Part shown: one piece after another, positions 1 through 64,000 of the stretch
Numbering within the stretch: the first letter of the stretch is position 1
How the letters are laid out: each line of letters starts with the position of its first letter
DNA from: Agromyces sp. G08B096
Lineage (GTDB): Bacteria; Actinomycetota; Actinomycetes; Actinomycetales; Microbacteriaceae
Direction of reading: 5' to 3'
DNA length: 64,000 bases
Assembly: GCF_040267705.1 (NCBI RefSeq)
Contig: NZ_CP158374.1
Location: 3,038,001 to 3,102,000 of the forward strand
The notes under the pieces: generated by a model
Database searches by the model: none
What the model saw: the letters and a program-made list of their open reading frames with translations, nothing else
What the model was told of the DNA's origin: nothing
Program-made: the position numbers and the translations under genes

Positions 1-992
1 TAGGCGAGCCGCTTGCCCGGGAACTTCTCGTGCACCGCCTCGGCGAAGCGGCGCGCCAGGTCGAGGTCGGGCTCGGCGGACTCGACCCAGAGCAGGTCGG
101 CGTACTCGGCGTACGCGAGGCCGCGCGCGATGACCGGCTCGATGCCGTTCCGCACCTCGTAGAAGCCCTCGGCGGTGCGCTCGCCCGTGACGAAGGGCCG
201 GTCGCGCTCGTCGTGGTCGCTCGTGAGCAGCGTCGCGGCGAGCGCGTCGGTGCGGGCGATGATGATGCTCGGCACGCCGGCGACGTCGGCCGCGAGACGC
301 GCCGCGTTGATCGTGCGGATGTGCTGGCTCGTCGGGATCAGCACCTTGCCGCCCATGTGCCCGCACTTCTTCTCGCTCGCGAGCTGATCCTCCCAGTGCA
401 CGCCCGCGGCTCCCGCCTCGATCATCTGGTGCATGAGCTCGTACGCGTTCAGCGGCCCGCCGAACCCGGCCTCCGCGTCGGCGACGATCGGCGCCATCCA
501 GTCGCCGCCGTGGACGGAGGACGCACCGGGCTGCGAGGCATCCGTCTCGATCTGGCCGGCGCGCAGGAGCGCGTTGTTGATACGGCGCACGACCGCGGGG
601 ACCGAGTTCGCGGGGTAGAGCGACTGGTCGGGGTAGGTCTGCCCGCTGAGATTCGCGTCGGCGGCGACCTGCCAGCCGGAGAGGTAGATGGCCTTGAGAC
701 CCGCGCGCACCTGCTGCACGGCCTGGTTGCCGGTCAGCGCACCGAGCGCGGCCGACCACTCCGGGTCCTCCATGCGCTCGAACGCGGTGCCGGTGTTGCG
801 CTGGATCTGCTCCCAGAGCCGCTCGGCGCCGCGGCGGGCGAGCGTGCGCTCCTCCCGGACGGGTCCGCGGAGGGCGATGACGTCCTCGGCGGTGTAGTCG
901 CGGCGGACGCCCTCCCAACGCGGGTCGGCATCCCACTCGAGCTGCAGTTCGGCAGCGGTCTGGGTCTGGTCGCCGGGGCGGGTGGTGCTCAT
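1..992 (-). CDS. aceA: Isocitrate lyase (3' end outside window)
   Basis: Cleaves isocitrate to glyoxylate and succinate, the first step of the cytoplasmic glyoxylate bypass used for growth on acetate and fatty acids. The visible 330 residues start [11 protein letters not shown] and carry the family signature KKCGHM at residues 208-213 (catalytic Cys210), preceded by the [13 protein letters not shown] and VHWEDQ metal/substrate regions. The family is usually about 430 residues, so roughly 100 C-terminal residues lie beyond the left edge. The ATG at 992 follows a purine-rich GAGGGAG stretch. A candidate RamB site lies about 110 bp upstream, and ramB itself is 4.7 kb away, so acetate-responsive control is likely (inference). 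Confidence 0.95.
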
Positions 993-1100
993 CGTCGAAG
1001 CTCCCTCGTGTCGTCGTGGCCCGGATGCGAGACCGCGTCCGGGGCGGTGTGCATTCAGCCTGCGGGCGCTCCGGTGGGGTCGACGACGATCCGAGGGGGT

Positions 1101-1118
1101 GAACTTCCCGGGTTCTTC
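1101..1118. promoter_or_regulatory. Candidate RamB operator upstream of aceA
   Basis: GAACTTCCCGGGTTCTTC lies 109-126 bp upstream of the aceA start. It differs from the 18-mer upstream of ramB (5680-5697) only in the three central bases, and both contain GAAC-N7-GTTC. The role is inferred from the shared sequence and from RamB being a known regulator of glyoxylate-cycle genes in related bacteria. Confidence 0.5.
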
Positions 1119-1174
1119 TGCGGCACGGAAGATTCCCGACCCGGCGCACCGGCCGGCCGGGCTTCGTGCGCCGA

Positions 1175-2221
1175 TCAGCCGCGCGAGGTTCCGTAGCGGG
1201 CTGCGAGCGCCTCCCCCAGCTCGGCGAGGCGCGCCCGGAGCGAGTCGGGTTCGACCACCTCGGCCACGGCGGCCCACGCCGCGAGCTTCGTGGCGAGCAC
1301 GGCTTCGGCCGGCGCCCGGGCGATCACCCGCACCCGCCCGTCGTCCGCCGTTCCGTCCAGTTCGGCGTCGCCGAGCCAGCCCCGGACTTCGTCCGCCGAG
1401 GCGGGGTCGACGAGCACGACGGCCCGCGCGCGCGAACGCGCCTCGGCGATGCCGGCGGATGCCTCGGCCCAGGCCTGCTCGAGCGAGAACGCGTCGGGCG
1501 GCTCGAAGGTCTCCTCGAGCGGCTCGACGTCCTGCATCCGGTCGAGGCGGTACGTGCGGCGCGCTGCGACCGCGTCGCCCGGCAGGTCGGCGCCGTCGGC
1601 CCGTGCCACGTCGGCCACGAGGTACCAGGTGCCGCCGTGGTCCACGAGTCCGAGCGGTCGCACGACGCGCTCGCGGTCGGACTCCGACCCCCACGCCCGG
1701 TAGCCGAACCGGATGACCCGACGCTCGACGACGGCTGCCTGGACGACGGCCAGGGACCGGGCACCGGCCGCACCCGCCGCACCGTCGCCGGCGCCGACGG
1801 TGGCGGTGGCGGTGGCGGTCGTGACGTCGAGCCGCCTCGCCCATCCGCCCGCTTCCGCGATCACCGCGCCGGCCGCCGCCTCGGCATCGGCGCGGAACGT
1901 CGCGGGCAGCGCACGGAGCACTTTGCGCAGGACCGAGCGACCCTCCGGACTGTCGCCGGCGCGCGGCCCGAGGAGCAGGAACAGCGAGCGCGCCTCGGCG
2001 GCGGTGAACCCGCTGAGGTCGGTGCGCCCGCCCCCGAGCAGCGACCAGCCGCCGCCGCGGCCGGGCTGCGGGTACACGGGGACGCCCGCGCCCGAGAGGG
2101 CCTCGAGGTCGCGCCGAGCGGTCGCGACCGAGATCTCGAGCTCCGCGGCGAGCTCCCGCGCGGTGACGCGACCCCGCGCCTGCATGAGCAGCAGGGTGGC
2201 CACGAGTCGGTCGGCGCGCAT
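1175..2221 (-). CDS. WYL-domain helix-turn-helix transcriptional regulator
   Basis: A 348-residue DNA-binding regulator of the DeoR/YafY-like WYL family. Residues 1-55 form the HTH ([14 protein letters not shown], then [20 protein letters not shown]), followed by the glycine-rich wing GRGGGWSL. The WYL ligand-sensing region is in the middle ([24 protein letters not shown]), with a C-terminal WCX-like extension. The ATG at 2221 is preceded by GGAGGAGA at good spacing; the open frame runs further upstream but has no support. It is divergent from a VOC protein with about 100 bp between them, a common pairing, and probably controls that promoter. The ligand is not predictable. Confidence 0.85.
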
Positions 2222-2247
2222 CTCCCGATTCTCCTCCGAAAAGTAGT

Positions 2248-2266
2248 CAGAACGTGAGCACTTCTG
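2248..2266. promoter_or_regulatory. Inverted repeat between WYL regulator and VOC gene
   Basis: CAGAA-N9-TTCTG lies in the 102-bp divergent intergenic region, 27 bp before the WYL regulator and 58 bp before the VOC gene. It is the best dyad in this gap and is proposed as the WYL protein's operator (inference). Confidence 0.35.
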
Positions 2267-2323
2267 CGTTCGACCATGGATGCATCGGGTGACGACCGGT
2301 CGCCCCGACTGAAGGAGATCCCC

Positions 2324-2740
2324 ATGCTGCGAGGCATCGCCACCGCGAACTGCTATGTCGACGACCCGGCCGCGGCGGCCGCGTGGTACGCCGAGGTCCT
2401 CGGCATCGAGCCCTACTTCCATCGCGACGGTCCGGACGGACGCCCCGCGTACGTCGAGTTCCGCATCGGCGACCATCAGCAGGAGCTGGGGTTCATCGAC
2501 CGCCGGTTCGCTCCGGCGACGCTCGGAGAGGGACCGGCCGGCGCGATCGTCCACTGGCACGTCGACGACCTCGAGGGCTCGCTCGAGCGGCTCGTCTCGC
2601 TCGGCGCGACCGAACTCTCCCCGATCACCGAGCACGGGCCGGGGTTCGTCACCGCATCCGTCGTCGATCCGTTCGGTACCGTGCTCGGCATCATGACGAA
2701 CGTGCACTACCTCGCCCAGCTGGAGCCCGCAACGCCCTGA
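2324..2740 (+). CDS. VOC/glyoxalase superfamily protein
   Basis: A 138-residue single-domain vicinal oxygen chelate protein (cytoplasmic, no signal). It shows the paired beta-alpha-beta-beta-beta modules: CYVDDPAAAAAWYAEVLGIE at the N-terminus, then IVHWHVDDLEGSLERLVSLGA and VVDPFGTVLGIMTN at the C-terminus. Substrate cannot be assigned. The ATG at 2324 has GAAGGAGA immediately upstream; the longer frame from 2276 lacks a ribosome site. It lies opposite the WYL regulator and is followed after 55 bp by the F420 oxidoreductase, which has its own promoter. Confidence 0.85.
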   Translation: MLRGIATANCYVDDPAAAAAWYAEVLGIEPYFHRDGPDGRPAYVEFRIGDHQQELGFIDRRFAPATLGEGPAGAIVHWHVDDLEGSLERLVSLGATELSPITEHGPGFVTASVVDPFGTVLGIMTNVHYLAQLEPATP

Positions 2741-2795
2741 CGGCAGGCACCGCCCGCGCGTAGCGTGCACGTTCCGAGACGAACGGAGGCGTGAC

Positions 2796-3746
2796 ATGAC
2801 CCAGTACGGCTACAAGCTCGCGGCGGAGGGGTACGGCCCCGCGGAGCTCCGTCGGCAGGCGCGGCTCGCTGAGGAGGCCGGGTTCGACTTCGTCGAGATG
2901 AGCGATCACTACCATCCCTGGCTGGACTCGCAGGGGCATTCGCCGTTCGCGTGGACGGTGCTCGGCGCGATCGCCGCCGAGACCGAGCGCATCGGGCTCG
3001 CGACCGGTGTGACCTGCCCGACCGTGCGGTACCACCCGGCGATCATCGCGCAGGCCGCCGCGACCCTGCAGCTGGTCTCCGACGGACGATTCACCCTCGG
3101 GCTCGGCAGCGGCGAGCGGCTGAACGAGCACGTCGTCGGCCGGGGATTCCCGGCCGTGGCGGACCGGCAGGCGATGCTCCGCGAGGCGATCGAGATCATC
3201 CGGCTCCTCTGGGAGGGCGGTTACCAGTCGTACCGCGGCGAGTGGCTGGACCTCGAGGACGCCAGGGTCTTCGATCTGCCCGACATCCTGCCGCCCATCG
3301 CGGTGGCGGCCGGCGGGCCGAGCGCCGCGCGCCTCGCGGCGGAGCTCGGCGACGGCATGTTCGGCACCGAGCCGAAACCCGAGCTGCACGAGGCATACGA
3401 GTCCGCGGGCGGCACCGGGCCGCGGTACGGCGAGGTCGGTCTCGCGTGGGCGCCGACCGAAGCGGAGGCCATCGACGCCGCGTTCGCCTCCGCCCGGTGG
3501 TCGCTCACCGGCTGGAAGGTGATGAGCGAGCTGCCGAATCCGGCGAACTTCGAGGCATCCGCGTCGCTCGCGCGCAAGGAGGACATCTCGGCGGCGATGC
3601 CATGCGGTCCCGACGCGGCGCGCCACCTGGAGGCGATCCGCGAGTACGAGCAGGCGGGTTACGACCATGTGGTGCTGATGAACAACGGGCCCGACCCCGA
3701 GGGATTCATCCGCTTCTTCGCGGAGGAGCTGCGCCCCGCGCTCTGA
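2796..3746 (+). CDS. F420-dependent LLM-class oxidoreductase (TIGR03557/FGD-like)
   Basis: A 316-residue TIM-barrel oxidoreductase of the luciferase-like family, in the glucose-6-phosphate-dehydrogenase (FGD)-like branch that uses coenzyme F420. Diagnostic stretches are YKLAAEGYGPAELRRQARLA, FDFVEMSDHYHPWLDSQGHS, VTCPTVRYHPAIIAQAAATL, LGLGSGERLNEHVVGRGFP and IAVAAGGPSAARLAAELGDG. The length is typical and the enzyme is cytoplasmic. The substrate is unknown. The ATG at 2796 has GGAGG nine bases upstream, and a TAGCGT -10 box at 2761-2766 gives it its own promoter. Confidence 0.88.
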   Translation: MTQYGYKLAAEGYGPAELRRQARLAEEAGFDFVEMSDHYHPWLDSQGHSPFAWTVLGAIAAETERIGLATGVTCPTVRYHPAIIAQAAATLQLVSDGRFTLGLGSGERLNEHVVGRGFPAVADRQAMLREAIEIIRLLWEGGYQSYRGEWLDLEDARVFDLPDILPPIAVAAGGPSAARLAAELGDGMFGTEPKPELHEAYESAGGTGPRYGEVGLAWAPTEAEAIDAAFASARWSLTGWKVMSELPNPANFEASASLARKEDISAAMPCGPDAARHLEAIREYEQAGYDHVVLMNNGPDPEGFIRFFAEELRPAL

Positions 3747-3767
3747 ACCGCTCGCAGCACGGGCGTG

Positions 3768-3805
3768 ATACCTTGTAGCTCTAGGTACGTAGATCTTCAA
3801 GGTAT
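3768..3805. promoter_or_regulatory. 38-bp near-perfect palindrome upstream of padR
   Basis: Outer arms ATACCTTG (3768-3775) and CAAGGTAT (3798-3805) enclose CTAGGTACGTAG (3781-3792). Paired about the centre at 3786/3787, 16 of 19 base pairs match. It ends ten bases before the padR ATG and overlaps its ribosome site, so an autoregulatory PadR operator is likely (inference). Confidence 0.6.
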
Positions 3806-3814
3806 GGAGGCGCC

Positions 3815-4180
3815 ATGCGCATCGGCAAAGACCTCGTCGCAGCGGCCGCGACCCCGGTCGTGCTCGGCATCCTGGCCGACGGCGAGTCGTACGGGTACGC
3901 CATCCTCCAGCGCATCGCCGACCTCTCGGACGGCGAGCTGCAGTGGAGCGACGGCATGCTCTACCCGCTGCTGCACCGGCTCGAACGGCTCGGCCACATC
4001 GAGTCGGAGTGGCGGCAGTCCGACTCGGGCCGCGCGCGGAAGCACTACCGGCTGAGCGCGGCGGGCGCCGCCGCGCTCGCCGAGCAGCGCCGGCAGTGGA
4101 CCATCGTCGGCGACGTGCTGAACCGCGTCTGGCCGCCCGACGGCGGCCCTCGCGCGAGCCTCGCGTACGGACAGGGGTGA
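3815..4180 (+). CDS. PadR-family transcriptional regulator
   Basis: A 121-residue winged-helix repressor. PadR hallmarks are VVLGILADGESYGYAILQRI, LQWSDGMLYPLLHRLERLG and RKHYRLSAAGAAALAEQ. The C-terminal helix is short, the usual two-domain PadR-s1-like form. The ATG at 3815 follows ATGGAGG. It is immediately followed (5-bp gap) by the gene for a membrane protein with a permease-prefix domain; this two-gene unit is widespread in actinobacteria and usually autoregulated. A large palindrome covers the leader. Confidence 0.9.
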   Translation: MRIGKDLVAAAATPVVLGILADGESYGYAILQRIADLSDGELQWSDGMLYPLLHRLERLGHIESEWRQSDSGRARKHYRLSAAGAAALAEQRRQWTIVGDVLNRVWPPDGGPRASLAYGQG

Positions 4181-4185
4181 GCGCG

Positions 4186-5607
4186 ATGACGGATGCCACG
4201 CAGCAGACCCCCGGCACCGACGACCTCGAGGCGCTCATCGGCTCCTGGCGCGCGTGGATGCTCCGCCGCGACGCCGTGACCGAGGCCGATGTCGACGAGC
4301 TCGAGGGCCACCTGCGCGACCGGGTCGACGACCTGTCGGCCCGCGGCCTCTCGGGCGACGAGGCGTTCCTCGTCGCGGTGAAGCGGCTCGGCCGCATCGA
4401 CGACCTCGCCCGCGAGTACGCCCGCGAGCACTCCGAGCGGCTCTGGAAGCAGCTCGTGCTGGGCGACGCGCCGGCGAACGGCGGCCCGCGCGTTGGCGGC
4501 AGCGCGGGCACCGGATCCGCGCCGCGGCCGCGCCGGGCGACCGGCCTCGCGGTGGCGCTCGGACTCGGCGTCGGCGCCGGCCTCGCGATCAAGGCGCCCT
4601 CCCTCGCCGGGCTCGACCTCGCGAGCGACCCGTCGTTCTTCCTTCGCAACGCGGTGCTCCTCGTGCTGCCGTTCCTCGCGGCGTACTTCGCCTGGCAGCG
4701 CCGGCTCGCCCTCGTGCCGGCCGCCGTGGTCGCGGGCTCGTTCGTGCTCGCGGCCGTCGTGCTGAACGCGTTCCCGTTCGACCCGATGGGCGCCACCGAG
4801 GTGCTCGCCTCGATCCACGCGGCGGTCGCACTGTGGCTGGTGACGGGGCTCGCCTACAGCGGCGGCGAGTGGCGCGGCGAGCGGCCCCGGATGGACTTCG
4901 TGCGCTTCAGCGGGGAGTGGTTCGTCTACTTCGTGCTCCTCGCGCTCGGCGGCGGGGCGCTTTCCGGCCTCACCATCGCGGTCTTCGCGGCGATCGGCGT
5001 CGACGTCTCGTGGTTCGTGCTCGACTGGGTGCTGCCGTGCGGCGCGGCCGGCGCGGTGCTCGTGGCGGCGTGGCTCGTGGAGGCGAAGCAGCGGGTGATC
5101 GAGAACATCGCCCCGGTGCTCACCAAGGTCTTCACCCCGCTCGTCACGGTCATGATGCTCGCCCTCATCGTGGCGGCCCTCGTGCAGTGGAACCTCGTCG
5201 ACGCGAGCCGCGACCTGCTGATCGCCTTCGACCTCGTGCTCATCGTCGTGGTCGCGCTGCTCGTCTACTCGATCTCGGCGCGCGACCCGCTCGCGGCGCC
5301 CGGCTGGTTCGACCGGCTGCAGGTGCTCATGCTCGCGAGCGCGCTCGTCGTGGACGTCGTCGTGCTCATCGCGATGATCGGTCGCACCGGCGAGTTCGGC
5401 TTCAGCGCGAACAAGACCGCGTCGCTCGGCCTGAACCTCATCCTCGCGGCGAACCTCGCCCGGGCGCTGTGGCTGCAGCTCGGCTTCGTGCGCGGCCGTC
5501 GCGGGTTCGGCGCGGTCGAGCGCTGGCAGATGTCGTACCTGCCGGTCTACCTCGCATGGGCGGCGATCGTCGTGCTGGCCTTCCCGCCGGTCTTCGACTT
5601 CGCCTGA
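4186..5607 (+). CDS. Permease-prefix-domain multi-pass membrane protein
   Basis: A 473-residue protein. Residues 1-90 resemble the permease prefix domain 1/DUF1700-like helical region (LIGSWRAWMLRRDAVTEADV, VDELEGHLRDRVDDLSARGL, AVKRLGRIDDLAREYA). A short linker is followed by about ten hydrophobic segments from residue 125 to the end. It is cotranscribed with padR. The ATG at 4186 is chosen because of the GGGGTGA just upstream; an in-frame GTG at 4177 overlapping the padR stop is an alternative adding three residues. Transport or signalling function is unknown. Confidence 0.75.
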   Translation: MTDATQQTPGTDDLEALIGSWRAWMLRRDAVTEADVDELEGHLRDRVDDLSARGLSGDEAFLVAVKRLGRIDDLAREYAREHSERLWKQLVLGDAPANGGPRVGGSAGTGSAPRPRRATGLAVALGLGVGAGLAIKAPSLAGLDLASDPSFFLRNAVLLVLPFLAAYFAWQRRLALVPAAVVAGSFVLAAVVLNAFPFDPMGATEVLASIHAAVALWLVTGLAYSGGEWRGERPRMDFVRFSGEWFVYFVLLALGGGALSGLTIAVFAAIGVDVSWFVLDWVLPCGAAGAVLVAAWLVEAKQRVIENIAPVLTKVFTPLVTVMMLALIVAALVQWNLVDASRDLLIAFDLVLIVVVALLVYSISARDPLAAPGWFDRLQVLMLASALVVDVVVLIAMIGRTGEFGFSANKTASLGLNLILAANLARALWLQLGFVRGRRGFGAVERWQMSYLPVYLAWAAIVVLAFPPVFDFA

Positions 5608-5636
5608 ACGATCCGCGATCTTCGCGGCACGAACGG

Positions 5637-5671
5637 CGACGAGGATGCCTCTGCCCGGGGCATCCTCGTCG
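5637..5671 (+). terminator. Hairpin terminator after permease-prefix gene
   Basis: A perfect 13-bp stem, CGACGAGGATGCC pairing with GGCATCCTCGTCG around a 9-nt loop, begins 30 bases after the upstream stop codon. No T-tract follows, as is common in very GC-rich actinobacteria. It belongs to the GGATGCC-cored hairpin family of this window. Confidence 0.7.
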
Positions 5672-5679
5672 TCGTTACA

Positions 5680-5697
5680 GAACTTCCGCAGTTCTTC
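5680..5697. promoter_or_regulatory. Candidate RamB operator in the ramB promoter
   Basis: GAACTTCCGCAGTTCTTC contains the dyad AGAACT-N5-AGTTCT and ends three bases before the ramB -35 box. Fifteen of 18 bases match the element upstream of aceA (1101-1118). Autoregulation of ramB is inferred. Confidence 0.5.
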
Positions 5698-5700
5698 CGT

Positions 5701-5729
5701 TTGCGGCGCCGGGGAGCCCGTGTGACCAT
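5701..5729 (+). promoter_or_regulatory. Leaderless promoter of ramB
   Basis: TTGCGG (5701-5706), a 17-bp spacer and GACCAT (5724-5729) are followed by six bases and then the ramB ATG, which predicts transcription starting at or beside the start codon. No Shine-Dalgarno is suitably placed. Confidence 0.5.
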
Positions 5730-5735
5730 CGAGGC

Positions 5736-7244
5736 ATGGTCATCGCGGATCGAACCGGCACGGAGGCGCTCCACGCGCGCGCCGAGACCGAGCCCGAGAC
5801 CTCGGCGGGCGAGGTCGATGCCCTCACGCTCGGCCGACGCATCCGCGACCGTCGCACCGCGATCGGGATGACCCTCGGCCAGCTCGCCACCGCGATCGAC
5901 CGCGCGCCGTCGCAGGTCAGCGCGATCGAGAACGGCAAGCGCGAGCCGCGACTGTCGATGCTGCGCACCATCGCCCTCGCGCTCGGCACCACCGCCGATG
6001 AGCTGCTGCGGCCGGATGCCCCGTCGGAGCGGGCCGCCCTCGAGATCGCCGTCGAACGCGCGCAGCGGGGTCCGGTGTTCCAGGCGCTGGGCCTCGCGCC
6101 CTTCCGGGTCTCCAAGACGATGAGCGACCAGACGCTCGAGACGATCCTCGCGCTGCACCACGAGATCGACCGGCTGCACCGCGAGCGGGCGGCGACGCCG
6201 GAGGAGGCTCGGCGGGCGAACGCCGAACTCCGCGCCGAAATGCGCGCCCGGGACAACTTCTCCCCCGAGCTGGAGGCGAAGGCGGCCGAGCTGCTCGACG
6301 CCGTCGGCCACGCCGGGGGCCCCGTGTCGCACCAGCTCGTCGCCGACCTCGCGAACCACCTTGGGTTCTCGCTGCACTACGTCGGCGACCTGCCGCATTC
6401 CACCCGCTCGGTGACCGACAAACGCCATGGCCGCATCTACCTGCCGACCCAGCAGTCGCCCTCGCGGGACTCGCGCTCGCCCATCCTGCAGGCCCTCGCC
6501 TCGCACGTGCTCGGGCACGAGGAGCCGTCGAGCTATGGCGACTTCCTGCGCCAGCGCATCGAGACGAACTACCTCACGGCCGCGATCCTGCTGCCCGAGC
6601 AGGCGGCGGTGCGCTTCCTCACGGAGGCGAAGAACCTCAGGCGCATCTCCATGGAGGAGCTCCGCGACCACTTCGCCGTCTCATACGAGACCGCCGCGCA
6701 CCGATTCACGAACCTGGCGACGGCCCGCCTCGGCATCCCCGTCCACTTCATGAAGGTGCACGAGTCGGGCACGATCATCAAGGCGTACGAGAACGACCGC
6801 GTGCGGTTCCCCTCCGATGCACTCGGCGCCGTCGAGGGCACGACCGTGTGCCGCAACTGGACCGCACGCACGGTTTTCGACGTCGAAGACCGGTTCAGCC
6901 CCTGGTACCAGTACACCGACACCCCGTCGGGCACGTTCTGGTGCACTTCCCGCATCGAGAAGGCGAAGGAGGGCGAGTACTCGGTCTCGGTCGGCGTGCC
7001 GTTCGAGCACGTGAAGTGGTTCCGCGGCCGCGAGACACCGCATCGGGCGGTGTCGCGCTGCCCCGACGAGTCCTGCTGCCGGCGGGCGCCCGATGCGCTC
7101 GCCGAGACGTGGGCGGATGCCTCGTGGCCGGCCGCCCGCACGCCGACGAGCCTCCTCGCGGCCCTGCCGACGGGAACGTTCCCGGGCGTGGACCAGACCG
7201 AGGTCTACCAGTTCCTGGAGGCGCACGCGCCGCGCGAGCCGTGA
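5736..7244 (+). CDS. ramB: RamB-type regulator of acetate metabolism (XRE HTH + ImmA/IrrE-like + DUF2083)
   Basis: A 502-residue member of the short-chain fatty-acyl regulator family, which in Corynebacterium and Mycobacterium controls aceA, aceB and related genes. The XRE-type HTH is at about residues 30-90 (LGRRIRDRRTAIGMTLGQLA, APSQVSAIENGKREPRLSML). An ImmA/IrrE-like region follows with a degenerate HExxH-like segment LASHVLGHEE. The C-terminal half carries the conserved Cys/Trp-rich region (VCRNWTARTVFD, WYQYTDTPSGTFWC, CPDESCCRRAPDA). The aceA gene 4.7 kb away with a matching upstream element supports the assignment. An alternative is another paralogue of the same family. Confidence 0.85.
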   Translation: MVIADRTGTEALHARAETEPETSAGEVDALTLGRRIRDRRTAIGMTLGQLATAIDRAPSQVSAIENGKREPRLSMLRTIALALGTTADELLRPDAPSERAALEIAVERAQRGPVFQALGLAPFRVSKTMSDQTLETILALHHEIDRLHRERAATPEEARRANAELRAEMRARDNFSPELEAKAAELLDAVGHAGGPVSHQLVADLANHLGFSLHYVGDLPHSTRSVTDKRHGRIYLPTQQSPSRDSRSPILQALASHVLGHEEPSSYGDFLRQRIETNYLTAAILLPEQAAVRFLTEAKNLRRISMEELRDHFAVSYETAAHRFTNLATARLGIPVHFMKVHESGTIIKAYENDRVRFPSDALGAVEGTTVCRNWTARTVFDVEDRFSPWYQYTDTPSGTFWCTSRIEKAKEGEYSVSVGVPFEHVKWFRGRETPHRAVSRCPDESCCRRAPDALAETWADASWPAARTPTSLLAALPTGTFPGVDQTEVYQFLEAHAPREP

Positions 7245-7247
7245 CGC

Positions 7248-7278
7248 ATTGCATGCACTATTCTCTATTGCATGCAAT
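7248..7278. promoter_or_regulatory. Twin palindromic GntR operator
   Basis: ATTGCATGCACT (7248-7259) and the perfect palindrome ATTGCATGCAAT (7267-7278) lie 19 bp apart start to start. They begin four bases after the ramB stop and end nine bases before the GntR start. The TTGCATGCAA core resembles operators of FCD-type GntR repressors, so autoregulation of the GntR-OsmC operon is likely (inference). Confidence 0.6.
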
Positions 7279-7287
7279 ACTGACGGC

Positions 7288-7923
7288 ATGGCCACCGTCA
7301 CCGACGCACTGCGCGACCTCGTCATCCGCGGCGCCTTCGACGACGCCGACCGGGTGAGCGAGAGCGCCATCGCCGAGCGACTGGGCGTCAGCCGCACCCC
7401 GGTGCGGGAGGCGCTGCAACGTCTCGAAGCGGAAGGGCTCGTCTTCGCCCAAGGCCGAGGCGTGCGGGTCCGGCGCCGATCGCCCGCCGAGCTCCGTGAG
7501 GTGTTCGAGGCGCGCGCCGCGCTCGATGCCGCCGCGGCCGCCCGGCTCGCCCGGTTGCAGCGCGAGGGGCTCCTGGCGCCGGCGCACCTCGCCGAGCTCG
7601 ACCGACTCGCCGAGGAGACCGACGCGGCGACCCGAGCCGGCGACCTCGCCCTCGCGACGACCCGCAACCGCCGGTTCCACGAGCACGTCGCCGAGCTCGC
7701 GGGCAACGCGGTCATCGCCCAGACCCTCGCGCGCTTCTGGGATCAGATCGAGATCTCTACGCGCGCCGAACTCCACCGCCCCGCCCGCGTCCGCGCGGTC
7801 CACGACGAGCACCTCGCACTGCTCCGAGCCATCCGCGCCGGCGACGCGCGCACCGCCGCCGCGGTCGCCGAGCACCACGCGCTGGACACCAGCACCATCA
7901 CCGAACCCCAGGAGGCCCCATGA
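7288..7923 (+). CDS. GntR-family (FCD) transcriptional regulator
   Basis: A 211-residue regulator. Residues 1-65 form the GntR winged helix (ATVTDALRDLVIRGAF, SESAIAERLGVSRTPVREAL, RLEAEGLVFAQGRGVRV). Residues 75-205 are an FCD ligand domain, with metal-coordinating residues likely in RNRRFHEHVAELAGN and the late histidines of VAEHHALDT. No ribosome site precedes the ATG at 7288, so leaderless expression is possible. Its stop overlaps the start of the osmC gene (ATGA), so the two are translated together. Two TTGCATGCAA palindromes cover the promoter. Confidence 0.88.
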   Translation: MATVTDALRDLVIRGAFDDADRVSESAIAERLGVSRTPVREALQRLEAEGLVFAQGRGVRVRRRSPAELREVFEARAALDAAAAARLARLQREGLLAPAHLAELDRLAEETDAATRAGDLALATTRNRRFHEHVAELAGNAVIAQTLARFWDQIEISTRAELHRPARVRAVHDEHLALLRAIRAGDARTAAAVAEHHALDTSTITEPQEAP

Positions 7924-8402
7924 CCCGCGACCACCACTACGCCATCGAGCTCGCCTGGACCGGCAACGACGGCGACGGCAACCGCAGCTACCGCGGCTAC
8001 CGCCGCGACCACGTACTGTCCGCGCCCGGGCTGCCGGACATCCCCGGCTCCTCCGACCCCTCGTTCCGGGGCGATCCCGCGCGCTGGAATCCCGAGCAGC
8101 TGCTCGTCGCCTCCATCGCCCAGTGCCACCTGCTCTGGTATCTGCACCTCGCGTCGACGGCCGGGGTCGTCGTGACCGCGTACGAGGATGCGCCCACGGG
8201 CACCATGGGCGAGGAGCCGGGCGGAGCGGGCGCGTTCAGCGAGGTGACCCTGCGACCGCGGGTCACGATCAGCGCCGAGAGCGACCCCGAGGCCGCGGCG
8301 GCCGTGCACGAGCGGGTCGGCGACTTCTGCTTCATCGCGCGGTCGGTGAACTTCCCGATCCGCCACGAGCCCGTCATCCTCGTCGAGGGCGGGCAGGCCT
8401 GA
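7920..8402 (+). CDS. OsmC-family protein
   Basis: A 160-residue OsmC/Ohr-fold protein, a family that includes thiol-dependent hydroperoxide reductases. The two conserved cysteines appear in the expected contexts: NPEQLLVASIAQCHLLWYLH and VGDFCFIARSVNFPI. An unusual feature is a GTMGEEPGGAGAFSEVTLRP segment before the second helix. It overlaps the GntR gene by four bases and is probably its target. A peroxide or electrophile detoxification role is inferred from family and partner. Confidence 0.85.
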   Translation: MTRDHHYAIELAWTGNDGDGNRSYRGYRRDHVLSAPGLPDIPGSSDPSFRGDPARWNPEQLLVASIAQCHLLWYLHLASTAGVVVTAYEDAPTGTMGEEPGGAGAFSEVTLRPRVTISAESDPEAAAAVHERVGDFCFIARSVNFPIRHEPVILVEGGQA

Positions 8403-8423
8403 TCGCTCCACTGCGCCTGCCGG

Positions 8424-8472
8424 CGATCGGATGCCCCGGCCGGACGACCCGTCCCGCCGAGGCATCCGATCG
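8424..8472 (+). terminator. Hairpin after osmC
   Basis: CGATCGGATGCC (8424-8435) pairs perfectly with GGCATCCGATCG (8461-8472) across a 25-nt loop, 22 bases past the osmC stop. It is another GGATGCC-cored palindrome and probably a terminator. Confidence 0.55.
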
Positions 8473-8547
8473 CGACACCCGGCAGTGGCGCCGGCACCCC
8501 CGCGACCGCGAGGATGAAGGCACCACAACCGCATCGGAGTGATTTCC

Positions 8548-9996
8548 GTGGGCACGACCGTCTTCGAACGACGCCGACCGTCCGACTCCGTCGTCGAGCA
8601 CGCGCTCGACGGCGCCCGACACGCCGTGTTCTGGCGCGACGACCTGCCCGAGGGGCTGAAGCCCGACCGGCCCCGGCTGACGGGGACCCGCGTGGCCGAT
8701 CTCGTCGTCGTCGGCGGCGGGTACACCGGACTCTGGACCGCACTGCTCGCCAAGGAGCGCCACCCTGACGCGCACGTCGTGGTCGTCGAGGCGAAGCGCG
8801 TGGGCTGGGCGGCATCCGGTCGGAACGGCGGGTTCTGCGAGGCGAGCCTCACGCACGGCTACGACAACGGCGTCTCCCGCTGGCCGCGCGAGATGCCGCT
8901 CCTCGAACGACTCGGCCTCGAGAACCTCGACGCGATCGAGGCGGCCGAGACCCGCTACGGGATGGACTTCCAGTTCGAACGGACGGGGCAGCTCGCTCCG
9001 GCCGTCGAGCCGCACCAGGTCGAATGGCTGCACGAGTGGGCCGCCGAGGCGGCGTCGCGCGGCGAGGAGGGCGTGGTCTTCCTCGACGAGGCCGAGGTGC
9101 GGGCAGCGGTCGATTCGCCGACCTACCTGGCCGGCATCTGGGAGCAGCGCACGAACGGTCTGCTGCACCCGGCACGGCTTGCGGCCGAGCTCGCCCGCGT
9201 CGCCGAGGAGCGCGGCGTCGAGATCTTCGAGCGGTCGCCCGTCCGCCGTCTCGAGACGCCGGGCTCGACGGGCGCCGTCGAGGTGATCACCGACGGCGGG
9301 CGCGTCGATGCCGCCCGCGCCGTGCTCGCGACCAACGTGTTCCCCTCGCTGCTGAAGCGCAACCGCCTGATGACCGTGCCGGTGTACGACTACGTGCTCA
9401 TGACCGAACCGCTCACCGCCGAGCAGCGCGCCTCGATCGGGTGGCGCGACCGGCAGGGCATCGGCGACCTCGCCAACCAGTTCCACTACTACCGGCTCAC
9501 GCAAGACGACCGCATCCTCTTCGGCGGGTACGACGCCATCTACCACTACGGCCGCCGCGTGCGGGAGTCGTACGAGCGCCGACCCGAGTCGTGGCGGCGG
9601 CTCGCGAGCCATTTCTTCACGACCTTCCCCCAGCTCGAGGGCGTGCGGTTCAGCCACCAGTGGGCCGGCGCGATCGACACGAGCACGCAGTTCACCGCGT
9701 TCTTCGGCACCGCGCGCGACCACCGGGTCGCCTACGCCGCGGGCTTCACGGGCCTCGGCGTCGGCTCGACGCGCTTCGCGGCCGAGGTCATGCTCGATCT
9801 GCTGGAGCGCCGCGAGAACCAACGGACCTCGCTCGAGATGGTGCGGAAGCGCCCGCTGCCCTTCCCGCCCGAACCCGCTGCGGCGATCGGCATCAACGCC
9901 ACCCGCTGGTCGCTCGACCGGGCCGACCACAACGCCGGCAAGCGCAACCTGCTGCTGAAGACCCTCGACGCACTCGGCCTCGGATTCGACTCGTGA
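8548..9996 (+). CDS. FAD-dependent amine/amino-acid oxidoreductase, PuuB-like
   Basis: A 482-residue DAO-superfamily flavoprotein resembling gamma-glutamylputrescine oxidases. It has the N-terminal Rossmann FAD motif VADLVVVGGGYTGLWTALLA, the covalent-FAD-type region GWAASGRNGGFCEASLTHG, substrate-domain motifs (VPVYDYVLMTEPLTAEQR, RILFGGYDAIYHYG) and the C-terminal FAD motif HRVAYAAGFTGLGVGSTR. The GTG at 8548 is preferred because GGAG lies eight bases upstream; a GTG at 8539 would add three residues. It overlaps the next gene (cupin) by GTGA. The glutamine-synthetase-like puuA partner is not adjacent, so the substrate is uncertain. Confidence 0.85.
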   Translation: MGTTVFERRRPSDSVVEHALDGARHAVFWRDDLPEGLKPDRPRLTGTRVADLVVVGGGYTGLWTALLAKERHPDAHVVVVEAKRVGWAASGRNGGFCEASLTHGYDNGVSRWPREMPLLERLGLENLDAIEAAETRYGMDFQFERTGQLAPAVEPHQVEWLHEWAAEAASRGEEGVVFLDEAEVRAAVDSPTYLAGIWEQRTNGLLHPARLAAELARVAEERGVEIFERSPVRRLETPGSTGAVEVITDGGRVDAARAVLATNVFPSLLKRNRLMTVPVYDYVLMTEPLTAEQRASIGWRDRQGIGDLANQFHYYRLTQDDRILFGGYDAIYHYGRRVRESYERRPESWRRLASHFFTTFPQLEGVRFSHQWAGAIDTSTQFTAFFGTARDHRVAYAAGFTGLGVGSTRFAAEVMLDLLERRENQRTSLEMVRKRPLPFPPEPAAAIGINATRWSLDRADHNAGKRNLLLKTLDALGLGFDS

Positions 9997-10370
9997 CGAG
10001 TGACGCGGCGGTGCGACTCGTCTCCGGCATGGCGACGGATGCCTCGACCCTGCCGCTCGCGCACGAGCCGGTGCCGGCCGACCAGGTCGTGGCCGGTGCG
10101 CCGACGACGGGGTCGGCCGTACTCGACGCCGGAGCCGCGGAGGCGGCTGCGCCCGAGATCGGCGTGTGGGAGATGACCCCCGGGACGATGCGCGATGTCG
10201 AGGCCGACGAGGTGTTCGTCGTGCTCTCGGGCGACGCCACGGTCGAGTTCACCGACCCGCCGGGTCCGCCCGTCGAGCTCGGGCCGGGGTCGGTCCTCCG
10301 GCTCGACGCCGGCATGCGGACGGTGTGGACGGTCCGCGGGACGCTGCGGAAGGTCTACCTGGCCCCGTAG
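9993..10370 (+). CDS. Cupin-domain protein
   Basis: A 125-residue single cupin of the Cupin_3/(S)-ureidoglycine-like type. Core motifs are IGVWEMTPGTMRDVEADEVF, VVLSGDATVEFTDPPG, LGPGSVLRLDAGMRTVW and LRKVYLAP. The canonical metal histidines are largely absent (a glutamate is kept in VEADEVFVVL), so it may bind rather than transform a ligand. The GTG start overlaps the stop of the oxidase gene by four bases, so translation is coupled. Such cupins often accompany PuuB-like oxidases in actinobacterial amine loci. Confidence 0.82.
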   Translation: MTSDAAVRLVSGMATDASTLPLAHEPVPADQVVAGAPTTGSAVLDAGAAEAAAPEIGVWEMTPGTMRDVEADEVFVVLSGDATVEFTDPPGPPVELGPGSVLRLDAGMRTVWTVRGTLRKVYLAP

Positions 10371-10390
10371 CACCCGCCCCGGCGCGCACC

Positions 10391-11119
10391 CTACGCGACC
10401 GACGCGGCCGCCTCCGCGTCGCGCGCACCGCCGACAGGCCCTGCGGGCTCGATGTGGAAGGTGCGGGTGAAACGCTCGAGGAACGCCGGTCGCCCGGAGA
10501 GCACCGACACCCGATCGGGATCGGCGTCGCCGGCGAGCAGGCCCGTCAGCGCCGCCGGGTCGGCGAGGAGCTCGAGAATCGCCTCGGGCGGCTCGGCCGA
10601 CACCGCCCGCGCCGGTTGCGGGAGGGCGGCGGGCCCGACCGGGACGACGTCGAGCCGGTCGCCGACGACGGTCGCGGAAACCGAGGTGCCGGCGACGTGG
10701 AGGACGTACTCGGTCGGCGGCAGCCCGGCGGCGACGTCGGGCCGGAAGGCGGCGCGGAGCGTCGTGGCGAGCACGTCGGCGGTGACGATCTCACCGTCGC
10801 CGGGCTCGCCGAGCGCGGAGAAGCCCCAGCGCTCGAGTTCGAGCACCACCGGTTCGAGTGCGCGGCCGTACGCGGTGAGCTCGTAGCCGCCGCGCACGGT
10901 CGGCACCCGGCGGACGACACCGGCCTCCTGGAGCTCCTTCAGCCGATCGCTCAGGATGTTGGTCGGGATCCGCGGCAGCCCCTGCTTCAGGTCGCTGTAG
11001 CGGCGCGCGCCGTGGAGCAGGTCGCGGACGATGAGCAGCGCCCATCGTTCACCGATCCGTTCCACGGCGCGCGCGACGCCGCTGTACTGGCCGAGGCCTC
11101 GAACGGCGCGGGTGGCCAT
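10391..11119 (-). CDS. HxlR-family regulator with C-terminal SCP2-like domain
   Basis: A 242-residue regulator, roughly twice the length of minimal HxlR proteins. Residues 10-105 are the winged helix (YSGVARAVERIGERWALLIV, RDLLHGARRYSDLKQGLPRI, PTNILSDRLKELQEAGVVRR, GYELTAYGRALEPVVLEL). Residues 120-235 look like a sterol-carrier/lipid-binding SCP2-type fold (YVLHVAGTSVSATVVGDRLD), possibly for ligand sensing. It lies four bases after the VOC gene on the same strand, and CTTGC/GCAAG half-sites surround the shared promoter. It is convergent with the cupin gene. Confidence 0.85.
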   Translation of the reverse strand: MATRAVRGLGQYSGVARAVERIGERWALLIVRDLLHGARRYSDLKQGLPRIPTNILSDRLKELQEAGVVRRVPTVRGGYELTAYGRALEPVVLELERWGFSALGEPGDGEIVTADVLATTLRAAFRPDVAAGLPPTEYVLHVAGTSVSATVVGDRLDVVPVGPAALPQPARAVSAEPPEAILELLADPAALTGLLAGDADPDRVSVLSGRPAFLERFTRTFHIEPAGPVGGARDAEAAASVA

Positions 11120-11123
11120 GCGA

Positions 11124-11564
11124 TCAGGCCGTCGCCTGCGACTCGGCCCAGGCCTCGGGGCCCTGCTCGGCGGCGGCCGGCTCCATGTACAGGAAGGAGA
11201 GGTTGTTGCCGTCGGGGTCGTCGAGGTCGCGCGAGTACATGAACCCGAGGTCCTGCGCCTCGCGCGGCTCGGTGCCGCCCGCCGCGAGTCCCTTGGCGAG
11301 GATCTCGTCGACGGACTCGCGCGAGTCGCGGGTGAAGGCCAGCGAGACCTGCGCCTGGGTCTTGGGGTCGACGATCTGCTTGTCGGTGAAGGTCGCGAAG
11401 TACTCGCGGGTGAGCACCATGAAGTACAGGTGCTCGTCGATGACGACGCAGGCGGCGTTGTCGTCGGTGAAGGCGGGGTTGATGCTCCAGCCGAGCGACT
11501 CGTAGAAGGCCTTGGCCCGCGGGAGGTCGGTGGTGGTGAGGTTCACGAAGATGCTGCTGGACAT
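11124..11564 (-). CDS. VOC-family protein paired with HxlR
   Basis: A 146-residue glyoxalase/bleomycin-resistance-fold protein, PhnB-like, cytoplasmic. Visible motifs are SIFVNLTTTDLPRAKAFYES, LGWSINPAFTDDNAACVVID, YFMVLTREYF and MYSRDLDDPDGNNLSFLYME. The substrate is unknown. The ATG at 11564 follows GGAGGACC. It is the first gene of a two-gene operon with the HxlR regulator, which responds in other bacteria to reactive electrophiles; a stress or detoxification role is inferred. Confidence 0.85.
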   Translation of the reverse strand: MSSSIFVNLTTTDLPRAKAFYESLGWSINPAFTDDNAACVVIDEHLYFMVLTREYFATFTDKQIVDPKTQAQVSLAFTRDSRESVDEILAKGLAAGGTEPREAQDLGFMYSRDLDDPDGNNLSFLYMEPAAAEQGPEAWAESQATA

Positions 11565-11615
11565 GGGGTCCTCCGGTCGTGGTTCGGTCGATTGCGTTCC
11601 CGGGTTCGAGCCAAG

Positions 11616-11650
11616 CTTGCTCTTCGCAAGTGAACTTGTCAATAGCAAGT
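11616..11650 (-). promoter_or_regulatory. VOC-hxlR promoter with HxlR-type half-sites
   Basis: On the minus strand a consensus -35 box TTGACA (11637-11642) sits inside ACTTG-N7-CAAGT (11634-11650), followed by a second perfect dyad CTTGC-N5-GCAAG (11616-11630). Four copies of the same half-site flank the promoter, which suggests that HxlR regulates its own operon (inference). Confidence 0.5.
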
Positions 11651-11661
11651 TTAGGGATGCC

Positions 11662-13371
11662 TCACCGCCTGGCCGACCTCCGAACGAGCAGCGCGAGATG
11701 CAGCGCCGTCTGCGTCTCGCCGTCGTCGAGATCGACGCCCAGCAGATCCTGGATGAGCGTGATCCGCTGATAGAACACCGACCGCGACAGATGCGAGGCG
11801 GATGCCGCCGCCGTGCGGTTGCCCGGATGTGCGAGCATCGCCGCGAGCACGTCGAGCAGGTCGCCCCCGCGCGCGAGGTCGTGCTCGACGAGGGGCGCGA
11901 GCATCGCCTCGCCGTGCGCGAGAAGCCGATGATCGTCACGGAGCGTCGCGACGAGCCGGACGAGGGGACGATTCTCTGCACGCCGGAGCTCCGGCCCGCG
12001 GCCCGAGAGCGTTCGCCCGCGGGGCGCGCGACCGCGGGCGAGGTCGACCGCCTCCTGGAGCGAGGCGAGGCCTCCTTCGACCCCGTCCGCCGCTGAGCCG
12101 ATCGAGAGCACGAGCCGGTCGGCCGCCGACGGATCGGCGACGAGGCCCCGCGCGAGGCCGATCGCTGCCGCGTCGTCGAGCCGGCGACCGGGCGGAAGCG
12201 ACAGCAGCACAGCGGCGCCCGCCCCTGGTGCGGAGCCCAGCCCCAGACCGCCCGCCCCGTCCGGCACCGCGCCGACCAGCGCCCGTCCGCCGAGCGCCCG
12301 GGCCGCGGCATCCGCTCGCTCGGCCGTCACGGCCGCCCCCACGGCGACCAGCCCGTGCAGTCGCGACCCCTCGATCGGGAGCCCCGCCGCCTCGAGGCGC
12401 GCCGCGGCGCCGTCGAACCCGGCGAACCGCCCCGAGAGCAGGTCGTCGACGAGCCGGCGGCGACCGATCCGCGCCCACTCGTCGGCTTCGCCGTCGGCCA
12501 GCCGGCCGAGCGCGAGCGCGATCGCCCCCTGCTCCAGCACGCTCGATCGACCGGCGGGATGCGCCGGCCCCGGCAGCGCGATGAGGCTGCCCCACCGGAT
12601 GCCGCGGGCTTCGACGGGCACGATGAGCCAGCCGTCGGGCTCCGGCGCGCCACCCGAGGCGCGACGCTCCTCGTCGCGGCGGTGCGCCGATCGCGAGCGC
12701 GCCTCCCAGCCCGTGAAGAGCGCCGCCTCCGCGGCCGCGGGCACGTCCGCGGCGACCACCTCGTGCGCGAGGTTCTCGAGCACGACGGGCGCGTCGAGGG
12801 TGCGCGCGATCTGGTGGACGATGAAGTCGGCCGGCGACCCCCGGAGGGCGAGGGCGGTGAACCGCTCACGCACCTCGTCGCGGGCGCGGAGCGCGGCCGT
12901 CTGCTCGGAGATGATGCGGCTGTGCACCGCCTCGGTCAGCGTCACGAACTTCACCTCGCGGTGCAGGGCCACCAGGGCGAGCCCGTGCTCGCGAGCCGCC
13001 TCGACGACGACGGCGGGCACGAACCGGTAGTGCGCGCCGAGCTCCACGACAAGGCCCGCCACCCCGGCGGCGACGAGCCCGCCGACGAACCCGCGGAGCT
13101 CATCGGGTTCGGCCGGCCAGCCCGACCCCGTCGAGAGGAGGAGCTCGCCGCCGTCGAGGAGCCGGGCGACTCCCGCGCTGTCGGACACGTGCACCCAGCG
13201 CACGCGAGCGCCGAGCGCATCGCCGGCGTCGTCGCCCACGAGGACCTCGGGAACGCCGGCCGCGACCGCGTCGATGGCGAGGATCTCCCGCACGGTCGGC
13301 AGGCCCTGGTCGGCCGCCGCGCGTGACGGACGTTCCGTCCGGATCATCGCTCCTTCGCGACGGTCTGCCAT
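11662..13371 (-). CDS. PucR-family transcriptional regulator
   Basis: A 569-residue regulator. The N-terminal PucR domain spans about residues 25-150 (LPTVREILAIDAVAAGVPEV, SGWPAEPDELRGFVGGLVAA). A central GAF/GGDEF-like region follows. The C-terminal HTH_30 domain is at about 505-560 (LLDVLAAMLAHPGNRTAAAS, HLSRSVFYQRITLIQDLLGV). PucR proteins control purine, GABA or beta-alanine catabolism. It is divergent from mmsA and the aminotransferase (92-bp gap), its likely targets. The ATG at 13371 has AGGGA about ten bases upstream, and a TAGGCT -10 box precedes it on the minus strand. Confidence 0.88.
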   Translation of the reverse strand: MADRREGAMIRTERPSRAAADQGLPTVREILAIDAVAAGVPEVLVGDDAGDALGARVRWVHVSDSAGVARLLDGGELLLSTGSGWPAEPDELRGFVGGLVAAGVAGLVVELGAHYRFVPAVVVEAAREHGLALVALHREVKFVTLTEAVHSRIISEQTAALRARDEVRERFTALALRGSPADFIVHQIARTLDAPVVLENLAHEVVAADVPAAAEAALFTGWEARSRSAHRRDEERRASGGAPEPDGWLIVPVEARGIRWGSLIALPGPAHPAGRSSVLEQGAIALALGRLADGEADEWARIGRRRLVDDLLSGRFAGFDGAAARLEAAGLPIEGSRLHGLVAVGAAVTAERADAAARALGGRALVGAVPDGAGGLGLGSAPGAGAAVLLSLPPGRRLDDAAAIGLARGLVADPSAADRLVLSIGSAADGVEGGLASLQEAVDLARGRAPRGRTLSGRGPELRRAENRPLVRLVATLRDDHRLLAHGEAMLAPLVEHDLARGGDLLDVLAAMLAHPGNRTAAASASHLSRSVFYQRITLIQDLLGVDLDDGETQTALHLALLVRRSARR

Positions 13372-13463
13372 CCGCGTGTCCCTTCGGGCTCTGCAACACT
13401 GAGGATCGCCAGCCTAGACGACGGCCGGTCGATCTGTCCGATGCGCACGCGAAGGAACCACCC

Positions 13464-14948
13464 ATGAGCCTCATCCGCCACCACATCGACGGCCGCGAGG
13501 CCGGCGCCGCCGAGCGCACCGGCCCGGTCTTCGACCCCGCGACCGGCGTGCAGCAGCACGAGGTCGCCTTCGCCTCGACGGCGGAGGTGGAACAGGCCAT
13601 CGCCGCGGCATCCGCCGCCCTGCCCGGCTGGCGGGCGACCGGCCTCGTGAAGCGGGCCGACGTGTTCTTCCGGCTCCGTCAGCTGCTCGTCGAGCGGCAG
13701 GACGAACTCGCCGCGATCATCACCAGCCAGCACGGCAAGGTGCTCTCCGACGCCAAGGGCGAGATCAGCCGCGGCATCGAGAACATCGAGTTCGCCGCGG
13801 GGCTCGTGCACCTGCTGAAGGGCGAGCACAGCGAGCAGGTCGCCCGCGGCGTCGACGTCCACTCCGTGAAGCAGCCCGTCGGCGTCGTCGGCTGCATCAC
13901 GCCGTTCAACTTCCCGGTCATGGTGCCGCTCTGGATGGTCTCCTCGGCGATCGCCTGCGGCAACACCGTGGTGCTGAAGCCGAGCGAGAAGGACCCGGGC
14001 GCCTCCGTGTTCCTCGCCCGCCTCTTCGAGGAGGCCGGGCTGCCCGCGGGTGTGCTGAACGTCGTGCACGGCGACAAGGTCGCCGTCGACGCCATCCTCG
14101 ACTCCCCCGTCATGAAGGCCGTGAGCTTCGTCGGCTCGACGCCGATCGCGAAGTCGATCTACGAGCGGGCCTCCTCGAACGGCAAGCGCGTGCAGGCCCT
14201 CGGCGGGGCGAAGAACCACATGGTCGTCATGCCCGACGCCGACCTCGACTCCGCGGCCGACGCCGCCGTCTCCGCCGCGTACGGCTCGGCCGGCGAGCGC
14301 TGCATGGCCGTGTCGGTGCTCGTCGCCGTCGGCGACGTCGCCGACCCGCTGATCGAGCGGGTCGCCTCGCGCATGGCGGCGCTGAAGATCGGCGCCGGCA
14401 CGGATGCCTCGAGCGAGATGGGTCCCCTCATCACCCGCGAGCACCGCGACAAGGTCGCGTCGTACGTCACCGGCGCGGCCGCCGAGGGCGCGACCGTGGT
14501 GGTCGACGGCACGCAGGCCGAGTTCGACGGCGACGGCTTCTTCATCGGCACCTCGCTCATCGACCACGTGCGCCCCGGCATGAAGGTCTACGAGGACGAG
14601 ATCTTCGGCCCGGTGCTCTCGGTCGTCCGGGTCGGCACCTACGAGGAGGCGGTCGAGCTCGTGAACGCGAACCGCTTCGCGAACGGCGTGGCGGTCTTCA
14701 CCCGCGACGGCCGCACCGCGCGCCAGTTCGAGTTCGACATCGAGGTCGGCATGGTCGGCGTGAACGTGCCCATCCCGGTGCCGATCGGCGCCTTCTCGTT
14801 CGGCGGATGGAAGGACTCGCTGTTCGGCGACTCGCACATCTACGGCCCCGAGTCGATCCACTTCTACACCCGCTCGAAGGTCGTGACCACCCGCTGGCCG
14901 AACCCGTCCGAGTCGCAGATCAACCTCGGCTTCCCGAGCAACCACTGA
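13464..14948 (+). CDS. mmsA: CoA-acylating methylmalonate-semialdehyde dehydrogenase
   Basis: A 494-residue aldehyde dehydrogenase of the MmsA/IolA branch, converting (methyl)malonate semialdehyde to acetyl- or propionyl-CoA in valine, beta-alanine, pyrimidine or inositol breakdown. The CoA-acylating type is indicated by CITPFNFPVMVPLWM, VSFVGSTPIAKSIYERA, catalytic Cys in YGSAGERCMAVSVLV, and GWKDSLFGDSHIYGPESIHF near the end. The ATG at 13464 follows GAAGGAA. It forms a unit with the aminotransferase 11 bp downstream under divergent PucR, which fits an aminotransferase-then-MmsA route for beta-alanine or beta-aminoisobutyrate. Confidence 0.93.
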   Translation: MSLIRHHIDGREAGAAERTGPVFDPATGVQQHEVAFASTAEVEQAIAAASAALPGWRATGLVKRADVFFRLRQLLVERQDELAAIITSQHGKVLSDAKGEISRGIENIEFAAGLVHLLKGEHSEQVARGVDVHSVKQPVGVVGCITPFNFPVMVPLWMVSSAIACGNTVVLKPSEKDPGASVFLARLFEEAGLPAGVLNVVHGDKVAVDAILDSPVMKAVSFVGSTPIAKSIYERASSNGKRVQALGGAKNHMVVMPDADLDSAADAAVSAAYGSAGERCMAVSVLVAVGDVADPLIERVASRMAALKIGAGTDASSEMGPLITREHRDKVASYVTGAAAEGATVVVDGTQAEFDGDGFFIGTSLIDHVRPGMKVYEDEIFGPVLSVVRVGTYEEAVELVNANRFANGVAVFTRDGRTARQFEFDIEVGMVGVNVPIPVPIGAFSFGGWKDSLFGDSHIYGPESIHFYTRSKVVTTRWPNPSESQINLGFPSNH

Positions 14949-14959
14949 CGGAGCATCCG

Positions 14960-16399
14960 ATGACCGACCTCCTCTCAGGAACCGACACGGCCACCGACGC
15001 CGAGACGCCGGCCGCGACCTACGCCGATCGCTCGGGCGAGCGGCATCCGCTGCCCGACCTCGACGCGGACGCGCGCGTGCGCGCCGACGACCGGGCGCAC
15101 GTGTTCCACTCCTGGAGCGCGCAAGCGCTCATCGACCCGCTGCCCGTCGCGGCCGGCGAGGGCTCGACGTTCTGGGACTACCAGGGCAACGCCTACCTGG
15201 ATTTCAGCTCGCAGCTGGTGAACCTCAACCTCGGGCACCAGCACCCCGACCTCGTGGCGGCGATCCAGCAGCAGGCCGGGCGGCTCGCGACGATCCAGCC
15301 GTCGATGGCCTCCGACGTGCGCGGCGAGCTCGCCCGCCGGATCGTCGAGGTCGCACCCGGCGACCTCGACAAGGTGTTCTTCACGAACGGCGGCGCCGAC
15401 GCGAACGAGTACGCCGTGCGCCTCGCGCGTGCGGTCACCGGTCGCCGCAAGGTGCTCTCGATGTACCGCAGCTACCACGGCGGCACTGCGACGGCGATCT
15501 CGCTCACCGGCGACCCCCGGCGCTGGGCCAACGAGCCGAGCGACGGCAGCGTCGCCCACTTCCTCGGGCCGTACCCGTACCGTTCCTCGTTCCACGCCGA
15601 CACCCCCGAGCAGGAGACCGAACGCGCGCTCGCCCATCTCGAGCAGGTCATCACGCTCGAGGGCGCCTCGACGATCGCCGCCGTCATCATCGAGACCGTC
15701 GTGGGCACCAACGGCGTGCTCGTCCCCCCGCCCGGCTACCTGCAGGGCGTGCGCGAGCTGTGCGACCGGTACGGCATCGTCTACATCGCCGACGAGGTCA
15801 TGGTCGGCTTCGGCCGCATCGGCGAGTGGTTCGCCGTGAACCACTTCGGCGTGACTCCCGATCTCATCACCTTCGCGAAGGGCGTGAACTCGGGCTACGT
15901 CCCGCTCGGCGGCGTCGTCATCTCGCAGCGCATCGCCTCGCACTTCGACACGGTGGCCTTCCAGGGCGGCCTCACCTATTCGGGGCATCCGCTCGCCTGC
16001 GCGGCCGGCGTCGCGACCTTCGAGGTGTTCGAGCGCGACGGCATCCTCGAGCGCGTCCGCGACCTCGGGTCGCGCGTCGTGGAGCCGCGGCTGCGCGAGA
16101 TCGCCGCCGCGCATCCCTCGGTCGGCGAGGTGCGCGGGCTCGGCCTCTTCTGGGCGATCGAGCTGGTCCGCGACCGTGCGACGCGCGAGCCGCTCGTGCC
16201 GTTCAACGCGTCCGGTGCGGATGCCGCGCCGATGGCGGAGGTCGCAGGCGCGTGCAAGCGCGCCGGCGTGTGGCCGTTCACGCACTTCAACCGGATGCAC
16301 GTGGCACCGCCCCTGGTGATCGCCGAGGAGGAGCTGCGGCGAGGGCTCGACGTCATCGACGAGGCCCTCGCGATCGCCGACCGGTACGTCGTCGGGTAG
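14960..16399 (+). CDS. Class III PLP-dependent aminotransferase (omega-amino acid:pyruvate type)
   Basis: A 479-residue class III transaminase. The PLP-binding lysine is in LITFAKGVNSGYVPLGGVVI; other motifs are NGGADANEYAVRLARAVTG, SYHGGTATAISLTGDPRRWA, YIADEVMVGFGRIGEWFAVN and GLTYSGHPLACAAGVAT. The partner MmsA indicates that it produces malonate semialdehyde or methylmalonate semialdehyde, so beta-alanine or beta-aminoisobutyrate is the likely amino donor; GABA is an alternative. The ATG at 14960 has ACGGAG upstream. The N-terminus is about 40 residues longer than minimal family members (TYADRSGERHPLPDLDADAR). Confidence 0.88.
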   Translation: MTDLLSGTDTATDAETPAATYADRSGERHPLPDLDADARVRADDRAHVFHSWSAQALIDPLPVAAGEGSTFWDYQGNAYLDFSSQLVNLNLGHQHPDLVAAIQQQAGRLATIQPSMASDVRGELARRIVEVAPGDLDKVFFTNGGADANEYAVRLARAVTGRRKVLSMYRSYHGGTATAISLTGDPRRWANEPSDGSVAHFLGPYPYRSSFHADTPEQETERALAHLEQVITLEGASTIAAVIIETVVGTNGVLVPPPGYLQGVRELCDRYGIVYIADEVMVGFGRIGEWFAVNHFGVTPDLITFAKGVNSGYVPLGGVVISQRIASHFDTVAFQGGLTYSGHPLACAAGVATFEVFERDGILERVRDLGSRVVEPRLREIAAAHPSVGEVRGLGLFWAIELVRDRATREPLVPFNASGADAAPMAEVAGACKRAGVWPFTHFNRMHVAPPLVIAEEELRRGLDVIDEALAIADRYVVG

Positions 16400-16504
16400 C
16401 GCGCTCCCTCGAACTGGGGGCTGACGCGGGCCGTCGGCCCCACGAGCATGGCTCGCGTACCCCGTCGCCGGCCGGTCCGGCGCCGAGGGGAAGGGGGAAC
16501 CACC

Positions 16505-16852
16505 ATGCATCACCTGAGGAACGGCGCAGCCCTGGCCGCCGCCGCCGGATTCCTGCTCGCGCTGGGCGCGGCGTCTCCGGCGACGGCGGCGGGCAGCGCC
16601 GTCTGTCCGCAGACGGACGGCTGGACGAAGGTCGAGGAGGTCGCGGGCGACGCGACCTCGATCGGCTTCGCCGTGCCCGACGGCTACAAGGTCGTCGCGA
16701 CGTGTGTGAAGAGCTCGACCGTCGTGGCGTACGCCGAGGTCGACGAGACCGACTGGGTCGAGTTCGAGTCACCCGCGTTCAACGGCAGAGGCACCCCGAA
16801 GGCCATCAGCCACTACGCGTACGTGCTCGTGGAGGACGACGACCGGAGGTAG
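16505..16852 (+). CDS. Small secreted protein of unknown function
   Basis: A 115-residue protein. Residues 1-29 are a Sec signal peptide (basic MHHLRNG, hydrophobic core, ending SPATAA). The mature part of about 86 residues has two cysteines (in SAVCPQTDG and VATCVKSST) that may form a disulfide. It is beta-rich by appearance, with DGYKVVATCVKSSTVVAYAE. The ATG at 16505 follows GAAGGGGG; an upstream in-frame ATG adds 19 non-signal residues and is not supported. I do not recognise the family. Confidence 0.7.
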   Translation: MHHLRNGAALAAAAGFLLALGAASPATAAGSAVCPQTDGWTKVEEVAGDATSIGFAVPDGYKVVATCVKSSTVVAYAEVDETDWVEFESPAFNGRGTPKAISHYAYVLVEDDDRR

Positions 16853-16879
16853 CGCCCGCCGATCCGCCGCCGGGCGGTT

Positions 16880-16885
16880 TAGCCT
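16880..16885 (+). promoter_or_regulatory. Leaderless -10 box of the permuted amine oxidase
   Basis: TAGCCT is followed by six bases and the ATG at 16892, with no Shine-Dalgarno sequence. This is the same geometry as several other genes here. Confidence 0.45.
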
Positions 16886-16891
16886 GAGTCC

Positions 16892-18406
16892 ATGGACTCC
16901 GAGGCGACGCCCGGCGGCATGGCCCGGCGGACCTTCCTGGCCGCCGCGCTCGCCGGCACCGCCTCCGTCGTCCTCGCGAGCTGCACCGCACCCGAGCCGA
17001 CGCCGGTGCCGAGCACGACCCCTCCGCCCTCGCCGAGCCCCACCGCCACGACGGCCCCGCCGACGCTGCCGCCCGGAGTCCCCGCCCCGACGGCGATGCG
17101 GCGCAGCAGATGGGCGGCCGACCCCTTCGCCCGCGGCGCCTTCAGCTTCGACGCGGTCGGCTCGACCTCCAACCTCCGGGCCGATCTCTCCGCACCCGTC
17201 GCCGACCGGATCTGGTTCGCCGGCGAGGCGTGCTCCATGGACGCGCCCGGCACGCTGCACGGTGCGCTCGCCTCCGGTCTCGCGGCCGCGGACTCCGTCG
17301 CGCGCACCGCGGAGGACGGCGAACGCATCGCGGTGGTCGGCGCCGGCCTCGCCGGCCTCGCCGCCGCGAATCGGCTCGTCGAGCGCGGGTACGACGTCGT
17401 CGTCATCGAAGCCCGCGACCGCATCGGCGGGCGCATCCGCTCGGCCGATGACGAGGCCCTCACGGGCCGGCCGCGAGGCACGATCGAGCTCGGCGCGATG
17501 CTCGTCGCCGACGACGAGGCTCTCGCCGAGCTGCTCGACGAGGCCGGCGTCGAGGTCGGGCCGCTGCAGCCTCCCGTCGACGCGCGAACGCTCGAGGGCG
17601 TGTGGGCGCCGATCCAGCCCACCGGCATCGACGCGATCACGGCCGCGCGCGCGTGGGCGGAGACCTGGCCCTTCGACGTCGGCCTCACGACCGCGCTCGC
17701 CGCGAGCGGCGCCGGGGACCTGTCGACGGAACCCGACACCGAAGGTGTGCCCGGCCCGGCCCCCGCCGACTGGCTCGGCTACACGCTGCAGAGCGGCGTG
17801 CAGCCGCTCACCGGGGCACCGGCCCGCCTGGTCTCCGCGCGGGCCTTCGACCCCGCACGACTCTCGCAGCCGGCATCCCTGGTCACGGGCCGGCTCGCCG
17901 ACGTGGTCGACGAGCTCGCGGCATCCGTCGACGTGGCGATCTCCAGCGTCGTCACCCGCATCGCCTACGACGACCGGCGCGTGAGCCTGCGCCTCGAGAC
18001 CGGCGAGTCGCTTCGCGTGGACCGAGTCGTCGTGACCGCCCCGCTCGGCGTCCTGCAGACCGACACCATCCGATTCTCGCCCCGCCTGCCGCGCACGCAC
18101 CAGCACGCGGTCTCGGTGCTCGGCATGGGCGTCGTCGACCTCGTCTGGCTGCGCTTCGACGAGGCGTTCTGGCGCACCGGCGCCGCGGGCGACCCCGTGC
18201 GCGAGGTGCTCACCGTCGTCGGCGAGACACCCGTCGTGGCTGCCTGGATCGACGCCGGCCTCGCCGGCGACGAACCCGTGCTCGCGGGAGTCATCGCCGG
18301 AGAGCAGGCTCGGCGGCTGGAGGAACTGGACGACGACGAGTTCCGCGACGAGGTGCTCGCCGCGCTCGCCCCGTTCGTCGCCGCCGCGCCCACAGGCGGC
18401 GGTTGA
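16892..18406 (+). CDS. Tat-exported lipoprotein amine oxidase with circularly permuted FAD domain
   Basis: A 504-residue flavin amine oxidase-like protein. Residues 10-31 are a twin-arginine lipoprotein signal (ARRTFLAAALAG, lipobox LASC with Cys31), then a Pro/Thr/Ser linker to about residue 68. Residues 71-130 contain the segment normally found at the C-terminus of monoamine oxidases (RSRWAADPFARGAFSF, WFAGEA, PGTLHGALASG). Only then comes the normally N-terminal Rossmann FAD motif (VVGAGLAGLAAANRL, residues 148-162; VVIEARDRIGGRI). The substrate domain follows, and the protein ends LAPFVAAAP, just where canonical enzymes run into the RW-DPFARG motif. All parts are present but cyclically reordered. 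The start uses a leaderless TAGCCT promoter. The substrate is unknown. Confidence 0.85.
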   Translation: MDSEATPGGMARRTFLAAALAGTASVVLASCTAPEPTPVPSTTPPPSPSPTATTAPPTLPPGVPAPTAMRRSRWAADPFARGAFSFDAVGSTSNLRADLSAPVADRIWFAGEACSMDAPGTLHGALASGLAAADSVARTAEDGERIAVVGAGLAGLAAANRLVERGYDVVVIEARDRIGGRIRSADDEALTGRPRGTIELGAMLVADDEALAELLDEAGVEVGPLQPPVDARTLEGVWAPIQPTGIDAITAARAWAETWPFDVGLTTALAASGAGDLSTEPDTEGVPGPAPADWLGYTLQSGVQPLTGAPARLVSARAFDPARLSQPASLVTGRLADVVDELAASVDVAISSVVTRIAYDDRRVSLRLETGESLRVDRVVVTAPLGVLQTDTIRFSPRLPRTHQHAVSVLGMGVVDLVWLRFDEAFWRTGAAGDPVREVLTVVGETPVVAAWIDAGLAGDEPVLAGVIAGEQARRLEELDDDEFRDEVLAALAPFVAAAPTGGG

Positions 18407-19025
18407 GGGCGACGAGCCCCGCCGTCACGGCCACGAAGATCGTCAGGCACAGCAGGCAGTACAGCACCACGCCCGACCAGCCGCCCACCTGCGTCTCGTC
18501 GAGGAAGAAGTATGGGAACCAGCCCACGTCCTGTCCGCGCACGAGCGTGTACCCGAGCCACAGCGTCGGATAGGCGAGGACCCAGCCGATCGTCGACCAC
18601 GGCACGCGCGGGTTCACCGCCATAATGCTGTCCGTCGTCCACGCGACGAGCGCGAGCGCCGGCACCACGAAATGCAGCAGCGTGTCCGACCACGGCACCT
18701 CGATGCGGTAGTCGCGCGTCGAGGCCTGACTGACGATGAGCCCGAAGACGATGCCCGAGACCACGACGTACACCGTCGCGATCGTGCGGACGATCCCGAG
18801 CCAGGCGGGATCGCGGGGCGCCGCCAGCGCGAACACGCCGCCGACGACCAGCACGAGCACGGCGAGGAACGCCGACTGGATCGTGAAGTAGCTGAAGAAG
18901 TTCGCCGTCGCGAAGAAGCGGAACCCCAGCACGTACTGGAAGTTGCCGACGATGGCCACGACCTCGAGCACCGCGACCGCGAGGCGGAATCCGCCCAGGA
19001 ACCGGCGCGCGGTACGCGGGGACAT
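18291..19025 (-). CDS. Pr6Pr-family integral membrane protein
   Basis: A 244-residue protein with about six transmembrane helices spread over residues 13-205, matching the Pr6Pr/FAR-17a-like family (GNFQYVLGFRFFATANFFSY, FTIQSAFLAV, PWSDTLLHFVVPALALVAW, PYFFLDETQVGGWSGVVLY). Function is unknown. The minus-strand TACCGT-N6-ATG arrangement predicts a leaderless start at 19025. The last 38 residues, an Arg-rich tail beginning near NRRLWARRRRTG, are encoded entirely antisense to the 3' end of the amine oxidase gene (116-bp overlap), so the tail probably arose by stop-codon loss. Confidence 0.8.
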   Translation of the reverse strand: MSPRTARRFLGGFRLAVAVLEVVAIVGNFQYVLGFRFFATANFFSYFTIQSAFLAVLVLVVGGVFALAAPRDPAWLGIVRTIATVYVVVSGIVFGLIVSQASTRDYRIEVPWSDTLLHFVVPALALVAWTTDSIMAVNPRVPWSTIGWVLAYPTLWLGYTLVRGQDVGWFPYFFLDETQVGGWSGVVLYCLLCLTIFVAVTAGLVALNRRLWARRRRTGRARRAPRRGTRRRPVPPAAEPALRR

Positions 19026-19078
19026 GCCTCCACGGTACGCGGCGCCGACGCCGACGCGCGTCGTCGGCGCCGGGCGGG

Positions 19079-19888
19079 TCAGTCGAACGGCCGGAGGATC
19101 CGGTCGAGGAACCGCCGCGTGCGTTCCTCACGGGGCGACGTGAACAGCTTCGCCGGCGCGCCGCGTTCCACGATGACCCCGCCGTCGAGGAAGACGACCT
19201 CGTCGGCCACCTGCCGCGCGAACGCGAGTTCATGGGTGACGATGACCATCGTCCACCCCTCGTCGGCGAGCTCCTTGATGACCAGCAGCACCTCGCCCAC
19301 GAGCTCGGGGTCGAGTGCGCTCGTCGGCTCGTCGAAGAGCAGCAGGTCGGGTTCGAGTGCGAGCGCGCGCACGATGCCGACCCGCTGCTGCTGCCCGCCT
19401 GACAGCTCGAAGGGGTACGCGTCGCGCTTCTCGGCGAGCCCGACGCGGGCGAGCAGCGCCTCAGCGCGTGCCGTCGCCTCGGCGCGGGGCATCCGCTGCA
19501 CCTGCACCGGGCCCTCGATCACGTTCTCGATGACCGTCATGTGCGGGAACAGGTTGTGCTGCTGGAACACCATCGCCGAGCGGTCGCGGAGCGCGTAGCG
19601 GGTCGCCTTCGGCAGCGGGCGGTCGGCGGCGAAGTCGATGCTCGGCCCGCCGTCGACCGTGAGCACGCCCGCGTCGGGCGTCTCGAGCCCGTTCAGCGAG
19701 CGCAGCACGGTCGTCTTGCCCGACCCGCTCGGTCCGATGAGGGCGACCACCTCGCCCCGGCGCACGTCGAGGTCGACGCCGCGGAGCACCTCGTTCCGGC
19801 CGAAGGCCTTCCGGATGCCGCGCACGGTCACGAGCACCGAGTCGTCGGGCGCCGCCTGCGGGGCGAGCGCGTCAGGCTGTGGCGACAT
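19079..19888 (-). CDS. Polar amino acid ABC transporter ATP-binding protein
   Basis: A 269-residue GlnQ/HisP-type ATPase energising the importer encoded upstream. Walker A is [18 protein letters not shown], the Q-loop [20 protein letters not shown], the signature [20 protein letters not shown], Walker [17 protein letters not shown] and the H-loop VIVTHELAF. The N-terminus has a 17-residue extension. It overlaps the permease gene by 17 bases and is the last gene of an SBP-permease-ATPase operon. Confidence 0.93.
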
Positions 19889-20540
19889 AGCGATCGAGCC
19901 TCCTCTCGATGCGGGTCTGCCCGGCGGAGAGCACGAGGCAGAAGACCCAGTACACGAGCGCCGCCTCGAGGTAGAGCAGCATGAACTCCCGGCTGAACGC
20001 CGCGATCTCCTGCGCCACCCGGAACAGCTCGGTGACGAGGATGAGCGAGGCGAGCGAGGTGTCCTTCACCAGCGAGATGAACGTGTTCGACAGCGGGGGC
20101 ACCGACACCCGGGCGGCCTGCGGCAGGATGATCCGCCGCAGGGTGCGGCCGCGGGACATCCCGATCGTGTACCCCGCCTCCCACTGGCCCTTCGGCACCG
20201 AGAGGATCGCCGCGCGGATCACCTCGGCGGCGTACCCGCCGACGTTCAGCGAGAACGCGGCGATCGCACTCGGCCACGGATCGATGACGAGCCCGATCGT
20301 CGGCAGACCGTAGAAGATCACGAAGAGCTGCACGAGCAACGGCGTGCCGCGGATGACCGAGACGTACGCGCGCGCGATCGCTCGGAGCACCCGGTTCTTC
20401 GAGATCCGCGCGAGGGCCACCCCGAGCGCGATCACGAGACCGATCACGAACGAGGCGAGCGCCAGCGGGATCGTGCCCGTCAGCCCGCCCAGCACGATGG
20501 GCCACAACGAGTCGAGGAACAGCTGCCAGCCGTCGCTCAT
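19872..20540 (-). CDS. Polar amino acid ABC transporter permease
   Basis: A 222-residue inner-membrane permease of the HisM/GlnP type with five hydrophobic segments. The EAA loop is visible as [20 protein letters not shown] (in [10 protein letters not shown]). Other family motifs are [20 protein letters not shown] and [19 protein letters not shown]. The ATG at 20540 is preceded by GGAGGGAGG; the open frame extends further upstream without support. It is encoded between the substrate-binding protein (52-bp gap with a GC hairpin) and the ATPase. Confidence 0.92.
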
Positions 20541-20592
20541 GCCCGGCCTCCCTCCGGCGGCGTCCGCCGCGGAGCCACCATACCGGCGGAGC

Positions 20593-21417
20593 CTACTCGG
20601 AGACGTCCTCGCCGAAGTACTTCTCGCCGAGCTCGGCGAGCACGCCCTCCTCGCGGAGCTCCGCGAGGGCGCGGTCGATGGCCTCGACGAGCGCGGTCGA
20701 CTCCTTGCGGGCCGCGAAGGCGCTGAGCGAGGGGTCATCGGTCTCGGCGGCGATCTCGATCGGGGCGCCCGGCGTGGTGTTCACGTAGTCGAGGAAGGTG
20801 AGCTTGTCGTTGATGGTCGCGTCGACCCGGCCCTGCTCGAGCAGAGCCACCGCCTGCGCCCAGCCCTCGACGGCCTCGACGTTCGCGCCCGACTCCTGCG
20901 CGAGCTCGTACCAGTTGCTCGTGAGCGACTGCGCCGTCGTCTTGCCGGCGAGGTCGTCGAAGCTCGAGATGGAGGTGTCGCCCTCGTTCACGACGATGAC
21001 ACCCGGTGAGACGGTGTACGGCTCGCTGAAGAGGTAGTCCTCCTCGCGCTCTGGGTTGATCGAGACCTGGTTCGCGACGACGTCGAAGCGGCCGGCGTCG
21101 AGGCCCGCGAAGATCGCGTCCCACTGGGTCTCCTGGAACTCGATCTCGAGGCCGAGCTTCTCCGCCACGGCCTCGGCGATCTCGACGTCATAGCCGACCA
21201 GGTCGCCCGAGCCCTCGTCGTGGAAGCTGAACGGCCGGTAGGTGCCCTCGGTGGCGACCGTCAGGGTGCCACCCGTGACGAGGCCGTACTCGTCGCCCTC
21301 CGCGGAGGCGCCGCCCTGCGTTCCGCCGTCGCCGGAGGAGCAGGCGGCGAGCGCGATCACCGCGGCGGATGCGGCGGCGAGACCGAGGACGGTGCGGAAA
21401 CGGCGGGGGTGGGTCAC
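20593..21417 (-). CDS. Amino acid ABC transporter substrate-binding lipoprotein
   Basis: A 274-residue periplasmic-binding-fold lipoprotein of cluster 3 (polar amino acids). The signal is [20 protein letters not shown], with lipobox LAAC and lipidated Cys near residue 26. Ligand-domain motifs are [60 protein letters not shown] and [14 protein letters not shown]. The GTG at 21417 follows AAGGAG. Specificity is not clear; cystine or histidine-like amino acids are possible. It is the first gene of the importer operon. Confidence 0.92.
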
Positions 21418-21682
21418 GGAACGGCTCCTTCGTGGGGATGTCGGCTGCCGGAGGGCATCGATCGATCGCCCCCGACGGGTCAAGTCCAGCACGGGAGCAC
21501 GACGGAGCCCAACCCGATGACGCCGTATGGCATTCCCGTCCGCCGTATTCCGTCGTCGGCATACCGGCTCGCCGGCGGGCACCGCAACCCCTCGTCCCCG
21601 CCGCCGGGGCATCGCTAGCGTGACGGACGTCGCGGGATCCCTCCCGCGTCGCGGTGCCCCCCACACCAACGGAAGGTCTGAC
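21418..21682. promoter_or_regulatory. Divergent promoter region with 20-bp-spaced direct repeat
   Basis: This 265-bp gap holds the promoters of the amino acid importer (minus) and a small membrane protein (plus). CGCCGTAT occurs twice, at 21521-21528 and 21541-21548, exactly two helical turns apart. A TAGCGT -10 box at 21616-21621 serves the plus-strand gene. I see no gene here. Confidence 0.4.
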
Positions 21683-22012
21683 ATGATCACCCTGTCCTGG
21701 CTCCTCGTCATCGCCCTCGCCGGCGGCGTGCTCGCCCTCGTCGACGGCATCTGGCGGCTCCGCGCCCGCGGCGGTTCGACCGTCGTCGGCGTCATCGAGG
21801 TGATCGTCGCGGCGCTGTTCCTGCTGTCGCTGTTCCTGCCGAACATCCCCTTCGGCTCGATCGTGCTCGGCGTCGCCACGCTGATCGCCCTCGTGCTCGC
21901 CCTGTTCATCGGCGGCCGCACCGGCCGCGGGCTCACCGTGGCTGCGCTCGTCGTGGTCGCGATCTGGCTCGTCCTCGTGAACCACTGGCTGGTCATCCCC
22001 GGCGTCAACTGA
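21683..22012 (+). CDS. Small four-helix membrane protein of unknown function
   Basis: A 109-residue protein that is almost entirely hydrophobic, with four likely transmembrane helices (LSWLLVIALAGGVLALVDG, VVGVIEVIVAALFLLSLFL, FGSIVLGVATLIALVLALFI, LTVAALVVVAIWLVLVNHWL). Short conserved-looking polar turns (GIWRLRARGG, IGGRTGRG) lie between them. The ATG at 21683 is preceded by GGAAGG; upstream in-frame starts are unsupported. I do not recognise a functional family. Confidence 0.75.
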   Translation: MITLSWLLVIALAGGVLALVDGIWRLRARGGSTVVGVIEVIVAALFLLSLFLPNIPFGSIVLGVATLIALVLALFIGGRTGRGLTVAALVVVAIWLVLVNHWLVIPGVN

Positions 22013-22021
22013 GCCGGCCAG

Positions 22022-22052
22022 GCGGCCCCGGCCCGCGTCGCGCCGGGGCCGC
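22022..22052. terminator. Bidirectional hairpin between convergent genes
   Basis: GCGGCCCCGGC (22022-22032) pairs perfectly with GCCGGGGCCGC (22042-22052) around a 9-nt loop. It lies between the stop of the small membrane protein and the stop of gcdH, just touching the latter. Confidence 0.65.
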
Positions 22053-23260
22053 TAGAACGCGCTCAGTCCCGTGAGCGCCCGACCGATGACGAGCTGGTGG
22101 ATCTCGTCGGTGCCCTCGTACGTGCGCACCGATTCGAGGTTCGCGGCGTGCCGCATCACGGGCCACGCGTTCGTGATGCCGTCGCCAGCGAGGATCGACC
22201 GCGCCTCGTGGGCGATGCGCAGCGCCTCGCGCACGCTGTTGAGCTTGCCCACCGAGATCTGCGCCGGGGTGAGCGCGCCGCGTTCCTTCAGCCGGCCGAG
22301 GTGGAGGGCGAGCAGCACGCCCTTCTCGACCTCGACGAGCATGTCGGCGAGCTTGGCCTGGGTGAGTTGGTTCGCGCCGATCGGCTTGCCGAAGACCTCG
22401 CGGGTCACCGACCGTTCGAGCGCGGCTTCGAGGCACGAGCGGGCGGCGCCCATGGCGCCCCAGACGATGCCGTAGCGCGCCTCGTTCAGGCACCCGAACG
22501 GCCCCGAGAGCCCGGCCGCGCCCGGCAGCATCGCGTCGGCGGGCACCCGCACGCCGTCGAGCGCGATATCGCACTGCACCGACGCGCGCATCGAGAGCTT
22601 CCCGTCGATGGGCGTCGCCGTGAATCCCGGCGTGCCGGTGGGCACGAGGAAGCCGCGCACCGCGCGAGCGCCCTCGCCGGCGGTGTTCGCCCCGTCGGCG
22701 CCGGCCTCCTCGACGCGCGCCCAGACGACCGCCACGTCGGCGAGGGAGGCCAGCCCGATCCATCGCTTGGCGCCGTCGATGACCCACTCGTCGCCGTCGC
22801 GACGGGCCACCGTGGTCATGGCGGCGGGGTCGCTGCCGCCCTGCGGCTCGGTGAGGGCGAAGCATCCGATCAGCTCGCCGGCCGCCATGCCGGGCAGCCA
22901 GCGCTCCTTCTGCGCGTCCGAGCCGTACTTGTGGATGGCGCTCATCGCGAGCGAGCCCTGCACCGAGACGAACGTGCGCCAGCCGCTGTCGGCCGCCTCG
23001 AGCTCGAGGCAGACGAGTCCGTAGGCGACCGCTCCGGCGCCCGCGCAGCCGTACCCCGTCAGGTGCATGCCGAGGAACCCGGCCGCGCCGAGCTCGGGCA
23101 CGAGCTCGCGGCGGAAGTGCTTGGCCTCGAAGTCCTCCTCGATGACCGGCACGATCCGCTCCTGCGCGAACGCGCGGGCGCGCTGCTGCCAGTCGCGCTC
23201 CTCCTCGGTGAGGAGGGCGTCGAGGTCGAAGACGGCGTCGATGCGGGGGGCGGTGGTCAT
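22052..23260 (-). CDS. gcdH: Glutaryl-CoA dehydrogenase
   Basis: A 402-residue acyl-CoA dehydrogenase that oxidises and decarboxylates glutaryl-CoA to crotonyl-CoA using FAD. The GCDH branch is indicated by GYGCAGAGAVAYGL, DSGWRTFVSVQGSLAMSAI, GCFALTEPQGGSDPAAMTT, GPFGCLNEARYGIVWGAMGA and the catalytic-glutamate motif RTYEGTDEIHQLVIGRALTG near the end. Its start overlaps the stop of the CoA-transferase gene (ATGA). With that partner it forms a glutarate-to-crotonyl-CoA module of lysine or glutarate catabolism. Confidence 0.9.
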   Translation of the reverse strand: MTTAPRIDAVFDLDALLTEEERDWQQRARAFAQERIVPVIEEDFEAKHFRRELVPELGAAGFLGMHLTGYGCAGAGAVAYGLVCLELEAADSGWRTFVSVQGSLAMSAIHKYGSDAQKERWLPGMAAGELIGCFALTEPQGGSDPAAMTTVARRDGDEWVIDGAKRWIGLASLADVAVVWARVEEAGADGANTAGEGARAVRGFLVPTGTPGFTATPIDGKLSMRASVQCDIALDGVRVPADAMLPGAAGLSGPFGCLNEARYGIVWGAMGAARSCLEAALERSVTREVFGKPIGANQLTQAKLADMLVEVEKGVLLALHLGRLKERGALTPAQISVGKLNSVREALRIAHEARSILAGDGITNAWPVMRHAANLESVRTYEGTDEIHQLVIGRALTGLSAF

Positions 23261-24396
23261 CGGGGATCCTCTCGTCGGGATTCGGTGCTCCAGTCGGCTC
23301 CGGCGTGCTCGTCGAGCGCGGGCGGCGGGGTCCGGTAGGCGGCGGGCGCCCGCGACAGGCCGATCGGGTCGGCGATCGAGCGGCGGCCGTCGAGGTCGAC
23401 GACGGGCTCGATCCCGAGCCCCTCGGCGAACGCGATCGCCTCGGCGACGTCGTTGACCAGGCCCGCGGGCACGCCCGCCTGAGTGAGCCGCTCGACCCAG
23501 TCGGCGGCGCGGCCGTTCGCGAGGGCGGCGACGAGCTCGTCGCGGAGCGCGTCGCGATGGCCCACGCGCGCCTCGTTCGTCGCGTAGCGCGCATCACCGG
23601 CGAGCCCCGGCCGGCCGAGCACGCCGGCGAGCGCCCGGAACTGGCGGTCGTTGCCGACGGCGATGACGAGGTCGCGATCGGCGGCGCGGAACACCGCGTA
23701 CGGCGCGATCGAGGGGTGCTGGTTGCCGAGCCGGCGCGGCGGATGCCCCGTCGCGAGCGTCGACCCGGCCTGGTTGGTGAGTCCGGCGAGCAGGCCCTGC
23801 AGGAGGTTCACCTCGACGAGCTGCCCCTCCCCGCTACGGTCGCGCTCACGGAGCGCGAGCAGGATGCCGGCGACGGCGTTCTGCCCCGTGAGGACGTCGA
23901 CCAGGGCGACGCCGACCTTCGCCGGCTCGCCGTCGGGCTCGCCCGTGATCGACATGAGCCCGCCGACGGCCTGCACGAGCAGGTCGTACCCGGCGAGGGT
24001 CGCCCCGGCGCCCGCACCGAAGCCGGTGATCGAGCAGTAGACGAGCCGCGGGTTGCGGGCACGCAGCTGCTCGTAGCCGAGCCCGAAGCGCTGCATGACG
24101 CCCGGCCGGAAGTTCTCCACGACGACGTCGGCGCTCGACGCGAGGCGCACGGCCTCGGCCCGCCCCGCCTCGGTCGTGAGGTCGAGCACGACCGACCGCT
24201 TGTTGCGGTTCACGCTGCCGAAGTACGTCGCCTCGCCCGAGGCATCCACCGGCGGCCGCCACGCGCGCGTGTCGTCGCCGCCCGGCGGTTCGACCTTGAT
24301 TACGTCGGCGCCGAAGTCGGCGAGGGTCATGGTGGCGTACGGGCCCGCGAGCACGCGCGAGAAATCGGCGACGCGGATGTCTCGCAGCACGCCCAT
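23257..24396 (-). CDS. CaiB/BaiF family III CoA-transferase
   Basis: A 379-residue family III CoA-transferase. Motifs are VADFSRVLAGPYATMTLADF, GADVIKVEPPGGDDTRAW, NRNKRSVVLDLTTEAGR, VVENFRPGVMQRFGLGYEQL and the catalytic-aspartate region LAGYDLLVQAVGGLMSITGE. It probably activates glutarate with succinyl-CoA (SUGCT-like), because the next gene encodes glutaryl-CoA dehydrogenase and overlaps it by four bases. The ATG at 24396 has GAGGAGGG upstream, and a minus-strand TAGGGT may be the -10 box. Confidence 0.88.
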   Translation of the reverse strand: MGVLRDIRVADFSRVLAGPYATMTLADFGADVIKVEPPGGDDTRAWRPPVDASGEATYFGSVNRNKRSVVLDLTTEAGRAEAVRLASSADVVVENFRPGVMQRFGLGYEQLRARNPRLVYCSITGFGAGAGATLAGYDLLVQAVGGLMSITGEPDGEPAKVGVALVDVLTGQNAVAGILLALRERDRSGEGQLVEVNLLQGLLAGLTNQAGSTLATGHPPRRLGNQHPSIAPYAVFRAADRDLVIAVGNDRQFRALAGVLGRPGLAGDARYATNEARVGHRDALRDELVAALANGRAADWVERLTQAGVPAGLVNDVAEAIAFAEGLGIEPVVDLDGRRSIADPIGLSRAPAAYRTPPPALDEHAGADWSTESRREDPR

Positions 24397-24595
24397 CGGC
24401 CCTCCTCAGCTCGACCACGGCCACCCTACCCATCGCCGGCGCGCCCGCCGGATGTACAGGTCGTCGAACGCGGCGCCCGCACTCGACACCTCGTCCATAC
24501 CCGGCGGTTGGTGCCCGACGTAGGCTGGACGCAGGTGTGCACCGTCGTCACCGCCCGGTCGACGAGTCCCCGTGCACCGTCGGAAGAGGAGCGCA

Positions 24596-25960
24596 ATGAG
24601 CTACGCCGTGGTCAATCCGGCTACCGGAGAGACGATCCAGACCTACCCCACGATCAGCGACGCCGAGCTGGAGTCGGCGATCGCCTCGGCCGACGAGGCG
24701 CACCGCACGTGGTCGAAGCAGTCGACGCTCGAGGAGCGTGCCTCGCTCGTCCGCCGTGTCGGCGAGCTGCACGTCGAGCGCCGGCAGCAGCTCGCCGAGA
24801 TCATCGTCCGCGAGATGGGCAAGCCGATCGAGCAGGCCCTCGGCGAGGTCGACTTCGCCGGCGCGATCTACGAGTACTACGCCGACCACGCGGCGGAGTT
24901 CCTGCAGGACGAGCCGATCCAGCTGCTCGACGGCGAGGGCTCCGCGGTCATCCGCCGCTCGTCGCTCGGCGTGCTGCTCGGCATCATGCCGTGGAACTTC
25001 CCGTACTACCAGGTCGCCCGCTTCGCCGGCCCGAACCTCGTCATCGGCAACACCGTCCTGCTGAAGCACGCCGAGCAGTGCCCCGAATCGGCCGCGGCCA
25101 TCGAGGCCATCTTCCGCGACGCCGGCTTCCCGGCGGGCGCCTACGTGAACATCTACGCGTCGCACGACCAGATCGAGCGCGTCATCGCCGATCCCCGGGT
25201 GCAGGGCGTCTCCCTGACCGGCTCCGAGCGGGCGGGTGCGGCCGTCGCCGAGATCGCCGGCCGCAACCTCAAGAAGGTCGTGCTCGAGCTGGGCGGCTCG
25301 GACCCCTTCATCCTGCTCTCGACCGACGACCTCGACGCCACGGTGCAGAACGCCGTCGACGCCCGCCTCGACAACAGCGGCCAGTCGTGCAACGCGGCGA
25401 AGCGCTTCATCGTCGCCGACGAGCTGTACGAGCCGTTCCTCGAGAATTTCACCGCGAAGCTCGCCGAGGTCGAGGCGACCGACCCGACCTCGCCCGACTC
25501 GGCGCTCGGCCCGCTGTCGTCGCTGAAGGCCGCCGAGGGCCTCGACGAGCAGGTCAAGCGGGCGGTCGAGCACGGCGCGACGCTCGTGCGCGGCGGCGGC
25601 CGCGACGGCGCCTTCTTCCAGACGACGGTGCTGACGGATGTCTCGTCCGACAACCCCGCGTCCAAGGAGGAGTTCTTCGGCCCCGTGGCGCAGGTCTTCC
25701 GCGCGAAGGACGAGGCCGACGCCGTGCGCATCGCGAACGACACGCCCTTCGGGCTCGGCTCGTACGTGTACACGACCGACCAGGAGCAGGCCCTGCGGGT
25801 CGCCGACCAGATCGAGGCCGGCATGGTCTTCGTGAACGTCGTGCTCGCCGACGGCGCCGAGCTGCCCTTCGGCGGCATCAAGCGCTCGGGCTCGGGCCGC
25901 GAGCTCGGCCGCTTCGGTGCCGACGAGTTCGTCAACAAGAAGATGATCCGCATCGGCTGA
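24596..25960 (+). CDS. NAD(P)-dependent succinate/glutarate-semialdehyde dehydrogenase
   Basis: A 454-residue aldehyde dehydrogenase. Conserved elements are GVLLGIMPWNFPYYQVARFA, VSLTGSERAGAAVAEIAGRN, catalytic Glu in KKVVLELGGSDPF and catalytic Cys in DNSGQSCNAAKRFIV. It is close to the short GabD/YneI-type succinate-semialdehyde dehydrogenases. Divergent neighbours for glutarate activation and oxidation make glutarate semialdehyde (from 5-aminovalerate) an attractive alternative substrate (inference). The ATG at 24596 follows GGAAGAGGAG; a GTG at 24572 is weaker. Confidence 0.88.
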   Translation: MSYAVVNPATGETIQTYPTISDAELESAIASADEAHRTWSKQSTLEERASLVRRVGELHVERRQQLAEIIVREMGKPIEQALGEVDFAGAIYEYYADHAAEFLQDEPIQLLDGEGSAVIRRSSLGVLLGIMPWNFPYYQVARFAGPNLVIGNTVLLKHAEQCPESAAAIEAIFRDAGFPAGAYVNIYASHDQIERVIADPRVQGVSLTGSERAGAAVAEIAGRNLKKVVLELGGSDPFILLSTDDLDATVQNAVDARLDNSGQSCNAAKRFIVADELYEPFLENFTAKLAEVEATDPTSPDSALGPLSSLKAAEGLDEQVKRAVEHGATLVRGGGRDGAFFQTTVLTDVSSDNPASKEEFFGPVAQVFRAKDEADAVRIANDTPFGLGSYVYTTDQEQALRVADQIEAGMVFVNVVLADGAELPFGGIKRSGSGRELGRFGADEFVNKKMIRIG

Positions 25961-25976
25961 CGTCGACGCGATCGGA

Positions 25977-26010
25977 TCGAGCGGATGTCCCGGACGGGGC
26001 ATCCGCTCGA
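25977..26010. terminator. Strong hairpin between convergent genes
   Basis: TCGAGCGGATG (25977-25987) pairs with CATCCGCTCGA (26000-26010), and the inner bases extend the stem through a G-T pair. It lies between the dehydrogenase stop and the DUF1801 stop. The core GCGGATGTCCCG...GGGGCATCCGC is nearly identical to the hairpin at 53484-53522. Confidence 0.7.
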
Positions 26011-26011
26011 T

Positions 26012-26365
26012 TCATTTCGCCTTGGCGTCGATCTCGTCGCGCCGGAGGAGGACGATGCGGTCGACCAGCGTGTCGGGCAGCAGGTGGTCGGCGCTGAAGC
26101 GGATGGTGCCCTTCGACCGGGAGAAGCCCTCGAGGTCGCCGGCGACGTGGTCGATCACCGCCGGACTGTAGGGGTAGAGGCCGATGTGGTCCTTCGTCGA
26201 CATGACGCTGAGCAGCGGCGAGCCGCGGTACCGCAACGCCGGCATGCCGTAGCTGCGGCCCTCCTCGGCATCGGGCACGAGCGCGACGGCACGTGCCCGG
26301 ATCCGCTCGATGACGTCGCGATCCGGCCCGTCGAGTCCGGCGATGTAGTCGCTCAGCTCCCCCAT
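26012..26365 (-). CDS. DUF1801/YdhG-like protein
   Basis: A 117-residue protein of the YdhG/DUF1801 fold, some members of which are frataxin-like iron chaperones. Family landmarks are VIERIRARAVALVPDAEEGR, SYGMPALRYRGSPLLSVMST, KDHIGLYPYSPAVIDHVAGD and SKGTIRFSADHLLPDTLVDR. Cytoplasmic, no signal. A minus-strand TAGGCT box seven bases before the ATG and no ribosome site suggest a leaderless transcript. The physiological role is uncertain. Confidence 0.82.
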   Translation of the reverse strand: MGELSDYIAGLDGPDRDVIERIRARAVALVPDAEEGRSYGMPALRYRGSPLLSVMSTKDHIGLYPYSPAVIDHVAGDLEGFSRSKGTIRFSADHLLPDTLVDRIVLLRRDEIDAKAK

Positions 26366-26402
26366 GGCGGGCAGCCTACTCGCCGCACGCGGGATCCGGC
26401 GC

Positions 26403-26630
26403 TCAGGGCGACCATTCGAGCCCGTGCGGGCTCGCGCCGGGGTCTGGACGGCCGGCGCCGTGCGGCCGCCGCAGATGGTCGGCCACGAGCAGCCAGCCGA
26501 TCACCGCGCCGAGCACCGTGCAGTAGATCACGAGCCCCCACGCGCCGAGGCGCGACAGCCAGAGGTCGGCGCCGACCACCGCGATGGCGAGGCCGACGAC
26601 GGCCCAGATCACCTTCGATCGTTCGCTCAT
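26403..26630 (-). CDS. Small two-helix membrane protein
   Basis: A 75-residue protein with two likely transmembrane helices (VIWAVVGLAIAVVGADLWL, GAWGLVIYCTVLGAVIGWLL) and a hydrophilic Pro/Gly-rich tail. TAGCAT lies seven bases before the ATG at 26630, again a leaderless arrangement. The longer open frame upstream lacks support and would overlap the acylphosphatase promoter. No family recognised. Confidence 0.6.
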   Translation of the reverse strand: MSERSKVIWAVVGLAIAVVGADLWLSRLGAWGLVIYCTVLGAVIGWLLVADHLRRPHGAGRPDPGASPHGLEWSP

Positions 26631-26685
26631 GGCACGGATGCTACGCCCGGCCGCCGTCATCGGCGAGCGCACCCTGCGCCCGGTA

Positions 26686-26691
26686 TAGCGT
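26686..26691 (+). promoter_or_regulatory. Leaderless -10 box of acylphosphatase
   Basis: TAGCGT followed by six bases and the ATG at 26698, with no Shine-Dalgarno sequence. Confidence 0.45.
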
Positions 26692-26697
26692 GGCACC

Positions 26698-26973
26698 ATG
26701 CCGGTCATCCGTCGACGCGTCGTCGTGCGCGGAATCGTCCAGGGCGTCGGATTCCGCTTCGGCGCCGCACGCGAGGCACGCCGCCTCGAGGTCGCCGGCT
26801 GGGTCCGCAACCGGCCCGACGGGGCCGTCGAGGCCGAGCTCGAGGGGCCGCAGACCGCGGTTCAGGCGATGCTCGACTGGCTCGGCACCGGGCCGGCGGG
26901 CGCGCACGTAGATGGCGTCGACGTCACGGAAACCGAACCCCTCGGAGCATCGGGGTTCGAGATCAGGCACTGA
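26698..26973 (+). CDS. acyP: Acylphosphatase
   Basis: A 91-residue enzyme hydrolysing acyl phosphates such as 1,3-bisphosphoglycerate. The active-site signature VVRGIVQGVGFRFGAAREA contains the catalytic arginine (in GFRF), and VAGWVRNRPDGAVEAELEG supplies the catalytic asparagine (in VRNRPDG). The length is typical for the family. It is a single gene with a leaderless-type promoter, separated from the convergent rplA gene by a strong hairpin. Confidence 0.93.
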   Translation: MPVIRRRVVVRGIVQGVGFRFGAAREARRLEVAGWVRNRPDGAVEAELEGPQTAVQAMLDWLGTGPAGAHVDGVDVTETEPLGASGFEIRH

Positions 26974-27032
26974 CCGGAGCCGGCGCCGGGCTGGGTGCGC
27001 CGGCATCGACCGGCGGGGCATCCGGAGACGGC

Positions 27033-27064
27033 GAAGGGCCCGCCGGCGAACCGGCGGGCCCTTC
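27033..27064. terminator. Terminator of the rplK-rplA transcripts
   Basis: GAAGGGCCCGCCGG (27033-27046), tetraloop CGAA, and CCGGCGGGCCCTTC (27051-27064) form a perfect 14-bp stem between convergent acylphosphatase and rplA. It probably acts in both directions. Confidence 0.8.
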
Positions 27065-27081
27065 GAAGGTCGCGGGGCGAC

Positions 27082-27771
27082 TCAGATGGCGTTGACGTCC
27101 AGCGGGATGCCGGGGCCGAACGTGGTCGACACGGCGCCCTTCTGGATGTAGCGGCCCTTCGCGCTCGACGGCTTCAGACGCACGACCTCTTCGAGGGCGG
27201 CCTTGAGGTTGTCGTCGAGCTGCTCCTGCGAGAACGACGCCTTGCCGACGACGAAGTGCACGTTGGCGTGCTTGTCGACGCGGAACTCGATCTTGCCGCC
27301 CTTGATCTCCTCGACGGCCTTGGCCGGGTTCGGGGTCACGGTGCCGGTCTTCGGGTTCGGCATGAGGCCGCGCGGGCCGAGCACCTTGCCGAGACGGCCG
27401 ACCTGGCCCATGAGCTCGGGCGTCGCGACGGCCGCGTCGAACGACGTGTAACCGCCGGCGACCTTCTCGATGAGCTCGGCGCCGCCGACCTCGTCGGCGC
27501 CCGCGGCGATCGCGGCCTCGGCCGCGGGGCCGGTCGCGAACACGATGACGCGGGCGGTCTTGCCCGTGCCGTGCGGGAGGATGACGGTGCCGCGCACCAT
27601 CTGGTCGGCCTTGCGCGGGTCGACGCCGAGCTTCAGCGCGACCTCGACGGTGGCGTCGAACTTGGCCGAGCCGGTCTCCTTCGCGAGCGCGACGGCGTCG
27701 GTCGGGGTGTAGTACTTGCCGGCCTCGATCTTCTCGGCCGCGGCCCGGTAGGCCTTGGACTTCTGTGCCAT
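27082..27771 (-). CDS. rplA: 50S ribosomal protein L1
   Basis: A 229-residue L1 protein of the L1 stalk, which binds 23S rRNA and helps E-site tRNA release; in many bacteria it also represses its own operon mRNA. Recognisable stretches are [20 protein letters not shown], the signature [17 protein letters not shown], and [20 protein letters not shown]. Length is standard. The ATG at 27771 follows AGGAGA. It is distal to rplK, with a small palindrome in the 94-bp gap. Confidence 0.98.
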
Positions 27772-27840
27772 GTGGATTCTCCTAGCGAGAGTGTGGTCAT
27801 CGCGCCTGGCCGGCGCTGCCACGAATGAGAGTTCTGTGTG

Positions 27841-27858
27841 CGGATGCCGAGGCATCCG
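27841..27858. other. Short palindrome between rplK and rplA
   Basis: CGGATGCC-GA-GGCATCCG is a perfect 8-bp dyad with a two-base centre (four-base effective loop), seven bases past the rplK stop. It could be a processing or partial-termination signal, or a member of the dispersed GGATGCC hairpin family. Confidence 0.4.
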
Positions 27859-27865
27859 GAGCCGA

Positions 27866-28294
27866 TTACTCGACCGTGATGCCCATCGAACGGGCGGTGC
27901 CCGCGATGATCTTCGACGCGGCGTCGAGGTCGTTGGCGTTGAGGTCGGCCATCTTCTGCTCGGCGATCGCACGGACCTGGTCGGGCGAGATCTTGCCGAC
28001 CTTGGTGGTGTGCGGGACGCCGGAGCCCTTGGCGACGCCGGCGGCCTTCTTGATGAGCTCGGCGGCGGGCGGGGTCTTCAGGACGAAGGTGAAGCTGCGG
28101 TCTTCGTAGACCGTGATCTCGACGGGGATCACGTTGCCGCGCTGCGACTCGGTCGCCGCGTTGTAGGCCTTGCAGAACTCCATGATGTTCACGCCGTGCT
28201 GACCCAGCGCCGGACCGATGGGCGGTGCGGGGTTGGCGGCGCCGGCGTTGATCTGAAGCTTGATCAGACCAGTGACCTTCTTCTTCGGTGCCAT
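27866..28294 (-). CDS. rplK: 50S ribosomal protein L11
   Basis: A 142-residue L11 protein of the GTPase-associated centre. Conserved landmarks are [40 protein letters not shown], and [20 protein letters not shown]. Length is standard. The ATG at 28294 is preceded by AAGAGAG; the frame extends upstream without evidence. It is first of the rplK-rplA pair, downstream of nusG. Confidence 0.98.
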
Positions 28295-28388
28295 GATTTC
28301 TCTCTTTCTGATCGAACGCCCCTGGTGGGGCACTCTCCCGCGACACCCGGCGGATCCGGGACGCGGTGGTCGGTGTGCTCACGCGGCA

Positions 28389-28415
28389 CAACCCTCCGAT
28401 GATACCGGAGGGTTG
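28389..28415 (-). terminator. Hairpin between nusG and rplK
   Basis: CAACCCTCCG (28389-28398) and CGGAGGGTTG (28406-28415) form a perfect 10-bp stem with a 7-nt loop, 23 bases beyond the nusG stop in the direction of transcription. A terminator or attenuator upstream of rplK is likely. Confidence 0.65.
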
Positions 28416-28437
28416 CTTCGCGCGGGCTGGGAGCCTT

Positions 28438-29364
28438 CTAGAGCTTGGTGACCTGGTCGAAGCTGAGCTCGACCGGGGTCTCGCGCTCGAACAGCGAGAC
28501 GAGCACCGTGAGCTTGCCGCTCTCGGGCTTGATCTCGTTGATCGTGCCGGGCAGGCCCGCGAACGAGCCGTCCTTGATGGTGATGGTCTCGCCGATCTCG
28601 AAGTCGACCTCGGCGGGGATGGCACGGGCGGCGCCGCTCGCCGCGGCGGCCTTCGAGCCCTTCGCGACGGGCACGTCGGCCGGCGTGACGAGGCTCTTCA
28701 GCATGCCGAAGGCCTCCTCGAAGCGCAGCGGCGTCGGGTTGTGCGCGTTGCCGACGAAGCCGGTGACGCCCGGGGTGTGCCGGATGACCGACCAGCTCTC
28801 CTCGTTCAGCTCCATGCGGACGAGCACGTAGCCGGGGATGCGGACGCGGGTGACCATCTTGCGCTGGCCGTTCTTGATCTCGACCACGTCTTCCATGGGC
28901 ACTTCGACCTGGTAGATGTAATCGGCCATGGCCATCGACTCGCGGCGCTGCTCGATGTTCGCCTTCACGCGGCGCTCGAACCCGGCGTAGGAGTGGATGA
29001 CGTACCACTTGCCCGGGAGGAAGCGCAGCTCGTTGCGGAACTCCTCGTACGGGTCGGCGGCCTCCTCGGCCTCCTCCTCGGTCGCCTCGGCGGCGGCCTC
29101 CGCCTCCTCGACGGAGTCGATGTCGAGGGCGTCGTCCACGACGGCGTCGGCCTCGGGGTCGGCGGCCTCGGCGATCGCGTCGAGGACGGCGTCGAGGTCG
29201 ATGTCGTTGCCCTCGTCGTCGACGACGTGCACGGCGCGCTGCTCGGCCGGCTCGACCGACTCTTCGTCGTGCTCGAGCGACGAGCCCTCCTGGGCCTCGT
29301 CGTCCTCGGCCGACTGCTCGGCGGCGGTCGCCCAGTCGACGTCGTCGCGCTCGTACTTCGTCAC
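28438..29364 (-). CDS. nusG: Transcription termination/antitermination factor NusG
   Basis: A 308-residue NusG. Residues 1-115 are an acidic, low-complexity extension typical of actinobacterial NusG ([20 protein letters not shown], runs of EEA). The NGN domain follows ([60 protein letters not shown]), then the KOW domain ([20 protein letters not shown]). It binds RNA polymerase and couples to Rho or the ribosome. The start is GTG at 29364 with AGAAGGATC upstream. It is the second gene of secE-nusG. Confidence 0.97.
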
Positions 29365-29385
29365 TTCGTTGATCCTTCTCTCTCG

Positions 29386-29407
29386 CCGGATCGGAGATCC
29401 GATCCGG
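29386..29407 (-). other. Hairpin between secE and nusG
   Basis: CCGGATCGG (29386-29394), loop AGAT, and CCGATCCGG (29399-29407) form a perfect 9-bp stem in the 70-bp secE-nusG gap. Possible RNA-processing or attenuation element. Confidence 0.4.
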
Positions 29408-29434
29408 GATCCCGCTTCGGCACCGAGGGCCCGA

Positions 29435-29710
29435 TCAGACGCCCGGTTGACCGAAGAGGTACACCACGATGAGGCCGGAGATCCAGTCCAGCCCGGCCAC
29501 GATCGCCATCATGATGACGACGAACACGAGCACCACGGCCGTGAAGCTGATGAGCTCACGGCGAGTCGGGGTGACGACCTTCTTCAGCTCGGCGAAGACC
29601 TGCCTGATGAACAGGGCGATCCGCGAGAACGGGTTGCGCTTCGCCGCGCGATCGCGCTTGGCGTTGGCGACGACGTCCTCGCTGGGTTCGTCGATGACTT
29701 TCCGGGCCAC
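29435..29710 (-). CDS. secE: Preprotein translocase subunit SecE
   Basis: A 91-residue single-span subunit of the SecYEG translocon. The amphipathic stretch [20 protein letters not shown] is followed by the transmembrane helix [20 protein letters not shown]. The GTG at 29710 ([12 protein letters not shown]) is chosen because AAAGGGAA lies just upstream; an in-frame ATG at 29740 has no ribosome site and reaches towards the tRNA. It sits between tRNA-Trp and nusG, the classic actinobacterial order. Confidence 0.95.
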
Positions 29711-29750
29711 TCGTATTCCCTTTCGTGGGCCGGCATTCACTGCCGGCTCG

Positions 29751-29823
29751 CAGGGCGGACAGGACTCGAACCTGCAACCTGCGGTTTTGGAGACCGCTGC
29801 TCTACCAATTGAGCCACCGCCCT
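29751..29823 (-). tRNA. trpT: tRNA-Trp (CCA anticodon)
   Basis: A 73-nt cloverleaf on the minus strand. The acceptor stem is AGGGCGG/CCGCCCT with discriminator G. The D-arm region is GGCTCAATTGGTAGAGC, the anticodon loop CTCCAAA (anticodon CCA) and the T-loop GTTCGAGTC. The 3' CCA is not encoded. It lies 41 bp upstream of secE, as in many actinobacteria. Confidence 0.96.
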
Positions 29824-30019
29824 TCGAGGACTCTCGCCCTCGTCGGAGTCGCGCCCGGCCCTTTGCTTCCTACCCGATTCCGGGCATGGAAAAGCTTGGT
29901 TTCGAACCGCAACCTCAGCAAGTTTAGGCGACGGATGCCCCACGGCCAAACCAACCGTAGATTGGGCTGTGCACGGCCGAGGCATCCGTCGCCGACGCCC
30001 GCCGACCGAGGGGAGCCGG

Positions 30020-31537
30020 ATGACCGCCGACCGCGCAGCCAGGCGCGTCGCCGAGCCGACGCGGAGCGTCGAGGTCGTCGGCGAGCACTCGCAGTTCCGC
30101 CTCGATCTCGAGCGCATCCGCTTCTCGCCGTACTTCTCCCGGCTCTCCGCCGTGACGCAGGTGATCGCCCAGCCCGGGGCGGGTCCGCTGATCCACAACC
30201 GGCTGACCCACTCGATCAAGGTGACGGCGGTGGCGCGCGCCATCGCGGTGGGGCTCACGGATGCCTCCTCCCCCGCATATCCCCTCGCGCTCGAGCACGG
30301 CTGCGACGCGGTCGTCGTGCAGGCCGCGGCGAGCGCGCACGATCTCGGGCACCCGCCGTTCGGGCACCTGGGCGAGCGCGTGCTCGACCGGCTGGCGCGC
30401 GAGACTCTGGGCCTCGCCGACGGCTTCGAGGGCAATGCGCAGACCTACCGCATCATCGCCGCGCTCGACGTGACCGAGTCGGCGCCGCACGGGCTGAACC
30501 TGACCGCCGCAGTGCGGGCGGCCGTGGCGAAGTACCCCTGGACGCGGTTCGCGGACACGCGCGGCTTCGGCACCGGGCCGCTGCCGCGCGGCATGCGCCG
30601 GGTCGGCGGCGGGGTCGAGGTCGCGAAGTTCTCGGCATACGACCTCGACGCGGTCGATCTGACCGACGCCCGGCGCGGGCTCCCGGCGTTCGAGCAGTCG
30701 CTCGAGTGCTCGGTCATGGACCTCGCCGACGACATCGCGTACTCCATCCACGACGTCGACGACTTCTACCGCGCGGGGCTGCTCAGCCAGGGCGCCGTGG
30801 CCCGCGAGTTCCGCGGCTGGATCGAGGGCGCGGCGGACCTGCGCTCGCTCGACGACGAGGCGCTGCTGCTGCGCTCGGCCCCGCCCGGCTCCGCGCTCGA
30901 GGGGCTTCGGCGCAAGCTCCGTCGAAGCGACCCGTGGGTCGCCGACGACGACGCCTTCGCCGAGGCGGTCGACGTGGTGGCCGACGACCTCGTCGACGGC
31001 CTGCTGGCCATCCCGTTCGACGGGTCGATCGCCTCCGAGCGCGCACTCTCGTCGTTCACGAACCGCTGGATCGGGCACCTGCAGACCTCGGTGGTGCCGG
31101 CGCCGGCCGGCGAGGCGCGGACGGGTCTCGTCACCCTCGACCGGCTCGCCTGGCACGAGGTGGAGGTGCTGAAGTTCGTGCACCGGCACTTCATCCTCGA
31201 CCGCGCCGATATCGCCATGTACCAGCGCGGGCTCAGCCGGGTGCTGACCCGCGCGGTCAAGGGCCTCACCGCGTGGGTGACCGACGACATCGACCGCCAC
31301 CGCGTGCCGCAGCGGCTCCGCGAGCTCGTGGAGCTCGCCACCGACGGCTACGCGCGCGTGCGGGCCGCCCGCCCCGACGGCGTGCCCATCCCCGACGCCG
31401 GCGACGTCCTACGCCTCGGCGTCGGCCGCGGGGTCGTCGACTACGTCGCCTCGCTCTCCGACGACCAGGCTCTCGCCGTCTCCGAGGCGATCGACGGGCG
31501 GCCCGACCGCCTGTGGGACATCGGCCAGAACCTCTGA
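30020..31537 (+). CDS. dgt: Deoxyguanosinetriphosphate triphosphohydrolase-like protein (HD domain)
   Basis: A 505-residue dNTP triphosphohydrolase that removes tripolyphosphate from dGTP. HD-domain metal ligands are visible in [34 protein letters not shown] and SVMDLADDIAYSIHDVDDFY, with FEGNAQTYRIIAALD between them. Length fits the type 2 actinobacterial group. The ATG at 30020 follows GAGGGGAG; a longer start at 29969 is less likely. It is divergent from the tRNA-Trp/secE unit and not obviously in an operon. Confidence 0.92.
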   Translation: MTADRAARRVAEPTRSVEVVGEHSQFRLDLERIRFSPYFSRLSAVTQVIAQPGAGPLIHNRLTHSIKVTAVARAIAVGLTDASSPAYPLALEHGCDAVVVQAAASAHDLGHPPFGHLGERVLDRLARETLGLADGFEGNAQTYRIIAALDVTESAPHGLNLTAAVRAAVAKYPWTRFADTRGFGTGPLPRGMRRVGGGVEVAKFSAYDLDAVDLTDARRGLPAFEQSLECSVMDLADDIAYSIHDVDDFYRAGLLSQGAVAREFRGWIEGAADLRSLDDEALLLRSAPPGSALEGLRRKLRRSDPWVADDDAFAEAVDVVADDLVDGLLAIPFDGSIASERALSSFTNRWIGHLQTSVVPAPAGEARTGLVTLDRLAWHEVEVLKFVHRHFILDRADIAMYQRGLSRVLTRAVKGLTAWVTDDIDRHRVPQRLRELVELATDGYARVRAARPDGVPIPDAGDVLRLGVGRGVVDYVASLSDDQALAVSEAIDGRPDRLWDIGQNL

Positions 31538-31655
31538 GGCGCGACCTCTGAGGCGCCATGTCCCCCGTTCGGGGGCACCGGCGTTCACCGATCCGACGCC
31601 GACCCGTCGACCGACCGACACCGGCCCGCCGCCCTGCGCCGGTTGGCTCGGGCGC

Positions 31656-33926
31656 ATGAGTCGAATGCAGACGCGGCGACGGATGCCGCTCGCCATCGCC
31701 CTGACCGTCGCGGCAGCGACCGCGGCCACCGCCCTCGTGCCCTCGGCCGCGCTCGCAGCCGGCGCGGACGAGGCATCCCGATCGCCCTTCGTGCAGGCGC
31801 ACGTGCCGACGCTCGTCGCGCGCGCCACCCTCTCGGCCGACCACCTCGAGCCCGGACCGGCCTCGGGCGCGCTGGCGTCGCCCGCGAACGGCCGCACCGC
31901 GCCCTGGGCCGGCCAGGTCATCCCCGGGTTCTCCGCCATGATCGACAACGGCGACGGCACGTTCTGGGCCCAGCCCGACAACGGCTTCGGCAGCAAGGGC
32001 AACTCGGCCGACTTCCTACTGCGCAACTACCTCGTCCGCCCGGCGTGGCAGACGGCCGAGGGCGGCGACGGCGCCATCGCGGTCGAGCGGTTCATCTCGT
32101 ACAACGACCGCAACGACGTCCTCGATTTCCCCATCGTGAACGGGGCGACCGAGGAGCGCCTGCTCACCGGCGCCGACTTCGACATCGAATCGGTCGTGCG
32201 CGCCAAGGACGGCACGTTCTGGGTCGGCGAGGAGTTCGGCCCGTTCCTGCTGCACTTCGACGCCGACGGCACGCTCCTCGAGGCGCCCGTGTCGCTCCCC
32301 GGGGCGAAGTCGCCGCAGAACCCGACGCTGCAGCCCGGCGAGACGCCGCGAGTGCGGGCGAGCCGCGGGTTCGAGGCGCTCGCCGCCTCGGCGAACGGCC
32401 GCTTCCTCTACCCGATCCTCGAGGGCGCGTTCGTCGACGACCCCGACCAGCGCCGACGCGAGATCCGCGAGTTCGACACCCGCAGCGGCGCCTACACCGA
32501 CCGCACCTGGAGCTACCAGACCGACCAGGAGGCCAACGTCATCGGCGATGCCTTCCTGGCGAAGCAGGACCGGCTCCTCGTCGTCGAGCGCGACGACTTC
32601 GAGGGCGAGCAGGCGGTCACCAAGCGCGTCTACGACATCGACCTGCGCCGCACCGACGCCGACGGGTACGTCGAGAAGTCGCTCCTCGTCGACGCGCTCC
32701 GCATCGCGAATCCCGACGGCATCGGCTCGGGCGACGGCTACGGCACGGGAGAGGTGTTCTCACTGCCAGTGCAGTCGTTCGAGACCGTCGTGCGGCTGCA
32801 GGACGGCCGGCTGCTCATCGGCAACGACAACAACTATCCCGGCAACGACGCCCGCGTGCCCGGCACGCCCGACGACACCGAGTTCGCCGTCATCGACCTC
32901 GACAAGACGAAGATCGAGCCCTCCGACGTGACGCTCATCGGGCACCGCGGCGCGAGCGGATACCGCCCCGAGCACACGCTCGCCGCGTACGAGCAGGCGA
33001 TCGTGCAGTGCGCGGACTACATCGAGCCCGACGTCGTCGCCACGAAGGACGGCGTGCTCGTCGCCCGACACGAGAACGAGATCTCGGGCACGACGGATGT
33101 CGCGGCCCGGGCCGAGTTCGCCGCACGCAGGACGACCAAGACGATCGACGGCACGGCCGTCACCGGCTGGTTCACCGAGGACTTCACCCTCGCCGAGCTG
33201 AAGACGCTCCGCGCGAAGGAGCGCCTCCCGCAGACCCGCCCGGCGAACACCGCCTACGACGGGCTCTACCAGGTCCCCACGCTCGACGAGGTGATCGACC
33301 TCGCCCGGCACTCGGTCAGCTGCGACGGCCGCCAGGTGGGCGTCTACCCCGAGACGAAGCATCCGACGTACTTCGACTCGATCAGCCTGTCGCTCGAGGA
33401 GCCGCTGGTGGCCGCGCTGCAGGCGAACGGGCTCGACCGCGCGGACGCGCCGGTCATCGTGCAGAGCTTCGAGGTGGGCAACCTGCGTGAGCTCGACGGC
33501 CTCACCGACGTCTCCCTCGCACAGCTCGTGAGCAACGCCGGCCGGCCGTACGACTTCACCGCGGCGGGCGACCCGCGCACGTATGCCGACCTCGTCACGC
33601 CCGCCGGGCTCGCCGAGATCGCGACCTACGCCGACGGCGTGGGCCTCGAGAAGTCGGTCATGATCCCGCGCACCGCTGCCGGCACGCTCGGCACCCCGAA
33701 GCCGGTCATCGCCGACGCGCACGCCGCGGGCCTCACCGTGCACGGCTGGACGTTCCGGCTCGAGAACCAGTTCCTGCCCGCCGAGTTCCGCTCCGGCACC
33801 GACCCGAGCGCCCCCGGCGACCTCGTGGGCGAGATCCGGGCGTTCGTCGACGCCGGCATGGACGGCGTCTTCAGCGACCACCCCGAGGTGGCCGTGACGA
33901 TCGACACCGTCGACGCGGGCGAGTAG
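31656..33926 (+). CDS. Secreted esterase-like phytase / glycerophosphodiester phosphodiesterase fusion
   Basis: A 756-residue secreted protein. Residues 1-35 are a signal peptide (RRRMPLAIALTVAAATAATA ending ALAA). Residues 70-415 form an esterase-like phytase beta-propeller domain (GFSAMIDNGDGTFWAQPDNG, FDIESVVRAKDGTFWVGEEF, SRGFEALAASANGRFLYPIL, RLLIGNDNNYPGN). Residues 425-750 form a GDPD TIM barrel with the catalytic histidines and metal residues (TLIGHRGASGYRPEHTLAAY, IEPDVVATKDGVLVARHENE, VGVYPETKHPTYF, HGWTFRLENQF). The combination suggests extracellular release of glycerol phosphate or phosphate from phospholipid headgroups or inositol phosphates (inference). Alternatively the first domain may be a non-phytase phosphoesterase. 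Confidence 0.88.
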   Translation: MSRMQTRRRMPLAIALTVAAATAATALVPSAALAAGADEASRSPFVQAHVPTLVARATLSADHLEPGPASGALASPANGRTAPWAGQVIPGFSAMIDNGDGTFWAQPDNGFGSKGNSADFLLRNYLVRPAWQTAEGGDGAIAVERFISYNDRNDVLDFPIVNGATEERLLTGADFDIESVVRAKDGTFWVGEEFGPFLLHFDADGTLLEAPVSLPGAKSPQNPTLQPGETPRVRASRGFEALAASANGRFLYPILEGAFVDDPDQRRREIREFDTRSGAYTDRTWSYQTDQEANVIGDAFLAKQDRLLVVERDDFEGEQAVTKRVYDIDLRRTDADGYVEKSLLVDALRIANPDGIGSGDGYGTGEVFSLPVQSFETVVRLQDGRLLIGNDNNYPGNDARVPGTPDDTEFAVIDLDKTKIEPSDVTLIGHRGASGYRPEHTLAAYEQAIVQCADYIEPDVVATKDGVLVARHENEISGTTDVAARAEFAARRTTKTIDGTAVTGWFTEDFTLAELKTLRAKERLPQTRPANTAYDGLYQVPTLDEVIDLARHSVSCDGRQVGVYPETKHPTYFDSISLSLEEPLVAALQANGLDRADAPVIVQSFEVGNLRELDGLTDVSLAQLVSNAGRPYDFTAAGDPRTYADLVTPAGLAEIATYADGVGLEKSVMIPRTAAGTLGTPKPVIADAHAAGLTVHGWTFRLENQFLPAEFRSGTDPSAPGDLVGEIRAFVDAGMDGVFSDHPEVAVTIDTVDAGE

Positions 33927-33962
33927 CCCGCAGCCCGGAGGGGGCCGGGCACGACCGAACGT

Positions 33963-33996
33963 GCGACGGGCGGGAGCGAGGCATCCCGCCCGTCGC
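33963..33996 (+). terminator. Terminator after phytase-GDPD gene
   Basis: GCGACGGGCGGGA (33963-33975) pairs perfectly with TCCCGCCCGTCGC (33984-33996) around the 8-nt loop GCGAGGCA, 37 bases after the stop codon. Confidence 0.75.
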
Positions 33997-34057
33997 CGCA
34001 TGAGGCGGATACCCCGTCGCCGGCATCCGTCGGATGTCACGCGGGAGGCGCGCGCCG

Positions 34058-34063
34058 TAGGCT
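34058..34063 (+). promoter_or_regulatory. Leaderless -10 box of aspartate-type aminotransferase
   Basis: TAGGCT followed by six bases and the GTG start at 34070; no Shine-Dalgarno sequence is present. Confidence 0.45.
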
Positions 34064-34069
34064 GTCAGC

Positions 34070-35287
34070 GTGACCGAGAAGCCGCGCCTGTCCGCTCGTA
34101 TCGCCGCCATCGCCGAATCCGCCACGCTCAAGGTCGATGCGAAGGCGAAGGCCCTCCAGGCCGAGGGCCGTCCCGTGATCTCCTACGCCGCCGGCGAGCC
34201 CGACTTCGCCACGCCCGAGCACATCGTCGAGGCGGCGCTGGCCGCCGTCAGCGACCCGCGCAACCACCGGTACACGCCCGCCGCCGGCCTGCCCGAGCTG
34301 CGCGAGGCGATCGCGGCGAAGACCAAGCGCGACTCTGGGCTCGAGGCATCCGCCGGCCAGGTCATCGTGACCAACGGCGGCAAGCAGGCGGTCTACCAGG
34401 CCTTCCAGACCCTGATCGACGACGGCGACGAGGTGCTCGTGCCGACGCCCTACTGGACCACCTACCCCGAGGCCATCAAGCTCGCCGGCGGCCGGCAGGT
34501 CGACGTGTTCGCCGGCGCCGACCAGGGCTATCTCGTCACGGTCGACCAGCTCGAGGCCGCCCGCACCGAGCGCACGAAGGCGCTACTGTTCGTCTCGCCG
34601 TCGAACCCGACCGGCGCCGTGTACGCCCAGGAGCAGGTGCGTGCCATCGGCGAGTGGGCGCTCGAGCACGGCATCTTCGTCGTCGCCGACGAGATCTACC
34701 AGAACCTCACCTACGCCGACGACGTCGACGGCGTCCCGCCCCATGCCGTCTCCATCGTCGAGGCCGTGCCCGCACTGGCCGACCAGACGATCCTCGTCAA
34801 CGGCGTCGCGAAGACGTACGCGATGACCGGCTGGCGGCTCGGCTGGATGGTCGGCCCCGCCGACCTCATCAAGGGTGCGGCGAACCTGCAGTCGCACCTC
34901 ACGTCGAACGTGTCGAACATCTCCCAGCGCGCCGCCCTCGCCGCCCTCACCGGGCCGCAGGAGCCGGTCGAGCAGATGCGCCGCGCCTTCGACCGGCGCC
35001 GGCGCACCATCGTCGCCGAGCTCTCGAAGATCGACGGCTTCACGGTGCCCGTCCCGCAGGGCGCGTTCTACGTCTACCCCGACGTCACCGGCCTCCTGGG
35101 GCGCGAGTGGAACGGCATCACGCCCAGCACGTCGCTCGAGCTCGCCGACCTCATCCTCGAGCAGGCCGAGGTGGCCGCCGTTCCCGGCGAGGCCTTCGGC
35201 CCGTCCGGGTACCTCCGCTTCAGCTACGCCCTCGGCGACGACGCCCTGCTCGAGGGCGTGCAGCGCCTGCAGCGACTGTTCGGCTGA
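34070..35287 (+). CDS. aspC: Class I aminotransferase (aspartate aminotransferase type)
   Basis: A 405-residue fold-type I PLP enzyme of the aspartate aminotransferase Ib group, converting aspartate and 2-oxoglutarate to oxaloacetate and glutamate. Motifs are [63 protein letters not shown] and the PLP lysine in [20 protein letters not shown]. The terminal region [20 protein letters not shown] is also typical. The GTG at 34070 follows a leaderless promoter. It is a frequent neighbour of tRNA-Trp-secE-nusG in actinobacteria. Confidence 0.92.
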
Positions 35288-35347
35288 GTCGGGCGCGCGG
35301 GATCCGCGCGAGCTCCCGGGTCGATCCACGCGCGACGCGCACGCGAA

Positions 35348-35382
35348 CGGCCGCCGAGGCGAGCTGGTCGCCCCGGCGGCCG
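35348..35382. terminator. Bidirectional terminator hairpin
   Basis: CGGCCGCCG (35348-35356) pairs with CGGCGGCCG (35374-35382), and an inner stem GGCGA/TCGCC extends it. It lies between the convergent aspC and csbD genes. Confidence 0.7.
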
Positions 35383-35416
35383 GGATGCGTCGATCGCGGG
35401 CACAGCCCGCGGTCGG

Positions 35417-35590
35417 TCAGTGCTTGAAGGCGTCCTTGACGTCCTCGCCGGCGTCCTTCAGGTCGGACTTGGCCTGGTCGGTCTTGCCCTCCGCCTCGAG
35501 CCTCTCGTCGTCGGTGAGCTTGCCCCAGGCCTCCTTGGCCTTGCCCTTCAGGTCTTCGCCGGCATTCTCCATGCGGTCATCGGCACCCAT
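35417..35590 (-). CDS. CsbD-family stress protein
   Basis: A 57-residue CsbD-like protein, small, highly charged and Lys/Asp/Glu-rich, of the general-stress family. It reads MGADDRMENAGEDLKGKAKE at the start, with EAWGKLTDDERLEAEGKTDQ and a DLKDAGEDVKDAF tail, matching the four-helix CsbD pattern. The ATG at 35590 is preceded by AAAGGAG. Often osmotic or general-stress induced in other bacteria; molecular function unknown. Confidence 0.88.
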   Translation of the reverse strand: MGADDRMENAGEDLKGKAKEAWGKLTDDERLEAEGKTDQAKSDLKDAGEDVKDAFKH

Positions 35591-35684
35591 CTCAGACTCC
35601 TTTCCAGGCGGGTTCGCCGCCTGATCCCAGTGAACGCGATGACGTCGGCGGGCGGCAGGGGCTTGCCCTCGGCGCGAAGACCGG

Positions 35685-36593
35685 CTACCCGGTGAACGCG
35701 GCGACCGTGTCGAGCGCGCGCCGCGCCTCCGCGACGATCGCGTCGGCGATCGCTTCGAGCAGCGGCGAGCGCAGGTTCCACTGCTGCCAGTACAGGGGCA
35801 CGTCGATGGGCGGGCCGCCGAGCGGGACGAGGCTGCCGGCGGCGAGCTCGTCGGCCGATTGGAAGCCGGGCAGCATGCCCCAGCCGAGGCCGAGCTTCAC
35901 CGCGACGGCGAAGTCGTTGGACGCGGGCACGTAGTGCCGGGGCGCCGCGGCGGCGTCGGCTCCGACGAAGCGCAGGTACCCGGTCTGGAGGTCGTCGCGC
36001 CGGTCGAAGTCGACGACGGGCGCTCGCGACAGCGCGGCGGGCGTCGCTCCCGCCGGGCACCAGCGCGCCGCGAACTCCGGCGTGGCGACGGCTCGGTAGC
36101 GCATGACGCCGAGCGGTCGCGCGATGCAGCCGGCGACGGGGGCCGACTGCGAGGTGACGGCCGCCATCACGGTGCCCGACTCGAGCAGCTCGGCGGTGAA
36201 GTCCTGGTCGTCGCGGTGCAGGTCGAAGACGACGGGATGCTCCGCCGCGAGCCGTGCGAGCGCCGGGAGGATCCACGTGCCGAGCGTGTCGGCGTTCACC
36301 GCGAGCGGGATGGAGGCGGGACGGTCGGCGGCGGCCTCGAAGCCGAACTCGGCGAGGGCGTCGTGTTCGAGCAGCGCGAGCTGCCGGGCGAGTCGCACGA
36401 CGACGGCGCCCGCGTCGGTGGGCCGCACCGGCTTCGACCGCACGAGCAGCACGCGGCCGAGCTGGTGCTCGAGGGCCTTGATCCGCTGCGACACGGCCGA
36501 CGGCGTGATCTGGAGCACGCGCGAGGCCGCGTCGAACGTGCCCTCGGTCACCACGGCGGCGAGGGTGCGGGCGAGTTCGAGCGGAATCTCCAT
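35685..36593 (-). CDS. lysG: LysR-family regulator ArgP/LysG
   Basis: A 302-residue LysR-type activator of the ArgP/IciA subgroup, which senses lysine, arginine or histidine and activates basic amino acid export. The HTH is at residues 3-60 (LELARTLAAVVTEGTFDAAS, ITPSAVSQRIKALEHQLGRV). Effector-domain motifs are RPTDAGAVVVRLARQLALLE and IPLAVNADTLGTWILPALAR. It is divergent from the lysE exporter with a 72-bp shared promoter. The ATG at 36593 is preferred; a TTG at 36602 would add three residues. A minus-strand TAGCAT box lies eight bases upstream. Confidence 0.92.
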   Translation of the reverse strand: MEIPLELARTLAAVVTEGTFDAASRVLQITPSAVSQRIKALEHQLGRVLLVRSKPVRPTDAGAVVVRLARQLALLEHDALAEFGFEAAADRPASIPLAVNADTLGTWILPALARLAAEHPVVFDLHRDDQDFTAELLESGTVMAAVTSQSAPVAGCIARPLGVMRYRAVATPEFAARWCPAGATPAALSRAPVVDFDRRDDLQTGYLRFVGADAAAAPRHYVPASNDFAVAVKLGLGWGMLPGFQSADELAAGSLVPLGGPPIDVPLYWQQWNLRSPLLEAIADAIVAEARRALDTVAAFTG

Positions 36594-36601
36594 CTTCAGC
36601 A

Positions 36602-36658
36602 ATGCTAATGGTGATGCAGAATTCTGAACTGGGCTTCATTCGAAGGTGCGGCTAGCGT
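36602..36658. promoter_or_regulatory. Divergent lysG/lysE control region
   Basis: A minus-strand -10 TAGCAT (36602-36607) serves lysG and TAGCGT (36653-36658) serves lysE; lysE starts seven bases later and looks leaderless. The perfect palindrome CAGAATTCTG (36617-36626) between them is a plausible LysG contact site. Confidence 0.5.
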
Positions 36659-36665
36659 TCCAGGC

Positions 36666-37454
36666 GTGGATCTCTCCTCCGTCGCGGCGGGTCTCGGCCT
36701 CGGACTCTCGCTCATCATCGCCATCGGGGCGCAGAACGTGTTCGTGCTGCGCCAGGGGATCCGGCGCGAGCATGTCTTCGCCGTAGCCGCGGTGTGCGCC
36801 GTCTCCGACCTCGTGCTCATCGTCGTCGGCGTCTCCGGCATCGGCGCGGTGCTGGACGCGGTGCCGTGGCTCGTCGACGTGGTGCGCTGGGTCGGCGCCG
36901 CGTTCCTCGTCGGATACGGACTGCTCGCGGCACGTCGCGCCTGGCGGCCGAGCGGCGAGGCGCTCGAGGTCCGCGAAGCGGCCGAGGCGGATGCCGCCGC
37001 CCTCGCGACCTCCGCCTCCGATGCCTCCCCCGCCGCCCCGGCCTCGCCCAGCCCCTCCGCCGCGCGAGGCGACGCGGACGGCGCGTCAGGTCGCCCGGGA
37101 ACCAAGGTTCGCGTCACCTCGGCGGCTGTCGCCGCCGGGCATCCGGCGCATGCACAGCGGGGCCGGGGACTCGCCGCGGTCATCGGGACCTGCCTCGCGC
37201 TCACCTGGCTGAACCCGCACGTGTACCTCGACACCGTGTTCCTCCTCGGCTCGGTCGCGAACACGCACGGCGACGGGCGCTGGGCGTTCGCGCTCGGGGC
37301 GGGCGCGGCATCCCTCATCTGGTTCTTCGCGCTCGCCTACGGCGCGCGCCTGCTGGGCCGCGTGCTGACCAGCCCCCGCGCCTGGCGCGTTCTCGACGCG
37401 ATCATCGCCGTCGTGATGATCGCGCTCGGCATCTCGCTCGTGCTCCCCCGCTGA
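36666..37454 (+). CDS. lysE: LysE-family basic amino acid exporter
   Basis: A 262-residue inner-membrane exporter of lysine/arginine. Family motifs are [20 protein letters not shown], the [16 protein letters not shown] helix, [14 protein letters not shown] and [20 protein letters not shown]. Six hydrophobic segments are visible. Compared with typical LysE (about 200-235 residues) it carries a long Ala/Ser/Pro-rich loop between helices 3 and 4 (about residues 97-165) of low complexity. The GTG at 36666 follows TAGCGT-N7 and is probably leaderless. It is activated by LysG across the divergent promoter (inference). Confidence 0.92.
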
Positions 37455-37489
37455 GCGGCACCGCCACGCCGCCGTGGCAGGATGCGGGG

Positions 37490-38323
37490 ATGCGTGTTCG
37501 ATCGACCGCCGCGTTCGTCGTGAGCCTCGCCGCCGCCGCCGCCCTCCTCTCCGGCTGCGCGGGTCAGTGGCCGGACCACCGCGATCTCGTCGGCCGGCTC
37601 GAAGGGCTCGAGGGCGTCCTCGCGGTCACGTACGACGTCGGTGGCGGCACCCTCATGCCGGCGGAGCATCGGCTGGAGATCGTGGTCGAAGCTTCCCTCA
37701 GCGAGGCCGACGCCCGGCGGATCGCCCAGGAGACCTGCGCGAAGGAGGTCGCGCTGTCGATGCTCACCGTCACGACCGAGGACGACCTCTTCACGCCGGG
37801 CGCCGTGCTGAACGTCCACCGGCCGTCCGCCGGCGTCGCATGCATCGCCGAACGAGGCATGGTCGACTTCGCCCGCGCGAGCGCCGCGATGCAGGAGCTC
37901 CGCCCCGGCTACCAGGGGAGGTTCAACGTCTCGCTCGACCGCCCCGCCGACGGACCCGCCTGGGTGTCGACCTCGTCGACCGACCGGAGCCGACTGGTCG
38001 ACGCCGTCCGAACCCTCCGCGCGCACCTGCCAGGGGTGGGGCTCGAGTTCGAGGGTGAATGGGACGAGAACCGCGATGAGGTCCTGCCCGACGACGTGTG
38101 GCTCACCGTACGTCTTTCCGCGGAGGCCGACCTCGACCCGTTCATCCCGATCATCGAGCTCGCCGACGAGCTCGGCACCGGCAGCGTCACCGTCGACGAC
38201 GCCGGCATCACGGTCGAGCTGCTCCCCGAGACGCCCGCCGGGGCGTCGGCCTCCCTCACCGAACTCGCGACCCAGACGGGCGTCGCACTGACCGTGGTGC
38301 CGCCCCCGGCTCCCGTCCCCTGA
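37490..38323 (+). CDS. Lipoprotein of unknown function
   Basis: A 277-residue protein with a lipoprotein signal (MRVRSTAAFVVSLAAAAALL, then SGC with Cys at about residue 24). The mature domain has repeated alpha-beta units, for example GRLEGLEGVLAVTYDVGGG and VSLDRPADGPAWVSTSSTD, suggesting two related halves. Two further cysteines lie in QETCAKEV and GVACIAER. CAGGAT six bases before the ATG gives a weak leaderless-type promoter. No named family recognised; a surface-anchored sensor or binding protein is a guess. Confidence 0.75.
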   Translation: MRVRSTAAFVVSLAAAAALLSGCAGQWPDHRDLVGRLEGLEGVLAVTYDVGGGTLMPAEHRLEIVVEASLSEADARRIAQETCAKEVALSMLTVTTEDDLFTPGAVLNVHRPSAGVACIAERGMVDFARASAAMQELRPGYQGRFNVSLDRPADGPAWVSTSSTDRSRLVDAVRTLRAHLPGVGLEFEGEWDENRDEVLPDDVWLTVRLSAEADLDPFIPIIELADELGTGSVTVDDAGITVELLPETPAGASASLTELATQTGVALTVVPPPAPVP

Positions 38324-38339
38324 CATCCGGACGCGCCGA

Positions 38340-38366
38340 TGTCGAAACGGGCTTCCGCCGTTCGTC
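38340..38366 (+). promoter_or_regulatory. Candidate ECF42 sigma-factor promoter
   Basis: TGTCGA (38340-38345), a 17-bp spacer and CGTC (38363-38366) match the bipartite promoter described for ECF42 sigma factors (recalled from literature). It lies upstream of the YCII gene and the ECF42 gene. A housekeeping-type TAGCGT (38376-38381) lies just downstream. Confidence 0.5.
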
Positions 38367-38403
38367 GTGCCTGCGTAGCGTGACCGAGAGAGAGGATTCC
38401 ACC

Positions 38404-39228
38404 ATGGAATACGCGCTGTTGTACGCCGAGGGCGACGACCCGCAGCCCTACGACCCCGCTCAGGACGACATCGGCGCCTGGGTCGACGACCTCGAGGCCC
38501 GAGGCGTCTCCGAGTACGGCGAACGCCTGCGGCCGGAGGTCGACGCCACCACGGTGCGGGTGCGGGGCGGCGAGCTGCTCGTCACCGACGGGCCGTTCAG
38601 CGAGGCGAAGGAGTCGATCGGCGGCTTCGACATCATCGACGTCGCCGACCTCGACGAGGCGATCGAGATCGCGTCGAGGCATCCGGCGGCACGGTTCGCC
38701 CGCGTCGAGGTGCGGCCCTTCATGCAGTGGCCCGGCGCCGAGCCGGGCGCGCGGGTCGTGCCCCGCGACCTCGCCGACCGTCCGGTGCGCGGACGGCGCT
38801 ACCTGCTCCTCGTCATCTCCTCGCCGACGGGCGAGGCAGACGGCGACGGCGATCCCGAGGCCTGGGTGAGCGAGATGGATGCGCGCGGCGCCCGCCTGTT
38901 CGGCGACGTGCTGCGCCCTCCGGCCGATGCGACCTACGTGCGGCGCCGCGACGGCGAGGTGCTCGTCGCCGACGGGCCGTTCGTCGAGGCGAAGGAGTGG
39001 GTTGCGGGCTTCGACCTGCTCGAAGTGCGCGACCTCGCCGAGGCGATCGAGGTCGCGTCGAAGCATCCGATGGCGCGTGGCGGCGTGCTCGAGCTCCGGC
39101 CGCTCTGGCCGTTCGACGAGCACGGCGACCACGTCGCACGGCTCGAGCACGAGGTCGAGGTGCGCGACGTGCGGCTCGAGCCGAGCGCCGACGAGGCCCT
39201 CGCCGCCCTCGCGGCGGCGGGCCGCTGA
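38404..39228 (+). CDS. Tandem YCII (DGPF)-domain protein
   Basis: A 274-residue protein with two YCII-related ferredoxin-like domains, residues 1-110 and 132-235. Each carries the characteristic TDGPF or ADGPF motif (LLVTDGPFSEAKESIGGFDI and VLVADGPFVEAKEWVAGFDL) and a following ADLDEAIEIASRHP or DLAEAIEVASKHP helix. Most family members have one domain of about 110-120 residues, so this is an in-frame duplication. DGPF proteins are genetically linked to ECF42 sigma factors, as here. The ATG at 38404 follows GAGAGAGAGGA. Biochemical role unknown. Confidence 0.88.
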   Translation: MEYALLYAEGDDPQPYDPAQDDIGAWVDDLEARGVSEYGERLRPEVDATTVRVRGGELLVTDGPFSEAKESIGGFDIIDVADLDEAIEIASRHPAARFARVEVRPFMQWPGAEPGARVVPRDLADRPVRGRRYLLLVISSPTGEADGDGDPEAWVSEMDARGARLFGDVLRPPADATYVRRRDGEVLVADGPFVEAKEWVAGFDLLEVRDLAEAIEVASKHPMARGGVLELRPLWPFDEHGDHVARLEHEVEVRDVRLEPSADEALAALAAAGR

Positions 39229-39248
39229 GCCGCGAGCCGCTGAGCCGC

Positions 39249-40550
39249 ATGCCGAACGGAACGCCGCCCGGGCCCGGGCTCCCGCCCGAGGTCGGGGCGG
39301 CGCTCCGCCGCGCGTTCGAGGGGGAATGGGCGCGGATCCTCGCCACCCTGATCCGAGTGACCGGTGATTGGGATGTCTCGGAGGAGGCAGCAGCGGGGGC
39401 CTTCGAGCGGGCAGCCGCGACGTGGCCGCGCGACGGTGTGCCTCGCACCCCCGGCGCGTGGCTCACGACGACGGCCCGGAATCTCGCGCTCGACCGGCTC
39501 CGCCGGGCCGGTGTGGAGGCGGGGAAGGTGCGCGACTGGCTCGCCGACGCCGAGGCGGAGGGCCGGCTCTCGGGCCCGCCCGACCCCGCCGACCTCGTCG
39601 CCGACGCCGGCGAGCCGCTGCAGGACGATCGGCTGCGTCTCGTGTTCACCTGCGCCCATCCCGCGCTGCCGATGCCCTCGCGGGTGGCCCTCACCCTGCG
39701 CACGGTGGGCGGCCTCGAGACCGCAGAGATCGCGCGGGCGTTCTTCGTCGCCGAGCCCGCGATGGCCCAGCGGATCGTGCGCGCCAAGCGCAAGATCGCG
39801 CACGCCGGCATCCCCTACCGCGTGCCATCGCCCGCCGACCTGCCCGAACGGCTGAACGGCGTGCTCGCCGTGCTCTACCTGATCTGGAACGAGGGCTATC
39901 TCGCGTCCTCCGGCGACCGGCTGCAACGCCTCGACCTCGCGGGCGAGGCGATCCGGCTCACCCGGCTCGTGGCGGGTCTGCTGCCCGCCGAGGAGGACGT
40001 GCGGAGCCTCCTCGCCCTGATGCTGCTGCAGCACGCCCGCGCCGACGCCCGCACCGACGAACGCGGCGACCTGGTGGCGCTGGAGGACCAGGACCGCTCG
40101 GCCTGGCAGGCCGACGAGCTCGCCGAAGGGCTCGCCCTGCTCGAGACGCTCCCCGCGACGCCGGCACCGCGGAGTCCGTACCGGATCCAGGCGGAGATCC
40201 AGGGCGTGCACGCCCGGGCCGCCGACGCGGCGGCGACGGACTGGCCGGCGATCGCCCGCTGGTACGACGAGCTGCACACGGTCTCGCCGTCGCCCTTCGT
40301 CGAGCTGAACCGCGCGATCGCACGCGGGCTCGCCCACGGCCCCGAGCGCGGGCTCCACGACCTCCGGGAGCTCGAACGCACGGGCCGGCTGGCGGGCTAC
40401 CATCTGCTGCCCGCCGCGCTCGCCGACCTGCATCGCCGCGCCGGCGAGCCGGGGGCCGCAGCAGCCCAGTACGCCCGCGCGATCGCGCTCGCTCCGACCG
40501 CTCCCGAACGCCGATACCTCGAGCGACGGCTGGCGGCGCTCGTCGACTGA
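39249..40550 (+). CDS. RNA polymerase sigma factor, ECF42 group (SigJ/DUF6596 type)
   Basis: A 433-residue ECF sigma factor. Region 2 is at residues 15-75 (GEWARILATLIRVTGDWDVS, EEAAAGAFERAAATWPRDGV, TPGAWLTTTARNLALDRLRR). Region 4 is at about 125-180 (VALTLRTVGGLETAEIARAF, AEPAMAQRIVRAKRKI). It is followed by the long C-terminal TPR-like extension that defines ECF42 (NGVLAVLYLIWNEGYLAS, LALMLLQHARADARTDERGD, LLETLPATPAPRSPYRIQAE). No anti-sigma factor is adjacent, as usual for this group. It probably transcribes the DGPF operon. No good ribosome site is visible, so translational coupling is possible. Confidence 0.92.
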   Translation: MPNGTPPGPGLPPEVGAALRRAFEGEWARILATLIRVTGDWDVSEEAAAGAFERAAATWPRDGVPRTPGAWLTTTARNLALDRLRRAGVEAGKVRDWLADAEAEGRLSGPPDPADLVADAGEPLQDDRLRLVFTCAHPALPMPSRVALTLRTVGGLETAEIARAFFVAEPAMAQRIVRAKRKIAHAGIPYRVPSPADLPERLNGVLAVLYLIWNEGYLASSGDRLQRLDLAGEAIRLTRLVAGLLPAEEDVRSLLALMLLQHARADARTDERGDLVALEDQDRSAWQADELAEGLALLETLPATPAPRSPYRIQAEIQGVHARAADAAATDWPAIARWYDELHTVSPSPFVELNRAIARGLAHGPERGLHDLRELERTGRLAGYHLLPAALADLHRRAGEPGAAAAQYARAIALAPTAPERRYLERRLAALVD

Positions 40551-40636
40551 GCCTCCGACCATCCGCCGATCGGGGGATGCCGGAACCATCCGGTCGACGG
40601 CTGCCGCCCGGCCGCACGAACCGGGAGGCTCGGAGC

Positions 40637-41572
40637 ATGCATCCCACCGACTCCACCCCCGCCGTGCGCATCCGAGCGCTCCGCAAGACCTACGGGCACC
40701 GTCACGCGGTCGACGGCCTCGACCTCGACATCCACCGCGGCGAGACGTTCGCCCTGCTCGGGCCGAACGGCGCCGGCAAGTCGACCACGGTCGAGATCCT
40801 CGAGGGATACCGCACCCGGACCTCGGGCGACGTCGCCGTGCTCGGCGTCGACCCGCAGCACGGCGGCCTCGACTGGAAGGCGCGACTCGGCATCGTGCTG
40901 CAGTCCAGCGGCGAGTCCGGCCAGTTCAGCGTCCGCGAGCAGCTGCGCCACTTCGCCGGCTTCTACCCCCATCCGCGCGACGTCGACGAGGTCATCGCCG
41001 CGGTCGGCCTCGAGCAGCAGGCCGGCACCCGCATCGGGAAGCTCTCCGGCGGCCAGCGGCGGCGCGTCGACGTCGCGCTCGGCATCGTCGGGCGGCCCGA
41101 GCTGCTCTTCCTCGACGAGCCCACCACCGGGTTCGACCCGGAGGCGCGGCGGGAGTTCTGGGGCCTCATCCGCCGGCTGAAGGCGGAGGGCACGACGATC
41201 GTGCTGACGACCCACTACCTCGACGAGGCGGCGCAGCTCGGCGATCGGGCGGGGGTCATCGTCGACGGGAGGCTCGTGGACGTGGGGCCGATCGACGAGC
41301 TCGGCGGCGCCGCGGCCCGCGTGCCGATCGTGCGCTGGCGGGGCCCCGACGGGCGCCTGCACCAAGAGCGCACCACCGAGCCCGCGCGGCTCGTGGCCTC
41401 GCTGGTCGCGGGCGACGGCGCAGGCGCAGCCGCCGGCACGGGCGCGGGCGCCGGCACGCCGAGCGAGCCGGCCGAGCTCGAGGTCATCCGGCCGAGCCTC
41501 GAAGACCTCTACCTCGGCCTCGTCGGCGCCGAGGCGACCACCGCGATCGACGCCGAGGAGGCCCGCGCATGA
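40637..41572 (+). CDS. ABC-2 type exporter ATP-binding protein
   Basis: A 311-residue ATPase of the drug-resistance/DrrA-like class. Walker A is ALLGPNGAGKSTTVEILEGY, the Q-loop RLGIVLQSSGESGQFSVREQ, the signature KLSGGQRRRVDVALGIVGRP, Walker B LLFLDEPTTGFDPEARREFW and the H-loop TIVLTTHYLDEAAQLGDRAG. The C-terminal part contains an Ala/Gly repeat (GAGAAAGTGAGAGTP). Its stop overlaps the permease start (ATGA). An exporter followed by a two-component pair suggests antibiotic or envelope-stress response. Confidence 0.92.
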   Translation: MHPTDSTPAVRIRALRKTYGHRHAVDGLDLDIHRGETFALLGPNGAGKSTTVEILEGYRTRTSGDVAVLGVDPQHGGLDWKARLGIVLQSSGESGQFSVREQLRHFAGFYPHPRDVDEVIAAVGLEQQAGTRIGKLSGGQRRRVDVALGIVGRPELLFLDEPTTGFDPEARREFWGLIRRLKAEGTTIVLTTHYLDEAAQLGDRAGVIVDGRLVDVGPIDELGGAAARVPIVRWRGPDGRLHQERTTEPARLVASLVAGDGAGAAAGTGAGAGTPSEPAELEVIRPSLEDLYLGLVGAEATTAIDAEEARA

Positions 41573-42468
41573 CCACGACCACCCCGACTACCCCGAGCCG
41601 CCCCGAGCCGCGCGGAGCCGCCGCCCGACCGGCGGGCCCGCGCGCCGGAGGCGGAGGCATCCGCCCGAACCGCGTCGCCGTCGGCATCGCCCGCATCGGC
41701 TACGAGACGAAGGGCTACTTCCGCTCGCTCGACGCGGTGTTCTTCACGTTCCTGTTCCCGCTCATCATGCTCGGCATTTTCACCGCCGCGTTCAGCTCGC
41801 AGGGCGACCTCGGGCCGACGGGGTCGCAGGTGAGCGTCGGTGCGTACTACCTGCCCGGCATGCTGGCCGCCGGACTGCTTCTCTCGGGAGTGCAGAACCT
41901 CGCCGTGGACATCGCGACCGAGAAGAGCGACGGCACGCTGAAGCGACTCGGGGGCACGCCGCTCTCACCCGTGTCGTACTTCCTGGGCAAGATCGGCCAG
42001 GTGTTCGTCACGGGCGCGCTGCAGGCGGCCCTGCTCCTCGTCGCCGCGGCCACGGTGTTCGGCATCGCCCTGCCGACCGAGCCCGAGGCGTGGCTCACGT
42101 TCGCCTGGGTGTTCGTGCTCGGCATCACGACCTCGGCCCTCCTCGGCATCGCCCTGTCGGCCCTGCCGCGCAGCGGCAAGTCGGCCACGGCGGTCGTGAT
42201 CCCGATCGTGCTGGTGCTGCAGTTCATCTCGGGCGTCTACCTGCAGTTCTCGATGCTGCCGGAGTGGATGCAGAACGTCGCCTCCCTGTTCCCGCTCAAG
42301 TGGATGGCGCAGGGCATGCGGGCCGCGTTCCTGCCGGAGGACTTCGCCGCCCTGGAGCAGCACGGCAGCTGGGACCTCGGCTGGGTCGCGGTGTGGCTGC
42401 TCGTCTGGCTCGTCGTGGGGCTGATCGTGAGCCGGCTCACGTTCCGCTGGATCCGGCGCGACGCGTGA
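41569..42468 (+). CDS. ABC-2 type exporter permease
   Basis: A 299-residue integral membrane protein with six hydrophobic segments after a 45-residue Pro/Arg-rich cytoplasmic N-terminus. ABC-2 features are SLDAVFFTFLFPLIMLGIFT, YLPGMLAAGLLLSGVQNLAV, IATEKSDGTLKRLGGTPLSP and FISGVYLQFSMLPEWMQNVA followed by LFPLKWMAQGMR. It is translationally coupled to the ATPase. The substrate is unknown; LiaFSR- or DrrAB-like export of an envelope-active compound is plausible. Confidence 0.9.
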   Translation: MTTTTPTTPSRPEPRGAAARPAGPRAGGGGIRPNRVAVGIARIGYETKGYFRSLDAVFFTFLFPLIMLGIFTAAFSSQGDLGPTGSQVSVGAYYLPGMLAAGLLLSGVQNLAVDIATEKSDGTLKRLGGTPLSPVSYFLGKIGQVFVTGALQAALLLVAAATVFGIALPTEPEAWLTFAWVFVLGITTSALLGIALSALPRSGKSATAVVIPIVLVLQFISGVYLQFSMLPEWMQNVASLFPLKWMAQGMRAAFLPEDFAALEQHGSWDLGWVAVWLLVWLVVGLIVSRLTFRWIRRDA

Positions 42469-42509
42469 CGGATGCCTCCGGCAGTCGCCGCCGGCCAGCC
42501 CCGCCGGCT

Positions 42510-42542
42510 CGCGCCCGGGCCCCGCAGCCGGGCCCGGGCGCG
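42510..42542 (+). terminator. Terminator between ABC permease and histidine kinase
   Basis: Positions 42510-42522 pair perfectly with 42530-42542 (13-bp GC-only stem, CGCGCCCGGGCCC on the left; 7-nt loop). It begins 42 bases after the permease stop, so the kinase probably has its own promoter. Confidence 0.7.
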
Positions 42543-42557
42543 TGAGAGCATGACGAC

Positions 42558-43739
42558 ATGCTGAACCGCCGGTGGTGGGACCTGGCCGCCGTCGCGGTGG
42601 CCGTCGTCACCGTGCTGCTGAGCCTCGTCGACCCGCCCTACGGCCCGTCCGACTGGGGCCTCTGGGCGACTTCGGCCGCCTTCCTGGTCGTGTACGCGGT
42701 GTATCTCCGCGGGCGCATCGGCAGCGACGACCCGCGCCACCACGTCGTCATCACGATCCTCCTCACGGCGCTGGCCGCCGTCGGCAACGCCTTCGAGCCG
42801 TCGTTCGCGATCCTGCAGGCCTTCGGCTACCCGTTCCTGTGGATCACGGCGGCGAGCACCAGGCAGGCGATCGCCGGCAACATCGCGTTCGCCAGCTCGA
42901 TCGTCGTCGGCAATGTGGCGCACTCGGGCATGGCGGGCCTGCCGCCCGGCCTCGGCGTCGCGGCGCTCTCGCTCGGCTTCAGCCTCGCACTCGGCCTCTG
43001 GATCACCCGCATCGCCGAGATCGGCGACGAACGCGCCCAGCTGCTCGCCGAGCTGCAGGCCGCACAGGGCGAGCTCGCGGCGATGCACCGCGACGCGGGC
43101 GTCACCGAGGAGCGGGGCCGGGTCGCGCGTGAGATCCACGACACCATCGCGCAGAGCCTCACTGGGCTCGTGATGGTCGCCCAGCGCGCCGGCAACCGGC
43201 TCGCCCCGCTCGACGAGCCGGAAGCGGCGGCGGCGCGCGAGGACGTGGCGCTCATCGAGGACATGGCGCGCGAGGCGCTGACCGAGGCGCGCGGGCTCGT
43301 CGCCGCGCTCACCCCCATGGCCGTCGACACGACGCTCGCCGACGCCCTCGGCCGGCTGGCGTCCGCGTTCGAGCGCGAGACCGGTGTGCGCGTGACGGTG
43401 CGGTCGGATGCCCCGGGCCTCGGCCGCGAGCTCGAGGTGGTACTGCTCCGCTCCGCGCAGGAGGGGCTCGCCAACGTCCGGAAGCACGCGCGGGCGCGCT
43501 CCGCCGCGATCGAGGTGGTGCGCCGCGACGACGGTGTGCGGCTCGTCGTCGAGGACGACGGGGCCGGCCCCGGCGACGTGCGGCGCGCGGGCGAGCGCGG
43601 CGGCTTCGGCCTCTCGGGCATGCGCGACCGGGTGGCCCTCGTGGGCGGGCGGGTCTCGTTCGGGCCCGCACCGGGCGGCGGCGCCCGACTCGAGGTGGAG
43701 GTGCCGGTCAGCCGGCCGGAGGGAGCGACCGATGAGTGA
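42558..43739 (+). CDS. Sensor histidine kinase (HisKA_3, NarL-partner type)
   Basis: A 393-residue kinase. Six transmembrane helices fill residues 5-150 with little external loop, indicating intramembrane sensing. The dimerisation/phosphoacceptor motif is ERGRVAREIHDTIAQSLTGL (His in REIHD). The HATPase_c motifs are RSAQEGLANVRKHARARSAA, LVVEDDGAGPGD and GGFGLSGMRDRVALVGG. It overlaps the response regulator gene by eight bases. GAGCAT six bases before the ATG is a weak leaderless promoter. It follows the ABC exporter, which it probably regulates (inference). Confidence 0.92.
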   Translation: MLNRRWWDLAAVAVAVVTVLLSLVDPPYGPSDWGLWATSAAFLVVYAVYLRGRIGSDDPRHHVVITILLTALAAVGNAFEPSFAILQAFGYPFLWITAASTRQAIAGNIAFASSIVVGNVAHSGMAGLPPGLGVAALSLGFSLALGLWITRIAEIGDERAQLLAELQAAQGELAAMHRDAGVTEERGRVAREIHDTIAQSLTGLVMVAQRAGNRLAPLDEPEAAAAREDVALIEDMAREALTEARGLVAALTPMAVDTTLADALGRLASAFERETGVRVTVRSDAPGLGRELEVVLLRSAQEGLANVRKHARARSAAIEVVRRDDGVRLVVEDDGAGPGDVRRAGERGGFGLSGMRDRVALVGGRVSFGPAPGGGARLEVEVPVSRPEGATDE

Positions 43740-44391
43740 GACGGGGAACGGCCGGGGCGCGGGGCATCCGATCCGCGTCGTCGTCGCCGACGACCACCCC
43801 ATCGTGCGGGCCGGCATCGTCGGCCTGCTCGAGACAGCGGGCGGCATCGAGGTCGTCGGCGAGGCGGCCGACGGAGACGCCGCCGTGCGGCTCGCCGAAT
43901 CGGAGCGACCCGACCTCGTGCTGATGGACCTCCGGATGCCGGTGCTCGGCGGCGCCGAGGCGACCCGGCGGATCGTCGCCGCCGGCGGGGCGCGGGTGCT
44001 CGTGCTGACGACGTACGACACCGACGACGATCTGCTGCCCGCGATCGAGGCGGGCGCGAGCGGCTACCTGTTGAAGGCGGCGCCGCAGGAGGAGATCCTC
44101 GCGGGGGTGCGCGCCGTCGCCGCGGGCGAGACGGTGCTCGCGCCATCGATCGCGGCGAAGCTCGTGCGGCGGGTGCGCGACGAGGCGGATGCCCCGCGCC
44201 CGGCGCTGTCGCCTCGCGAGCTCGAGGTGCTGCGACTCGTCGCCGACGGCCGCTCGAACCCCGAGATCGCGCGCGCGCTGCATCTCGGCGAGGCGACCGT
44301 GAAGACGCACCTCGGCCACGTGTTCGAGAAGCTCGGGGTGGGCGACCGCACCAGGGCCGTGACGCTCGCGATGGAGCTCGGGCTCCTCTGA
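43732..44391 (+). CDS. NarL/LuxR-family response regulator
   Basis: A 219-residue two-domain regulator. The receiver spans residues 14-130 with phosphoacceptor Asp in DLVLMDLRMPVLGG, acidic pocket VVVADDHPIVRAG, the conserved Thr in VLTTYDTDDD and Lys in GYLLKAAP. The LuxR HTH is at about 155-215 (LSPRELEVLRLVADGRSNPE, IARALHLGEATVKTHLGHVF). The ATG at 43732 follows GGAGGGAG within the end of the kinase gene, so the pair is coupled. Confidence 0.94.
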   Translation: MSETGNGRGAGHPIRVVVADDHPIVRAGIVGLLETAGGIEVVGEAADGDAAVRLAESERPDLVLMDLRMPVLGGAEATRRIVAAGGARVLVLTTYDTDDDLLPAIEAGASGYLLKAAPQEEILAGVRAVAAGETVLAPSIAAKLVRRVRDEADAPRPALSPRELEVLRLVADGRSNPEIARALHLGEATVKTHLGHVFEKLGVGDRTRAVTLAMELGLL

Positions 44392-44429
44392 CGGACCGTC
44401 GGCCTCCGCGTCCCGCGCGTTCCGACCCG

Positions 44430-44435
44430 TACCCT
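44430..44435 (+). promoter_or_regulatory. Leaderless -10 box of PAP2-DAG kinase fusion
   Basis: TACCCT followed by six bases and the ATG at 44442, with no Shine-Dalgarno sequence. Confidence 0.4.
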
Positions 44436-44441
44436 GGACGC

Positions 44442-46052
44442 ATGGCTTCGGCGATCCGCACCGCCATCCAGCGCACCCGGCTCCTGCCGGCCTGGGTCCG
44501 CCGGCTCGACACGCGAGCCGCCCGGGCCGTGAACACCCGGCGCACCCACTCGCTCGCCGACCGGTTCTGGTCGACGGTGACGGGCTTCGCCGATCGAGGC
44601 ATCCTCTGGTGGACCCTGTCGGGCGTCCTCGCGGTGACCGGTCGGCGCCGGGCCGCCGCCCGAGGGCTCCTCTCCCTGCTCGCCGCGAGCGCCATCGCGA
44701 ACCTCATCGCCAAGCGCTGGTTCGGCGGCGACCGGCCGATCCTCGAGGAGGTGCCGCTGCGCCGGCGACTGCCGAAGCAGCCGTCTTCGGCCGCCTTCCC
44801 GTCGGGGCATTCGGCGAGTGCGGGCGCCTTCGCCGTGGGCGTCGCCATCGAGGATCCCCGGCTCGGCGCCGTGATCGCGCCGCTCTCGCTCGGGGTCGGG
44901 TACTCCCGACTCCACGTCGGCGCGCACTGGCTCTCCGACGTCGCGGGCGGCCTCGCCCTCGGCGCGGCGGTCGCGGGTGCGGGAGCCGTCGTCGCCCGGC
45001 CGGGTCGCGGTCGCCGCGCGGCCTCCGGCGGGGCCCGGCCGGCGCCGACCGAGCCGGCACCGACCGGGGAGGACTGCGCGCTCCCAGCCTCACCCGACGG
45101 CGAGGGCGTGTTCATCGTCGTGAATCCGTCCTCGGGGACGAGCGTCGTCCGCGCCGACCCGGTCCGCGTGCTCGAGGACCGTCTTCCGCAGGCGGAGCTG
45201 CACCGCCTCGACGACGAGGACCCCGCCGACATCGCGCGGACGGCGCTAGCCCGGCCGAATCCCCCTCGCATCCTCGGCGTCTGCGGCGGCGACGGCACCG
45301 TCGCGGCCGTGGCGCACGTCGCCCGCGAAGCGGGCGTGCCGCTCCTCGTGGTCCCCGGCGGCACGTTCAACCACTTCGCGCGTACCGCCGGCGCGTCCAC
45401 GCCCGAGCTCGCCGTCGAGGCGCTCCAGCGGGGCGAGGGCGTGCGCGCGGACGTCGGCGAGCTGCGCTTCGGCGACCAGGCGCCCATCACCGTCCTGAAC
45501 ACCGCGTCGGTCGGCGTCTATCCCGACTTCGTCGCCGTGCGCGAACGGCTGCAGCCGAAGCTCGGCAAATGGGTCGCCGCCGTGATGGCCGCCGCGCGGG
45601 TGCTGCGGCGATCCGATCCCGTGCGCATCGTCATCGACGGGCGGACCGCAGAGGTGTGGACCCTGTTCGTCGGCATCGGGCCGAACGATCCCGGAACCCC
45701 GGCGCCCCTGCAGCGGCGCCGGCTCGACGGCGGCGTGCTCGACGTGCGCCTGCTCCGGGCCGGGTCGCGCACCAGGGCCGCGGCATCCCTCGCCTTCGGA
45801 CGCCGCACCAGCGCCGTGCTCCGGACCCTGCGCGTGCTGCCGCGGCGCATCGAGACGTTCGAGACCGAGTCGATCGAGGTCGTCGTGCGCCCGCGGCACG
45901 GGCAGCCGCCGGGCTTCGCCCACGACGGCGAGGTCGCGCTGAAGGAGACCGCGGAGGCCGCCGAAGCGGCTCCCGGCCCCGGCTATCGGACCACGATCTC
46001 GATCGTCCCCGCCGCGCTCGAGGTGTACCGGCCGAGCGCTGGGCGCGGCTGA
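44442..46052 (+). CDS. Bifunctional PAP2 phosphatase / diacylglycerol kinase-like protein
   Basis: A 536-residue fusion. The N-terminal part (residues 30-185) is a membrane PAP2 phosphatase with the three motifs KRWFGGDRP, SSAAFPSGHSASAGAF and YSRLHVGAHWLSDVAGGLAL. After a Pro/Ala-rich linker, residues 222-520 form a DAG-kinase catalytic region: VFIVVNPSSGTSVVR, LGVCGGDGTVAAVAHVAREA, LLVVPGGTFNHFARTAG and the terminal FAHDGEV. It may interconvert phosphatidic acid, diacylglycerol or polyprenyl phosphates at the membrane (inference). It ends seven bases from the convergent murB. Confidence 0.9.
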   Translation: MASAIRTAIQRTRLLPAWVRRLDTRAARAVNTRRTHSLADRFWSTVTGFADRGILWWTLSGVLAVTGRRRAAARGLLSLLAASAIANLIAKRWFGGDRPILEEVPLRRRLPKQPSSAAFPSGHSASAGAFAVGVAIEDPRLGAVIAPLSLGVGYSRLHVGAHWLSDVAGGLALGAAVAGAGAVVARPGRGRRAASGGARPAPTEPAPTGEDCALPASPDGEGVFIVVNPSSGTSVVRADPVRVLEDRLPQAELHRLDDEDPADIARTALARPNPPRILGVCGGDGTVAAVAHVAREAGVPLLVVPGGTFNHFARTAGASTPELAVEALQRGEGVRADVGELRFGDQAPITVLNTASVGVYPDFVAVRERLQPKLGKWVAAVMAAARVLRRSDPVRIVIDGRTAEVWTLFVGIGPNDPGTPAPLQRRRLDGGVLDVRLLRAGSRTRAAASLAFGRRTSAVLRTLRVLPRRIETFETESIEVVVRPRHGQPPGFAHDGEVALKETAEAAEAAPGPGYRTTISIVPAALEVYRPSAGRG

Positions 46053-46059
46053 CCGCGTC

Positions 46060-47244
46060 CTACAGCTCGAGGTCGACGAGCACCGGCTCGGGGTGCAGCA
46101 CGATGCCGAACTCCGCCTGCACGCGCCCCTGCACGAATCGGGCGAGCTCCGCCACATCGCGAGCGGTCGCGCCGCCGCGGTTCGTGAGGGCGAGGGTGTG
46201 CTTCGACGAGATCGCGGCGCGCGAGCCGGGCAGCGCGAACCCGCGGCGGATGCCGGCGTGCTCGATCAGCCACGCGGCCGACAGCTTCACGAGGGGCTCG
46301 GCCGGTTCGTCCACCGCCACGGCCTCGGATGCCTCGACCGACGCCTGATGCGCCAGGAAGGCGTCGAGCGGGCTCTGACTGGCGAGGGCGGCGAGGGGCA
46401 CGACCTCGTCGGGCCGGTCGGGCTCGAGGTACCAGCGGGGGGCGTCTCCGGGCAGGGTTCGGGCGACCCGCTCGGTGACGATGGGGTTGGTGAAGAAGGA
46501 CCCGGCGCTCACCGAGTCGCGGTCGTCGGCGTCGAGCACCATGCCCTTCGAGCGGCGCAGGCCGAGGACCGCGTCGCGGACCGCGGCGACCGGCACCCGG
46601 TCGCCGAGCTGCACGCCGAGCGCCTGCGCGAGCTGCCCGTAGGCGATCGGCTGGCCGAGGGCCTCGCCGAGCACGGCGCGCTCGCCGGCCGTGTCGTGCA
46701 GTTCGAGCTCGACGGAGACCACGATGCCGGCGAGTCCGCGCTTCAGCACGGAGGTGCGGTAGCCGAGCTCCAGCTCGTCGGCCGGCATCCGGCGGGGGGC
46801 GTCTGCGCCCTCGTCGAGGAACTCGACGGCGACGAGCGACGCCTCGAGCTCCTGGCCGTAGGCCCCGATGTTCTGCACGGGCGCGGCACCGACCGACCCC
46901 GGGATGCCGGAGAGCGCCTCGAGACCCGAGAAGCCCTGCGCGACCGACCAGGCGACCAGGTCGTCCCAGGTCTCGCCGGCCTGGACGCGCACCCGCACGG
47001 ACCCGGTGGGGGCGTCGGACAGCACCTCGATGCCGCGGGTGAGGATGCGGATGACCGTGCCGTCGAAGCCGTCGTCGCCGACGAGCAGGTTGGAGCCGCC
47101 TCCGAGCGCCAGCCAGCGCTCGCCGTCGTGCCACGCCGCGGTCGCGAGGTCGACGAGATCGCGCTGCGTGGTGGCGGTGACGAGCCGCCCGATGGGGCCG
47201 CCGACCTGCAGGGTCGTGAGGTCGGAGAAACGCACGTCGCCCAT
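46060..47244 (-). CDS. murB: UDP-N-acetylmuramate dehydrogenase
   Basis: A 394-residue FAD enzyme that reduces UDP-GlcNAc-enolpyruvate in peptidoglycan precursor synthesis. Motifs are LALGGGSNLLVGDDGFDGTV, GLEALSGIPGSVGAAPVQNI, GAYGQE, the catalytic serine in DSVSAGSFFTNPIV and the catalytic glutamate near the end (FGIVLHPEPVLVDLEL). KLSAAWLIEHAGIRRG also matches the family. Its start overlaps the stop of the MaoC gene. Expressed from the hadA-hadB-murB unit. Confidence 0.95.
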   Translation of the reverse strand: MGDVRFSDLTTLQVGGPIGRLVTATTQRDLVDLATAAWHDGERWLALGGGSNLLVGDDGFDGTVIRILTRGIEVLSDAPTGSVRVRVQAGETWDDLVAWSVAQGFSGLEALSGIPGSVGAAPVQNIGAYGQELEASLVAVEFLDEGADAPRRMPADELELGYRTSVLKRGLAGIVVSVELELHDTAGERAVLGEALGQPIAYGQLAQALGVQLGDRVPVAAVRDAVLGLRRSKGMVLDADDRDSVSAGSFFTNPIVTERVARTLPGDAPRWYLEPDRPDEVVPLAALASQSPLDAFLAHQASVEASEAVAVDEPAEPLVKLSAAWLIEHAGIRRGFALPGSRAAISSKHTLALTNRGGATARDVAELARFVQGRVQAEFGIVLHPEPVLVDLEL

Positions 47245-47669
47245 CAGAGCTGCACGCGCACCTGGGCCTTGCCGAGCACGGTCTCCTCGCCGACCTTCAC
47301 GGTGAGGTCGATGCGGGCGACCGACGCGGCCTCGTCGAGCTGGCCCAGCTTCGCGATGACGGCGACGACGGCGCCGATCTCGGGGTCGACGACCACCGGG
47401 CGGGTGAAGCGCACCTGGTAGTCGACCACGCGGGCGGGGTCGCCCGCCCAGTCGACGACCGGCTGCACCGCGAAGCCCATGGTGAGCATGCCGTGGGCGA
47501 GCACGCCGGGCAGGCCGACGGCGCGCGCGATGTCGTCGCGGTAGTGGATGGGGTTGAAGTCGCCCGACGCGCCGGCGTACCGGACGAGCGAGTCGCGGGT
47601 GAGCGGGAAGGAGCGCTCGGCGACGATGTCGCCGACGGCGATCGAGCCGATCTCCGGAGCTGCGGTCAT
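47244..47669 (-). CDS. MaoC-family dehydratase (HadB-like)
   Basis: A 141-residue single hot-dog (R)-hydratase. The hydratase-2 motif with catalytic Asp and His is complete (VRYAGASGDFNPIHYRDDIA), followed by GLPGVLAHGMLTMGFAVQPV and YQVRFTRPVVVDPE. It lies one base after the upstream HadA-like gene and resembles the HadAB pair, the beta-hydroxyacyl-ACP dehydratase of mycobacterial FAS-II. In an organism without mycolic acids the substrate is uncertain. Confidence 0.88.
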   Translation of the reverse strand: MTAAPEIGSIAVGDIVAERSFPLTRDSLVRYAGASGDFNPIHYRDDIARAVGLPGVLAHGMLTMGFAVQPVVDWAGDPARVVDYQVRFTRPVVVDPEIGAVVAVIAKLGQLDEAASVARIDLTVKVGEETVLGKAQVRVQL

Positions 47670-47670
47670 G

Positions 47671-48117
47671 TCAGTCCTCCCCGCGTACGACGAGCTGGGA
47701 TGTCGCGGTCACGACGTGGGCGCCGTCGGCGTCGACGATGTTCGACTCGGCGACCACGATGGAGTGCCCGCCGAGGCTCTTCACGCTGGTCACGGTGAGC
47801 GTCGCGGTCAGCTCGTCGCCCGCGACGACCGGGCGGGAGTAGCTGAAGCGCTGGTCGCCGTGCACGACGCGGGAGAAGTCGATGTCGGCGTCGGGCTCGG
47901 CGAGCAGCTGGGCGAGCGTGAGCTCCTGCACGACGATCGGGAAGGTCGGCGGGGCGACGACGTCGGCGTGCCCGGCGGCCCTGGCTGCGTCGGGGTCGAA
48001 GTGGATGGGGCTGGTCGCGAAGACCGCGCGCGCGAACTCGCGCACCTTCTCACGCCCGACGAGGTACGGCTCGGTGGGGGGCAGGGTGCGCCCTTGGAGC
48101 TCGGGGTTCACTGGCAC
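47671..48117 (-). CDS. HadA-like MaoC N-terminal-domain protein (FAS1-like dehydratase)
   Basis: A 148-residue hot-dog protein similar to HadA, the non-catalytic partner of HadB. Typical stretches are PYLVGREKVREFARAVFATS, PIHFDPDAARAAGHADVVAP, PPTFPIVVQELTLAQLLAEP and VVHGDQRFSYSRPVVAGDEL. It lacks the full D/H hydratase dyad, as HadA does. The GTG at 48117 is preceded by TAGTCT at a six-base distance and no ribosome site, so it is probably leaderless. First gene of the hadA-hadB-murB unit. Confidence 0.88.
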   Translation of the reverse strand: MPVNPELQGRTLPPTEPYLVGREKVREFARAVFATSPIHFDPDAARAAGHADVVAPPTFPIVVQELTLAQLLAEPDADIDFSRVVHGDQRFSYSRPVVAGDELTATLTVTSVKSLGGHSIVVAESNIVDADGAHVVTATSQLVVRGED

Positions 48118-48123
48118 CCCGAC

Positions 48124-48129
48124 AGACTA
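48124..48129 (-). promoter_or_regulatory. Leaderless -10 box of hadA-like gene
   Basis: TAGTCT on the minus strand is separated by six bases from the GTG start at 48117. Confidence 0.45.
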
Positions 48130-48228
48130 CCGAACGGCGCCGGGGGCGGGCCGGCTGCCCGGCTGGGCGCTGCGGCGTGCGGAGCCGGCGCGGCCGAGGC
48201 ATCCCGGATGAGATTCGACGACGCCCAC

Positions 48229-48257
48229 TTGCGGTTCGTAGCTAACTGAATTAGCTT
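48229..48257 (+). promoter_or_regulatory. Promoter with embedded TetR-type operator
   Basis: TTGCGG (48229-48234), 17-bp spacer and TAGCTT (48252-48257) are followed by seven bases and the hydrolase ATG. The perfect dyad AGCTAA-N5-TTAGCT (48240-48256) fills the spacer and overlaps the -10 box, which is ideal for repression by the TetR protein encoded one gene downstream (inference). Confidence 0.65.
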
Positions 48258-48264
48258 TACGGCT

Positions 48265-49122
48265 ATGCGCATGAGCGAAACGATCGAGGTCCGATTCCTG
48301 TCGCGGCCCGAGGGTCGCATCTCCTACACCGTCGCGGGCGCGGGCCCGCTCGTGGTCGCCGCACCCGGCATGGGCGACCTGCGCGACTCCTACCGCGACC
48401 TCGCCGGGCCGCTCATCGCCGCCGGCTACCGCGTCGCCGTCACCGACCTGCGCAGTCACGGCGACTCGGACACGGGGTTCACCGACTTCAGCGACGCGGC
48501 CGTGGCGGGCGACCTGATCGCCCTGGTCCGCGAGCTCGGCGGCCCCGCCGTCCTCATCGGCAGCTCCCTGAGCGGAGCGGCCGCCGCGATCGCCGCCGCG
48601 CGCGAGCCGGGCCTCGTCGCCGGAGTCGTCGGGCTCGGCGCCCTGCTGCGCAACCCCGACTCCCCCGCGATCGTCCGGACCGTCATGCCGCTGGTGTACC
48701 GCGTGGCGCTGGCCCGCCCCTGGGGAGCGGCGTTCTGGGGCGGCTTCTACCGGTCGATCAACCGCGGCCGCACCGCCCCCTGGCTCGACGAGCACGTCGC
48801 GGCGGTCGCCGCCAAGCTCCGCGAGCCGGGGCGGCTCCGCGACCTGCGACGACTCACGCTCGCCCTCGACCACGAGGAGGCCGAACGCGCCCTTCCCGCC
48901 GTCCGCGCCCCCATGCTGCAGGTCGTCGGACTCCTCGACCCCGACTTCCCCGACCCGGCCGCCGAGGCGGAGTGGTTCCGCACCCTCGGCGCACGGGTCG
49001 TCGAGGTGCCCGAGGCCGGGCACTACCCGCACGCGCAGCGCCCCGACGTCGTCGTTCCCGAAGTCGTCGCCTTCGCCGACGGACTCCGGTCGGGCGACGA
49101 GTGGCGGATGCCCCGTGCCTAG
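48265..49122 (+). CDS. Alpha/beta hydrolase
   Basis: A 285-residue alpha/beta-hydrolase-fold enzyme. The N-terminal strand is ISYTVAGAGPLVVAAPGMGD, the nucleophile elbow VLIGSSLSGAAAAIAAA (Ser in GSSLSG), with acid and histidine probably in VVGLLDPDFPDP and VPEAGHYPHAQRPDVV. VTDLRSHGDSDTGF is also typical. The substrate is unknown. It is leaderless from a promoter holding a dyad, and its end overlaps the TetR gene by eight bases, giving an autoregulated hydrolase-TetR unit. Confidence 0.88.
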   Translation: MRMSETIEVRFLSRPEGRISYTVAGAGPLVVAAPGMGDLRDSYRDLAGPLIAAGYRVAVTDLRSHGDSDTGFTDFSDAAVAGDLIALVRELGGPAVLIGSSLSGAAAAIAAAREPGLVAGVVGLGALLRNPDSPAIVRTVMPLVYRVALARPWGAAFWGGFYRSINRGRTAPWLDEHVAAVAAKLREPGRLRDLRRLTLALDHEEAERALPAVRAPMLQVVGLLDPDFPDPAAEAEWFRTLGARVVEVPEAGHYPHAQRPDVVVPEVVAFADGLRSGDEWRMPRA

Positions 49123-49729
49123 GGCGGGGCTCTCGCGCGACGCGGTTGTCGCCGCCGCCCTCGAGTTCGTGGACTCGGCGGGCGTCGACGGCTTCGACCG
49201 GCTGACGCTCGCGGCGATCGCCGAGCGCACGGGCGTGGCGGTGCCGAGCCTCTACAAGCACGTCACCGGGCTCGACGAGGTGCGGCGCGGAGTGGCCCTC
49301 GGCGCGGTGCAGGCGCTGCGGCGGTCGGTCGACGCCGAGGCCGTGGGGCGCTCGGGCGCGGACGCCTTGGGCGCCGTCGCGCGAGGCATCCGCACGTTCG
49401 CGAGGCAGCACCCGGGCTGGTACGCCGCAGTGCAGGTCGCGCCGGCGCTGCGGGCGGCGGCCGAGGCGAGTGGGGGCGGCTGGCCCGAGCGCGAGCTGGC
49501 GGAGGAGTCCGACGGGCTCCTCGCCTCGCTCGCGGCAGTGCTCCGCGGGTTCGGACTGCCCGCCGAACGCGAGGTCGACGCCGTGCGGCTGCTCCGATCG
49601 GCGGTGCACGGGTTCGTGGCGCTCGAGCTCGGCGGCGGGTTCGGACTGCCCGACGATCTCGACCGCAGTTTCGAGGTGGTGGTCGCGGCCGCGGTCGCGG
49701 GCGTCGAACGGCTCTCGGAGTCCGCATAG
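49115..49729 (+). CDS. TetR/AcrR-family regulator (WHG-domain type)
   Basis: A 204-residue repressor. The N-terminal HTH is at residues 5-60 (LSRDAVVAAALEFVDSAGVD, LTLAAIAERTGVAVPSLYKH). The C-terminal ligand domain has WHG-like features (FARQHPGWYAAVQVAPALRA, SAVHGFVALELGGGFGLPDD). The GTG start at 49115 lies inside the end of the hydrolase gene. It probably binds AGCTAA-N5-TTAGCT upstream of that operon. Confidence 0.9.
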   Translation: MPRAGLSRDAVVAAALEFVDSAGVDGFDRLTLAAIAERTGVAVPSLYKHVTGLDEVRRGVALGAVQALRRSVDAEAVGRSGADALGAVARGIRTFARQHPGWYAAVQVAPALRAAAEASGGGWPERELAEESDGLLASLAAVLRGFGLPAEREVDAVRLLRSAVHGFVALELGGGFGLPDDLDRSFEVVVAAAVAGVERLSESA

Positions 49730-49730
49730 A

Positions 49731-49766
49731 TTCACTCTTGACTTATATAAGCTTCGAGTGAAACAT
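49731..49766 (+). promoter_or_regulatory. ArsR-gene promoter with inverted repeats
   Basis: TTCACTC (49731-49737) and GAGTGAA (49756-49762) form a perfect dyad around -35 TTGACT (49738-49743) and the palindrome CTTATATAAG (49742-49751). AAACAT (49761-49766) lies 17 bp after the -35 and six bases before the ATG. This is an unusually AT-rich patch and a likely ArsR operator. Confidence 0.5.
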
Positions 49767-49772
49767 AGAGCC

Positions 49773-50192
49773 ATGCACGCACTCGATCTCCTGGGCGACC
49801 CGGTCCGCCGGCGCATCGTCGAGCTCCTCGCCGACGGCGAGCGCTCGGCGGGCGAGGTGGGCGAGGTCGTGCAGCGCGAGTTCGGCATCAGTCAGCCCGG
49901 CGTCTCGCAGCACCTCCGCGTGCTCCGGGAGGCCGGGTTTGCCACCGTGCGCGCCGAGGGCACCAGGCGCCTCTACGCGCTCGACCCTGAGCCGATCGCC
50001 GAGGCGGCCCGGTGGTTCACCCCGTTCGAACGGTTCTGGGAGCCGAGGCTCGACGCGCTCGGCACCGAGCTGGCCCGCTCGAAGCGGCAGCGCCGGCTCG
50101 CCGCCGAGGCGGCGTCGGCCGGCGGCCCGCCTGACCCGCCCGACGACGACGGCGGCCCCCGCACCCGCGATTCCGAGATGAAGGAGACCTGA
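49773..50192 (+). CDS. ArsR/SmtB-family transcriptional regulator
   Basis: A 139-residue winged-helix repressor: MHALDLLGDPVRRRIVELLA, DGERSAGEVGEVVQREFGIS, QPGVSQHLRVLREAGFATVR and EGTRRLYALDPEPI. No metal-binding cysteine pair is present (no CxC in the recognition helix), so it belongs to the non-metal ArsR group that pairs with SRPBCC proteins. A C-terminal tail of 35 residues is Pro/Asp-rich. It lies one base before the SRPBCC gene. Confidence 0.9.
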   Translation: MHALDLLGDPVRRRIVELLADGERSAGEVGEVVQREFGISQPGVSQHLRVLREAGFATVRAEGTRRLYALDPEPIAEAARWFTPFERFWEPRLDALGTELARSKRQRRLAAEAASAGGPPDPPDDDGGPRTRDSEMKET

Positions 50193-50193
50193 C

Positions 50194-50844
50194 ATGGACA
50201 TCCGAGCCCAGCTCGACGCCGCCGACCGCGGCATCGCCGACGGCGAGCGCGACGGCGAGGCCGTGCGTGTGCAGACCGTCGCCCGCATCTATCCCGCGCC
50301 CATCGACGACGTCTGGAGCGCCCTCACCTCGGCCGAGCGCATCCCGCGCTGGTTCCTGCCGGTCTCGGGCGACCTGCGCCTCGGCGGCCGCTATCAGCTC
50401 GAGGGCAACGCCGGCGGCACCATCGAGGCGTGCGACGCCCCGAACTCGTTCGCCGCGACGTGGGAGTACGGCGGCGGCGTCACCTGGATCACGGTCCGGC
50501 TCAGCGCCCTCGACGACGAGCGCACCCGCGTCGAGCTCGAGCACGTCGCCCGGGTCGCCGACGTGCCCGACGAGATCTGGGAGCAGTACGGCCCGTCCGG
50601 CACCGGCATCGGCTGGGACCAGGCGATGCTCGGGCTCGACCTGCACCTGACCACCGGCGAGGTGACCCCCGAGAACGCCAGCGAGTGGGTGATGAGCGAC
50701 GAGGGGCTCGCGTTCATGCGCGGCAGCGCCGACCGCTGGGCCGCCGCCCAGGCCGCGAACGGCACCGACGCCGCGGTCGCGAACGCCGCGGCCGACGCCA
50801 CCTACGCGATGTACACCGGCCAGGCGCCCGGCCCCATGGGGTGA
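50194..50844 (+). CDS. SRPBCC (AHSA1-like START-domain) protein
   Basis: A 216-residue helix-grip protein that binds hydrophobic ligands, AHSA1/CalC-like. Motifs are ARIYPAPIDDVWSALTSAER, IPRWFLPVSGDLRLGGRYQL and EACDAPNSFAATWEYGGGVT. A C-terminal extension of 50 residues (from WVMSDEGLAFMRGSADRWAA) is Ala-rich. It is immediately downstream of ArsR and likely its regulated partner. The ligand is unknown. Confidence 0.88.
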   Translation: MDIRAQLDAADRGIADGERDGEAVRVQTVARIYPAPIDDVWSALTSAERIPRWFLPVSGDLRLGGRYQLEGNAGGTIEACDAPNSFAATWEYGGGVTWITVRLSALDDERTRVELEHVARVADVPDEIWEQYGPSGTGIGWDQAMLGLDLHLTTGEVTPENASEWVMSDEGLAFMRGSADRWAAAQAANGTDAAVANAAADATYAMYTGQAPGPMG

Positions 50845-50941
50845 GCCCGGCCGCCACCTGGGGAGTCCTGCCCATCGCGTAGTGCAGTCTCCGTTTGTAG
50901 CGTCGGAATGCTGCCATTCCCGGCTCGCACGGAAGGACATC

Positions 50942-53461
50942 ATGCAGACGCACGCTCACGGATCCCCGCCCGGCCGGCTCGGCCGGCGCCTTCTCGCCGC
51001 CGCAGGCGCCTTCGCGGTGGCGCTCGGCCTCGCCGGCTTCGCCGCACCCGCGAACGCGGCCGAGCCCGAGACGACCGGCTCGATCGCCGGTGTCGTCACC
51101 GGCGAGGCAGGGGCGCCCCTCGAGGGCGTCTGGGTGCAGCTGTTCCACTGCGACCCCGACTTCGATCCCACGCAGCAGATCGACTGCTGGAACCTGCTGT
51201 GGGGCGAGGGCCAGGACGCCCGCACCGCCGCCGACGGCTCGTTCGCGATCGAGGGCCTCGAGCCCGGCACCTATCGCGCGGCGCTCGGCCCGCAGGCCTC
51301 GACCGCACAGTACGTGTACGAGTACTGGGACGGCGCCGCCTCCCTCGAGGGCGCGACCGACATCGTCGTGACCGCCGGCGCCGCGGCCACCATCGCGCCC
51401 ACCCTGGAGGTCGGCGCGACCGTCTCCGGCACCGTCGTCGACGACGCGGGGGCGCCGGTCGCCGGCGGGTACGTCTACGCGTACCTCACGAGCGATCTGA
51501 ACAGCACGCGCGGCGGGGCCTCCGTCGCGGGCGACGGCAGCTACACGATCACCGGGCTCCCCGCGGGCGAATACGTCCTGAAGGCCGGTCCCGGCTGGGG
51601 CAGCACGACCGAGCTCGTCGACGAGTACTGGCAGGACGTCTACTCGGCCGACGCCGCCACCCGCCTCGACCTCGAGGCCGGTCAGGCGGTCACCGCCGAC
51701 TTCGAGCTGAACGCCGGCGCGGTCATCGAGGGCACCGTCACCTCGGGCGGCGCACCCGTCGAGGGCGTGGACGTCTCCGCGGTCTACGCCGGCTCGCCCG
51801 ACCGCTGGGTCGAGACGGTGACCGCCACGACCGCCGCTGACGGCACGTACCGGCTCGCGGGTCTCGAGCAGGCGGACTACGTGGTCGGCTTCTCCGACTT
51901 CGACGGCGACCTCGGGCAGCAGTTCTGGCAGGGCGCGGTCGATCGTGCCTCGGCGACGGTCCTCTCGGTCGCCCCGGGCGACGAGGTCGAGGGCGTCGAC
52001 GCGCAGCTGACCGCGGGCGGCTCGGTCTCGGGCATCCTCACGCAGGGCGCAGCGGGCGCGGCCACGCCTGCCGCGGGCGCGTACTTCGACGTGCTCAGGA
52101 AGGACGCCGCAGGCGCCTGGGAGCGCGTGACCTCCGAGCGAGCGGGCGAGGACGGCGGGTACGAGGTCTCGGGCCTGGCGCCAGGCGAGTACACCGTGCT
52201 GTCGTACGGCTCGTCGAGCGCGAGCTGGGCGGCGACTTACTACGGCGACGCGTACTACCCCGAAGAGGCGGCGGCCGTGCAGGTCGCGGCGGCGACGGAT
52301 GCCGGCGACGTCGACGTGCTCACCCGCCCCGGCGTCACGATCGGCGGCAGCGTCATCGATGAGCACGGCGGCCCCGCTCGCGACGCGCGCGTCACGATCC
52401 TGTACGAGCGCGCGCCGGGCACCTGGGCCGAGCCGCCGGCCCACGGCGGGTCGGGCGACGAGATCTCCTACCGCGCGGGCGGGATGCCGCCCGGCAACTA
52501 CGTTGTGAAGTTCGAGGATGTCTCCGGCTCCGCCGATCCGTACGTCACCCAGTACTGGGAGCGTGCGGCGACGCAGGCCGAGGCGACCGTCATCGAGGCG
52601 CCGAACGGCGGCGAGTTCTTCGGCATCGACGCGGTCATGAGCCGTACCGAGCCCGAGCCGGAGCCCGCGCCGACGTCGACGCTCACCGGGGTCGCGCAGG
52701 TCGGCCAGACGCTCACCGCGAACGCGGGCGACTGGGGCCCCGGTGCCGAGCTCGCCTACCGCTGGCTCGCGGGCGGTCAGCCCGTCGACGGCGCGACCGG
52801 CGCGGAGTTCACGCCCGCCGATGCGCAGGCCGGTGCCGCGATCAGCGTCGAGGTCACCGGGACCCGTCCCGGCGCCGAGCCCCTCGTCGCCACCTCGGCC
52901 GCGACCGCCGCGGTGCTGCCCCGCTTCGCGGACGTCACCGGCACCACCGGGCACGCGGCGAACGTGGCCTGGGCGGGCGCGAACGGCGTCATCGACGGCG
53001 TCCGCGGCACCGACGGGATCGTCCGGTTCGACGCGAAGGCCGCGGCGACACGCGCGACGGTCGCGGTCGCGCTCTACCGCCTCGCTGGCTCACCCGAGTT
53101 CGTGTTGCCCGCGACGCCGACCTTCCGGGACGTCCCGGCCGACCACGAGGCGCGCACGGCGATCGAGTGGCTGAAGGCCGAGGGCATCACCTCGGTGACC
53201 GGCACGTTCAGCCCGTCGGCCCAGCTCAAGCGGCAGGAGCTCGCGGCGTTCCTCTACCGCGCGGCAGACGTGTCGTTCACAGCGCCCGCGACCGCGACGT
53301 TCAGCGACGTGCCGAAGGGTCACGCGTTCTTCACGCCCATCGAGTGGCTGAAGGCCGAGGGCATCACGACGGTGAGCGGCACCTTCGGCCCGACCACCGT
53401 CGTCACGCGCGAGCACCTCGCGACGTTCCTCAAGCGGTGGGACGCCGTCACCGCGGAGTGA
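50942..53461 (+). CDS. Secreted repeat protein with carboxypeptidase-regulatory-like and SLH-type domains
   Basis: An 839-residue surface protein. Residues 1-40 are a signal peptide ending ANAAEPE. Five beta-sandwich repeats of the CarboxypepD_reg/SdrD-B type follow, each beginning with a G-x-V/I-x-G pattern (GSIAGVVTGEAGAPLEGVWV, ATVSGTVVDDAGAPVAGGYV, AVIEGTVTSGGAPVEGVDVS, GSVSGILTQG, VTIGGSVIDEHGGPARDARV). Then comes a bacterial Ig-like unit (GVAQVGQTLTANAGDWGPGA). The C-terminus has three S-layer-homology-like units with FxDV and EWLKAEGITxVxGTF repeats. It probably anchors to the cell wall (inference). The ATG at 50942 follows GGAAGGA. Confidence 0.85.
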   Translation: MQTHAHGSPPGRLGRRLLAAAGAFAVALGLAGFAAPANAAEPETTGSIAGVVTGEAGAPLEGVWVQLFHCDPDFDPTQQIDCWNLLWGEGQDARTAADGSFAIEGLEPGTYRAALGPQASTAQYVYEYWDGAASLEGATDIVVTAGAAATIAPTLEVGATVSGTVVDDAGAPVAGGYVYAYLTSDLNSTRGGASVAGDGSYTITGLPAGEYVLKAGPGWGSTTELVDEYWQDVYSADAATRLDLEAGQAVTADFELNAGAVIEGTVTSGGAPVEGVDVSAVYAGSPDRWVETVTATTAADGTYRLAGLEQADYVVGFSDFDGDLGQQFWQGAVDRASATVLSVAPGDEVEGVDAQLTAGGSVSGILTQGAAGAATPAAGAYFDVLRKDAAGAWERVTSERAGEDGGYEVSGLAPGEYTVLSYGSSSASWAATYYGDAYYPEEAAAVQVAAATDAGDVDVLTRPGVTIGGSVIDEHGGPARDARVTILYERAPGTWAEPPAHGGSGDEISYRAGGMPPGNYVVKFEDVSGSADPYVTQYWERAATQAEATVIEAPNGGEFFGIDAVMSRTEPEPEPAPTSTLTGVAQVGQTLTANAGDWGPGAELAYRWLAGGQPVDGATGAEFTPADAQAGAAISVEVTGTRPGAEPLVATSAATAAVLPRFADVTGTTGHAANVAWAGANGVIDGVRGTDGIVRFDAKAAATRATVAVALYRLAGSPEFVLPATPTFRDVPADHEARTAIEWLKAEGITSVTGTFSPSAQLKRQELAAFLYRAADVSFTAPATATFSDVPKGHAFFTPIEWLKAEGITTVSGTFGPTTVVTREHLATFLKRWDAVTAE

Positions 53462-53483
53462 CACCGGCCGGGCTCTCCGGCAC

Positions 53484-53522
53484 CGATGAGCGGATGTCCC
53501 GTCGCGGGGCATCCGCTCATCG
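53484..53522. terminator. Hairpin between convergent genes
   Basis: CGATGAGCGGATG (53484-53496) pairs perfectly with CATCCGCTCATCG (53510-53522). It separates the repeat protein from the convergent response regulator. The inner core matches the hairpin at 25977-26010 almost exactly. Confidence 0.75.
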
Positions 53523-53569
53523 CGTTCCGGCCCGCTCGCGCGGCGACCGTCGGCGCCGTCGCCCGGTCG

Positions 53570-54256
53570 TCAGAGCAGGCGGCGCGCCGTCGCCCACGCC
53601 GTGAGCTCGTGCCGGCTCGAGAGCTGGAGCTTGCGCAGCACGCTCGACACGTGCGTCTCGACCGTCTTCGTCGAGATGAACAGCGTCGAGGCGACCTCCT
53701 TGTAGGCGTAGCCGCGGGCGATGAGCCGCATGACCTCCTGCTCGCGCGCCGAGAGCCGGTCGAGCTCGTCGTCGGCGGCCGCGGTCTCGCCGACCGCCGC
53801 GCCGAAGGCGTCGAGCACGAACCCCGCGAGCCTCGGCGAGAACACCGCGTCGCCGCTCGCGACGGCGTGCGCGGCACGGCTGACCTCCGCGCCGGAGGCG
53901 CCCTTGGTGATGTAGCCGCGCGCACCGCCCCGGATCACGCCGACGACGTCCTCCGCCTTGTCCGACACGCTGAGGGCGAGGAACCGGGTGTCGGGCACGA
54001 GCGGGGCGACGCGTCGCAGCACCTCGGCGCCGCCGGTGACGGTCTGATCGCTGCCGCCCGGCAGGTGCACGTCGAGCAGCACCACGTCGGGCCGCTCGCG
54101 CGCGACCACCTCGAGCGCGGACGGCACATCGGATGCCTCGCCGACGACCTCGATCGACGCGTCGAGGTCGGCACGCAGCCCCGACCTGAAGATCGAGTGG
54201 TCGTCCACGACGACGACGCGCAGCGGCGCGGCCGCGGACTCGTGCGGGTCAGCCAC
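53570..54256 (-). CDS. NarL/LuxR-family response regulator (PspC-kinase partner)
   Basis: A 228-residue regulator. The receiver is at residues 12-130: acidic pocket VVVVDDHSIFRSGLRADLDA, phosphoacceptor Asp in VVLLDVHLPGGSDQ, Lys in GYITKGAS. The LuxR HTH at 165-225 reads LSAREQEVMRLIARGYAYKE, VASTLFISTKTVETHVSSVL. The GTG start at 54256 overlaps the kinase gene end by eight bases. Actinobacterial homologues act with PspC-type kinases in envelope stress. Confidence 0.92.
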   Translation of the reverse strand: MADPHESAAAPLRVVVVDDHSIFRSGLRADLDASIEVVGEASDVPSALEVVARERPDVVLLDVHLPGGSDQTVTGGAEVLRRVAPLVPDTRFLALSVSDKAEDVVGVIRGGARGYITKGASGAEVSRAAHAVASGDAVFSPRLAGFVLDAFGAAVGETAAADDELDRLSAREQEVMRLIARGYAYKEVASTLFISTKTVETHVSSVLRKLQLSSRHELTAWATARRLL

Positions 54257-55442
54257 GGGCGGCCTCCGTCTCGTGTCGCAGGTGCACCTCGGTGCCGGTG
54301 CCGTCGGCGCCGCGGCCGACCGTGGCCGACCCACCGGCGCGGCGCATCCGGCCGATGATCGACTCCCGGACGCCGAGGCGGTCGGTCGGGACGTCGGCCG
54401 GCTCGAATCCGGGTCCGCGGTCGCGGATGTAGACGTCCACACCTCGCTCCGAGCCCTCGAGGTACACCGAGATCTCGCCGCCCGCGTGCCTGGCCGCGTT
54501 CAGCATCGCCTCGCGTGCCGCCGACGCGACGTCGCCGCTCGCGCGCTCGTCGGACATCCCGACGGCGATGACCTCGATCCGCACGGGGTAGTCGAGCTCG
54601 AGCGCCGCGGCGAAGTCCCGCAGGTCGGTGGCGAGATCGCTGTCGGCCGGGGCATCCCCGCCGTGCAGCCAGCTGCGGAGCTCGCGTTCCTGGGCGCGCG
54701 CCAGACGACCCGCCTCGCTCGACGCGCCCGCCCGGTTCTGGATGAGCGCGAGGGTCTGCAGCACGGAGTCGTGCAGGTGCGCGGCCATCGCGCTGCGCTG
54801 CTCGTCGCGGATGCGGCGCACGCGCTCGTCGGAGAGGTCGCGCCAGAGCCGCACGAGCTCGGGCGCGTAGACCAGCGCGACGCCCACGAGCGCCCCGAAG
54901 GCGCAGCCGAGCGCCAGCACCGGATCGGCGTCGGCGGCGCGTCCCGCGGCGAGGGCCACCGCGAGGGCGACGAGCGAGACGGTCAACGCGATCCGGACGC
55001 CGAACTCGAGCCGGCGGCCCCGCTCGGGGTCGGGCCGGTCGATGAAGCTCGCCCAGGCCCCCGCCGCGACGGCCAGCGCGATGGCGATCACGGCCGGGGC
55101 GGTCCAGCGCGGGGACGCGTCGGGCGCGGCCTCGGCGACCGTGGCGAGCGCGATGGCGACCAGCGCCGCGACGACCGCCCCGGCGGTGAGGACGACGGCG
55201 ACGGGCGCTCGACGCACGATCGCCTGCTCGCGCCGCTCGCCGTCGGGATCGGCCCACGGCGTCAGTGCCCACAGCCAGCCGTACAGCAGCGCACCCGCCC
55301 CCGCGAGCAGCGTCGTGGCGACGAAGACGAGGCGCACCACGAACACCGGCCAGCCGAGATGGTCGGCGAGGCCGCCCGCGACGCCCGCGACGTAGCAGTC
55401 GCGCCGGCGCACGAGCACGGGAGTCGCCCGCACGGTGCTCAT
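54249..55442 (-). CDS. PspC-domain sensor histidine kinase
   Basis: A 397-residue kinase. Residues 5-70 are a PspC domain (RRRDCYVAGVAGGLADHLGW, PVFVVRLVFVATTLLAGAGA). Four to five further transmembrane segments follow to about residue 195. The phosphoacceptor histidine is in SAMAAHLHDSVLQTLALIQN, and the ATPase motifs are EAMLNAARHAGGEISVYLEG, YIRDRGPGFEPADVPTDRLG and SIIGRMRRAGGSATVGRG. It is divergent from a second PspC protein (115-bp gap), with which it probably senses membrane stress (inference). A TTGGAT box seven bases before the ATG may be a leaderless -10. Confidence 0.92.
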   Translation of the reverse strand: MSTVRATPVLVRRRDCYVAGVAGGLADHLGWPVFVVRLVFVATTLLAGAGALLYGWLWALTPWADPDGERREQAIVRRAPVAVVLTAGAVVAALVAIALATVAEAAPDASPRWTAPAVIAIALAVAAGAWASFIDRPDPERGRRLEFGVRIALTVSLVALAVALAAGRAADADPVLALGCAFGALVGVALVYAPELVRLWRDLSDERVRRIRDEQRSAMAAHLHDSVLQTLALIQNRAGASSEAGRLARAQERELRSWLHGGDAPADSDLATDLRDFAAALELDYPVRIEVIAVGMSDERASGDVASAAREAMLNAARHAGGEISVYLEGSERGVDVYIRDRGPGFEPADVPTDRLGVRESIIGRMRRAGGSATVGRGADGTGTEVHLRHETEAARG

Positions 55443-55557
55443 GTCCTCGATCCAAGCACGAGCGAGGTGCCCCCGGCGGGACCGGGACCCGGAATCAGGG
55501 TCGGCTCAGGGTGGTTCCCGATGGCGGGGCACCCCGATGCGGCGGGAGCATCGGAAC

Positions 55558-57129
55558 ATGGCATCCATTCCGACCCCTCCCGCCCCAGAGGCGCCGCCGC
55601 CCCCGCCGCCGCCCGCCGCGCCGGGCGCGGCCCCCGGCACCGGCTTCTTCGACTGGCTCCGATCGCTCGGGGTGCCGAGGCGCCCGGGCTGGATCGGCGG
55701 GGTCGCCGCCGGCGTCGCGGCACGGCTCGGCATCGATCCCGTCATCGTGCGGGGCATCCTCGTGGTGCTGGCGCTCTTCGGTGCACCGGCGTTCCTCGCG
55801 TACGGCGTGGCCTGGCTGCTCCTGCCCGACGAGCGCGGACGCATCCACCTCGAGCAGACTATCCGCGGCGTGTTCGACAACGCCATCGTCGGCATCGGCA
55901 TCTTCCTCGTCATCGGGCTCTTCGCGCCGGCGGTCGGCCTGCCCTGGTGGCTCGACGGGTGGGGCTGGGGCTGGGGCGTCGACGGCGACGGCGCGTTCGA
56001 CGTGCTCCGCGTGCTGTGGATGCTCCTCGTCCTCGGCGGCGTCGTCACCGGGATCTTCTGGCTCGTCACGTGGCTGAGCCGGCGCGGCGCCCCCGGTGCG
56101 GCCGCCTCGCCGGGCGCGCCGGCTCCAGGGGATGCCGCGTCCGGGAGTGCAGCCCCCGGCGCTGCGCCGGGGGCGTCGGCCACGACCGCGTCCGCGGCAT
56201 CCGACGCCGCGACGGCGGCGGCCTCCACCGGCCCGGCTCCGGTCGAGCCGGCCCCGCCGGCGCCGTCGAGCTCGACCGCCGACTACGAGACCTGGAAAGC
56301 GCAGCACGAGGCGTGGCGTCTCGAGCTCGACGCGTGGAGGCGGGCTCAGGCCGAAGCGAACCGCCGGGCGCGGGCGCAGATCCACGCCGAGCACCGGGCG
56401 AGGGCCGCGGCATACCAGGCCGAGGCCGAGGAGGCCCGGCTGCTCCGGCGCGCGACCCGCCCGCGGACGAGCTTCGCGTACGTCGTCGCGACCTTCGGCG
56501 CCGCGATGCTCGCGGGCGCGGTGGCCTCCTTCCTCGCGCTCACCGCCGAGGGGCAGTCACCGTGGGCGCTGCCCATCGGCCTCGCCGCGGCGGCCCTCGT
56601 CACCGCACTGTCGATGGTGCTCGCGGGCGTCCTCCGCCGGCGCAGCGGCTTCCTCGCCTTCGTCACCGTGGTGCTGCTGGTCGCGGCGCTCGGCGCCGCC
56701 ACCGGACCGCGCAGCGAACTCGCCTGGGCGAGCTCCGGCGGCGACGTCAGGTCGGCGACGCTCATCCAGCCCGTCGGGGAGGTGTCGCTGACCCTCGACG
56801 AGTCCGTCGCCGAACGCGCCGGCACGCCCGAGATGACCGTCCTCCAGGGCGCCGGCTCGGTGCAGGTCGAGGTGCGCGACGGCACCCGGCTGTCGCTCGA
56901 CATCGCCTGCGGCTCGTGCTGGGTGGAGCTCGCCCGCGACATCGGCCGCGGCCCGCAGACGTTCGAGGGCGCGCAGCTCACCGCCGCTCGCGACGGCGTC
57001 AGCACCCTCCACCGCGAGATCGGCCCCGGACTCGAGACCGGGGTCGCCGACGCGCACCTGGCCATCCGCGCGGGCGCCACCCGCATCGTCGTCGTCGAGG
57101 TCGACGGCCCCACCACCGAGGAGCGTTGA
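55558..57129 (+). CDS. PspC-domain multi-pass membrane protein
   Basis: A 523-residue protein. After a proline-rich N-terminus comes a PspC domain (RPGWIGGVAAGVAARLGIDP, VIVRGILVVLALFGAPAFLA, YGVAWLLLPDERG; residues 40-95). Two more helices, an Ala/Ser/Pro linker and a charged coiled coil (YETWKAQHEAWRLELDAWRR, then ARAQIHAEHRARAAAYQAEA) follow. Three helices and a C-terminal beta-rich extracytoplasmic domain (LIQPVGEVSLTLDESVAERA) resembling LiaF/toast-rack domains complete it. GAGCAT-N6-ATG suggests a leaderless start. It is likely the partner of the divergent PspC kinase. Confidence 0.85.
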   Translation: MASIPTPPAPEAPPPPPPPAAPGAAPGTGFFDWLRSLGVPRRPGWIGGVAAGVAARLGIDPVIVRGILVVLALFGAPAFLAYGVAWLLLPDERGRIHLEQTIRGVFDNAIVGIGIFLVIGLFAPAVGLPWWLDGWGWGWGVDGDGAFDVLRVLWMLLVLGGVVTGIFWLVTWLSRRGAPGAAASPGAPAPGDAASGSAAPGAAPGASATTASAASDAATAAASTGPAPVEPAPPAPSSSTADYETWKAQHEAWRLELDAWRRAQAEANRRARAQIHAEHRARAAAYQAEAEEARLLRRATRPRTSFAYVVATFGAAMLAGAVASFLALTAEGQSPWALPIGLAAAALVTALSMVLAGVLRRRSGFLAFVTVVLLVAALGAATGPRSELAWASSGGDVRSATLIQPVGEVSLTLDESVAERAGTPEMTVLQGAGSVQVEVRDGTRLSLDIACGSCWVELARDIGRGPQTFEGAQLTAARDGVSTLHREIGPGLETGVADAHLAIRAGATRIVVVEVDGPTTEER

Positions 57130-57130
57130 G

Positions 57131-57625
57131 ATGACCGACGACACCACCGAGCCGATCACCGGCCGCACCGAGCGAACCGGCGGCGAGCACCCGACGCCGC
57201 GCACCGAGCCGGCCGGCGACGACCACCCGACGCGACCGTACGAGGCCGCCCCCGAGACATCCGGCGTGCCCTTCACGCCCTCCTCCCCCGAAAATCCCAC
57301 CGTGCCGCTCACCCCGCCGGCGGCCGAGGCATCCGCGTCGTCGTCGCCCGCACCCGGCGCGATGCGCGCGGAGGCGCCCGCCGCGCCGCCCGTGCCGCCC
57401 GCTGGGCCCCGCATCCGCTGGGCGGGGATCATCTGGGGGCTCGTGTTCGCCGCGATCGCGGGCGGTCTCCTCGCCGTGCTCGGCGACCCCGACCGCCGCG
57501 CGGCGGCGACCGACTGGTGGTCGCAGCTCACGCCCGGAGGATTCGCGCTCGTCTTCGTCGTCGCCCTGGGCGCGCTGCTGCTGATCGGCGGACTCGCCGC
57601 CCTCGCCCGCCGCGCCGCACGCTGA
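57131..57625 (+). CDS. Pro-rich two-helix membrane protein
   Basis: A 164-residue protein one base after the pspC gene. Residues 1-95 are low-complexity Pro/Thr/Glu-rich and probably disordered. Two helices end the protein (IRWAGIIWGLVFAAIAGGLL and GFALVFVVALGALLLIGGLA). The small loop between them (GDPDRRAAATDWWSQLTPG) is conserved-looking. It probably acts with the PspC module. No named family recognised. Confidence 0.75.
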   Translation: MTDDTTEPITGRTERTGGEHPTPRTEPAGDDHPTRPYEAAPETSGVPFTPSSPENPTVPLTPPAAEASASSSPAPGAMRAEAPAAPPVPPAGPRIRWAGIIWGLVFAAIAGGLLAVLGDPDRRAAATDWWSQLTPGGFALVFVVALGALLLIGGLAALARRAAR

Positions 57626-57631
57626 CGCGGA

Positions 57632-57675
57632 AACGCAGACCGCCCGCCGGGTATCGCCGGCGGGCGGTCTGCGTT
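57632..57675. terminator. Strong bidirectional terminator
   Basis: AACGCAGACCGCCCGCCGG (57632-57650) pairs perfectly with positions 57657-57675: a 19-bp stem with a 6-nt loop ending in TT. It separates the PspC module from the convergent permease gene. Confidence 0.85.
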
Positions 57676-57684
57676 CGGGGCCGG

Positions 57685-59268
57685 TTACGCCTTCGCGACG
57701 TCCTTCGACAGCCGCTCGCCGCGGAAGAACTCCGGGCGCTTGATCCGCTGCCACACCATGATGACGACGCCCGTCGCGAGGATCACGATGCCGAGGATGA
57801 ACACGAGGCCGACGCCGCCGATGTTCGACCCGCTGCCGTACGAGGGGTCCATGCTGTCGATCAGCGTCGTGAAGAACAGCACCGCGAGGATCAGCCCGCC
57901 CACGAGCGGCGCGACGAGCCGGAAGAACGCGTTCCGGAAGCTCTGGAACCAGGTCTTCCGGAAGTACCAGACCGCCGCGAACGCCGTGAGCCCGTAGTAG
58001 AAGCAGATCATCATGCCGAGGGTGGTGATCGTGTCCCAGAGGACGTCCTCGCTCACGAACCGCATCACCGTGTAGAAGACGGCGGCGACCACGGCCGACA
58101 CCACGGTCGCGTAGCCCGGGGTGAAGAACCGCGGGCTGACCCGGGCGAACTTCGACGGCAGCGCACCGTAGTGCCCCATCGCCAGGAGCGTGCGCGCCGG
58201 CGACACGAACGTCGACTGCAGTGAGGCCGCCGAGCTCGACAGCACCGCGAGCGACATGAGGATCGCGAGCGGGCCGAGGATGGGCCCGGCGAGGTAGAAG
58301 AACGCGTTCTCCTGGATCTCGGGATTGCCGAGCCCGACGCCGGAGTCGCCGGTGCCCGCGAACGCGAGCGCCCCCATCGCGACGAAGAGGTAGATCGCCA
58401 CCACGATGGTGACGGTGAGCGTCGCCGCACGACCGGGGGTCGTGTTCGAGCCCTTCGTCTCCTCGTTCATCGTGAGGGTGACGTCCCAGCCCCAGAACAC
58501 GAACAGCGAGACCGACAGGCCCGCGACGACGGCGGTGAACGAGCCCACCTCGAGCGGGTTGAACCAGCTGAGCTCGACCTGCGTCGGGTCGAACGCGGTG
58601 CCGTTCGCGACGTGCCAGAACGCCGCGACTCCGAAGCCGATCATCACGATCAGCTGGAACCCGACCAGCCAGTACTGCACCTTCTGCGTCGTTTGCATGT
58701 CGCGGTACGAGATGAACGTCGCGCCGAGGATGAACACCAGGCAGGTCACCACGTTCACGAACGGGTTGCCGACGAGCTCGGCCAGATCCGGGTTGTTGAA
58801 CGCCTGCGCGAGCGCGAGGTAGAAGAACTCCACCGCGATGCCCGCGAGGTTCGAGAGCACCACCACCGTCGCGGCGATGAGGCCCCAGCCCGCCATCCAG
58901 CCGACCCACGGGCCGAAGGCCCGCGTCGCCCAGGTGAACGAGGTGCCCGAGTCGGGCATCGCCGAGTTCAGCTCGCGGTAGCCGAAGGCGACCAGCAGCA
59001 TCGGGATGAATCCGAGCAGGAAGATCGCGGGCAGCTGCGTGCCGACCTCGGCCACGGTCGGGCCGAGCGCCCCCGTCAGCGTGTACGCCGGGGCGATGCA
59101 CGAGATGCCGATGACGATCGCCCCGATGAGCCCGACCGACCCGGCCGACAGGCCCTTCTTCGAGAGGCCGGCGTCGCCGTCGATGGTCGCGCTGGCCTCT
59201 GTCAGCGGCGCGTGCGGTTCGGCCGCGGCGGGCGCGGTGCGGGGGGACGGGGCGTCGGGATGCGTCAT
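57685..59268 (-). CDS. APC-family amino acid/polyamine permease
   Basis: A 527-residue transporter with about 12 transmembrane helices. APC landmarks are VGLIGAIVIGISCIAPAYTL, RELNSAMPDSGTSFTWATRA, FGPWVGWMAGWGLIAATVVV, WGWDVTLTMNEETKGSNTTP and PARTLLAMGHYGALPSKFAR. Cotranscribed with putrescine oxidase and semialdehyde dehydrogenase genes, it is probably a putrescine or GABA importer (inference). The ATG at 59268 overlaps the stop of the universal stress protein gene; GGAAAG lies upstream. Last gene of the operon. Confidence 0.9.
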   Translation of the reverse strand: MTHPDAPSPRTAPAAAEPHAPLTEASATIDGDAGLSKKGLSAGSVGLIGAIVIGISCIAPAYTLTGALGPTVAEVGTQLPAIFLLGFIPMLLVAFGYRELNSAMPDSGTSFTWATRAFGPWVGWMAGWGLIAATVVVLSNLAGIAVEFFYLALAQAFNNPDLAELVGNPFVNVVTCLVFILGATFISYRDMQTTQKVQYWLVGFQLIVMIGFGVAAFWHVANGTAFDPTQVELSWFNPLEVGSFTAVVAGLSVSLFVFWGWDVTLTMNEETKGSNTTPGRAATLTVTIVVAIYLFVAMGALAFAGTGDSGVGLGNPEIQENAFFYLAGPILGPLAILMSLAVLSSSAASLQSTFVSPARTLLAMGHYGALPSKFARVSPRFFTPGYATVVSAVVAAVFYTVMRFVSEDVLWDTITTLGMMICFYYGLTAFAAVWYFRKTWFQSFRNAFFRLVAPLVGGLILAVLFFTTLIDSMDPSYGSGSNIGGVGLVFILGIVILATGVVIMVWQRIKRPEFFRGERLSKDVAKA

Positions 59269-60143
59269 TGCACGGTCTTTCCGGTGGTGCGGGGTACCAC
59301 GATCAGCGGCACCGGGAGCTCGCGCAGCATCTTCGATGCCGTCGAGCCGAGGAACAGTCGCGAGGGGGCGGCCAGCCGGCTGGAGCCGACGAGCACGACC
59401 TCGCCGGCGTGCCACTCGAGCGCCCGGACGGACTCCTCGATGGTCTCGCCGGTCGCGACCGTGGCGGTCGCCTCGACGCCGGCGGGCAGCGCGGCGCGTG
59501 CGTCGTCGAGGAGACGTTCGGCGCTCACCGTGCTCGTGAGCTCGACGAGGTCGGTGTCGACGCCCGAGGGCAGATCGACCGGCACGAGCGAGAGCAGGCG
59601 GAGCGGTGCGTGCACGGCCCCGGCGAGCGCGACGGAGGCGTCGAGCACGGGGCCGGGCTTGTCGCCGACCGCTGCGGTCACGCGCGTGACGCCCTGCCCG
59701 AGGGCGACCTCACGCGACCCGACGGGGGCGAGCGCGACGGGCACGTCGGAGGAGTGCAGCAGCTCGTTCGCGACCGAGCCGATGCGGGTGCGGCCGAACA
59801 GCCCGCCGCGGGCGGCGCCCACGACGATGAGGGCGGCGTCGAACTCGTGCGCCGCCTCGACGAGGCCGGCGGCGAAGGACTCCGCGTAGCGGATGTGCAG
59901 CGACTGCGGCACGGTGTCGCCGAGACGCGACGACGCCTCGGCGAGCCAGCCCTGCGAGCGCTGCTTCACGAGCCGCTCGTACGCGGGGTCGCGCGGCACG
60001 ACGCCGCCGCGGGCCTCGATGGGCAGCACCATGACCACCTCGAGCAGCGCCTCCGCGGCCGCCGCGATGCGGGCCGCCAGGGCGAGGGCGTCGGCCCCGG
60101 AGTCGTCGGCGGTGTAGCCGACGAGGATGCGCAGGTCGGTCAC
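59265..60143 (-). CDS. Tandem-domain universal stress protein
   Basis: A 292-residue protein with two UspA domains (residues 1-148 and 150-290). Each ends in the nucleotide-binding pattern G-x2-G-x9-G-S/T or a variant: VGAARGGLFGRTRIGSVANE in the first and VGSSRLAAPSRLFLGSTASK in the second. The GTG at 60143 overlaps the oxidase stop by four bases, with GAGGAAACC upstream. It is embedded between transporter and oxidase genes, a common place for USPs that modulate APC permeases in actinobacteria. Confidence 0.9.
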   Translation of the reverse strand: MTDLRILVGYTADDSGADALALAARIAAAAEALLEVVMVLPIEARGGVVPRDPAYERLVKQRSQGWLAEASSRLGDTVPQSLHIRYAESFAAGLVEAAHEFDAALIVVGAARGGLFGRTRIGSVANELLHSSDVPVALAPVGSREVALGQGVTRVTAAVGDKPGPVLDASVALAGAVHAPLRLLSLVPVDLPSGVDTDLVELTSTVSAERLLDDARAALPAGVEATATVATGETIEESVRALEWHAGEVVLVGSSRLAAPSRLFLGSTASKMLRELPVPLIVVPRTTGKTVQ

Positions 60144-61507
60144 GAGGTTTCCTCGACGAGGCGGTCGGCGACGAGGCGGCCCATGCGGATAGCCCCGTCG
60201 ACGTGCTGGTAGCCCTTGCCGGCCAGGTCGGAGCAGGCGAACGAGATCGGGCCGACGGGGGTGCGCAGGTCGGCGCCGTAGCGGGCGAGGCCGCCCATGT
60301 CGAAGCTCGCCGCGTACGCGCCGCGGGTCCACTCCTCGCTGCCCCAGTCGCTCTCGTAGTAGACGACGGGGTTCAGCGCCTCGTCGCCGTAGTAGTGCGA
60401 CAGCGACTCGAGGATGCGCGCCTTCCGCTCCTCGGCCGAGAGGGCGAACACGCCGTCGGCCTCCTCGTCGGAGACGAACCCGACGAGCGTGCCGCGCGGG
60501 TCGCCGTGCAGCGTGTTGTCGTAGGCCTCGTGGCACAGCTCGTACGGGCTGAACGCCGTGCCAGAGAGCCCCTGCTCACGCCAGAACGGCGTCTCGTAGA
60601 CCGCGTGCACCTTGATCACGAAGCCCATCGACAGGTGCTGGTGCAGCTGCTGCTGCCGGCGGGGCAGCGGCGGCTCGTACGAAATACGGCTGTAGAGCAC
60701 GGGCGCGAGGGCGAGCACGACGCGCTGCGCGTGCACTTCGAGCGAGTCGGTGACGACGGCGACGCCGCGCTCAGGGGCATCCGGCGACCAGCGGATCGTG
60801 CGCACCGGCTGACCCAGCCGCACCGCGTCGCCGAGGCGCTCCGCGAGGCGCAGCGGCACCTGCTGCAGGCCGCCGACGACGCGCTTGTCGAGGATGAAAT
60901 CGGCGTCGACGAGGTTCGAGAACGAGCCCGCGGAGGCCGCCATGAGCAGCGCCTGCAGGGCGGAGAACGCGTGCGCGGGCTTGGTCAGCATGGCGCCGGC
61001 GATGAACATGCCGATGTTCAGCCGCGCCTCCTCGTCGTCGGTCTGCGTCTCGAGCCAGTGCGCGAACGAGATCTCGTCGAGCTCCTTGGCGCGCGGATGC
61101 GCCCACGGGGCATCCGGATCGATCTCGGCGACCAACGCATCGAGCTTCTCGATGAGGCCGACGATCTCGTTCTCCGTCGGCGCCGGCACCGGGAAGATGT
61201 CGCCTTCGAAGAGCCGCCGCTCGCCGTCTTCGCCGATGTAGACGTTCTCGCCCTCGCGGTAGCGCGAGTAGGTCTCGAGTCCCAGCTCGTCGAGGGTCTC
61301 GATGAGCGCGTCCTGGTCGGGCGAGACCCACTGGCCGCCGATCTCGAGCGTCGCCCCATCGATGTCGTCGGTCCAGAGCCGGCCGCCGACGCGGTCGCGG
61401 GCTTCCAGCACGACGACCGAGCGCCCCGCCTCCTTCAGCCGGGTGGCCGCGGTGAGGCCGGCGGCGCCGGCGCCGACGATGACGACGTCGCAGTCGATGC
61501 GTTCCAT
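60140..61507 (-). CDS. puo: Putrescine oxidase-like flavin monoamine oxidase
   Basis: A 455-residue FAD amine oxidase, cytoplasmic, oxidising putrescine to 4-aminobutanal and hydrogen peroxide in homologues. The domain order is canonical: Rossmann motif VVIVGAGAAGLTAATRLKEA at residues 7-26, VVVLEARDRVGGRLWTDDID, DGATLEIGGQWVSPDQDALI, and the C-terminal FAD motif ISFACSDLAGKGYQHVDGAI. This provides a useful in-window contrast with the permuted oxidase at 16892. It lies between the semialdehyde dehydrogenase and USP genes in one operon. Confidence 0.88.
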   Translation of the reverse strand: MERIDCDVVIVGAGAAGLTAATRLKEAGRSVVVLEARDRVGGRLWTDDIDGATLEIGGQWVSPDQDALIETLDELGLETYSRYREGENVYIGEDGERRLFEGDIFPVPAPTENEIVGLIEKLDALVAEIDPDAPWAHPRAKELDEISFAHWLETQTDDEEARLNIGMFIAGAMLTKPAHAFSALQALLMAASAGSFSNLVDADFILDKRVVGGLQQVPLRLAERLGDAVRLGQPVRTIRWSPDAPERGVAVVTDSLEVHAQRVVLALAPVLYSRISYEPPLPRRQQQLHQHLSMGFVIKVHAVYETPFWREQGLSGTAFSPYELCHEAYDNTLHGDPRGTLVGFVSDEEADGVFALSAEERKARILESLSHYYGDEALNPVVYYESDWGSEEWTRGAYAASFDMGGLARYGADLRTPVGPISFACSDLAGKGYQHVDGAIRMGRLVADRLVEETS

Positions 61508-61581
61508 GGGTGGTGCTGCTTTCTCGGTTGGGATGCGGGCGCGCCGCAGCGGCGGCGCACCCGGTGAACGGATGCCCCGGC

Positions 61582-63051
61582 TCAGGCGACGGGGATGAGG
61601 GTGTACTTCGTGTCGAGGTACTCGTGGATGCCCTCGAACCCGCCCTCGCGGCCGATGCCCGACTGCTTCACGCCGCCGAAGGGGGCCGCCGCGTTGGAGA
61701 CGAGGCCCGTGTTCAGGCCCATCATGCCCGTCGCGAGCCGGTCGATCATGCGGTGCCCGCGCGCCAGGTCCTGCGTGAACACGTAGGAGATGAGGCCGTA
61801 CTCGGTGTCGTTCGCGAGGCGCACGGCGTCGTCCTCGGTGGAGAACGTGGTGATGCCGAGCACCGGGCCGAAGATCTCCTCCTTCAGCAGGCGTGCGGTG
61901 GCCGACACGTCGCCGAGCACCGTCGGCGCGTAGAACGAGCCGGCGCCGTCGATCGGCGCGCCCCCGGTGAGCACCTTCGCGCCCTTGTCCACGGCGTCCT
62001 TCACCAGCTCGTCGGTCGAGGCGACGGCCTTGTCGTCGATCAGCGGGCCGATCGTGATGCCGTCCTCGGTGCCGCGTCCGACGCGCATGTCCTGCACCCG
62101 CGCCGCGACGCGGCGGGCGAACTCCGCGGCGACCGACTCGTGCACGATGAACCGGTTCGCGGCCGTGCAGGCCTGCCCGATGTTGCGGAACTTCGCGACC
62201 ATCGCGCCGTCGACGGCCGCGTCGAGGTCGGCGTCCTCGAAGACGACGAACGGCGCGTTGCCGCCGAGCTCCATCGACGTGCGGAGGATGCCCTGCGCCG
62301 CCTGCTGCATGAGGCTGCGCCCCACCTCGGTGGAGCCCGTGAAGCTGAGCTTCCGCAGCCGCGGGTCGGCGATGATCGGGCCCGACAGGGCCGACGACTT
62401 CGACGTGGTCACGACGTTCACGACGCCCTTCGGCAGCCCGACCTCCTCGAGCAGCTGCACGAAGGCGATGGTCGTGAGCGGCGTCAGTGCCGCCGGCTTC
62501 ACGACGACGGTGCAGCCGGCCGCGAGCGCCGGCGCGATCTTCCGGGTCGCCATCGCGAGCGGGAAGTTCCACGGCGTGATGAAGAACGACGGGCCGACCG
62601 GGCGCTGCGAGACCACGATGCGCCCCGTGCCCTCGGGGTTCAGGCCGTAGCGGCCGTGCACGCGGACGGCCTCCTCGCCGAACCAGCGGAGGAACTCGCC
62701 GCCGTAGTTCACCTCGCCGCGCGCCTCGGCGAGGGGCTTGCCCATCTCGAGGGTCATGAGGAGCGCGAACTCCTCCTTCCGCGCCATCAGCGTGTCGAAC
62801 GCGCGGCGGAGCAGCTCGGCCCGCTCGCGCGGCGCCGTCGCGGCCCACGCGTCCTGCGCGGCGACCGCGGCGTCGAGCGCCCGGATCCCGTCGGCCGGCG
62901 AGGCATCCGCGATCTCCTTGATGACCTCGCCGGTGGCGGGGTCGGACACCGTCATGGTCTTGCCGCCTTCGGCGTCGACCCACTCGCCGCCGATGTAGAG
63001 GCCGGTGGCGACCCGGTCGAGGACCTCGGATTCCTGCGTTGCGGTGGTCAT
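61582..63051 (-). CDS. gabD: NAD-dependent succinate-semialdehyde dehydrogenase
   Basis: A 489-residue aldehyde dehydrogenase of the GabD group, oxidising succinate semialdehyde to succinate. Motifs are LYIGGEWVDAEGGKTMTVSD, PVGPSFFITPWNFPLAMATR, KLSFTGSTEVGRSLMQQAA, catalytic Glu in SMELGGNAPFVVF, catalytic Cys in RNIGQACTAANRFIVH and FGGVKQSGIGREGGFEGIHE. It may also take 4-aminobutanal from the adjacent putrescine oxidase. The ATG at 63051 follows GGAAGG. Tandem 16-bp repeats lie just upstream. Confidence 0.93.
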   Translation of the reverse strand: MTTATQESEVLDRVATGLYIGGEWVDAEGGKTMTVSDPATGEVIKEIADASPADGIRALDAAVAAQDAWAATAPRERAELLRRAFDTLMARKEEFALLMTLEMGKPLAEARGEVNYGGEFLRWFGEEAVRVHGRYGLNPEGTGRIVVSQRPVGPSFFITPWNFPLAMATRKIAPALAAGCTVVVKPAALTPLTTIAFVQLLEEVGLPKGVVNVVTTSKSSALSGPIIADPRLRKLSFTGSTEVGRSLMQQAAQGILRTSMELGGNAPFVVFEDADLDAAVDGAMVAKFRNIGQACTAANRFIVHESVAAEFARRVAARVQDMRVGRGTEDGITIGPLIDDKAVASTDELVKDAVDKGAKVLTGGAPIDGAGSFYAPTVLGDVSATARLLKEEIFGPVLGITTFSTEDDAVRLANDTEYGLISYVFTQDLARGHRMIDRLATGMMGLNTGLVSNAAAPFGGVKQSGIGREGGFEGIHEYLDTKYTLIPVA

Positions 63052-63067
63052 GGCTGCCTTCCGTTTC

Positions 63068-63125
63068 CGTTCGGTGCGACGTGCGTTCGGTGCGATGTGC
63101 GGTTCGTGTCGATCTGCGGTTCGTG
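63068..63125 (-). repeat. Tandem 16-17-bp repeats upstream of gabD
   Basis: CGTTCGGTGCGACGTG (63068-63083) is followed by CGTTCGGTGCGATGTG (63084-63099), a diverged 17-bp copy at 63100-63116 and a partial fourth copy. They occupy the presumed gabD leader/promoter. They may be regulator sites or slippage-generated. Confidence 0.55.
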
Positions 63126-63134
63126 CGGTGGATG

Positions 63135-63185
63135 GATGCCCCGGCGGGGCAGGTCTGGGAGCCGAACCCCCTGGCCGGGGCATCC
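63135..63185 (-). terminator. Imperfect hairpin after glutamate dehydrogenase
   Basis: GGATGCCCCGGC (63135-63146) pairs with GCCGGGCATCC (63175-63185) with one bulged C. It lies just past the gdh stop in the minus direction; a terminator is likely. Confidence 0.45.
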
Positions 63186-63187
63186 GG

Positions 63188-64000
63188 TCAGGGGTACAGG
63201 CCGCGGAGGCGGTGGGCCTCGGCGACGCGTTCGACGGCGAGTGCGGTCGCGGCGGTGCGGAGCGACAGCCCCCTCGCCCCCGCGTAGCCGAGCACGTGCT
63301 GCCACGCGTTCAGCATCCGCTCCTCCAGTCTGCTCTCCACCTCGTCGGCCCGCCACCAGTAGGCCTGGTTGGCCTGCACCCACTCGAAGTACGAGACGAT
63401 GACGCCGCCGGCATTGGCGAGGATGTCGGGGACGACGAGGACGTCGCGCTCGCGCAGGATGCGGTCGGCGGCGGGGGTCGTGGGGCCGTTCGCGCCCTCG
63501 ACGACGACCTTCGCCCGCACCGCGGCCGCGTTGCCCTCGTGCAGCACGCCCTCGACGGCGGCCGGCACGAGCAGATCGACGTCGTGGGTGAGCAGCGCCT
63601 CGCGGTCGAGCGGCTCGGACTCGGCGAAGTCGACCACCGAGCCGGTCTGCTGCACGTGCGCGATGAGCGCCTCGACGTCGAGGCCGCCGTCGTTCGAGAC
63701 GGCGCCGTACTGGTCGCTCACCGCGGTGACGCGGACGCCCGCCTCGGCGAGGAAGCGCGCCGTGTCGGCGCCGACCTTGCCGAAGCCCTGCACGGCCGCG
63801 GTCGAACGCCCCGGCTCGAAACCGGCGTGGCGGAGCGCGGCGAGGGCGATGTGGGTGACGCCGCGGCTCGTCGCCGACGCCCGGCCGAGCGATCCGCCGA
63901 GCGCGATGGGCTTGCCCGTGACAATGCCGGGCACGGTGTACCCCGAGTTCACCGAGTAGGTGTCCATCATCCAGGCCATGGTGCGCTCGTCGGTGCCGAT
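63188..64000 (-). CDS. gdhA: Glu/Leu/Phe/Val-type glutamate dehydrogenase (5' end outside window)
   Basis: The last 270 residues of an NAD(P)-dependent glutamate dehydrogenase, deaminating glutamate to 2-oxoglutarate and ammonium. Visible are IGTDERTMAWMMDTYS (dinucleotide-domain junction), KPIALGGSLGRASATSRGVT, the Rossmann motif AAVQGFGKVGADTARFLAEA, VVEGANGPTTPAADRIL, and VPDILANAGGVIVSYFEWVQ. The N-terminal catalytic part lies beyond the right edge. It may collect amino groups released by the adjacent polyamine/GABA pathway (inference). Confidence 0.92.
   Translation of the reverse strand: MGTDERTMAWMMDTYSVNSGYTVPGIVTGKPIALGGSLGRASATSRGVTHIALAALRHAGFEPGRSTAAVQGFGKVGADTARFLAEAGVRVTAVSDQYGAVSNDGGLDVEALIAHVQQTGSVVDFAESEPLDREALLTHDVDLLVPAAVEGVLHEGNAAAVRAKVVVEGANGPTTPAADRILRERDVLVVPDILANAGGVIVSYFEWVQANQAYWWRADEVESRLEERMLNAWQHVLGYAGARGLSLRTAATALAVERVAEAHRLRGLYP

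Follow-up and report, generated by a model that had tools for sequence, protein, structure and literature searches.

The gene at positions 16892-18406 (+) of the window, by which we mean the whole 64,000-nucleotide stretch analysed here, encodes a 504-residue protein that is, judged from its sequence, a circularly permuted member of the flavin amine oxidase family (Pfam PF01593). The reading that we prefer, at a probability of about 0.55, is that of a natural circular permutant: a predicted FAD lipoprotein of the cell surface with a dedicated partner, a membrane protein of the Pr6Pr family, and probably not a standard amine oxidase that uses oxygen. The fold is known, but the order of its blocks, the loss of the active-site lysine and the Pr6Pr partner appear to be new, and the gene pair suggests an undescribed two-part system in some soil-type bacteria. 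The preliminary description of this DNA had missed the wide spread of the gene in its bacterial family, the convergent Pr6Pr gene and the replacement of the active-site Lys by Leu.

Segment order in the 504-residue protein

LSD1, MAO and the polyamine oxidases all belong to the flavin amine oxidase family, whose members bind FAD through a GxGxxG motif, a Glu that closes the second strand, a GGR motif and a GEx motif. The canonical order of PF01593 runs from the Rossmann segment through the substrate domain to the C-terminal FAD segment. In the window protein, the block at residues 62-138 stands ahead of that at residues 143-203 instead. The open reading frame and motifs that had been described were confirmed, and the features are as follows.

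16892..18406, +: circularly permuted flavin amine oxidase-family lipoprotein, 504 aa (profile, phmmer and six-frame scan)
16919, +: alternative possible start, M10
16925..16930, +: Tat twin arginine, R12-R13
16982..16984, +: lipobox Cys31 (VLASC)
16985..17074, +: linker rich in Pro, Thr and Ser, residues 32-61 (sequence; lower pLDDT)
17075..17305, +: C-terminal-type FAD block at the front, residues 62-138 (RW..DPFARGAFSF, WFAGEA, PGTLHGALASG; LSD2 match and block HMM)
17318..17500, +: N-terminal-type Rossmann FAD block, residues 143-203 (GAGLAG, E173, GGR; PF01593, LSD2 and block HMM)
17504..18388, +: middle block or substrate domain, residues 205-499, ending LAPFV where the C-terminal block would start
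18140..18142, +: Leu417, at the family active-site Lys position (LSD1 Lys661; alignment columns)
18291..19025, -: Pr6Pr family membrane protein gene, convergent partner, 244 aa (NF038065)
18291..18406, unstranded: overlap of the two convergent frames, 116 bp including the stop codons (110 bp without them)
60140..61507, -: canonical-order paralogue of putrescine-oxidase type, internal control (PF01593 and block HMM)

A circular permutation had been proposed for this protein, and three comparisons bear it out. The PF01593 profile matches the 504-residue chain well above its cut-off (E 1.8e-56, 192.8 bits versus 19.8), but in three separate stretches, whereas the putrescine-oxidase-type paralogue is matched in one (residues 16-450 to profile positions 2-442). 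When the protein is aligned by phmmer to LSD2 (4gu0), residues 143-193 correspond to chain positions 336-384, residues 305-493 to 499-692, and residues 63-137 to 700-774, so that what comes first in the query comes last in the chain. Finally, in a scan of all six frames of the window (open reading frames of at least 30 aa), the C-terminal block occurs once in the protein (E 1.2e-36, ORF residues 65-140), directly ahead of the Rossmann block (E 1.2e-24, ORF residues 146-206), which is followed by the middle block (E 7.9e-113). Since this single C-terminal block precedes the Rossmann block, the front block is not an extra copy. Both halves of the protein are accordingly homologous to one parent and stand in swapped order, with neither half duplicated. 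The same scan placed the blocks of the putrescine-oxidase-type paralogue in canonical order, as had been claimed, although its gene lies on the minus strand and the earlier assignment had to be corrected in that respect.

The residues expected to hold the cofactor (G150, A151, G152 and G155, E173, G179, G180 and R181, G111 and E112) are invariant in 25 aligned members, as are W255, D262, W427 and W452 in the middle block. Export by the Tat pathway and lipidation at Cys31 had been predicted, and the motifs hold up, with R12, R13 and C31 unchanged throughout the same 25 rows. An AlphaFold2 model of the protein is of high confidence overall (pLDDT 90.9, pTM 0.86), with lower values at the linker, where the mean pLDDT is 58 for residues 31-40, 73 for residues 41-50 and 76 for residues 51-60. 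Sequential aligners put residues 137-500 alone of this model onto known folds, leaving the front block outside the alignments.

Distribution and origins of the permuted order

The window comes from a genome assembled as a single contig of 3.59 Mb. A search for homologues with the same order, which the preliminary description had suggested, found them in abundance. Within Agromyces, 57 of 60 genomes carry a colinear match (32 of the 57 were order-tested), with the match of G021 falling in fragments over two contigs, and three genomes (G011, G017 and G051) have weak matches only. Among the sampled Microbacteriaceae, which represent a selection from the family and not every genome, the permuted gene is found in 60 of 199 genomes and in 26 of 85 genera; the order was tested directly in 42 of the 60, and the other 18 were assigned by a colinear match of at least 39% identity. 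Motifs or block HMMs were used for these 42 because the range of a match can mislead: one candidate (L071) seemed permuted by its match range (70-486) and was rejected as canonical once its blocks had been located.

The C-terminal motif precedes the Rossmann motif in all 58 loci (56 + 2). In the first protein search, 119 of the best 120 of 262 matches are permuted, and the remaining one (P0075) is without the block at its annotated start. The nonsynonymous to synonymous ratio (dN/dS) is 0.09-0.33 across 13 gene pairs of 68-97% identity, which indicates that the permuted gene is under purifying selection. The preliminary description had itself named two ways in which the order could be spurious, by misassembly or by fusion of an extra front block to a protein that also retains its C-terminal one. 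Neither has any appreciable probability: the identical order recurs in dozens of genomes, the window protein has one copy of the block, and in none of the 162 permuted proteins (among the best 120 matches of 262 and the best 120 of 729) is the block present at both ends. The artefact and duplicate-block readings were rejected on these grounds.

Permuted proteins also occur outside the Microbacteriaceae. A class-level search of 98 genomes yielded one (L068), plus another at a contig edge (L069), and when L068 was used as the query, the best 120 of 729 matches comprised 43 permuted and 77 canonical proteins. A scan of named genomes gave 47 canonical and 2 permuted reading frames, with 48 partial ones. 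The permuted pair is from Pseudomonadota: the protein of Cochlodiniinecator piscidefendens (L080) has the twin arginine, and that of Pseudomonas delhiensis (L081, 5917-7200, +) keeps the active-site Lys and has no visible twin-arginine signal.

Did the permuted order arise once or repeatedly? For tree building, sequences were rotated to one common order and rows were selected by hand, the last tree holding 44 permuted and 41 canonical sequences (85 rows); the putrescine oxidase of the window (P0003) was excluded from the 77- and 85-row analyses as a long branch, and L041 from the 85-row analyses as a near-duplicate. The permuted rows are scattered on these trees, which need five or six changes of order (six on the 85-row tree), and none of 200 bootstrap trees groups them all. 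However, a single permuted clade is not rejected by the AU test (p 0.085 with 77 rows, p 0.068 with 85). Recurrent permutation of flavin amine oxidases is therefore suggested by the several tree positions and goes no further than that, a single origin being neither shown nor rejected at p 0.068.

A possible evolutionary intermediate comes from G097, a small Microbacteriaceae genome. Its permuted protein (L182, 2212-3735, -) keeps both the Lys and the WIH motif, its 5.5-kb locus is devoid of a Pr6Pr gene, and it adjoins the Microbacteriaceae clade with modest support (82/83). This combination fits a history in which the order changed before the Pr6Pr partner was acquired and the Lys lost, a sequence that we infer from this single intermediate.

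The convergent Pr6Pr gene and the surrounding locus

The 244-residue product of the convergent gene matches NCBIfam NF038065 (E 3e-34, 118.5 bits versus a cut-off of 30). In a comparison of the window with 20 fetched loci (21 loci in 20 genera), the convergent oxidase and Pr6Pr pair is present in every one, and each of the other neighbouring reading frames, second Pr6Pr copies aside, matches at most two other loci of the 21. Over three locus analyses (50 + 1 + 8), 59 of 60 oxidase-bearing genomes of the family have the convergent Pr6Pr gene; the sixtieth (G103) could not be tested, since its oxidase contig stops about 30 bp downstream. Within the family, Pr6Pr genes are frequent, being found in 168 of 199 Microbacteriaceae genomes, also in those without the oxidase. 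The convergent partners, on the other hand, are of a distinct kind: 28 of them form one clade (100/99), together with two 5'-side copies of one genus, and this clade is separate from 20 hand-chosen unpaired Pr6Pr proteins and one further flanking copy.

A search with the window's Pr6Pr protein found its strongest matches almost only in oxidase-bearing genomes. Two of the strong matches from genomes without the oxidase were examined: one (G206) scores as the unpaired type, and the other (G088) scores between the two types but close to the paired one, with no oxidase in the 10-kb locus around it. No Pr6Pr gene was found at 87 other homologue loci, many of them weak or partial homologues (flanks of 1.5 kb in 7, up to 6 kb in 80), or at the loci of L080, L081, L180, L182 and L183. 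In two genera (g26 and g77; L153, L159 and L172; G135 and G248), Pr6Pr genes lie on both sides of the oxidase. The window's own genome has a second Pr6Pr gene outside the window (L184, G000:C1:3015000-3016200), which is of the unpaired type.

Why has the pair been kept? Convergent genes would not normally share a transcript, and the functional link between the oxidase and Pr6Pr is one that we infer from gene neighbourhood. The frames overlap in 16 of 21 pairs, and such a 3' overlap could lock the two genes together. It is nevertheless improbable that the pair is kept solely in this way, with no shared function: the frames are separate in five pairs (by 8-32 bp in four of them and by 799 bp in the fifth), the paired Pr6Pr proteins are a clade of their own, and in two genera an extra Pr6Pr gene flanks the oxidase at its 5' end. 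To our knowledge, no function has been assigned to Pr6Pr. Its matches to Pfam are weak (best E 0.0041, in one of 14 members), there is no match to the PDB at E 1, and the name itself retrieved nothing in a full-text search of the open-licence literature. The conserved pair gives the family a testable partner.

The rest of the neighbourhood is variable. Upstream on the same strand (13461-16396, +) are genes for an aldehyde dehydrogenase (Aldedh, 3.1e-140) and a class-III aminotransferase (PRK06062-type, 9.8e-222), which may be linked to omega-amino acid catabolism. Neither of these neighbours recurs in more than one of the 20 fetched loci, and for this reason an amine-catabolism context was not used in assigning a role. 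Immediately upstream of the oxidase (16505-16852, +) is the gene for a 115-residue protein that has an apparent signal peptide by eye and no Pfam or NCBIfam match. A promoter scan gave no promoter-like site, and a terminator scan gave one terminator-like site, which is about the level of chance.

Active site, proposed role and known relatives

The preliminary description held that every element of a monoamine-oxidase-type flavoprotein was present. This does not apply to the active site, where Leu417 takes the position of LSD1 Lys661 and there is no W-[ILV]-H motif. In the amine oxidase-type fold, according to two papers (PMC12272882, PMC3184146), this Lys keeps a water molecule at the flavin N5 and accelerates the reaction with oxygen. 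Of the 85 aligned rows, 41 are canonical, and 39 of these have the Lys. The permuted rows divide into 21 of the Microbacteriaceae clade to which the Pr6Pr-linked oxidases belong, where only 4 have it, and 23 from outside that clade, where 20 do; the neighbourhood was examined for 16 of the 21 clade proteins. (The remaining three of the 23, P0147, P0150 and P0168, have Arg at this position.) Of the 41 canonical rows, 36 have an intact W-[ILV]-H motif; of the 21 clade rows, none does. A tally by motif among the matches listed agrees: none of the 107 proteins readable in the first search has Lys, as against 38 of 41 in the second.

With Leu417 and no W-[ILV]-H motif, amine oxidase activity is doubtful, and a dehydrogenase or other redox role is favoured because, in a protein that lacks the oxygen-promoting Lys, reaction with oxygen is probably slow. 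The sequence shows that the C-terminal FAD segment has come to stand ahead of the Rossmann segment, the chain now ending in the loop where that segment once began. In the scheme that we propose, the permuted protein would fold with FAD in the cytoplasm and be exported in folded form by Tat; Cys31 would then be lipidated, and the Pro/Thr-rich tether would hold the protein on the outer face of the membrane. In the Microbacteriaceae, the protein would be one half of a two-gene module with its dedicated Pr6Pr membrane protein, and the two presumably act on the same process. Most likely, the permuted protein is a dehydrogenase or other redox flavoprotein that passes electrons or a product to its membrane partner, and not a peroxide-making amine oxidase. 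Pr6Pr would then be a candidate electron acceptor or product handler. A point counter to this reading is that the Lys is kept in 4 of the 21 clade rows.

If the Lys were dispensable, the protein could instead be a classic exported amine oxidase, making hydrogen peroxide from oxygen with its order changed and its chemistry intact. The best matches of the permuted protein are LSD1, LSD2 and the polyamine oxidases, its FAD-binding residues are conserved, and most permuted proteins outside the Microbacteriaceae clade retain the Lys; the scarcity of the Lys within the clade and the complete absence there of an intact W-[ILV]-H motif, which most canonical rows possess, make this unlikely. Just as unlikely is a flavoprotein that no longer catalyses a reaction and, partnered by Pr6Pr in the membrane, acts as a lipoprotein for ligand binding or sensing. 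Such a role would account for the loss of the Lys and WIH under purifying selection while the FAD-binding motifs, Tat signal and lipobox were retained, but not so readily for the invariant W255, D262, W427 and W452 of the middle block or for the rows that still have the Lys. The redox flavoprotein with a dedicated membrane partner is preferred to both. A broader and decidedly tentative proposal, to which we would give less than an even chance, is that circular permutation at this one hinge happened repeatedly among exported flavin amine oxidases, and that one permuted Microbacteriaceae lineage shed the almost universal Lys and now forms, outside the cytoplasm, one half of a new two-component redox module whose other half is its dedicated Pr6Pr.

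No described example was known to the preliminary description, and none came to light here: there is no permuted amine oxidase or flavoenzyme among the papers listed by full-text searches of the open-licence literature, and term look-up gave none in two permutation-detection papers (PMC12667903, PMC2395249), a topic page (PMC3320104) and a Rossmann survey (PMC6957218). Permuted and canonical homologues co-exist in the window's genome (16892-18406 and 61507-60140), so that the effects of segment order and of the loss of the Lys can be compared side by side.

How, then, does the permuted protein compare with known systems? The oxidase domain of LSD1 and LSD2 (KDM1A and KDM1B) has the unpermuted order, and the LSD2 match starts only at this domain (chain residue 336); these enzymes have the active-site Lys where the window protein has Leu, and the latter is a predicted exported lipoprotein of bacteria. 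Maize polyamine oxidase (1b37) and putrescine oxidase (2yg3; 61507-60140 in the window) have the PF01593 fold and the FAD motifs in common with the permuted protein, but the polyamine and putrescine oxidases are in canonical order, as tested on the window's own paralogue. Canonical homologues with Tat-type N-termini (for example L066, L067 and L183) come closer, sharing the twin arginine and the same three blocks; unlike the permuted protein, they follow the Rossmann-middle-C-terminal order and have both the Lys and the WIH motif. For the gene pair, one paper (PMC12272882) describes flavin amine oxidases of the NicA2 type, in which a cytochrome c encoded by a neighbouring gene, and not oxygen, is the acceptor. 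These provide a precedent for an adjacent gene that marks the electron acceptor of a flavin amine oxidase, although the partner of NicA2 is a cytochrome c in the same operon, whereas that in the window is the product of a convergent membrane-protein gene.
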